Shown piece after piece: positions 1-27,300 of a stretch of DNA of 27,300 nucleotides (its first letter is position 1; each line of letters opens with the position of its first letter). Both the position numbers and the translations under genes were made by a program. The notes under the pieces were generated by a model. That model had not been told where the DNA came from and did no database searches. It saw only the letters and a list, made by a program, of their open reading frames with translations. Source of the stretch: a virus; the IMG/VR virus record IMGVR_UViG_3300027782_000298, positions 1 through 27,300 of that record; one strand, given 5' to 3'.

Positions 1-1153
1 TTGCTCCTGTACCTGCGGATGTCAAAACTTGACCAGCAGTTCCTTGAGAAGCATCAAAGCTAACTGTTCCTGTAACGCTTAAATCTACAAAACTACCATT
101 TTTAGGCGTTGTTGCACCAATGGTAATGTTATCCATTGTTCCTACATTAGTAGGCTTAATTTCAACCGAGCCTGTGCCCGTAGGATTTATATGAACATGA
201 CCAGTACCAGTAGGACTAATGTCTATTTGTGCGTTTGCACCATTAATATTTGTAGCTACATTAATTGACACATTGTCACCACCACCGCCACCCATACTAA
301 TTTGGGTTGTTCCAGCAGAGTTTTTAAGGGATAAACCGCCTGAGTTGGTAGCTTGAACGATTGGTGTAGTTACGCTAGTGGAAGCTGTTGCAGTAGTAAA
401 TGCACCTGTTGATGCGGTGGTAGCGCCAATGGTAGTACCATTAATCGTGCCGCCTGTAATTGCCACAGCGTTGGCGTTTTGCGTTGACATTGAGCCAAAG
501 CCACTAATGTCTGTATTAGTTAATACGACTGTGCCTGTGTATCCGTTTACGCTTGTTACCGCATCGGTATTGTCTACCTTCTGCCATGCCGAGCCGTTAT
601 ATACCGCCCAATCACCCACCACCCAATCTGTAATGCCGTTGAGGTTAGTGCTACCAGCAACACTAACAACATAGTAATAACCCTTAGTACCCACAGAACT
701 GGTGAGAGTAGGTGTATTAGTGCTTGCATTCCATGTTCCTTGATAGCTTAATGCGCCTAGTACTGCGGCTGGTAACTGAGCAATAGGTACTGTGCCACTA
801 CCATCTAAACTTGCAACGCCATTAGCTACGCCTTTTGTTGCAGTTGCAACATAATCGCTAATAGTAACGCCTGACATTGAGCCGCCAGTAACAGATATGT
901 TATTACTGTTTTGCGTAGACATCGTGCCAAGACCAGTAATGTCCGTACTTGGTACAGTTGCACTAGCTGTCATTGTTGCTGTGCCATTACCCTTTACATA
1001 ACCAGTTAGGGTTGCTGCTCCAGTACCACCGTTAGCTACAGGGACAGTACCAACTAAAGTATGGTCAGCGTTCCAATCACTAGGGCGTACTAACGATGTG
1101 TCTGCATCGTCAGGTATTGTTGATACCTTACTGTGCTTTACGGTAATAGCCAT
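1..1153 (-). CDS. Tail fibre protein, C-terminus cut by the left edge
   Basis: The frame opens with ATG at 1153 and stays open to base 1, giving 384 visible codons. Its ATG shares one base with the portal stop (TAATG), so the two genes are translationally coupled. The protein is rich in Gly, Thr, Asn and Ser with short beta-type repeats, as in trimeric phage fibres. The N-terminus has a DWNADHT segment followed by VANGGTGA, which is common in fibre N-termini. Two copies of an STQN...TGG module follow, near residues 84 and 230, then TGGTINGTTIG and two SPTGTG/NPTGTG repeats. It probably binds the host surface or forms the fibre shaft. The receptor-binding tip is expected beyond the edge. Family assignment is firm; exact role is inferred. 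Confidence 0.8.
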   Translation of the reverse strand, partial: MAITVKHSKVSTIPDDADTSLVRPSDWNADHTLVGTVPVANGGTGAATLTGYVKGNGTATMTASATVPSTDITGLGTMSTQNSNNISVTGGSMSGVTISDYVATATKGVANGVASLDGSGTVPIAQLPAAVLGALSYQGTWNASTNTPTLTSSVGTKGYYYVVSVAGSTNLNGITDWVVGDWAVYNGSAWQKVDNTDAVTSVNGYTGTVVLTNTDISGFGSMSTQNANAVAITGGTINGTTIGATTASTGAFTTATASTSVTTPIVQATNSGGLSLKNSAGTTQISMGGGGGDNVSINVATNINGANAQIDISPTGTGHVHINPTGTGSVEIKPTNVGTMDNITIGATTPKNGSFVDLSVTGTVSFDASQGTAGQVLTSAGTGA

Positions 1154-3489
1154 TATTGGACTCCAGTAATTTTGCCGTCAGGCCCACGCATAATTGTTTT
1201 TGGCTCGTGCATTTTGGCTATCAAAGCTGCTAACATTTCTGTTAACTGCTGATTGCTCATTTGCATTTGGTCTAAAGCTGGTTTAAGTGGATGGTCTGCC
1301 ATTTGTGAGTACCCCATAGAATCTTGTAGTATTTTAGCTTGTTCAACGCTTTCCATATATGCGGCAGAGCCGTCATCTAGTCCAGCACCAATACGAGCAG
1401 TTTCAAGTCTTGTTGCATTGTCTAAGTAAGCGACAAGAATAGACTTGTTGTTTTCTTCTTGTGACTTCTGCTTACTAGCTTCTAGCTTCATTTGCTCTAA
1501 CTGAGCAGTAAACTGTGCCTCACGCTCATTTCTGTCGTTTTCCAACTGGAATTTAAGCTGGTTTTCTTGCGCCTGGTACTCTTGTTTAGCCTTCTCAAGC
1601 TGCATTTCCATCTGCATCTTCTGTTGCTCAAGCTGTGACTCAACTTGCATCTTCTGTTGCTCTGCCTGCATCTTTTGTTGCTCAAGTTGCATCTGTGCTT
1701 GCAATTTTTGTTGCTCTGCGGAAGGTGGTTGAGGCTGACCTTCTTTGGCTTTAGCTTGCTCACGGAATTTATCGGCAGTTTCGTCAATAATTCCTTCAAG
1801 TTGCTTACCAGCTTTGAACGCTGTAACGCCAAATTTCAGCATTTCTACTAACATTGGGGTTAATTCAGGCGCTTGTTGTGCGGCAGGTAAGGCGCTTTGC
1901 ATAAATGAACTAACGGCTGACAAGAAAGCAATACGGTCTTGCTTTTCTTGCTGCTCATCTTGGTAAATCATTGAATCAGAAGTAACTTCTATGCGGAAGT
2001 TTTTACTGGCTTCATTACGCAATAAGGCTAAAGCCTGTGGAATCATCTGCCTGTCTTGTTCAGACAGTTGCATTGCACCAGAAATCTGAATCAGCGTTTC
2101 ATCAGTAAAGTGATTGCAGATAATCTGCGCTTTAATGGTTAACAATGAAGTAGCAAAGTCTACGACTGCGTGTTGCTGAGTCTTTAAGCGACCAGCAGCG
2201 TTGTTTGACTTGATAATCTGTGCGCCAAGGGTTTCGCTTGGGTCGGTTTGACCACGCTGAATATCAGCAATACCCATCAATTCATAAATTTGACCCTTAA
2301 CTTGCTCCATTGCTTGATAACATTGTTGCAACGCACTAGCAAATGGGGCTATGTCTACAAGGTCAATAGCACCTTTCATGCCTTGCTTTTCAGCAAATGC
2401 CATCCAGTTGTTTACTGGTATCAAGGTGTTGTTTTCGCCTTCAGAGAACAGTCGTGCTAATTCGCTGTTAGAGGCGTCATATACACCACGCACTTTAAGG
2501 GCATTGATTAAGCCGTCAATTCTGTCGCACAGAACATCTAACTCTCTTGCTTGGTCTTGGTAAATGACGAAATCAGGGATAGGTTCAAGGCTATCAGTTG
2601 TAAGAGTGGCGTAGAGAGGTTTTGGGCAAGGCCAAAAGTTTTCCAAGCCCAATGGGTCATCTCGTTCATCCAATATCTTTCCGAGGGACTTAGAAATCCA
2701 CAATACTTTTCCTGTTTCTTTGTCCCAGATTTCATAGACTAGAGCCTCATATACACCATCATCAGATTTGTAAGATTGCTTGAGGTCGTCAGGTTTAGTG
2801 TCAAGCGGTATTTTGCCGCCTAATTCTTCACCAAAACGCTCAACCAATGCTGGGCGACTCATATAAACCTTGCGCCATACAGCAGTTACTTCTTCCCAAG
2901 TCCTAGCGACTGTGTGTCCAAAGTCTTTCCAATGGACATAATCTACAGGGCAACACTCGTACTCAATGCGCTCTTGGTTTTCATTCTCCATACCTTCTGG
3001 AGTTTCTGCCTCATCAGTATCTTCGGTAACGCTAAAGCCATCTTCAGGTGCGCCATCAGCTTCGCCTGACATTTCGCCAACAATGTGTGGCTCATAACGA
3101 ACCCAGCTAACGCCACGACCACCTAATAAGCGGTCTAATACTGCGTTGTTCATTGCAGACTTGTAGTCACCATAATGCTCAATCTCGAACTCTAAAGCTC
3201 GCTCAAGCATCATTGAGGCTACACGCCCTATTGGGTCATTGTCCCTAAATCTACGGCTAACATCAGGGCGAGGAAGTCTTGCAAAGATAGCTGGCTGAAT
3301 AGTCTGTACATTGCTCCAGAGTATGTTAAATCGAGCATTAGGGTTTCTGTCGTAGCGGCTATCATCTTTGTATTTCTTTACAATGCGGTCAACTCTGGCT
3401 TCCCATCGCTTAAATGAGCGCTCATAGCCCATAATGGTTTTGTACCAGTCTTCATAACTGTGGTCTACAGTTGCCTTGTCATTCGCCAT
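1153..3489 (-). CDS. Portal protein (P22-like)
   Basis: This is the dodecameric vertex through which DNA is packaged and ejected. I chose the ATG at 3489 (778 residues, MANDKATV start) because it overlaps the large-terminase stop as TGATG and has AGGGAG upstream; an in-frame ATG at 3528 would add 13 residues inside terL. The body resembles portals of P22-like podoviruses, including the GIADIQRGQTDPSETLGAQ stretch. Residues about 585-673 are a Gln/Met/Glu-rich coiled coil built of repeated QQKMQ units, consistent with the long helical C-terminal barrel of P22-type portals. It lies directly downstream of terL, the classical head-module order. Length fits this portal class. The glutamine richness of the tail is unusual but looks intact. 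Confidence 0.88.
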   Translation of the reverse strand: MANDKATVDHSYEDWYKTIMGYERSFKRWEARVDRIVKKYKDDSRYDRNPNARFNILWSNVQTIQPAIFARLPRPDVSRRFRDNDPIGRVASMMLERALEFEIEHYGDYKSAMNNAVLDRLLGGRGVSWVRYEPHIVGEMSGEADGAPEDGFSVTEDTDEAETPEGMENENQERIEYECCPVDYVHWKDFGHTVARTWEEVTAVWRKVYMSRPALVERFGEELGGKIPLDTKPDDLKQSYKSDDGVYEALVYEIWDKETGKVLWISKSLGKILDERDDPLGLENFWPCPKPLYATLTTDSLEPIPDFVIYQDQARELDVLCDRIDGLINALKVRGVYDASNSELARLFSEGENNTLIPVNNWMAFAEKQGMKGAIDLVDIAPFASALQQCYQAMEQVKGQIYELMGIADIQRGQTDPSETLGAQIIKSNNAAGRLKTQQHAVVDFATSLLTIKAQIICNHFTDETLIQISGAMQLSEQDRQMIPQALALLRNEASKNFRIEVTSDSMIYQDEQQEKQDRIAFLSAVSSFMQSALPAAQQAPELTPMLVEMLKFGVTAFKAGKQLEGIIDETADKFREQAKAKEGQPQPPSAEQQKLQAQMQLEQQKMQAEQQKMQVESQLEQQKMQMEMQLEKAKQEYQAQENQLKFQLENDRNEREAQFTAQLEQMKLEASKQKSQEENNKSILVAYLDNATRLETARIGAGLDDGSAAYMESVEQAKILQDSMGYSQMADHPLKPALDQMQMSNQQLTEMLAALIAKMHEPKTIMRGPDGKITGVQ

Positions 3490-4829
3490 CAAATTCTCCC
3501 TCTTGACACAACTTGCTTTTGTTTCCACAAGTCATTCAAGCTAACATCAGTTTGTCCTACCAAAAGCCCTTTGATGGAGTTATCCGTTGTGGGCAACTTA
3601 GCTTCTTCTTTCCAGGCAATACTTAACATCCTAAAAGCATCAGCACCATGAGAAGTCCAATCGTGCCTAGGTTTATCCCTAAAGACTTTCTTGTCCTCAT
3701 CGTACTCACGCTGGTACTGCCTTAAACATTCAATGCCATCCTCACACTTATGGTCAAACCAAGCTCTAGTTAACGCTAGTCGTGTTGCTTGTATACCATC
3801 TTGAAGTGACAACATTGGCACAATTTTCATAGATTTTAGCTCAATTTTGTCAGAAAGTTGCTCAATTATTGACTTATTTGACGCTAATGTTTTTGCTCTT
3901 GCATCGTGAGGTAAATAATGTGTGCCATACACATAGCCTCTTTCTCGTTCTCGACTAGCAATAATGCCAGCATAAAACGCTACTGGTTGACCATTACTTG
4001 AGTGGTAATCCAGCAATCTAATCTCGCCATGCACCACTTGAAACCACCATATAGCGGTGTCATCGGAGTAACCCAAGTCCCAGGCTGTATGCACAGGAAA
4101 CATAGGGTCATACTCTATTTCTCTTATGCGGCCTTGGTCGGTAAGCTGACGCATTTCCTTGCCGTAGTACGCTCCAATAATGGCTGACTCAAAGTCACAC
4201 TCCCACTCAGCTAAATATTGGTCTTGGGTTTGCATCTTCCTAGCATCGTCTAATTCTTCTTGGGGAATTAAGCCAGTCTGACTAGCTCTTAGCGTTTTTA
4301 CATACCAAGAGTCATCTTTGGTAGCGTTGTTATATATTTCCCAGAATTGGTTATGCCCTTTGGGTGTCCCAATAAACACAGCCCATCCCCTGCGGTCACT
4401 TAAAAGAGGCCTTAAAACTGCACCCCATAAGGATGGTTTCATGTCGGCAAACTCATCTAGCACTACGCCATCAAGATACAAACCACGCAGACTGTCAGCG
4501 TTATCAGCACCAAACAAACGAATCCTTGCCCCATTAATTAATTCCACCCATAGTTCTGAAACATTGTGATTAGCCCTTACAGGCTCTGAAAAGCGCATTA
4601 GGTAGTCAAAGGCAATACTCTTAGCCTGGGCATAATATGGCGCTAAATACGCATATCTGCCATCTTCCTTGCCATCAACTAAAGCCTTGTATATAAGGTC
4701 ATTAATGCAAGCAACAGTCTTTCCGCAGCGTCTGTGAGCTACGATAACTGCCCAACGCTCTTGGCGCTCATGAAAGTCTAGGAATACATCTCTTGGACAA
4801 TAGTCCAATTCAACCTCTAAATCATCCAT
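3489..4829 (-). CDS. terL: Terminase large subunit
   Basis: This is the ATPase and nuclease motor that cuts the concatemer and pumps DNA into the prohead. Visible motifs are Walker A AHRRCGKT (about 31-38), Walker B VVLDE (122-126) and the coupling motif GTP (154-156). The RNase H-like nuclease has D251 in AWDLG, the acidic pair 256-257, and a late D397 in GADAF. At 446 residues it is complete. The ATG at 4829 overlaps the methyltransferase stop by eight bases, so coupling is likely; no strong SD is seen. The absence of obvious cos or terminal repeats in the window leaves the packaging mode open. Confidence 0.95.
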   Translation of the reverse strand: MDDLEVELDYCPRDVFLDFHERQERWAVIVAHRRCGKTVACINDLIYKALVDGKEDGRYAYLAPYYAQAKSIAFDYLMRFSEPVRANHNVSELWVELINGARIRLFGADNADSLRGLYLDGVVLDEFADMKPSLWGAVLRPLLSDRRGWAVFIGTPKGHNQFWEIYNNATKDDSWYVKTLRASQTGLIPQEELDDARKMQTQDQYLAEWECDFESAIIGAYYGKEMRQLTDQGRIREIEYDPMFPVHTAWDLGYSDDTAIWWFQVVHGEIRLLDYHSSNGQPVAFYAGIIASRERERGYVYGTHYLPHDARAKTLASNKSIIEQLSDKIELKSMKIVPMLSLQDGIQATRLALTRAWFDHKCEDGIECLRQYQREYDEDKKVFRDKPRHDWTSHGADAFRMLSIAWKEEAKLPTTDNSIKGLLVGQTDVSLNDLWKQKQVVSRGRI

Positions 4830-5535
4830 ATATGCGTTTTGAAGCTATTTCAAAGTAATTAGCGTCTTGTTCTATACCTATGAATTTGCGGTTTAAATTC
4901 TTGCAAGCTACGCCAGTAGTGCCAGAACCCATGCAGTTATCAAGCACAGTATCACCTTGATTTGTATAGGTTTTTACAAGATATTCAAGCAAATCTACAG
5001 GCTTTTGAGTGGGGTGAAATCCTCTTTGTTGTTTAAATTCTAATATTCTAGTGGGGTATCTGACACCATCATTAATAGTAGTTGTTTGTTTCATTAATGC
5101 GCCAGTTACTTCATTTACTCTAGGGCTTTTGTCCCTTGTAATAGAGTAAGGCTTGCCTGTTTCCATTTGTGGATTGTATAAAGGCTTACCATTAGAAAAA
5201 ACACATATATCTTCTATGTTGTTTAAAGGTCTGTTTTTTACTTGAAATGGGTCTACGCCTTGGGGTTTTTTCCATATCCAGTTGTACTTAAACTGTTTAA
5301 TGCTTGACGCTATCAAAGCAGTAGTAAAGGGCTGACTAGCAAATAACACTATTGCCCCATTGTCTTTAATAATGCGCTTATATTGCGCCCAAAGGGGTTC
5401 AAAAGGTATAACGCTGTCCCATTTACAAGCAGTAGTGCCATAAGGCAGGTCACAAATAATAGCGTCTATGGATTTGTCAAGGATGGTTTTCATTACTTCT
5501 AAGCAATCCCCTTGTATTAGCTTTATTTCTTCCAA
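4822..5535 (-). CDS. Beta-class DNA methyltransferase (N6-adenine or N4-cytosine)
   Basis: This is an S-adenosylmethionine-dependent DNA methyltransferase. The catalytic motif IV DLPYG (29-33) precedes the SAM-binding motif I DNCMGSGTTG (199-208), the order that defines the beta class. DLPYG is an accepted variant of DPPY. The start is read as TTG at 5535: it keeps the conserved IKLIQGDCLEVM opening, whereas the next in-frame ATG at codon 15 would remove it. It overlaps the small terminase candidate by 13 bases and terL by 3-8 bases, so it is embedded in the packaging operon. No cognate restriction enzyme is nearby, so it is an orphan, perhaps protecting phage DNA or marking packaging sites. 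Target sequence is unknown. Confidence 0.9.
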   Translation of the reverse strand: MEEIKLIQGDCLEVMKTILDKSIDAIICDLPYGTTACKWDSVIPFEPLWAQYKRIIKDNGAIVLFASQPFTTALIASSIKQFKYNWIWKKPQGVDPFQVKNRPLNNIEDICVFSNGKPLYNPQMETGKPYSITRDKSPRVNEVTGALMKQTTTINDGVRYPTRILEFKQQRGFHPTQKPVDLLEYLVKTYTNQGDTVLDNCMGSGTTGVACKNLNRKFIGIEQDANYFEIASKRIYG

Positions 5536-5852
5536 GACACCACCATGCGTTGAGGTGCTTTAGCATCGCCAACGACTTCAGTCCTGGCTAACTTAGGCAC
5601 AGAGTATTCAACAAGGTTTTGTACTATCTCGCAGGCTTTGGCAGGATTAGGTTGCACAATCCACTTTCCAGCAAGGTCATCATAGATGCCTTCTGCGGTG
5701 CTTTGTATCCACGATTGTATAAAAGGTAGGTTGCTATCTAAAATAGCTTTGACGGCTTCACGAGCCTCTGTAGTGGCTTTATTAGGTATTCCAGCCTTAC
5801 GGCCAGCCCTATTTAAGTTCTTTTCTACAGACTTCGACAGTTTTTTATCCAT
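5523..5852 (-). CDS. Probable terminase small subunit
   Basis: A 109-residue basic protein whose N-terminal GRKAGIPNKATTEAREAV stretch is typical of short phage proteins encoded beside terL. The rest is helical, with a conserved-looking VEYSVPKLART segment. Role as the DNA-recognition subunit of terminase is inferred from size, basic N-terminus and position as first gene of the packaging operon, with the methyltransferase interposed before terL. The start is ATG at 5852; GAG about 7 bases upstream is a weak SD. Upstream lies a 136-base AT-rich divergent spacer. It could instead be an unassigned packaging-associated protein. Confidence 0.6.
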   Translation of the reverse strand: MDKKLSKSVEKNLNRAGRKAGIPNKATTEAREAVKAILDSNLPFIQSWIQSTAEGIYDDLAGKWIVQPNPAKACEIVQNLVEYSVPKLARTEVVGDAKAPQRMVVSWKK

Positions 5853-5988
5853 ACATTCTCAAGTGATTGATTTGTAAAGGTTTTAATTTTACTACAAATT
5901 TAATTTAAATAAACCCTAACTAATTGTCATTTCAACGGTCTTGTATGTAGGAAGGCAATAAAGCCAACCACCAAAACACCAGGAAATT
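5853..5988. promoter_or_regulatory. AT-rich divergent spacer, probable promoters
   Basis: This spacer separates the minus-strand packaging operon (start 5852) from the plus-strand small gene (start 5989), so it should carry a promoter in each direction. On the minus strand TTGAAA and TATTTA about 18 bases apart form a weak candidate. On the plus strand I found no convincing -35/-10 pair. The plus-strand ribosome site AGGA at 5981-5984 sits 4 to 5 bases before the ATG. Confidence 0.4.
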
Positions 5989-6156
5989 ATGCACACAAAT
6001 CTAAATACCCAAGTAACAGAACAAAATGCAAATAAATCTAAAATCTTTGACAATGCTTATGTAATGGCAAAAGAGCTTTTTCCAGAGCTAAAACACCAAC
6101 AATGGACAACTATAGCAAGCTGCATAATTCAAGTACTTTTTAAAGATAAACATTGA
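5989..6156 (+). CDS. Isolated 55-residue protein, moron-like
   Basis: The frame starts at ATG 5989 with AGGA a few bases upstream and ends at TGA 6154-6156. The protein has a polar N-terminal 20 residues (NTQVTEQNANKSK) followed by a helical segment containing AKELFPELKHQQW and a hydrophobic end, ASCIIQVLF. I recognise no family. It is the only plus-strand gene between two minus-strand blocks and is followed within a few bases by a strong intrinsic terminator, so it forms its own transcription unit. That architecture is typical of morons, which often encode anti-defence, exclusion or host-modifying proteins. That function is only an inference here. Confidence 0.6.
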   Translation: MHTNLNTQVTEQNANKSKIFDNAYVMAKELFPELKHQQWTTIASCIIQVLFKDKH

Positions 6157-6157
6157 T

Positions 6158-6180
6158 AAGGGGGCGAAAGCCCCTTTTTT
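6158..6180 (+). terminator. Intrinsic terminator after the 55-residue gene
   Basis: The stem GGGGC/GCCCC (6161-6165 with 6170-6174) closes a GAAA tetraloop, is extended by one G-T and two A-T pairs, and runs into six T residues at 6175-6180. The arrangement terminates plus-strand transcription. Read on the minus strand it lacks a T-run, so it is not symmetric. Confidence 0.88.
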
Positions 6181-6400
6181 AACCAACAATATCTACATCG
6201 TGTAGTCTGTTCATTGCCTTAGATAATGCCTCTTTACGCTTCATTCTTTGGTTAGCCTTCTTATTCAGAATGTTGCTATCGTCTAGCTCTAATGGAGGAT
6301 TGTGGTCTTGACGCTTCTTTTGTTGCTTCTCTAGCGTAGACTGTTTATGTGGTCTAAGCATTGCATCTTCTTTTTTGTACTTGCGGCTCATGTGTTCCAT
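6179..6400 (-). CDS. Small basic phage protein, unknown function
   Basis: A 73-residue, highly charged protein rich in Lys, Arg, Gln and Asn, predicted helical, without membrane segments or Cys. The ATG at 6400 shares one base with the stop of the preceding 56-residue gene (TAATG) and has AAGGA six bases upstream, which favours it over the ATG three codons later. It is the last of a chain of short overlapping genes. I recognise no domain. Its basic character would allow nucleic-acid binding or a virion-internal role, but that is speculation. Confidence 0.65.
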   Translation of the reverse strand: MEHMSRKYKKEDAMLRPHKQSTLEKQQKKRQDHNPPLELDDSNILNKKANQRMKRKEALSKAMNRLHDVDIVG

Positions 6401-6570
6401 TACATATCCTTCATTTTTTCAGTAATGACATCTTTTCTTGTCTTGGCGGCTTCTTTAAAGTCTTTAGCGCTTGGCGCACCTTTGCTACCAGCTTTACGCA
6501 TTTTCTCACCAGAGCCAGCAGCTATACGCTTTTGCTTTGCATGAATATTGGCATAAAGACCAGGTTTCAT
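6400..6570 (-). CDS. 56-residue basic protein (KPGLYANIHAKQKRI type)
   Basis: The frame runs from ATG 6570 to TAA 6400-6402. Its opening, KPGLYANIHAKQKRIAAGSG, followed by GEKMRKAGSKGAPSAKDFKEAAKT, matches a small protein seen in many tailed phages and not functionally characterised to my knowledge. The ATG overlaps the stop of the upstream gene (ATGA) and the stop overlaps the next ATG (TAATG), so it is locked into the operon by coupling. The high Lys/Gly content and lack of hydrophobic segments suggest a soluble, possibly nucleic-acid-contacting protein. Confidence 0.82.
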   Translation of the reverse strand: MKPGLYANIHAKQKRIAAGSGEKMRKAGSKGAPSAKDFKEAAKTRKDVITEKMKDM

Positions 6571-6758
6571 TTAGAGTCACGCTTACCAAGGAAACGACCA
6601 TAAGCTTCTTCTAATGTAGCTTTACGCTTACCTTTAGCATTATCACGCTCTACATTGAGTGCAATGGCTACTGCCTGTTTTTTAGGCTTTCCAGCTTTCA
6701 TTTCAGCTTTAATATTTTTGCCTACGCTTTGGGCGCTACCTGACTTATCAAGTGGCAT
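6567..6758 (-). CDS. 63-residue conserved small phage protein
   Basis: The protein begins MPLDKSGSAQSVGKNIKAEM and contains GKPKKQAVAIALNVER, a combination recurrent in small proteins of tailed phages and typically paired with the KPGLYANIHAK protein that follows here. Function is unknown. The ATG at 6758 overlaps the stop of the MPQG-repeat gene as TAATG, and its own stop overlaps the next ATG as ATGA. It is helical and basic. Confidence 0.8.
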   Translation of the reverse strand: MPLDKSGSAQSVGKNIKAEMKAGKPKKQAVAIALNVERDNAKGKRKATLEEAYGRFLGKRDSK

Positions 6759-7084
6759 TACTGTCTACCTTGGAAATACTTAGCAATATTAGCCATATTT
6801 GGGTTTGCAGCATCACCTTGACCAGCTAATTGAGCATTGGCGGCAGCTTGAAGTTGAGCCAAACGGTTCATTGGTTGACCTTGCGGCATACCTTGGGGCA
6901 TACCCTGTGGCATTCCTTGTGGCATAGCTTGAGGCATAGCCTGTGTAGGCATACCAGTCATAGCGCCACCAGCTACAGTACGGTTGATGTTTTGCATTAA
7001 AGCCATTTCTTCTGGAGTGTACTTGCCACTTGACTTGGACATTTGTAAGACATAAGCCATGTCTTTAGGGTTGTAGGTTGGCAT
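6758..7084 (-). CDS. Met-Pro-Gln-Gly repeat protein, unknown function
   Basis: A 108-residue protein with a helical N-terminus (TYNPKDMAYVLQMSKSSG), a central low-complexity tract of MPQA/MPQG tetrapeptides (about residues 49-68) and an Ala/Gln-rich helical C-terminus ending NIAKYFQGRQ. AGGAG stands six bases before the ATG at 7084. Tandem Met-Pro-Gln repeats form a flexible extended linker. The gene sits between the ferritin-like gene and the small basic genes and looks like a virion-associated or assembly protein, but I know no assigned family. Confidence 0.7.
   Translation of the reverse strand: MPTYNPKDMAYVLQMSKSSGKYTPEEMALMQNINRTVAGGAMTGMPTQAMPQAMPQGMPQGMPQGMPQGQPMNRLAQLQAAANAQLAGQGDAANPNMANIAKYFQGRQ
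6879..6938 (-). repeat. Five 12-bp tandem units encoding MPQG/MPQA
   Basis: The units (plus-strand reading CCTTGNGGCATA with variants) start at 6879, 6891, 6903, 6915 and 6927. Differences between copies are mostly at third codon positions, so the peptide repeat has been kept while the DNA drifted. A further degenerate copy follows to about 6952. Confidence 0.85.
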
Positions 7085-7092
7085 AGGTACTC

Positions 7093-7452
7093 CTATTTAA
7101 GAAAGCGTAGTTTATAAGTGGTTGAATCTACTAAATCAGCTATGGCATCTATTAAATTGCATAGTTGCTCATCTTGCGGCAAATCTTGCCTAGCTTCTTT
7201 TATGAACTTCTGAAGGCTTTGCAAGTATTTAATTGGGTCTTTTGGCTGGTGGTATACGCTTGGGAAGGTAGTAATCTTGTCGTATGCGCCCATATAGGCT
7301 TCTACATAAGCATCTACTAATTCCACAATTCCATCGTAATACTCACCAAGAGCCATGTGCTTTGAGAAAGAATCGGTTGACCAATGAAAGAAATGGGTGT
7401 TTGTTGCGCTGTGCAACATAGTGGCGGCAAACATCGCTACATTGTCATTCAT
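7093..7452 (-). CDS. Ferritin-like / DUF5856-type protein
   Basis: A 119-residue all-helical protein with the pattern LHSATNTHFFHWSTDSFSKH, EYYDGIVELVDAYVEAYMG and a C-terminal helix LCNLIDAIADLVDSTTYKL. The HW...H...YYD...E spacing recalls half of a ferritin/Dps four-helix bundle, and phages carry a DUF5856 family of this appearance. Possible roles are metal binding or protection of DNA from oxidation; full metal-site conservation is not evident. GAAAGG precedes the ATG at 7452. It is 10 bases from the VRR-NUC gene, in the same operon. Confidence 0.6.
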   Translation of the reverse strand: MNDNVAMFAATMLHSATNTHFFHWSTDSFSKHMALGEYYDGIVELVDAYVEAYMGAYDKITTFPSVYHQPKDPIKYLQSLQKFIKEARQDLPQDEQLCNLIDAIADLVDSTTYKLRFLK

Positions 7453-7462
7453 GGAAAACCTT

Positions 7463-7744
7463 TCAAAGTTCGTACAATTTTAGCACTTCTATTGACTCTT
7501 GCACACAATTTACCCTATGTAAAGGGCCGCCCCTCCAATTAGCAAAAAGGGTTATTTGCTGGGGAGTTAGCTTTTTATCCTCACCATCCTTAACTTCTAT
7601 TAAAATAGTTTGGTCTTCATAGCACACCATTAGGTCAGGGATTCCTCCACCGACTGTATGTAAAAGGAAAACATCAGCGCCATAATCTCGTAGCGCTTTA
7701 ACAACATCCTTTTGATTTTTATCAACTTTTTTAATATAAGACAT
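7463..7744 (-). CDS. VRR-NUC domain nuclease
   Basis: A complete 93-residue stand-alone VRR-NUC protein of the PD-(D/E)XK superfamily. The core is visible: GGGIPDL with D37, then ILIEVKDGE with E50 and K52, then the LTPQQ helix (59-63). Family members cleave branched DNA such as Holliday junctions or flaps, so it may resolve replication or recombination intermediates before packaging. It is first gene of the 7744-6179 block and is divergent from the metallophosphoesterase gene with a 45-base spacer containing a symmetric promoter-like palindrome. Confidence 0.88.
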   Translation of the reverse strand: MSYIKKVDKNQKDVVKALRDYGADVFLLHTVGGGIPDLMVCYEDQTILIEVKDGEDKKLTPQQITLFANWRGGPLHRVNCVQESIEVLKLYEL

Positions 7745-7767
7745 AATTCTATGTTAGTGTTTGTCAA

Positions 7768-7780
7768 CTTATAGTATAAG
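7768..7780. promoter_or_regulatory. Symmetric bidirectional -10 palindrome
   Basis: CTTATAGTATAAG is a perfect palindrome around one central base in the 45-base spacer between divergent starts at 7744 and 7790. Each strand therefore reads a -10-like hexamer (TATAGT on plus, TATACT on minus) at a workable distance from its gene. No good -35 was found for either strand. It could also be an operator. Confidence 0.55.
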
Positions 7781-7789
7781 GCGAATCTA

Positions 7790-8779
7790 ATGGGTGCATA
7801 TTATTTAACAGATGACCAATTTATAGAAGAATGGCAATTATTAGGTTCAGCATTAAAGTTTTCTCAAAAACACCAAATGTCTGAAAGGTCTGTATATAAC
7901 CGCAGACGCTCAATAGAGTCTAGACTAAACATTACTCTTAGCGCATTTAATGACCAACGCTTAGACCCAACTAAAAAAATATTTGAAACAGCAGGGCACG
8001 CTAGGCGTGGCAGAGCATTAGAAAAAGGCCATATTATTGTTTTTGGGGATTGTCATTTTTGGCCTGAAGTTTCTTATACAACCGCTTATAAAGCCCTTAT
8101 AGAGCTTATCAAAGAGTTTAAGCCAAAAGCGGTAGTGTGCATAGGCGATGCTTTCGATGGAAGTCAGGCGTCAAGGCATCCTAGAATTGGTTGGCAAAAC
8201 ACTCCTACAGTTAAAGAAGAATTAGAAGCCTGCCAAGAAATGATGGAAGGCATAGAAAAAGTTTCTAAGGGTGCAGAATTAATTTGGACTCTTGGCAATC
8301 ACGATGCTAGATTTGAAACATTTTTATCTAATGTTGGGGCGCATAGTTATCAAGGTGTACAAGGGTTTACCTTAAAAGACCATTTTCCCCTATGGAAAGG
8401 GTGTTGGACATACTGGATTGAGAACCCAGGCACTATGAATACAGTTTTTCGCCACAAGTGGAAAGGGTCTTGGTCTGGCGGCAGAAACAACACTTTGGCT
8501 GCTGGCACCCATGTTATTTCAGGTCACACACACCATTTAAGTGCAATTCAATACAACGATTACAATACTTATGGGCGTTGGGGTGTACAAACAGGCTGTC
8601 TTGCTGACCCTAGAGGCGAACAATTCATACATTACACGGAAGACGCCCCAGTCGATTGGACAAGTGGAGCAGTACTTTTAACTTATGAGCAAGGCCATTT
8701 ACTTCAACCTGAATTAATTAGAGTTTTTGACGAAAATAAAGGCTTAGTAGACTTTCGTGGGAAGTTGATACATTACTAA
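7790..8779 (+). CDS. HTH-metallophosphoesterase fusion
   Basis: A calcineurin-like metallophosphoesterase with a DNA-binding-like front end. Residues 7-48 look like a helix-turn-helix (FIEEWQLLGSALKFSQKH, then SERSVYNRRRSIE). The dinuclear-metal motifs follow in family order: GDCH (86-89), GDAFD (119-123), GNHD (169-172) and GHTHH (245-249). Known members act as DNA nucleases or phosphodiesterases. With the HTH this one probably acts on DNA or RNA, though the substrate is not visible. The start at 7790 follows the palindromic promoter-like site, and the stop overlaps the SprT-like ATG (TAATG). Confidence 0.88.
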   Translation: MGAYYLTDDQFIEEWQLLGSALKFSQKHQMSERSVYNRRRSIESRLNITLSAFNDQRLDPTKKIFETAGHARRGRALEKGHIIVFGDCHFWPEVSYTTAYKALIELIKEFKPKAVVCIGDAFDGSQASRHPRIGWQNTPTVKEELEACQEMMEGIEKVSKGAELIWTLGNHDARFETFLSNVGAHSYQGVQGFTLKDHFPLWKGCWTYWIENPGTMNTVFRHKWKGSWSGGRNNTLAAGTHVISGHTHHLSAIQYNDYNTYGRWGVQTGCLADPRGEQFIHYTEDAPVDWTSGAVLLTYEQGHLLQPELIRVFDENKGLVDFRGKLIHY

Positions 8780-9132
8780 TGAAGCTCAGTCCTGCCATTA
8801 TTCGTAATTTGTATAGTGCAATTTATTGCATGAAGCCGTTTTGTAGCTATAAAAATATGCCATTGCCAGAAGAAATTGAATTTATTGTAGATAAGGGTGA
8901 GGACATGGGTACATATTTATATGACCCAGGTAGTGACGACTACGAACACACTATTACTATTTCTGAGGTTCGTTGTGGGACTTTGGACACGGTTCTAAAG
9001 GTACTTCTCCATGAGTGCATCCATATGAGTCGGCACAAGAGTTCTCGCTGGACACATCACGACAAGGAGTTTCGTAAGCGAGCGCACCGTATTTGGTCTG
9101 AAATTGGTTTTGTTGACCCTCTAGAGCTTTAA
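8779..9132 (+). CDS. SprT-like zinc metalloprotease
   Basis: A 117-residue protein with the zinc motif HECIH (78-82), E79 being the catalytic glutamate, and a third ligand in WTHHDKEF (93-94), the spacing of the SprT/Spartan protease domain. Only the minimal domain is present. SprT-like proteases in cells remove DNA-protein crosslinks; in a phage it might clear proteins from DNA or process a virion protein, but no substrate can be read here. It is coupled to the metallophosphoesterase by a TAATG overlap. Confidence 0.78.
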   Translation: MKLSPAIIRNLYSAIYCMKPFCSYKNMPLPEEIEFIVDKGEDMGTYLYDPGSDDYEHTITISEVRCGTLDTVLKVLLHECIHMSRHKSSRWTHHDKEFRKRAHRIWSEIGFVDPLEL

Positions 9133-9160
9133 TTCTATCTTCGGTGGTAAATGTTGTCAT
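8957..9160 (-). CDS. Possible 67-residue antisense gene, doubtful
   Basis: The ATG at 9160 overlaps the methyltransferase stop as TAATG with AAAGAG upstream, and the N-terminus (MTTFTTEDRIKALEGQQ) looks like a normal small phage protein. However, all but its first nine or ten codons lie antisense to the SprT-like gene, including its catalytic region, and the C-terminus (Cys/Ser/Pro-rich) has no family look. It may be a real overprinted gene, a short gene whose end has run into its neighbour, or chance. Confidence 0.25.
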   Translation of the reverse strand: MTTFTTEDRIKALEGQQNQFQTKYGALAYETPCRDVSSENSCADSYGCTHGEVPLEPCPKSHNEPQK

Positions 9161-9735
9161 TAATCAGCTCTTTTATAAATACTAATGCTTCTGTCTTTAT
9201 GACCCGTGCTACCTCTATAAAGTATTGCACCAACCTCTTTCCATTCAATACTTCTATAAAACGGTCTTTGCCAATCAAGCCAAACCACATAAGCACCAGG
9301 CTTAGTTACTAAATACATTTCTCTAAATACTTGTTTTACATTTAAAGTTTCAGCTTTACACCCATATCTTGCTTGGTATTCCTTAAGCCGTTCTTCACCG
9401 TATGGGGGGTCTGCAACTATCAAATCATACTTTTTATCAAGGTGTTTTGATAGTTCCCGTGCATCTGCATACATGGTGTCATCAGATTGTGGGTTTATAT
9501 CTACTTTATCGCCCTTTAAATGCTCATCATTGACCTGACCAGCATACAAATGAAGAATTTCTTGAGCGTCAGGAAAAAGGGCTTTAATCCGCTTTAAATA
9601 GTTGCCTTGATAGCCGCCATAGTAGTCATTGCTTTTAGCGTAATTGTTGCCTAAATAAATAGCACCTGTTACAAGGTTAGATTGGTCTAATTGTAGGTAA
9701 CGCCCAAAAACATTGTTGTAGTTATCTATATTCAT
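9160..9735 (-). CDS. SAM-dependent DNA methyltransferase, DPPY type
   Basis: A 191-residue Rossmann-type methyltransferase. A SAM-site-like LHLYAGQ (61-67) precedes the catalytic DPPYG (109-113), the reverse of the order in the 4822-5535 enzyme, so the two are not simple paralogues. No separate target-recognition domain is evident at this length. DPPY points to amino-methylation of adenine or cytosine. It directly follows the Ref-like nuclease (TGAATG junction) in the leftward early operon, so it would act early, for example protecting replicating DNA from host restriction. RNA or protein substrates cannot be excluded. Confidence 0.75.
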   Translation of the reverse strand: MNIDNYNNVFGRYLQLDQSNLVTGAIYLGNNYAKSNDYYGGYQGNYLKRIKALFPDAQEILHLYAGQVNDEHLKGDKVDINPQSDDTMYADARELSKHLDKKYDLIVADPPYGEERLKEYQARYGCKAETLNVKQVFREMYLVTKPGAYVVWLDWQRPFYRSIEWKEVGAILYRGSTGHKDRSISIYKRAD

Positions 9736-10005
9736 TCACACCAAGCTCTGTTTGACTTTCTGTAATAACGCTTCCTCGGTTGTAGAGAATTTTGCTTCAA
9801 AAGTTCGTCTACCCAAGAAATGAATTCCATCTTCTCCTGTGTGATGTCGAACACAGAGGGGGATAATGGGGCTTGTAGAACGCTTACCAGCCCTTCTAAT
9901 GTGGTGAATGACGGCAGGACTGTCTTCCCACCCAAGCACGGAACTGCACAATATACAACCGAGTCTGGCAACTCTTGCCATATAGTTCTTTTCATCTTTA
10001 GTCAT
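9736..10005 (-). CDS. Ref-like HNH nuclease
   Basis: An 89-residue zinc-binding HNH nuclease. Visible ligands are C17xxC20, the catalytic-type HH pair at 34-35, then C51 and HH at 54-55, followed by GIHFLGRRTFE. This order and the IPLC..HH.GEDGIHFLG block match the phage P1 Ref (recombination-enhancement function) type. Ref is a RecA-dependent nuclease that promotes recombination. The ATG at 10005 overlaps the preceding stop by eight bases and is preferred over the TTG just before it. Context with another nuclease upstream supports a DNA role. Confidence 0.78.
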   Translation of the reverse strand: MTKDEKNYMARVARLGCILCSSVLGWEDSPAVIHHIRRAGKRSTSPIIPLCVRHHTGEDGIHFLGRRTFEAKFSTTEEALLQKVKQSLV

Positions 10006-10366
10006 CAATCAATTCATACCAAAGTTTATAAAATTGCTTAAATTCTTCAAAGTCTTTACCTTTTTTAAAGGGTTTACCCTTACTATCAAGCAGCCAGTAA
10101 TGGTCTAGATTAACACCATTGTCAGTATCGCCCACCATGATAATGACTGAAAACTTAGGGGTTTGAGCCAATGCTTGCAACATACGCTGCTGACCTAAAC
10201 TAACTTCTTCGCCTAGGCGTTTCCATTCCATTACAAGAAAGTAACCTTTGCGCTCTGCAATACCATCTAAATCGCATGGCACAAAATTAGGGTTTGATTC
10301 AATAATACCTTTGAAATCACCATAATCCTTATGTGCTGCGTTGGCGTTACGCATTAAGTTAGCCAT
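9998..10366 (-). CDS. PD-(D/E)XK-type nuclease candidate
   Basis: A 122-residue protein with CDLDGIAERKGYFLVMEWKR (31-50), which carries the D...E-x-K core (D32/D34, E47, K49) of the PD-(D/E)XK fold, followed by the usual GQQRML helix (58-63). Such short phage proteins resemble restriction-endonuclease-like or resolvase-like enzymes. Substrate is unknown. It overlaps the neighbouring small gene by 13 bases and the Ref-like gene by eight, so all three are co-translated. Confidence in the fold is moderate and in function low. Confidence 0.65.
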   Translation of the reverse strand: MANLMRNANAAHKDYGDFKGIIESNPNFVPCDLDGIAERKGYFLVMEWKRLGEEVSLGQQRMLQALAQTPKFSVIIMVGDTDNGVNLDHYWLLDSKGKPFKKGKDFEEFKQFYKLWYELIDD

Positions 10367-10530
10367 TCTTTCCTCACTTGGGCATAAGTAGAAAACTCTA
10401 GTTTTATGGTTTCTTCTGCTAGGTCGTGGGCTATTCTGGTAGCTTTGTCATAGTCTTGTTTAAGCGTAGCGTTGTGGTAACACCGTAATAACTTTTGAAT
10501 ACGCAAATAGTTTTCAGAGTAGTCTGTCAT
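10354..10530 (-). CDS. 58-residue helical protein, unknown
   Basis: The frame runs from ATG 10530 to TAA 10354-10356. Its ATG overlaps the TGA of the 109-residue gene (ATGA), and it overlaps the downstream nuclease by 13 bases, which supports it as a real coupled gene filling what would otherwise be a gap. The sequence is helical and charged (SENYLRIQKLLRCYHN, then KQDYDKATRIAHDLAEETIKLEF), with no membrane segment or known motif. Confidence 0.7.
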   Translation of the reverse strand: MTDYSENYLRIQKLLRCYHNATLKQDYDKATRIAHDLAEETIKLEFSTYAQVRKEWLT

Positions 10531-10856
10531 CTAGTCATTCTTTCTATGTTTCGGTTAGTTGCTTGTTCTGTGCGCCAGGCTTCAAACTCCATTTGAGCTT
10601 GTGCTACTTCAAGTTTTAATAAAGTTTTGTTGGCTGTTGCCGTGTCAATTTGCTCGCAATATTCTGCATATTCGCTAGAAGCGTAGGCTTCACGCTCCTG
10701 CGCCCCTAATGAGTTTTCATTAGACTTTTTCATCATAATTGCAACAATGGCTTTTTTCTTTGCGTCAAGGCCAGCAACTAAACCTTCTGCTTCTGCATAT
10801 TTGTATTTAATACGCTCAAGCGTGTCAAAAGCGTTGTGTGGGTTAAATTCTTTCAT
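10527..10856 (-). CDS. Conserved coiled-coil early phage protein, unknown
   Basis: A 109-residue alpha-helical protein. It contains YAEAEGLVAGLDAKKKAI near the front, AQEREAYASSEYAEY in the middle and a long C-terminal helix (KLEVAQAQMEFEAWRTEQAT). I recognise the pattern, particularly the Ala-Gln-Glu-Arg-Glu-Ala-Tyr block, as a family of small early phage proteins of unknown function. The layout suggests an antiparallel coiled coil. The ATG at 10856 overlaps the preceding stop (ATGA). Confidence 0.72.
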   Translation of the reverse strand: MKEFNPHNAFDTLERIKYKYAEAEGLVAGLDAKKKAIVAIMMKKSNENSLGAQEREAYASSEYAEYCEQIDTATANKTLLKLEVAQAQMEFEAWRTEQATNRNIERMTR

Positions 10857-11002
10857 TTAAGGTTCATCCATAAACCTATTTGGGCGGCAGCATAACCAAG
10901 CCAAATAAAAGCATTAGACGGTGAACCTTTAGCGTATTGGGCTAGGCCGACCACTAAATACCCAAGCCCTGTTGCTGCGACAATGTATTTTTCAATATCC
11001 AT
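10853..11002 (-). CDS. 49-residue membrane protein
   Basis: The frame starts at ATG 11002 and ends in a TGA that overlaps the next ATG (ATGA). A hydrophobic stretch YIVAATGLGYLVVGLAQY (6-23), a short polar KGSPSN turn and a second stretch AFIWLGYAAAQIGLWM (31-46) suggest two membrane-spanning helices. It overlaps the end of the gene before it by about 49 bases. Being in the early operon, it may act at the inner membrane, for example in exclusion, but no family is recognised. Confidence 0.6.
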   Translation of the reverse strand: MDIEKYIVAATGLGYLVVGLAQYAKGSPSNAFIWLGYAAAQIGLWMNLK

Positions 11003-11184
11003 GTTTCCCATTCTCCCCTGTTTCCTGCTGCGTATTGTTCATAATAATCATTTAAAAGCGCCTCACTAAAGTTTTTTTCGCTGATGTAGTTTCTAAACCA
11101 CGGCAAACCTTTTTTCTTTCGTAGGGCGCATAAATACCTTACTCCGCATTGGTGCTTATGCAAAACCAGACTTGACTCGCTCAC
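10954..11184 (-). CDS. Small phage protein of DUF7696-like type
   Basis: About 76 residues, with HKHQCGVRYLCALRKKKGLPWFRNYI near the N-terminus and FSEALLNDYYEQYAAGNRGEWETW later. The HQC.VRY opening resembles small early phage proteins grouped as DUF7696, function unknown. There is no ATG in the frame; GTG at 11184 or TTG at about 11163 must serve as start. It overlaps the DUF1376 gene by 29 bases and the 49-residue membrane-protein gene by about 49 bases. Confidence 0.55.
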   Translation of the reverse strand: MSESSLVLHKHQCGVRYLCALRKKKGLPWFRNYISEKNFSEALLNDYYEQYAAGNRGEWETWILKNTLSQQQGLGI

Positions 11185-11899
11185 GGTATTGGCCTTCCGT
11201 TTCTCCAGGGCGAGGTAGTATACCCAACTCCCTACCCTTATCTAACACTCCTTGTATGTTGGCATCCCACTTCTGTGCTGGTTTGTCATGCGTAGTAACA
11301 GATTTGTTAAGCCATTCAGCTTTAAACCCTACCCAGCTATTTTCACAACAGGTTTGCAAAGCATCTGAAAGGGACATCTTAGCTTTTTCTGCTTCCCTTA
11401 CCAATCCTTTAAGTGCTGTTTCTGTAAGTGGCTTCTTAGCGGCTTTTCTAACCTTTAAATAATCTTCCCATAAAGACACATCTACACCGCTAGGTGGAGT
11501 AATGTTTTTAATTGGTTTATGGTTATTGGTTATTGGTTCTTGGTTATTGGTTAGGGTCTGAAGCGGTTCTGATATCAGACCTGATTTCTTTTCTAATTTG
11601 ATTCTGTTGGCGTTTCTGGCAGAGTCAGCCTTGGCACGATATTTAACTATTTCGTCATCACAACGCTTATTAATCCAACCTTCTGGAGTTTCTTCAAAAA
11701 ATGTACCAAGGATATATTGCACTTCATCAAGGTATTCACGCATACCAATGTTTCTAGCAACAATCGCACATTCACCTACAAAAGGTTTTTCAGCAAGGTA
11801 ATAAGCGTCAATCAAACGCCTGTAGGCTAAGTCCTCTATAAGACTTAAATGCCTTGTGTGGGAGGCGTAATCGCCAATGTGAAAGGGGTAAAAATTCAT
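11156..11899 (-). CDS. DUF1376-domain replication protein
   Basis: The N-terminal 85 residues have the DUF1376 signature (FYPFHIGDYASHTRHLSLIEDLAYRRL). This domain occurs in YdaU-like and phage replication-initiation proteins. An Asn/Gln/Pro linker (TNNQEPITNNHKPIKN, about 116-132) joins it to a basic helical C-terminal part containing ALKGLVREAEKAKMSL, similar to loader-type modules. It would bind the origin and recruit host replication factors, since no phage polymerase or helicase is seen in the window. The linker is encoded by six heptamers, as in lambda O where the origin lies inside the gene. AAAGGA precedes the ATG by 6 bases. Confidence 0.85.
   Translation of the reverse strand: MNFYPFHIGDYASHTRHLSLIEDLAYRRLIDAYYLAEKPFVGECAIVARNIGMREYLDEVQYILGTFFEETPEGWINKRCDDEIVKYRAKADSARNANRIKLEKKSGLISEPLQTLTNNQEPITNNHKPIKNITPPSGVDVSLWEDYLKVRKAAKKPLTETALKGLVREAEKAKMSLSDALQTCCENSWVGFKAEWLNKSVTTHDKPAQKWDANIQGVLDKGRELGILPRPGETEGQYRERVKSGFA
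11511..11552. repeat. Six in-phase heptamers inside the replication gene, possible origin
   Basis: Consecutive 7-base units, read on the minus strand as AACCAAT with variants (two copies differ at several positions), occupy 42 bases with no interruption. The frame cycles through all three codon phases every 21 bases, producing the TNNQEP-like linker. Initiator-binding iterons inside the initiator gene are known in lambdoid phages. The repeat is exact in the sequence; origin function is inferred. Confidence 0.6.
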
Positions 11900-11991
11900 A
11901 CTATTCCTTTGTCAAAGGTAGTCAAAAAGGTGGGTCTGGCAGGCGGTGACTAAGCGCTTTTCGAGTTGCAACTCTAGCCTTTCCCTTGAAA
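11900..11991. promoter_or_regulatory. Spacer with palindrome GAGTTGCAACTC
   Basis: A 92-base gap between two leftward early genes. It contains a perfect 12-base palindrome at 11963-11974 and the SD AAAGGA for the replication gene. No convincing promoter hexamers are seen. The palindrome could be an operator site, a small terminator-like element or chance. Confidence 0.35.
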
Positions 11992-12726
11992 TTATAACTC
12001 TTGCTCTGCTAAGTGACAAAAAATGCCACATTCAATAGCTTGCTCTGTTGGGTAATCCCCAGCATCTAAAGGTAGTTCTGTAAGCCAAATGCGTTCACCC
12101 TTGTGCTTAAGGATTTTAGCCCCCACAGTACGCTCCATAAGCGCCATACGGTCAAATTGCTGGGGAAAGTCGTGTCGAATCTTATTCCAGTACCCAAGAC
12201 CGCCTTTAACGCACCCAATACAGTTATTGTTTTGGTATCCAAGTTTATACATTGCTGGTAATTCAATGCCAGCACGGTCAATCATTGCCAAGCAATCAGA
12301 CTTTTTAAGTCCTTTTTCTATCAAAATAGACCATAAATTAACATCATTGTTGGCATCAATGAACCTATCTACACGGTCTTGTTCTTCTGCCGTGTAACCA
12401 AATACTTGCTTGTCATTAGGCAATTCAAACGCTTTACGCATATCTTTTTTAAGGTGTACCGTACAAGGCGCACCACCAATACCAACAATATATTTACGCT
12501 TTTCAAATACTTCATAAATACTGCCGTTGTACTTGTCGTTTTGAATAACTTTTATGGGTTGACCAAACCACTTTTCACAATCATGCATAAACCGTAAATT
12601 GTCAGGATGTTCTTCCCTTACATGGCAATAAACTACTTCTACAGGAATTTTGCTTTCTGCAATAGCTAGTTTGGTAGCTACGGCACTTGCTGCACCGCAA
12701 GAAAACCAACTAATAACTCTAGTCAT
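11992..12726 (-). CDS. PAPS reductase-like PP-loop enzyme
   Basis: A 244-residue protein of the adenine-nucleotide alpha-hydrolase (PP-loop) superfamily. The loop is SCGAASA (9-15), in place of the SGGxDS consensus. EEHPDN (38-43) follows, then GGAPC with C88, and NNNCIGCVKGG with C169 and C172. Phage members are annotated as PAPS reductase-like, but no sulfate-assimilation context is present. A role in thiolation or other modification of nucleic acid is possible, and the Cys set could hold a metal or Fe-S cluster. The ATG at 12726 overlaps the regulator stop; a TTG at 12738 could add four residues. Confidence 0.75.
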   Translation of the reverse strand: MTRVISWFSCGAASAVATKLAIAESKIPVEVVYCHVREEHPDNLRFMHDCEKWFGQPIKVIQNDKYNGSIYEVFEKRKYIVGIGGAPCTVHLKKDMRKAFELPNDKQVFGYTAEEQDRVDRFIDANNDVNLWSILIEKGLKKSDCLAMIDRAGIELPAMYKLGYQNNNCIGCVKGGLGYWNKIRHDFPQQFDRMALMERTVGAKILKHKGERIWLTELPLDAGDYPTEQAIECGIFCHLAEQEL

Positions 12727-12988
12727 TCTGTTGTCCAAAAGCGTTGTTTTTTAACAACTCAGGCCATATAAGCCAAAAGTTAGTAGGAAACAAGTCTTGG
12801 CGAGTTACCAAGCCATGACTTTCTTTTTCAATCCTAGCGCCCAAAAGCATATATTTATCGGCTGGAATACCACGCACACGCCAGTTAGACACGGCTGCGT
12901 TATCTACCATACACATCCTAGCCACCTTTGCTGTACCCCCCAAAAGGTCAATAATTGCACCGTCTGAAATCTTTAATTTTCTGTCCAT
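12719..12988 (-). CDS. Cro/YdaS-like DNA-binding regulator
   Basis: An 89-residue protein. Residues 8-46 match the Cro/YdaS helix-turn-helix: DGAIIDLLGGTAKVARMC, then VDNAAVSNWRVRGIPADKY. The C-terminus (LFPTNFWLIWPEL) may form the dimer interface. It is the first gene of the leftward early operon, directly beside the divergent promoters, so it is the obvious candidate to regulate both early transcripts, including its own. No partner CI is seen in the window. Overlap with the PP-loop gene is a few bases. Confidence 0.8.
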   Translation of the reverse strand: MDRKLKISDGAIIDLLGGTAKVARMCMVDNAAVSNWRVRGIPADKYMLLGARIEKESHGLVTRQDLFPTNFWLIWPELLKNNAFGQQND

Positions 12989-13025
12989 TCACGGAGTTTA
13001 ACCTAAATGTTGTTTATTTGCATAG

Positions 13026-13054
13026 ACTTTACTTTTTTTATTTACCTGTGTTAA
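13026..13054 (-). promoter_or_regulatory. Leftward early promoter
   Basis: On the minus strand TTAACA (13049-13054, 5 of 6 matches) and TAAAGT (13026-13031, 4 of 6) are separated by exactly 17 bases containing an A-tract. It would transcribe the regulator and the leftward early operon, starting near 13018. Confidence 0.6.
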
Positions 13055-13057
13055 TAT
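13028..13057 (+). promoter_or_regulatory. Rightward early promoter candidate
   Basis: TTTACT (13028-13033) and TAATAT (13052-13057) are separated by 18 bases and nearly coincide with the leftward promoter on the other strand, so the two would compete. The predicted start is near 13064, at the base of the hairpin at 13064-13081. Confidence 0.45.
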
Positions 13058-13063
13058 TCTTTA

Positions 13064-13081
13064 CATAGCACTTTTGCTATG
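13064..13081 (+). other. Hairpin in the rightward early leader
   Basis: CATAGCA (13064-13070) and TGCTATG (13075-13081) form a perfect seven-base stem with a CTTT loop. It lies between the candidate promoter and the first SD. It could be a 5' stabilising hairpin or an operator dyad for the Cro-like protein. Confidence 0.5.
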
Positions 13082-13098
13082 TTCATAAGGGGAAAATT

Positions 13099-13185
13099 AT
13101 GAAAACTATCAAAAATTGGCAAATGGTATTGATGTTAGTTGTGTTGTTTATTGTGGGGCAGTTGGTTTATGGCTTTTATAAATAA
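13099..13185 (+). CDS. 28-residue single-span membrane protein
   Basis: ATG 13099 follows AAGGGGAA with the same spacing as three other rightward genes, and the frame ends at TAA 13183-13185. After a basic KTIKNW start the rest (VLMLVVLFIVGQLVYGF) is one membrane helix. It is the first gene of the rightward early operon. Function unknown; tiny early membrane peptides of phages often target host membrane processes. Confidence 0.6.
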   Translation: MKTIKNWQMVLMLVVLFIVGQLVYGFYK

Positions 13186-13195
13186 GGGGAATGAC

Positions 13196-13396
13196 ATGGA
13201 TGAAATGCATGAAGTAATGAATGAAATGGAAGAACGCTTAGAAATAGCGTTAAACAACATGGAGTACGGCACAGATATATCAGCCGATGATATAGATGTT
13301 ATTCGTGCTGCTTGTGGCAAACCAAACAACAAACGCAATGTATTACTACAAACTGTGTTTAACGACTTTGGTAATGTATTTGGAGGTTCAAAATGA
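13196..13396 (+). CDS. 66-residue acidic helical protein, unknown
   Basis: The start is set at ATG 13196 (MDEMHEVMNEMEERLEI) because AAGGGGAA stands 6 bases before it; an upstream in-frame ATG at 13139 lies inside the 28-residue gene and lacks an SD. The protein is acidic and Met-rich at the front, with DISADDIDVIRAACGKP in the middle and a C-terminal VFGGSK. The stop overlaps the ERF start (ATGA). No family recognised. Position next to ERF suggests an early recombination or regulatory accessory. Confidence 0.65.
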   Translation: MDEMHEVMNEMEERLEIALNNMEYGTDISADDIDVIRAACGKPNNKRNVLLQTVFNDFGNVFGGSK

Positions 13397-13821
13397 CCCA
13401 ATCAGAAAACATTGCAAGCCTAGCCAAAGCGCTATCAATCGTACAAGGGAAACTAACCTATGCTGTTAAAGACTCTGCTAATCCTTTTTTCAAAAGTAAA
13501 TATGCTGATTTGGAGTCTGTGTGGGATGCTTGTCGCAATCTTTTGGCTGAAAACGGCCTCTGTGTTATGCAGTTTCCTGGGCTTTATTCCGACCTTGATA
13601 AGTCCATGTCTTTAACAACCATTCTTTCCCATACTTCTGGGGAATGGATTAGTCAAGAAATGTCTGTGCCTGTAACTAAAGCTGACGCACAAGGCGCTGG
13701 GTCGGCTTTAACTTATATGCGTAGATACGCATTAGCAGCAGTAGTAGGAGTAGTACAAGCAGACGATGATGGTAATGCCGCATCGTCACCTAAACCAGTA
13801 GTAAAAGCAAAGGAAATTTAA
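13393..13821 (+). CDS. ERF-family ssDNA annealing recombinase
   Basis: A 142-residue protein with the ERF signature: NPFFKSKYADLESVW near residue 31 and GSALTYMRRYALAAVVGV near 105, followed by the acidic DDDGNA tail. ERF proteins bind and anneal single strands in phages such as P22, serving recombination and genome circularisation. At this length only the conserved core is present, without the longer C-terminal tail of some relatives. It is coupled to the SSB-like gene (TAATG) and three genes upstream of the exonuclease, giving the annealing-protein-plus-exonuclease pairing of phage recombination systems. Confidence 0.92.
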   Translation: MTQSENIASLAKALSIVQGKLTYAVKDSANPFFKSKYADLESVWDACRNLLAENGLCVMQFPGLYSDLDKSMSLTTILSHTSGEWISQEMSVPVTKADAQGAGSALTYMRRYALAAVVGVVQADDDGNAASSPKPVVKAKEI

Positions 13822-14063
13822 TGGCTTACATACCAAAAGAGGGTAGCGGCTCGCTATTCAAAAATGACCGCAAAACAACCGAAAATCACCCAGACTATAC
13901 AGGCTCTATCATGGTCAATAACCGTGAACATTATCTATCTGCGTGGGTTAAGGAAGGCTCTAAAGGCAAATTCTTTAGCGTATCTATTGGCAAAGAAAAA
14001 GAAGTCAAAGGTTTTAAGCCAGCAGGGTCTGACGAAATTGTAGATTCAGACCTACCATTTTAG
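13821..14063 (+). CDS. Small SSB-like protein
   Basis: An 80-residue protein with a compact beta-rich pattern (GSIMVNNREHYLSAWVKEG, then GKFFSVSIGKEKE) compatible with an OB fold, and a C-terminus DSDLPF that matches the acidic tip of bacterial SSB (DDDIPF type), which recruits recombination and replication partners. This combination and its position directly behind ERF point to ssDNA binding. The domain is shorter than cellular SSB. Small phage relatives are usually annotated hypothetical, so the assignment is inference from motif plus context. Confidence 0.62.
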   Translation: MAYIPKEGSGSLFKNDRKTTENHPDYTGSIMVNNREHYLSAWVKEGSKGKFFSVSIGKEKEVKGFKPAGSDEIVDSDLPF

Positions 14064-14072
14064 GAGATGGAC

Positions 14073-14270
14073 ATGCTAAGTCATATCAAAGATGTTATTG
14101 GCGACAAAGCCATTATTTCTACAGAGCCTTTTGGGGTAGATGAGGAAAGGCAGTTAATAGCATTTGAGGTCAATGACTTAGCTGCTGTACTTCGTGATGT
14201 AATACAGGTCTGTGCCGACTGTTGTGTAAATACTACAGACAGGGAAGCAATTTTAGAATTATTGAATTAA
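14073..14270 (+). CDS. 65-residue acidic protein, unknown
   Basis: ATG 14073 is chosen over ATG 14067 because AGGAG lies immediately before the latter and about 7 bases before the former. The protein is acidic, with NDLAAVLRDVIQVCADCC near the middle and three Cys in total (two adjacent), and ends AILELLN. No family recognised. It lies between the SSB-like and exonuclease genes of the recombination cassette. Confidence 0.6.
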   Translation: MLSHIKDVIGDKAIISTEPFGVDEERQLIAFEVNDLAAVLRDVIQVCADCCVNTTDREAILELLN

Positions 14271-14289
14271 GCAGTTTAAAGGGGAAAAC

Positions 14290-15036
14290 ATGAGTCAGCA
14301 TTGGTATTGCGCTTTAACTGGCGCACCAAGATATACAAAACTGGGCAAGAACGGCAAAGAACGCTCAGTAACGCTTCGTGACGCTAAAGCAGAGCCTGGT
14401 ACTTTAGTTCCATCTGTGTCTACCATAAATGGGCAATTATCCAAAGATGGGCTAAATACATGGCTTCAAACAGAGGCCATTAAAGCTGCTGCGGAAAATC
14501 CACGCCAAGAAGGTGAAGAAGAAAAAGACTACATCAGCCGAGTGCTGGAATTGTCTAAGAGAAAATCCCAAGAAGCTATGACTAGGGGAACTCTTATACA
14601 TGACTTTATAGAGAGCTTCTACAACCAAGAATATTTACCAGAGATGCCTACCTATGTCCGTAAGGTAGATGAGGCTATAACGGCTCATTTTGGGGCGCAG
14701 CTATGGATTGCAGAGCAAAGTCTGGTTAACCAAGAAGGCTATGGCGGCAAGTGTGATTTATATTGCAAAGCAAAAGGGGACTTTGGTGGGGTTGTTATTG
14801 ACTTTAAGACGACAGAAAAATCCCCTGGTGATTTAACACCCTATCTAGAGCATACACTACAGCTTGCAGCCTATAGAGAGGTGTTAGCACCTACCGCTAG
14901 GTGTGCAAATGTGTATATAAATGGCGTAACTGGGGAAGTTGCCATCTATGAACACAGCGAGCAAGACATTCGTGATGGGTACGAAATGTTTTTGGCTTTA
15001 TTAAAAATATACAAACTTAAAACTGGTTTAAACTAA
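14290..15036 (+). CDS. PD-(D/E)XK exonuclease, RecB/Cas4-like
   Basis: A 248-residue nuclease of the RecB/Cas4 type. GTLIHDFIE (100-108, with H104) is the first motif, D156 in GGKCDLY and D171/K173 in VIDFKTTEK the catalytic core, and QLAAYREV (191-198) the trailing QxxxY motif. Such phage enzymes resect DNA to load an annealing protein, here ERF. N-terminal residues 10-60 (TGAPRYTK, then PSVSTINGQLSKDGLNTW) match relatives in this family. AAGGGGAA precedes the ATG by 5 bases. Confidence 0.85.
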   Translation: MSQHWYCALTGAPRYTKLGKNGKERSVTLRDAKAEPGTLVPSVSTINGQLSKDGLNTWLQTEAIKAAAENPRQEGEEEKDYISRVLELSKRKSQEAMTRGTLIHDFIESFYNQEYLPEMPTYVRKVDEAITAHFGAQLWIAEQSLVNQEGYGGKCDLYCKAKGDFGGVVIDFKTTEKSPGDLTPYLEHTLQLAAYREVLAPTARCANVYINGVTGEVAIYEHSEQDIRDGYEMFLALLKIYKLKTGLN

Positions 15037-15356
15037 TTCACGAGGCGGTAGGTGTGCTTTCCCCTTTGCACAACCACACATCACGGAGTCCTGCCGCCTC
15101 ACCTTATTTAAGGGCGCTAAGCCGCCATAACAGGATGCAGTAAGTTAGGGTTTTTGCGGCTTTCCACCTAACAGCTAGTAACTGCTAAATGTTGCCCTGT
15201 TGTATTTATGCAAAACTTAGGGTAAACACCTATGTAAAAGACTTACAATTACTAATAAATTAGCTACATCAGGTCATCACACTAGTTAGACAAGTACTCG
15301 CAGACGAACGCTCATCATAGAATTTGACCTGATATTTTTTTAAAAAGGGGAATTAA
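15037..15356 (+). ncRNA. 320-base structured non-coding region, possible RNA
   Basis: No credible gene fits here. It holds several inverted repeats. An 11-base stem with one wobble, 15042-15052 with 15090-15100, encloses a hairpin at 15053-15057 with 15068-15072. Nested helices follow: 15127-15134/15196-15203, 15137-15141/15181-15185 and 15144-15149/15167-15172. The hexamer-closed loop contains GCGGCTT (15156-15162), complementary to AAGCCGC at 15119-15125, which would form a pseudoknot. The end is a 9-base stem and T-run. Some 6-7-base pairings are expected by chance in 300 bases, so folding is suggested, not proven. It lies between two plus-strand genes, ends before an AAGGGGAA site, and could alternatively be an origin or leader. 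No known RNA family recognised. Confidence 0.4.
15268..15341 (+). terminator. Long-loop terminator-like inverted repeat
   Basis: ATCAGGTCA (15268-15276) pairs perfectly with TGACCTGAT (15325-15333), followed by A and seven T. The 48-base loop is long for an ordinary terminator, but the stem plus T-run is the expected form, perhaps with inner pairing. The lipoprotein SD lies just beyond, so a promoter would be needed downstream or readthrough allowed. Confidence 0.4.
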
Positions 15357-15608
15357 ATGAAACGATTATTTTTATTTGCACCATTAGGTTTGGTTGCTTG
15401 CAGTTCTTTTGATGTACCAAATGCAAACCTTGAAACTGACAAAACCACTTACCACATGAGTAGAAGCCAGGTAATCCTTGGAATAAATGAGTGTGAGTCT
15501 GCTGGCACAAGACCAGTTGTTATTAGCGCCAAGCGCAAAATCAACGGTGTGACATCAGATGTACCTGTAGAGGTAACTTGCCACCCACGCTATAAGATTT
15601 TTAATTGA
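15357..15608 (+). CDS. Small phage lipoprotein
   Basis: An 83-residue protein with a type II signal: KRLFLFAPLGLVAC, Cys 15 being the lipidated residue of the LVAC box. The mature part contains YHMSRSQVILGINECESAG, then AKRKINGVTSDVPVEVTC, a pattern found in many small phage proteins. It would be anchored in the host membrane and might alter the surface or block superinfection; function is unproven. AAGGGGAA stands 6 bases upstream. Confidence 0.8.
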   Translation: MKRLFLFAPLGLVACSSFDVPNANLETDKTTYHMSRSQVILGINECESAGTRPVVISAKRKINGVTSDVPVEVTCHPRYKIFN

Positions 15609-15865
15609 TTAGCGAGTATGTAAGGCGTGTATTTGAGGGAGAAGCGCCCTGTGATAAGTGCGACCAAGCATCAGACTGTAAAGAGTTTGAATGGGCTTGC
15701 AGGGCGTTTTCTTCTTATGTCTTAAATGGCACATTTCAAGATTTTACGGTTCGTATGCCTACTAAAGTCATGTTTAACAAAATCTTTAAAGAAGATGACA
15801 AAGCGCTTAAAAACTATTTAAAGTCAATTAGGGCTAAAAACAACCAAGACACATTGTTTGATTAG
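15605..15865 (+). CDS. Four-cysteine small protein, unknown
   Basis: An 86-residue protein with C16xxC19, C25 and C32 in a CDKCDQASDCKEFEWAC stretch, resembling a small zinc or Fe-S binding knuckle. The rest is helical and basic (RMPTKVMFNKIFKEDDKALKNYLKSIRAK). The start is TTG at 15605, overlapping the lipoprotein stop (TTGA). No family recognised. It is part of a run of short early genes linked by overlaps. Confidence 0.65.
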   Translation: MISEYVRRVFEGEAPCDKCDQASDCKEFEWACRAFSSYVLNGTFQDFTVRMPTKVMFNKIFKEDDKALKNYLKSIRAKNNQDTLFD

Positions 15866-15872
15866 GGTAAAA

Positions 15873-16052
15873 ATGAATATTCAAATTGAAATAGTCAAAG
15901 AAAATGAAGATGGTTCAGCCGATGCTTTGGTGCATTTTGACAAAGAAGGTCTTGGAATATTGGTAGAAACTGGAATTATTAGTATTTTGCGCCAATATAT
16001 TGAACAGGAAAAAAATGCTAGTAAAAGAAAAAGACGGAAGTCTAACGGTTAA
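15873..16052 (+). CDS. 59-residue small conserved phage protein
   Basis: The start is ATG 15873, with AGGG upstream; an in-frame TTG at 15858 is less likely. The sequence, IEIVKENEDGSADALVHFDKEG then GIISILRQYIEQEKNA with a basic KRKRRKS tail, resembles short phage proteins with a beta-hairpin and helix, function unknown. It overlaps the next gene by about 38 bases. Confidence 0.65.
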   Translation: MNIQIEIVKENEDGSADALVHFDKEGLGILVETGIISILRQYIEQEKNASKRKRRKSNG

Positions 16053-16269
16053 TGTGAATGGGGGAAAAGTAACTATGAGTACACGCAGCTATGGAATGAT
16101 GGGTAAAACCTATAAATCGGCTCAGGAAGCGTTTAAAGATGCCGACTACTATGTAGCTATACAACGACCTGAAAAAAGCGAACAGGGAGTGTTTTGGGGC
16201 TTTGTAGGGGCATTGCTGATTGTAGCTATATTTGGATACGGTTTTTTCTTGACTATTAACCGTTTTTAG
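16015..16269 (+). CDS. 84-residue protein with C-terminal membrane anchor
   Basis: ATG 16015 follows AGGA and is preferred over the TTG at 16000. The soluble N-terminal 55 residues (SLTVNVNGGKVTMSTRSYG, then YKSAQEAFKDADYYVAI) precede one membrane helix, VFWGFVGALLIVAIFGYGFF (about 60-80). The topology is probably N-in with a short tail, and the function is unknown. The end overlaps the endolysin stop convergently by 14 bases, with no terminator between. Confidence 0.6.
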   Translation: MLVKEKDGSLTVNVNGGKVTMSTRSYGMMGKTYKSAQEAFKDADYYVAIQRPEKSEQGVFWGFVGALLIVAIFGYGFFLTINRF

Positions 16270-16768
16270 TCATTTGCAGGGCTTCGGCTTCTTCGCTATC
16301 TACACGGTTAAGCCAGCCCTTGCCAAATATGGGAAAGTTCTTTAATGAACGGTAGTATTCCCTGCGAGATTCAGAGAATTTTGCGATAAGAGTTGCACTA
16401 TTACTGTCGGAAATAAGTCCTCTTGTTGCAGGGCCAATAACTCCGTCAGGTACGCATCCAATAGATGACTGAAGCAGCTTAACGCTCCTACCTGGCCCTG
16501 CGTTAACTCCCATTGAAAACACAACAAAGTCGAGTCCCCTAGGTAATACTTCTCCATAGCAAGGCCTCCAGTATTTCAATTCATATAAAGGTGCTACATC
16601 TTCTTTAGTTAGCTTTTTAAGGCTTTCTACAGTATGACCTATATATTCTTCCCAGACACGCTTGGTAACGCCTAAGTTTGTTTCGCCACCTGGGTCAGAG
16701 GGATGATTTACCCAGCCACCTTCAGCTTTTAATACTAAATCTAAACACTCTTTAAAATTGCCAATCAT
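16256..16768 (-). CDS. Endolysin, GH108-type N-acetylmuramidase
   Basis: A 170-residue lysozyme-like enzyme. The catalytic region EGGWVNHPSDPGGETNLGVT (from E16) is the GH108 signature, and the C-terminal half (AGPGRSVKLLQSSIG, then PDGVIGPATRGL) is the predicted peptidoglycan-binding module common to this architecture. It cleaves the glycan chain to release progeny. No signal peptide or SAR helix is visible, so export needs a holin, present upstream. The ATG overlaps the spanin stop (ATGA). Confidence 0.92.
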   Translation of the reverse strand: MIGNFKECLDLVLKAEGGWVNHPSDPGGETNLGVTKRVWEEYIGHTVESLKKLTKEDVAPLYELKYWRPCYGEVLPRGLDFVVFSMGVNAGPGRSVKLLQSSIGCVPDGVIGPATRGLISDSNSATLIAKFSESRREYYRSLKNFPIFGKGWLNRVDSEEAEALQMTKNG

Positions 16769-17169
16769 TTGATGTCTATCTGTTGCCTAATCCAGTCTTG
16801 CAAAGCTATTGTTTGGGCTGTGGTTTCAGCGCAGAGTCCAGCAATTTCGTTGTAGGCGGCAATAACATTAGCTGTGCTGGGGGCTGAGGAAATGCCTGAC
16901 ACTCCACCGCTACTGGGGTTGTTCCACACGCTAGTAGACTTATAGTACTGGCGCACAGCAGCAAGTTTAGCTTCGTATTCATTTTCAATGCCTTTCGTTA
17001 CTAGGGCTTGTTGTTTAGTAATTGATGCTACTTGTGCTTCTTGAGCTTTGGCGGTGTTTAAGACTTCTAGCTTAAATGCCTTGTAATCTAAGTTGCGGAC
17101 ATACCAACCAGTAGAAAAGGCAACAACAAGAAGTGCGCCAGCAATCCCAAGTTTCCAGTAATCTATCAT
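16765..17169 (-). CDS. Inner-membrane spanin, Rz-like
   Basis: A 134-residue type II membrane protein with a single N-terminal span (KLGIAGALLVVAFSTGWYV, about 6-24), then a helical periplasmic domain with coiled-coil features (NTAKAQEAQVASITKQQALV). It is the i-spanin that, with Rz1, fuses inner and outer membranes in the last lysis step. The Rz1 frame is nested inside it. It overlaps the holin-like and endolysin genes by ATGA junctions. Confidence 0.82.
   Translation of the reverse strand: MIDYWKLGIAGALLVVAFSTGWYVRNLDYKAFKLEVLNTAKAQEAQVASITKQQALVTKGIENEYEAKLAAVRQYYKSTSVWNNPSSGGVSGISSAPSTANVIAAYNEIAGLCAETTAQTIALQDWIRQQIDIK
16806..16982 (-). CDS. Outer-membrane spanin lipoprotein, Rz1-like, nested in Rz
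   Basis: A 58-residue lipoprotein in a different frame, wholly inside the Rz-like gene. ATG 16982 has AAAGG eight bases upstream. The signal peptide ends in the lipobox LLAC (Cys 19), leaving a mature segment rich in Pro (FPQPPAQLMLLPPTT, then KPQPKQ). Nested Rz1 genes of this kind pair with Rz in many Gram-negative phages. It acts in the outer membrane and implies a host with an outer membrane. Confidence 0.85.
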   Translation of the reverse strand: MNTKLNLLLCASTISLLACGTTPVAVECQAFPQPPAQLMLLPPTTKLLDSALKPQPKQ

Positions 17170-17342
17170 TTTAAAGGCCCAGTAGTAATAAAGCGCAATA
17201 TAGCAGTAGTAATACCAATGCTAACGAGAATAACGCCATAATATTTAGCATCAATGACCGACTGTAGGTAAGGGAATCCAGCCTCTAATGCGCCAAATAC
17301 AACTAACGCAAAAGAGAACCACATTGTCCTACTGCGTATCAT
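17166..17342 (-). CDS. Holin-like two-span membrane protein
   Basis: Starting at ATG 17342 gives 58 residues: a basic N-terminus (MIRSRT), two predicted membrane helices (about 8-26 and 35-52) and a short FITTGPLK end typical of small phage holin-region proteins. The ATG overlaps the stop of the upstream gene (ATGA), explaining the absence of an SD. ATG 17375, with AGG upstream, is an alternative that adds residues within the overlapping gene. It would form inner-membrane lesions to release endolysin. Confidence 0.68.
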   Translation of the reverse strand: MIRSRTMWFSFALVVFGALEAGFPYLQSVIDAKYYGVILVSIGITTAILRFITTGPLK

Positions 17343-17503
17343 TTTGGCACTTCGAAACCGTGTGTAATGAGCCATAGATAACCTAGCAAAGCAATAAAAG
17401 CATAGCCTATAGTTCTTAAAGAAAACCATCCAAACTGGGTGACTTTCTCATTAAGCCATTCTTTAATAGCTTCTTTAACAACATCTTTGTCTAGGTCTGC
17501 CAT
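17339..17503 (-). CDS. 54-residue single-span membrane protein in the lysis cassette
   Basis: The frame runs from ATG 17503 to TGA 17339-17341. An amphipathic N-terminal helix (ADLDKDVVKEAIKEWLNEK) precedes one membrane helix, TIGYAFIALLGYLWLITHG (31-49). Its TGA overlaps the holin-like ATG, so both are co-translated. The arrangement of a one-span and a two-span protein suggests a holin and antiholin pair, but which is which cannot be read here. Confidence 0.72.
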   Translation of the reverse strand: MADLDKDVVKEAIKEWLNEKVTQFGWFSLRTIGYAFIALLGYLWLITHGFEVPK

Positions 17504-17509
17504 AACTGC

Positions 17510-17665
17510 TCACTTTTTGGTTGGTTTACGAACAGTTTTCTTGGCGGCTACTTTTGTAGCTTTCTTAGCAACAGGCTTAACTTCTTTTTTTGCAGGAAAG
17601 TCAAAGGTTTCAATCTTTGGTTGAAATCCAAACTTGTCTAATATCCATGTGAATGTAAAGTTCAT
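17510..17665 (-). CDS. 51-residue Lys/Ala-rich basic protein
   Basis: Short N-terminal FTFTWILDKFGFQPK segment, then a tail of KK and AKK repeats (KKEVKPVAKKATKVAAKKTV) like histone H1 or HU tails. It has no membrane span and sits between the lysis genes and the tail-assembly gene. It may bind DNA or polyphosphate, or be a small structural accessory. I know no assigned function. Only seven bases separate its stop from the next gene. Confidence 0.68.
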   Translation of the reverse strand: MNFTFTWILDKFGFQPKIETFDFPAKKEVKPVAKKATKVAAKKTVRKPTKK

Positions 17666-17667
17666 AG

Positions 17668-18072
17668 TTACGCCTTAATGGCTCGTAAGCCTTCTAAAGT
17701 TGTTGCGGCATCTGCTAATTTAGTAATATCACGCAGACGGTTTTTTTCAGCAACGATAGCTGTAGTGTCGCTACCAGCTTCTTGCGCTCTTTGGAAAGCT
17801 ACATCTTGTGCAGTAAGCAAAGGATTGCGCTCTACTCTCAGACGCTTTTTGGTGATTTCTTTAGCTTTAGATAAATTAACTTCTACTTTGCCGCCTATTA
17901 GCTCCCAAGCATCAAAGAAGTCATTGTGCTCATTAGGTAAAGACGAAATATCAACAATTAAAGAGCCTTGCGGTGTATCTTTTTCTTGTACCGCTTCAAT
18001 AGAAATTTCGCCAGCAGGAATACATACTGCAACATTTCCAGCTTCAGTTGTATAAATGATTGCTTGTGACAT
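17668..18072 (-). CDS. Tail fibre-associated chaperone-type protein
   Basis: A 134-residue protein located immediately after the fibre gene. The C-terminal half (AKEITKKRLRVERNPLL, then DVAFQRAQEAGSD and NRLRDITKLADAATT) matches small phage proteins encoded behind fibre genes and thought to assist fibre assembly. The N-terminal half is beta-rich. AAGGAT stands before the ATG at 18072. Role is inferred from position and family resemblance. Confidence 0.65.
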   Translation of the reverse strand: MSQAIIYTTEAGNVAVCIPAGEISIEAVQEKDTPQGSLIVDISSLPNEHNDFFDAWELIGGKVEVNLSKAKEITKKRLRVERNPLLTAQDVAFQRAQEAGSDTTAIVAEKNRLRDITKLADAATTLEGLRAIKA

Positions 18073-18081
18073 TTTTTATCC

Positions 18082-19122
18082 TTAAGTGCTAAATATTGCA
18101 ATTCTACAATCAGCAACATCGCTATTGCCAGGGTCTAAATTAGTTGCTCTGTATGCTGTTTGAAATCTATACGCTGATGTAGTAACCGAGTATGTTGATA
18201 TTGTTCCGTTTAAATTAGAACTTGCTGGCACATCACCAATTCCTGAAGCATTACCTATAGCTGCGTAATTAGTATTAGACATAGATGTTGTAAATGTTAC
18301 GGTGTAATCCCCTGTGGCGTTTCGAGTAACGCTTGAAACATTGAAAGAGGAGCGAATAGTCGCAGTAGTACCATTAAAATCTACCCATGCTCTTGTAGAA
18401 CCTTTAATGCAATTAGTAGTAGAAGTGGTGGTTGTGCCATCACTTATGCTTGGAAAAGCTAAAGTAGTGCCATTAAATGTAAGGTTAGCAGAACCAGCCA
18501 AAGCTCCACTATTGTTGTATTGAACTTGTGTATTTGAGCCGCCTGCAACACCGCCTATAGGAATCCAACTAGCAGCATAATATCCTTCAAAATTGCTTAA
18601 AGTGCTGTTGTAGCGCAACATACCTGTCGCTGGAGTAGGCTGTTGAGCAGTTGTTCCTACTGGTATTTTTAATGCTCCTGTGCCATTAAATTGGCTATTT
18701 GCGGCAAATGTAGCAACTCCAGTTACATCAAGAGTGCTAGATAAGGTAGTAGCACCAGTAACTCCTAGTGTGCTATTTGCAGACAAAGTAGTAAATTTAC
18801 CGCTAGAGCGTGTAGTTTCACCAATCGTTGTACCGTTGATTGTGCCGCCAGTAATGTTTACATTGGTAGTAGTAGCGGCTACAAATTGGTCATATTCAAT
18901 AGCGTTTCCAGCTACTGTGCCAGGCTCAAGGTTAGTAATCTTGTTGGTGTTCATGTCTAAATCACCAACCATCGGTGTTTGACCATCAGAAGCAACAGAA
19001 CCAGTTAAGGCTGAAGCAATGTCTGTAAGGGTGCTATTTGCCCATGTGGAGGCAATAACTGTACCTGTAACTACTGGATTACCAGCAGGTAGGTTATATG
19101 TTCCTGTGCCGTTTCTACTCAT
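18082..19122 (-). CDS. Tail fibre protein
   Basis: A 346-residue Gly/Thr/Asn/Ser-rich fibre. The N-terminus (NGTGTYNLPAGNPVVTGTVI) recalls adaptor ends of fibres. A shaft with TGGTINGTTIG (about residues 88-98), repeats of VTGATTL and a LRYNSTLSNFEGYY segment follow. The C-terminal domain (STRAWVDFNGTTATIRSSF, then GDYTVTFTTSM) is a known fibre-tip type. It shares the TGGTINGTTIG module with the fibre at the left edge, so the two fibres are partial paralogues. The ATG overlaps the preceding stop (ATGA). Confidence 0.85.
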   Translation of the reverse strand: MSRNGTGTYNLPAGNPVVTGTVIASTWANSTLTDIASALTGSVASDGQTPMVGDLDMNTNKITNLEPGTVAGNAIEYDQFVAATTTNVNITGGTINGTTIGETTRSSGKFTTLSANSTLGVTGATTLSSTLDVTGVATFAANSQFNGTGALKIPVGTTAQQPTPATGMLRYNSTLSNFEGYYAASWIPIGGVAGGSNTQVQYNNSGALAGSANLTFNGTTLAFPSISDGTTTTSTTNCIKGSTRAWVDFNGTTATIRSSFNVSSVTRNATGDYTVTFTTSMSNTNYAAIGNASGIGDVPASSNLNGTISTYSVTTSAYRFQTAYRATNLDPGNSDVADCRIAIFST

Positions 19123-20960
19123 TTTTTCTTCCTTAATGCTTCAGCTAAAGGGTTGTAATTAATTGACTCTTGAATTTGCTTTTTAAGGGCAGTTTCTTTG
19201 CCTTTTTGGGCAGCATAACTAGCTAGATTACTAACGCCAGGCACACGAATACCACCTATTTTATCAAGTGCAGTAATAATTGCACTAGAAGTGTTGGAGT
19301 AGTTAGCAGCGCCTTTTAATGGGGCATTGACATTAATAGTGGTTTCTAGCAAATTTCTAATTTCTTGTGCGCCAGCTTTGCCAAATATATAGTCTAATTT
19401 GCCGTCTTGGTCTAACTGTGTTACTACAGACTTAAATTTAGCAGGGGAAACTACAGGATTACCAAATGAGTCTACATCTACAGATTGAGAAACCTTGTCT
19501 TTAATGTATTGAATAGTTTGACCTTGCAACTCTTTAAATGCTTGCTGACCTTCTGGGCCTGCTTTCTTTAAAGTCATGCCAATAGCACGAACATCATCTA
19601 ATGAACCATTTAAAATAGCATGGTCAAATACATCTTCAAATGCTACTGAACGGTCTGTAGTGCCTGGTTTTTGACGCAATAATTTATCTACATAACCAAC
19701 ATTTTCAAACTCACGACCAAACTTAGTACGCAGTTTACGAGCTTCTTGATACAACTCGCCACCTTGACCTTCAGTCATTTGATTAATAAGGTTTTTCATG
19801 GTTCTGGCATGACCTTCGCCAACTGTGCCAGGCTCGTAGTTTTTATTAATAAACTGGTAAATATCTTCTAAATTATTAATAGAAATTTGACCTGTTTTAT
19901 TCTTAGGGTCATTTTTGGCAATTTCTTCATCAACAGCGCTAATAATTGGTGCTAATTTACGCTTAACAGTAGGCGTTTGCTCATCAATATAAGCCTTTAA
20001 TGGAGCATAAGATACTGGTTGCTGTGTTTCACCAGATTCTCTAGCGGCAGTATAAGCAGCATTAATTTCTGCTTTAGCTTTGTTTGCAGCACCTACCAAT
20101 GCCTTGTCTACTACTCGACCAGTTTCACGCAAACCATAGGTTTCTTTGCCTGTAGCGTCTACAAATGCGTCAAAGTTTTGCAAAATAGCGTCATTACGCT
20201 TGGCTTGAGCTTCAATTAAAGGTTTGCCTAATTCTGTAAAACTCTTAGGCGTTTCAATTTCAAACTTTTGCTGACCTAAATCACGCAATGCCTGACCTTT
20301 GCTTAACTCTACAGGCACTCTTAATTGTTGTGCCATTTGTACTCTGCTTACCGCTTCAGGCACTTCAGCAGCGCCTACTCCTGAAACTGTTACAGAAGCA
20401 TTTGGCTCTCTACGCAATGCTTGAGCCATTGTGTTTACTGCTGGTCTAGCAGATTGAACCGCTTGACTAATTGCAGGTCTAACAGCGCCAGCAGCTTGAA
20501 TGGCAGAAGGAATAGCGCCAATATTTCCAAGATAAGGTGGTATTTTTGCTGTTTCTAATGCACCGCCAATGGACTCTAAAGCGCCCACAGAAGCAGGGGA
20601 TGTTGGCTGAAACTGTGTTGCTTGCCTTGCTTGTCGGTAATATTCATTTTGAGCTTGTGGACTACCGCCTTCTATAGCGTTTCTACCAACCCCATAAATC
20701 ATTGATGCAGGCATAGAAACCATTGCACTACCAATAGTTGCAGGTACTTCATACAAAGCCTTTAACTTGTCTATCATTGAAGTTTTAGGTTCTTCAATAG
20801 GCACTTGCTTTGGCATTTGACTTGCCACTAATGGCACATCAGGCTGTAAAGTAGTCGTTTTAGGCGCAACAGAGCCAGCTAATTTAGCTTGTAACTGAGC
20901 TTTTGTTACCCCTTCAGGAACATCTTTAACAAGAGTGCCATCTGGCATTAAAACATCCAT
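19119..20960 (-). CDS. Large helical virion protein, probable ejection protein
   Basis: A 613-residue protein, mostly alpha-helical, beginning MPDGTLVKDVPEGVTKAQ. It has hydrophobic Ala/Gly segments around residues 90-180 (AIPSAIQAAGAVRPAI), a long charged helical middle and a basic end. Its position among the tail-module genes and the Ala-rich helical make-up suggest an internal or ejected virion protein that crosses the host envelope with the DNA. No catalytic motif is seen. AAGGAC precedes the ATG at 20960. Confidence 0.6.
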   Translation of the reverse strand: MDVLMPDGTLVKDVPEGVTKAQLQAKLAGSVAPKTTTLQPDVPLVASQMPKQVPIEEPKTSMIDKLKALYEVPATIGSAMVSMPASMIYGVGRNAIEGGSPQAQNEYYRQARQATQFQPTSPASVGALESIGGALETAKIPPYLGNIGAIPSAIQAAGAVRPAISQAVQSARPAVNTMAQALRREPNASVTVSGVGAAEVPEAVSRVQMAQQLRVPVELSKGQALRDLGQQKFEIETPKSFTELGKPLIEAQAKRNDAILQNFDAFVDATGKETYGLRETGRVVDKALVGAANKAKAEINAAYTAARESGETQQPVSYAPLKAYIDEQTPTVKRKLAPIISAVDEEIAKNDPKNKTGQISINNLEDIYQFINKNYEPGTVGEGHARTMKNLINQMTEGQGGELYQEARKLRTKFGREFENVGYVDKLLRQKPGTTDRSVAFEDVFDHAILNGSLDDVRAIGMTLKKAGPEGQQAFKELQGQTIQYIKDKVSQSVDVDSFGNPVVSPAKFKSVVTQLDQDGKLDYIFGKAGAQEIRNLLETTINVNAPLKGAANYSNTSSAIITALDKIGGIRVPGVSNLASYAAQKGKETALKKQIQESINYNPLAEALRKKK

Positions 20961-20969
20961 GTCTTGTCC

Positions 20970-22142
20970 TTATGGCAAATCGTTAAAATTAACCACTTTT
21001 TTAGGCGCAGCATTAAATTCTTCAATTTGTCTTTTGCCTGGCCCTGCTTGAATTTCCATTGCTTTAATAGCAGTTTCTCTAGCGTGGCGTTTTTGTGCAA
21101 TAGTTTCATTTGTATCGCCAGGCTGTGGAAAGTATTTTTGTGATTCTGTATAAAATTCAGTAGGACTAATTGCTGCGCCAGATTCTTTACGCAATACAGC
21201 AGTTACAAAGTTTTTCCTTGCTGCGTCTACTTGTTGCTGTTCTGAGCTTGGCCCACCTAATGCGCTTGGCAATACATTCATGCTTGCCTGTACGCCTTGT
21301 TGCATTTTTTCGCCAACAAAAGGAGTCATACCTACAATTCCACCTATGGTAGACCTAATAACACCAGTATCTTTTACGCCTTTTTTCTCTAAATCATTTA
21401 ATAATTGATTTGACTCTTTCATACGCATACCAAAAGCAGTAGCGTTACCTTGAGTTTCTGTAAGTTTTCCACCGCTCATTTCTTGAGCAAATTTTTGTTG
21501 CTCTAAACCAAATCTTGCACCTTCTAATCCTAAACGAGCTTTAGCATTAGCAGCTTCAATTTTTTGATATTCAGACATTTGATTCTTAAAGTCATTAAGA
21601 CTGCCTGCATAGCCTTGAGCCTTAACTGCTTTGTATTCTTTTTCAAGAGTAGTAGGCTCAGGATTCATTTGCTTAAGAATGGAAGGCACATATTCTTTAC
21701 CAGCGCCATAAGGATTCATTTGAATCATTTTTAAAGCACCAGCGTAATCTGCTGCTTGCTCTGGGTATTGAATAGAAGGAGCAACACCTCTGTATGCAGG
21801 GCCAGCCACTTCTTCTGCTCTAGCAGCTTGAGGAGTCATCTTATTAATAATCTGCTGTTCAACATCCCCTTTATTTTCTCTAATAGCTTGTGCTAATTTA
21901 GCGGCTTCAGTATCAGCTTTTCCACCTAAATAAGTACCAACAGCAGTTTGAACTAATGGCAAAATGTTTTGAAAAAATGAAGGAGCAACATAACGATTAC
22001 CAATCATTTGACCTTGTGCTTGTTTTTGACCTTGCTGCATCAACAAAGCCGCCATTTGTTGTTGGCGATTTAATTGTTGTTGTTGAGCAAATTCTTCTGC
22101 CGACATTGTGCCAGCTTGACCTAAGTTGTATCCGTCTGCCAT
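20970..22142 (-). CDS. Q-rich virion protein, DNA-transfer type
   Basis: A 390-residue protein with a Gln/Met-rich N-terminus (AEEFAQQQQLNRQQQM), a helical middle and a C-terminal block LRKESGAAISPTEFYTESQKYF found in phage proteins near the tail genes. It is probably a minor virion or ejection protein acting with the 613-residue protein that follows. No enzyme motif is seen. The start at 22142 has AGGA upstream. Assignment by context and resemblance only. Confidence 0.58.
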   Translation of the reverse strand: MADGYNLGQAGTMSAEEFAQQQQLNRQQQMAALLMQQGQKQAQGQMIGNRYVAPSFFQNILPLVQTAVGTYLGGKADTEAAKLAQAIRENKGDVEQQIINKMTPQAARAEEVAGPAYRGVAPSIQYPEQAADYAGALKMIQMNPYGAGKEYVPSILKQMNPEPTTLEKEYKAVKAQGYAGSLNDFKNQMSEYQKIEAANAKARLGLEGARFGLEQQKFAQEMSGGKLTETQGNATAFGMRMKESNQLLNDLEKKGVKDTGVIRSTIGGIVGMTPFVGEKMQQGVQASMNVLPSALGGPSSEQQQVDAARKNFVTAVLRKESGAAISPTEFYTESQKYFPQPGDTNETIAQKRHARETAIKAMEIQAGPGKRQIEEFNAAPKKVVNFNDLP

Positions 22143-22144
22143 GA

Positions 22145-22429
22145 TTAGTATCCTGCCTGTTGATAAGCTGGGTCTAAATACTGCGGCATAGGCGTGCTGT
22201 AATCAGTTACAGGCGCAGGTTTGCTAGGGTCTTTTTTGCGTAATGCCATAGCCATAGCCAATTGATTTGCGCCAGCCCCACCTTGTGCAGTTTGACCAGA
22301 TTGCATAACTTGTTGATTTTGCTCATTAAGAGCAGCATTTTGCATAGCTTGTTGTGCAGCAATGTTTTGAAAAACAGGCTGTAAACCCTGTTGGTCTTGC
22401 ATTTGCTGAAACTGAATATATGGGTTCAT
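22145..22429 (-). CDS. 94-residue Q-rich protein, unknown
   Basis: The protein is rich in Gln, Ala and Met (IQFQQMQDQQGLQPVF, then AMQNAALNEQNQQVM), with an LAMAMALRKKDPSKPAP segment and a Pro/Tyr-rich end. It is probably a small structural or assembly partner of its neighbours. The ATG overlaps the preceding stop (ATGA). Low complexity prevents family assignment. Confidence 0.6.
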   Translation of the reverse strand: MNPYIQFQQMQDQQGLQPVFQNIAAQQAMQNAALNEQNQQVMQSGQTAQGGAGANQLAMAMALRKKDPSKPAPVTDYSTPMPQYLDPAYQQAGY

Positions 22430-23493
22430 AGAAGTCCGTAATCTACGACTTTATAGCCGTCATCAAGAGTCTTAACTGCATAAGGGAACACTTTCTCAAC
22501 TTCTTGAGCCATAACGCCATAATGCGTACCATAACCAGCTAACGGATGGTCTTTAAACTCATCTTTGTATTCATACTTATACATATTTAAACCATTAGCT
22601 AATACGCCAACAGGCTCAATATGTTCTTTAGTGCGAATGTCAGACATTGCAATAATTCCTGCGCCACCAAGCCCCATTAAGCCTTGGTTAAAGTTTGATT
22701 GAGCCGCTTGTTGAGCATTAAAATTGCCCATTTGAGCGTTGTAGCCCATTTGACTAGCGCCTAACATATCAGCACCAGCAGTAGTAGCTTGCTGTGGAAT
22801 GTTAGAAATATAACTAGGGTTGGTTACTTGTGAGCCACTACGAATAGCGTTAAGCGTATTAATAGGTTCGTTACGAATATAGCCAAGTTGACCAAAGCCC
22901 TGTTGATTGGCGGCAAGACCTGTGTTTGTACCTTGAATAACAGCGCTTGTCATCAAATCATTTTCTTTTTGACTTTGTGTTAATGCTGCCCTTCTGTAAG
23001 CCTCAGAATCTACTGGTATACCCTGATTAGCCATTTTGACATCAAACGCTTCACGATTTTGCTCAATCTGTGGCTGAAGTCTACGCATAATAGAATCTTG
23101 CATAGTTTCGCCAGGATTAATGCCAGTTTGAGCCAGTTGACTTGTATCAAATGGCTTAGAAATCATATTTTGAACATAACTAAGACCTTGATTTTGTAAA
23201 TTACCAAGATTAAGGCTAGTTTGATTTTGAATGTCTAATAATTGTTGCTGTTCAGGAGCAAGTTTTTGTGTTGACGACCATGTAGGGTTGCCATAAATAT
23301 CCCATTGCGATTTTGGGTTAATGTTGTACTCTAATGAGCCGTAAGGGGTGTATTGATTTACACGGTTTGCAGCCGTAGCTTGTTGAGCAGCGGCTAAATT
23401 ACCTGCGGCAGTTTGTTGCGCTGCACCTGCGTAATCTGGAGCACTAGGCGCACTTGGCGCAGGCCCTAATCCTAAAAATCCACCACCACCCAT
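22426..23493 (-). CDS. Virion protein with S74 intramolecular chaperone domain
   Basis: A 355-residue protein. Residues 1-280 are Ala/Gln/Asn-rich, opening with a GGGG stretch and SAPSAPDYAGAAQQTAAG, then NRVNQYTPYGSLEYN, typical of podovirus tail-region proteins. The last 72 residues start SDIRTKEHI and hold the S74 chaperone-of-endosialidase domain: the Ser of SDIRTKE is the self-cleavage residue and GVMAQEVEKVFP the following core. In fibres this domain folds the trimer and is cleaved off. Here it caps a non-fibre-like protein. AGAGGAG precedes the ATG. Confidence 0.82.
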   Translation of the reverse strand: MGGGGFLGLGPAPSAPSAPDYAGAAQQTAAGNLAAAQQATAANRVNQYTPYGSLEYNINPKSQWDIYGNPTWSSTQKLAPEQQQLLDIQNQTSLNLGNLQNQGLSYVQNMISKPFDTSQLAQTGINPGETMQDSIMRRLQPQIEQNREAFDVKMANQGIPVDSEAYRRAALTQSQKENDLMTSAVIQGTNTGLAANQQGFGQLGYIRNEPINTLNAIRSGSQVTNPSYISNIPQQATTAGADMLGASQMGYNAQMGNFNAQQAAQSNFNQGLMGLGGAGIIAMSDIRTKEHIEPVGVLANGLNMYKYEYKDEFKDHPLAGYGTHYGVMAQEVEKVFPYAVKTLDDGYKVVDYGLL

Positions 23494-23494
23494 G

Positions 23495-23938
23495 TCATTC
23501 TCCTCTTGCTGTCCTTAAAGGGCATTTGATGTCGAGAAATCGACAATCTTCACGCCTCATAGCCATAATCACTAAGTCACCATCCATGTGAGCATCTGGG
23601 ATTTCGGCTACCACTTTAAAACCAAGGTGTCGGTTCAATCTTAGGGCATCTTCATTACTGCCACAAATTTGCCCTAGTATAACGCTAACTCCAAGTTTAT
23701 TAAAGGGATAATCGAAAGCCGCCCACAGCAAATCTCGACTCATCCAGTTCACTTCACCTACTGCCGCAACATGCATTTGACACGCATTTGGCATAAAGCT
23801 ACAAAACCCTACGACTGCTACTAAGTTACCATCTAATTCTTGACCTATACATACTGTTTCTGTTGGTAATGGGTGGTTCATCATACGAACCAGCCAATCC
23901 CCCATATATTGCTGGTTTTCTGTGGTCACCCTACGCAA
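23495..23938 (-). CDS. GNAT-family acetyltransferase-like protein
   Basis: A 147-residue protein with the acetyl-CoA fold pattern NEDALRLNRHLGFKVVAEIPDAHM near the end; the central strands VAVVGFCSFMP and VHVAAVGEV-type residues precede it. GNAT-like proteins are common in phage structural operons, with unknown substrate. The start appears to be TTG 23938, one base after the previous stop, with GGAGG about ten bases upstream; an internal ATG at codon 12 is an alternative. It may acetylate a protein or antibiotic-like target, which is speculation. Confidence 0.72.
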   Translation of the reverse strand: MRRVTTENQQYMGDWLVRMMNHPLPTETVCIGQELDGNLVAVVGFCSFMPNACQMHVAAVGEVNWMSRDLLWAAFDYPFNKLGVSVILGQICGSNEDALRLNRHLGFKVVAEIPDAHMDGDLVIMAMRREDCRFLDIKCPLRTARGE

Positions 23939-25720
23939 TTACAGTACCCCTCCTTTTTCCATTACAAAGTCAGTTGAAGCCCAATGTAATTCTAAACCTT
24001 GGGAGGCGGTATTTAAGCTAATTGAGCCTGCATAACCAATACCAGTAACACCTTGCCATTCTTTACTAATAACGCTACCGCCCCATTTTTTATTGTCCCA
24101 AGTGGCAACATCCCAAATACCAGTTTGGTTTAGAGCAGGGTTAAAACTTAAACTTTGGCTTAAGTCTTGTACTTCAAAGTCGGTACTTAAGCCGCATAAA
24201 ACGGTAGGCAAAGCGCCTTGAAGTTGAAATATTGGTCGAACCATTGTGAAGCGTTTTTGTTGCCCACGACTGTCAAAATAAGAATAGGCTTGCTGTACCG
24301 TAGCGGTGATGTTAGTGCCAGCGTCTGAATAACCACTATAGTATTTGCCAACAAATCCGTTACCGCCAAAGTAAATGCTTTCACCGCTTACTTCAAAGCA
24401 GGCAGCGTTAATACCAGTAAATTTAGCCCAAGACTTTGTAATGGTGTGCATTACATATTGCTCATAAACGCCATTTCCAACAGGAATATTAAGAATAAGC
24501 ATATTAGCTTCAGCTAAGTAATTGATTTGCCAACCAAAATTAGCAGAATACAAACTAGCCGCTTGGCTAATAGCATAGAAAATCTTGTCAGTAATATTGA
24601 TTTTTGGGTCTAATCGGCTTGATTGCAAAGCAGAAGCCATAGGCACTAAACCGTCTTGGGTCAGCAATAACATATCGCCAGCCCACTTAAAAAAGCATCT
24701 ACGGCTAAAGGTTTGACCCATTTGCCATACGCCAATCAGCTTCCAATCATTAGGGTCTGACGGATTTCCACCACTATAAACAATGACTTCGCCTTGACTA
24801 GTAACAAAGGCTGCATAGTCATCAACGCCATAACCAGCATCTAATGTCCATGTACCCATAGCTTGAAGGTAGCCACCTCTGCGAGCAATTCCACCAAGGT
24901 TAAAGCTAGTTAATGCACCGTTAATAGAGTCAACTGGTAAATACCAAAAAGTAAGGCTGTTTTCTTCTACAAAAAACAGTCTATCCCTGTAAAGATTAAT
25001 GTTGACTAGTTTGTCGCCATCTACGCCAGTTATGTAAAAGTTAACAGCATAAGTACCTACAACAGTTGCATTGCCACTTGGGGCAGTCGCCATTGTGTAA
25101 GTAAAAGTTGTAGAGCCAGTAACGGTAATTCTGTATGTACCGTTAAATTGAGCAGGTGTAGCACCAGTTACGGTAATTTGATTGCCTGTTACTAAACCAT
25201 GAGCAACAGCAGTAGTAGCAGTTGCTGTAAGGTTGCCTGTGCCACCTCTAGTAAGAGTGCTAATTGTTTGAGCAGTAGATGTGGCGGCAGATTTTACCCA
25301 TTGTGTGCCGTTATAAACGACCATTGGGTCTGCACCATTGACTGCTGCTAAAAACGAGCCACCAGCCGTTGTAATCATTACATGCTGTAGTTTTCCGTTA
25401 CCAAGGCTTACAGGAAAGGCAGAAGTAGCTGTAGCGGTAGAGGCATCGTATATATCACCATTGTTGTTAACGGCAAATAACTTTTGTACTGTAGGGCTAC
25501 TGTAGTTCATCAAAGATTGAACTTCACCAGTAATACCTATAGAAGTTTTTACATACCCCTGTCTAAGCGTTACATCCGATGGCGTTGGAAAAAAGTTAAC
25601 CATTTGGACAGCATCCAAAGGACTCATTTCTGCCAATGCATCTCTAGCGTTCCAACCACCAATAGGGGCTGGCAAACTGGCTGTAGTTGCTGAAAACTTC
25701 TTAGCTTGTCCTAAAATCAT
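23939..25720 (-). CDS. Tail stabilisation protein, P22 gp10-like
   Basis: A 593-residue protein resembling podoviral tail hub/stabilisation proteins, with the opening SLPAPIGGWNARDALAEM and repeated NYSSPTVQKLFAVNNNG-type beta blades, consistent with a propeller. It would seal the portal with the gp4-like adaptor encoded just upstream. Residues about 153-228 form an inserted Ig-like module (TAVAHGLVTGNQITVTGA, then FNGTYRITVTGSTTFTYT). The ATG at 25720 follows the adaptor stop by two bases. Confidence 0.78.
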   Translation of the reverse strand: MILGQAKKFSATTASLPAPIGGWNARDALAEMSPLDAVQMVNFFPTPSDVTLRQGYVKTSIGITGEVQSLMNYSSPTVQKLFAVNNNGDIYDASTATATSAFPVSLGNGKLQHVMITTAGGSFLAAVNGADPMVVYNGTQWVKSAATSTAQTISTLTRGGTGNLTATATTAVAHGLVTGNQITVTGATPAQFNGTYRITVTGSTTFTYTMATAPSGNATVVGTYAVNFYITGVDGDKLVNINLYRDRLFFVEENSLTFWYLPVDSINGALTSFNLGGIARRGGYLQAMGTWTLDAGYGVDDYAAFVTSQGEVIVYSGGNPSDPNDWKLIGVWQMGQTFSRRCFFKWAGDMLLLTQDGLVPMASALQSSRLDPKINITDKIFYAISQAASLYSANFGWQINYLAEANMLILNIPVGNGVYEQYVMHTITKSWAKFTGINAACFEVSGESIYFGGNGFVGKYYSGYSDAGTNITATVQQAYSYFDSRGQQKRFTMVRPIFQLQGALPTVLCGLSTDFEVQDLSQSLSFNPALNQTGIWDVATWDNKKWGGSVISKEWQGVTGIGYAGSISLNTASQGLELHWASTDFVMEKGGVL

Positions 25721-25722
25721 AA

Positions 25723-26634
25723 TTAGCTTCCATAACCAGTATCAGGGATATTAGCGTAGCCAATAAGTACCTTAGATGGGTAAGGAGCAAATGAAAGGTT
25801 AGCTGCGCCTTTGTCATTAGATTTAGCAATGGTTAAATAACGCTGGTAATCTTGGGTTAAAGCAGTTGTGTCAAAAGACTTAATTTGGAAATACTTAAGT
25901 TTAGTAGACAAAACCATGACACGGTCATCTAAAACCGTTGTGTCATCATCAGCAGTAAAACTGTTTTTTATAGCTCCATTTACGCTTCTTGCCCAGCCTT
26001 TACTGCGGTATTCCCAGCCTAAATACTCGTTGGTATTCATTACAGGCCATATTTGGAATTGATTATCTAGTATTCTCCAGCGCACTCGTGGGCCAGTAGA
26101 AATATAGCCAGACTTAAGCCATTGCCATTGTTGTGCATCTTCAGGCCCTAACATTTCCCAATGCTTTGACTTGTCCCATTGGGTACGGTTAGTAATGGTT
26201 TCAAAGTCAGCAGGAAGGTCGTAAGCGGTCTGAGCGCATACTACTGATTGCACTCCATTGCCAGTAGCCATTTGGCTCATTACTACTACTTTTGTAGTGT
26301 TATTGGCGCTGACAACATAAGTGTCTTGAGGAATGTTATAGCCTGTTAACTGCCATTGGCTATCAACAGCACTTAAATCTGTGCCAGCCTCAAAAGTCAA
26401 GTTATACGAACCATTGACAGTTGTGGCGTTGGCGGTTATAGATTGAGTGTAAAAACGATATTGCACTTGTAGCGCTTGCCAATCGTATTCCTTAATGAGG
26501 TCATATCCTGAGCCATTCATCAGGGCTAGGATTTGCTGCACATCTTGGGAAGGATTGCCAATAACAAAGCTAGGTATAGACAAATTTAGCTCTGCTGCTG
26601 TTTGCTGGACAAGTTGCAACATCGTTTGGGACAT
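25723..26634 (-). CDS. Head-tail adaptor, P22 gp4-like
   Basis: A 303-residue protein beginning SQTMLQLVQQTAAELNL and containing YDLIKEYDWQALQVQYRF, then YDLPADFETITNRTQWD and KLKYFQIKSFDTTALTQDYQRYL, a sequence type found upstream of the gp10-like gene in P22-like phages. It would attach below the portal to extend the DNA channel. An SD, AGAGG, sits 6 bases before the ATG. Family resemblance moderate, gene order strong. Confidence 0.75.
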   Translation of the reverse strand: MSQTMLQLVQQTAAELNLSIPSFVIGNPSQDVQQILALMNGSGYDLIKEYDWQALQVQYRFYTQSITANATTVNGSYNLTFEAGTDLSAVDSQWQLTGYNIPQDTYVVSANNTTKVVVMSQMATGNGVQSVVCAQTAYDLPADFETITNRTQWDKSKHWEMLGPEDAQQWQWLKSGYISTGPRVRWRILDNQFQIWPVMNTNEYLGWEYRSKGWARSVNGAIKNSFTADDDTTVLDDRVMVLSTKLKYFQIKSFDTTALTQDYQRYLTIAKSNDKGAANLSFAPYPSKVLIGYANIPDTGYGS

Positions 26635-26635
26635 A

Positions 26636-27262
26636 TTAGACCTCTGCTTCTACTTTTGGTTTGCGTTTTTTGGGAGTATTTTCCGCAACAGCCGCAAGTA
26701 GCGCTGACATCTGCTCTTGCATAGCAGCCAGCTTCGCATCTGTTTCTGCCTTGATTTTATCATTTTCTTGGCGTAATGCTTCTAATTCTGCTTGCCTTTG
26801 AGCAACTTCGGCAGAATCAGTAGCTAAATTCAAGAAAGCCTTGGCTTTTAGACGGAAATTATGCGGTGACATCCCTGCAACCATGCCAATTCTCTGAAGT
26901 TGTTGGTCAGAGCAGTCAGCAATAGACTCTACTGTGTGGAATTTAAGCCCACGCAATTCATCAGCCTGGCTACGAGTAACTTGAGGCCATTGGTCTAAAG
27001 GCGTACCAATAATATCTTCATGGTTTGCTACTTGGTTTTGATAATGCGCCCATTGGCGTGGAAAACGCTGTTTATGGGAATCTTGGGCGTATGTGTCAAT
27101 TTCTGTCAAATTATCGCCAGGAATCATAATGCGGACAAAATCAAATTCTTTAAAAATTGGTCTACCTGCTTCGTCTGAAGCAATGTCTTGCTTAACGCTT
27201 TTTTTATAGAATTGGACTGCTAATCGTGCATCTGCACCTTGAGTATCGCTATCTATTGCCAT
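26636..27262 (-). CDS. Conserved coat-adjacent structural protein
   Basis: A 208-residue protein with IMIPGDNLTEIDTYAQ, KQRFPRQWAHYQNQ, GTPLDQWPQV and ELRGLKFHTVESIADCSD blocks, seen in many podovirus-type phages next to the capsid gene and without known function. The C-terminal half is a Glu/Gln/Lys coiled coil ending in basic KKRKPKVEAEV. AGGAG precedes the ATG by nine bases. The next gene upstream, beyond the right edge, is expected to be the coat protein. Confidence 0.72.
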   Translation of the reverse strand: MAIDSDTQGADARLAVQFYKKSVKQDIASDEAGRPIFKEFDFVRIMIPGDNLTEIDTYAQDSHKQRFPRQWAHYQNQVANHEDIIGTPLDQWPQVTRSQADELRGLKFHTVESIADCSDQQLQRIGMVAGMSPHNFRLKAKAFLNLATDSAEVAQRQAELEALRQENDKIKAETDAKLAAMQEQMSALLAAVAENTPKKRKPKVEAEV

Positions 27263-27300
27263 TTTTAATGCTCCTAAGTGGTTAGGGGGTTATAAAAAAA

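Follow-up and report, generated by a model that had tools for sequence, protein, structure and literature searches.

Results

The non-coding stretch behind the exonuclease gene

The 27.3 kb of DNA analysed here, referred to below as the window, come from an uncultured phage (positions 1 to 27,300 of IMG/VR record IMGVR_UViG_3300027782_000298), the terminase of which is 40-44% identical to the terminases of Rhodoferax phage P26218 and of Pelagibacter phages. A PD-(D/E)XK exonuclease gene (exo), the last gene of an erf-ssb-exo recombination operon, lies directly 5' of the non-coding stretch and is the anchor gene of the element described here. Upstream of this rightward operon, a YdaS/Cro-like regulator is encoded on the minus strand (12719-12988; PF15943, 1.1e-7). 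The exo stop codon occupies 15034-15036 and the next start codon lies at 15357, as the initial annotation had placed them, and only open reading frames of 24-29 aa are found in between. Past the small gene that begins at 15357, an endolysin gene (GH108) runs on the opposite strand. The stretch is best explained as the untranslated 3' part of the recombination operon (erf, ssb and the exonuclease) together with the region in which the next gene starts.

The initial annotation had described an 11-base stem, a set of nested colinear helices, a 7-base pairing of a loop with an upstream strand, and a 9-base stem followed by A and seven T, and each of these is present in the sequence (Table 1). It had also cautioned that short pairings are expected by chance in this length, and the caution was apt, as the fold energy is only modestly unusual (z -2.2). 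Because this energy evidence is weak, relatives were gathered for covariation analysis: 80 loci were found by the exonuclease protein and more by DNA patterns, and together they comprise one phage group and a more distant set. The 3' flanks of these relatives divide the stretch into three separately inherited modules with their own boundaries (A, C and D), not one structure.

Table 1. Features of the exo 3' region in the window, with examples of module B from other viral contigs
Feature	Position	Strand	Properties
PD-(D/E)XK exonuclease (exo)	14290-15036	+	Pfam PDDEXK_1 2.8e-7; PHROG exonuclease 1.2e-18
Module A, three-way junction	15042-15100	+	Folds of variants; 13 distinct P1 arm pairs
Module A, P1	15042-15052/15090-15100	+	Part of three-way junction; 11 bp, GAGGCGGUAGG with CCUGCCGCCUC
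Module A, P2	15053-15057/15068-15072	+	Loop UUUCCCCUUU, 15058-15067
Module A, P3	15078-15079/15088-15089	+	Loop AUCACGGA, 15080-15087; 2 bp in the window; longer in relatives
Module C, 89-nt pseudoknot RNA	15111-15199	+	R1 covariance model, 104.4 bits
Helix a	15112-15115/15194-15197	+	100% paired in 36 sequences; two-sided changes at 2 pairs
Helix b (pseudoknot)	15119-15125/15156-15162	+	AAGCCGC with GCGGCUU of the apical loop; 100% paired in 36 sequences; two-sided changes at 3 of 7 pairs
Helix c	15129-15132/15190-15193	+	100% paired; two-sided changes at 3 pairs
Helix d	15137-15141/15181-15185	+	Nearly invariant
Helix e	15144-15149/15167-15172	+	Two-sided changes at 3 pairs; loop holds pseudoknot strand
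Conserved A+T-rich block	15200-15232	+	TTG-N8-CAA, then AGGG..CCTA; between C and next gene
Module D	15268-15341	+	Outer stem 15268-15276/15325-15333 (9 bp); interior of about 48 nt; A 15334, seven T 15335-15341
Next gene	15357-15608	+	83-aa lipoprotein-like small protein without known family; other genes here in relatives
Module B examples	L329-L430 (e.g. L363:11270-11320); L327:21988-22055; L324:3222-3270

Module C is a conserved pseudoknot RNA on the plus strand

Module C, the best supported of the three, was aligned without gaps over 89 columns in 36 diverse sequences, and 96.1% of the cells in its nested helices and pseudoknot are standard pairs. Two-sided changes occur at 11 of the 27 pairs, in 76 cells against 22 by shuffling (0/500), in a test that ignores phylogeny and shared ancestry; sliding the partner strand by 1-3 columns lowers the pairing to 32-51%. 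Covariation, which the initial annotation had proposed as a check and which is the decisive evidence here, exceeds the shuffled expectation in module C, and stems A and D covary as well. RNAalifold recovers helices a, c, d and e unprompted, from the alignment alone. Helix d, being nearly invariant, offers no test of covariation. For helix b, compensatory changes in relatives include GCCAC/GUGGC, AACCGC/GCGGUU and GCCGU/ACGGC, and by inspection the linkers permit the pseudoknot. The covariation would also fit a switch that alternates between helix b and the nested helices. A competing nested fold, in which a 5' GGGC pairs with the e' strand, appears in the minimum-energy folds of some sequences and is not kept in others.

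The unpaired bases of module C are nearly invariant, with conserved GGAU, UUUU, UUUC and AAAU. Free variation in length, which the initial annotation would have held against a structured RNA, is a property of the spacers but not of module C, the length of which is fixed. Counted over 119 unique module C sequences, G.U pairs fill 71 cells at 11 column pairs, compared with four A.C cells at a single column pair; this asymmetry indicates that the functional molecule is a plus-strand RNA and not a DNA cruciform or an origin. The covariation and the strong bias for G.U over A.C on the plus strand therefore support the suggestion that the stretch holds a structured non-coding RNA.

Occurrence and surroundings of module C

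Of 78 exo-anchored loci, 71 contain the element, as does the window; a covariance model of module C (R1) finds it once in each of these, at full length, on the strand of exo and without indels. The remaining seven loci (L033, L044, L045, L046, L051, L058 and L075) do not have it, which indicates that it comes and goes as a whole and is not essential in all of these phages. Among 200 matches to the module C pattern, 190 lie just behind exo, and no exo is detectable on the pieces that carry the remaining 10. The genes that follow module C differ, as do the distances to them, and the intervening DNA includes repeat-rich or A+T-rich inserts that are sometimes long. The conserved A+T-rich block downstream of module C is also found in loci that lack the module. 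In distant relatives, this block is followed by a promoter match (TTGACA-17-TATACT, 11/12); one such site per region is about the shuffle expectation, and two loci share the same place. The sigma-70 matches (11/12) at L178:2065-2093 and L247:5524-5552 lie less than 100 nt past module C and carry a GTTAAG..CTTAA palindrome in the spacer.

The initial annotation had offered a regulatory leader as one reading of the stretch. This fits module D only, which stops just short of the next gene's ribosome-binding site, and not module C: because the following genes and their distances differ, the upstream exo stays constant, and a promoter match lies in between in distant relatives, module C is not the leader of one gene. 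The same observations suggest that it is either the 3' part of the upstream transcript or an RNA of its own.

Relatives carry several further elements. In three loci, the 5' hairpin and module C are separated by a tRNA-Asn(GTT) gene (L072:6817-6892, L073:6817-6892 and L177:2716-2791). Arrays of TGTAAAGTT-like and TATACATAT-like repeats, which are possibly iterons or regulator sites, stand between module C and the next gene in L003, L018, L027, L038 and L040, and none is present in the window. Betaproteobacteria-1 RNA (RF02932) scores above threshold on one contig with module C (L253:7006-7128) and on one with module B (L342:2885-3005), which hints at betaproteobacterial hosts.

No match to the region was obtained by BLAST against 50,697 phage genomes. 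In the order of Caballeronia arvi, neither R1 (300 genomes) nor the exo protein (399 genomes) gave a match, nor did R1 in phages with a related exo or terminase (MW202674, MW202545, S72, MW202710, P26218, HTVC100P and Venkman). When 84,980 prokaryote genomes were scanned for the exact pattern, 39 matches came back, which is about the chance expectation, and none had the fold on inspection.

The flanking modules

Module A begins 5 nt past the exo stop codon in the window and forms a three-way junction in most variants. P1 is built from 13 distinct arm pairs across the 22 variants, almost all of them paired throughout, and own arms pair at 6.95 of 7 positions compared with 4.96 of 7 for mismatched arms. 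The loop of P2 (UUCCCCUUU, 15058-15067) is complementary over 9 nt, without a mismatch, to the AAAGGGGAA ribosome-binding site in front of the next gene (15345-15353); the latter site is used by many genes in these phages, and the CCCC loop is absent from some module A variants. Stop-codon readthrough via module A was considered and ruled out, as the frame closes after four codons.

In more distant phages, in which exo is about 45% identical, other hairpins replace module A, and module C is still found downstream; the 5' hairpins are thus exchangeable among relatives while their position is kept. One of the replacements, module B, is a stem with a bulged-G motif (GAAA/AGUA). Module B, with the consensus GGGGGAAAGC-N-GCRAGUACCCCAC and variants thereof, also occurs in at least 120 viral contigs, about 10 nt or less past the stop codons of ssb-like genes (protein tail DDDIPF) and other phage genes and just 5' of the following gene; the one stretch tested had no Rfam match. 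The A-B-C cassette is intact in L069 although an additional reading frame stands between it and exo. This frame (L069:2710-3183; also in L076) resembles, by eye, an HNH-type homing endonuclease.

Module D lies directly 5' of the next gene's ribosome-binding site and occurs with or without module C. Its own arms pair at 8 of 8 positions, compared with 6.9 of 8 for mismatched arms. As an intrinsic terminator (G+C-rich stem, loop of 3-8 nt, T-run), module D was not called, its loop being about 48 nt long.

Likeness of module C to the Rhizobiales RNA At1

At the gathering threshold, Rfam 15 has no match in the window. The best match below threshold, at full length, is RF02496 (Atu_At1), a small RNA of soil bacteria of the Rhizobiales, with 22.8 bits and an E-value of 0.14 for 331 nt searched against 4227 families, from which At1 was picked. 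The family threshold of 60 bits is missed in the window and in relatives (12.7-22.8 bits), and module C is therefore not filed under RF02496. The At1 model nevertheless lies over the same place, along positions 1-108 of its 108, in 9 of 11 phage records (13-23 bits). Conversely, R1 run on 80 kb of At1 loci gave only two matches, both on At1 and both weak (E 0.33 and 7.1).

Fifteen At1 sequences from Rhizobiaceae plasmids and Rhizobiales genomes were aligned. In the place that corresponds to helix b, they carry a 7-bp pairing (AACCGGA/UCCGGUU) that is kept in 104 of 105 cells and shows two-sided changes at four pairs; this pairing is missing from the cmscan structure line, on which pseudoknots cannot appear. 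At1 shares with module C the order of its helices, a GGAU/CAA internal loop and a covariance-model alignment over the full length. In the apical loop of both RNAs, UUUU stands before the knot strand and UC after it, and the 7-bp pairing begins AA/UU. The two differ in that the 5' knot strand of At1 sits in a small hairpin loop, giving kissing loops, and in that At1 has an additional small hairpin in its 3' linker. Furthermore, At1 occurs in varied contexts on the chromosomes and plasmids of Rhizobiales, and not in these phages. An At1-type knot pattern searched for in viral contigs had one match, which on reading was no real At1.

Within these replicons, At1 stands in varied intergenic contexts and not ahead of one gene, which suggests a free-standing RNA. 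Several At1 copies adjoin DNA repair genes (L314-L323 and L267-L274), namely ligD and the imuA/dnaE2 region, and other neighbours, read from the starts of their proteins, are probably mpg (3-methyladenine glycosylase) and xthA (exodeoxyribonuclease III). A shared theme of At1 near repair genes and module C behind a recombination nuclease is suggestive only, and several of the At1 loci share ancestry.

Discussion

Our comparison of relatives resolves the stretch behind exo into an exchangeable 5' hairpin, a pseudoknot of fixed size and a separate stem in front of the next gene. On sequence evidence, we lean towards a reading in which module C, belonging to the untranslated 3' part of the recombination operon and preceded by an exchangeable hairpin, is a pseudoknot RNA with a fixed fold that works through a conserved partner. 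The plus-strand transcript would carry, in this order, a hairpin for protection or docking (module A in the window, others in relatives), the pseudoknot and the leader stem of module D. Module C may form a fixed three-dimensional RNA, in which helices a, c, d and e would build a rod that contains an internal loop (GGAU/CAAA), and its apical loop would fold back so that seven of its bases pair with the strand 5' of helix c. We infer that a conserved partner, most likely a protein, recognises module C as a processed or independent small RNA that would be stable in the cell. The exact length and the nearly invariant unpaired bases suggest recognition of a shape by such a partner rather than pairing with varied mRNAs.

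Module C represents a new RNA family, which is probably a distant phage branch of At1. A common origin of the two, although not proven, appears quite likely to us.

An unlikely alternative is that the A and B hairpins and the pseudoknot serve only the stability or processing of the mRNA, by shielding the exo 3' end from 3'-5' decay or by marking a site of cleavage, with no action in trans. The start of module A a few nucleotides past the exo stop codon, the B hairpins that, in many further phage contigs, stand just past the stops of genes including ssb-like ones, and the exchange of 5' hairpins at a kept position are all what such an element would show. However, a simple protective hairpin needs neither a fixed 89 nt nor nearly invariant loops nor a pseudoknot. 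Hairpins between the genes of early operons are also known from T7-type phages, where intergenic processing hairpins (RNase III sites) separate the genes; the element here differs from these in its three-way junctions, its bulged-G stems with conserved loops and its pseudoknot.

It is doubtful that module C, and At1 with it, is a self-cleaving ribozyme or a ligand-sensing element with a catalytic or ligand-binding pseudoknot core. The compact pseudoknot with its conserved unpaired motifs, and an architecture common to a wide phylogenetic span, would suit such a core, but matches to known ribozyme or riboswitch families are absent from the Rfam search, there is no tie to one downstream gene and a conserved expression platform is lacking. 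We give equally little credence to a related idea, that a single unrecognised superfamily of compact pseudoknot or kissing-loop RNAs, built around a catalytic or ligand-binding core, has module C as one branch and At1 as another. If this were true, it would define a new class of ribozymes or sensors, spread over freshwater phages and Rhizobiales replicons, with the phage copies beside recombination genes.

Regulation of the next gene in cis, by a leader or an attenuator, is similarly improbable as the explanation of the stretch. The U-run of module D right before the ribosome-binding site, the covariation of its stem and the complementarity between the module A loop and the AAAGGGGAA site speak for such control. 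Against it, module C is present whichever gene follows, across spacers that are variable and sometimes long and repeat-rich; modules D and C occur independently of each other; module D fails the terminator consensus; and the CCCC loop is lost in some A variants. Phage RNA structures in early operons also include the put RNAs of HK022, which act in antitermination; those sites lie at the starts of early operons, whereas the element here is behind the recombination genes.

A DNA-level element, that is a replication origin (which the initial annotation had also considered) or a packaging or recombination site, is very improbable, for although the stretch lies between the early and late operons and iteron-like repeats such as TGTAAAGTT stand here in some relatives, the 71:4 asymmetry is specific to one strand, which is always that of exo, and by inspection the window contains no such repeats.

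GOLLD and ROOL, large RNAs linked to phages and lake samples, were also compared; GOLLD is several times larger than the element here, and an Rfam search of the region gave no match to either, even at an E-value of 10. PMC12286853 describes GOLLD and ROOL as ornate structured bacterial RNAs.

In summary, we describe a structured RNA family that shows strong covariation, occurs in many freshwater phage contigs and has no entry in Rfam 15. Our analysis also reveals reusable intergenic RNA modules in phages, placed directly behind ssb and exonuclease genes. In addition, the orphan Rhizobiales small RNA At1 gains a distant relative and a long-range pairing that is supported by covariation. If the kinship is true, studying At1 in a genetically tractable host could reveal the role of the phage RNA.
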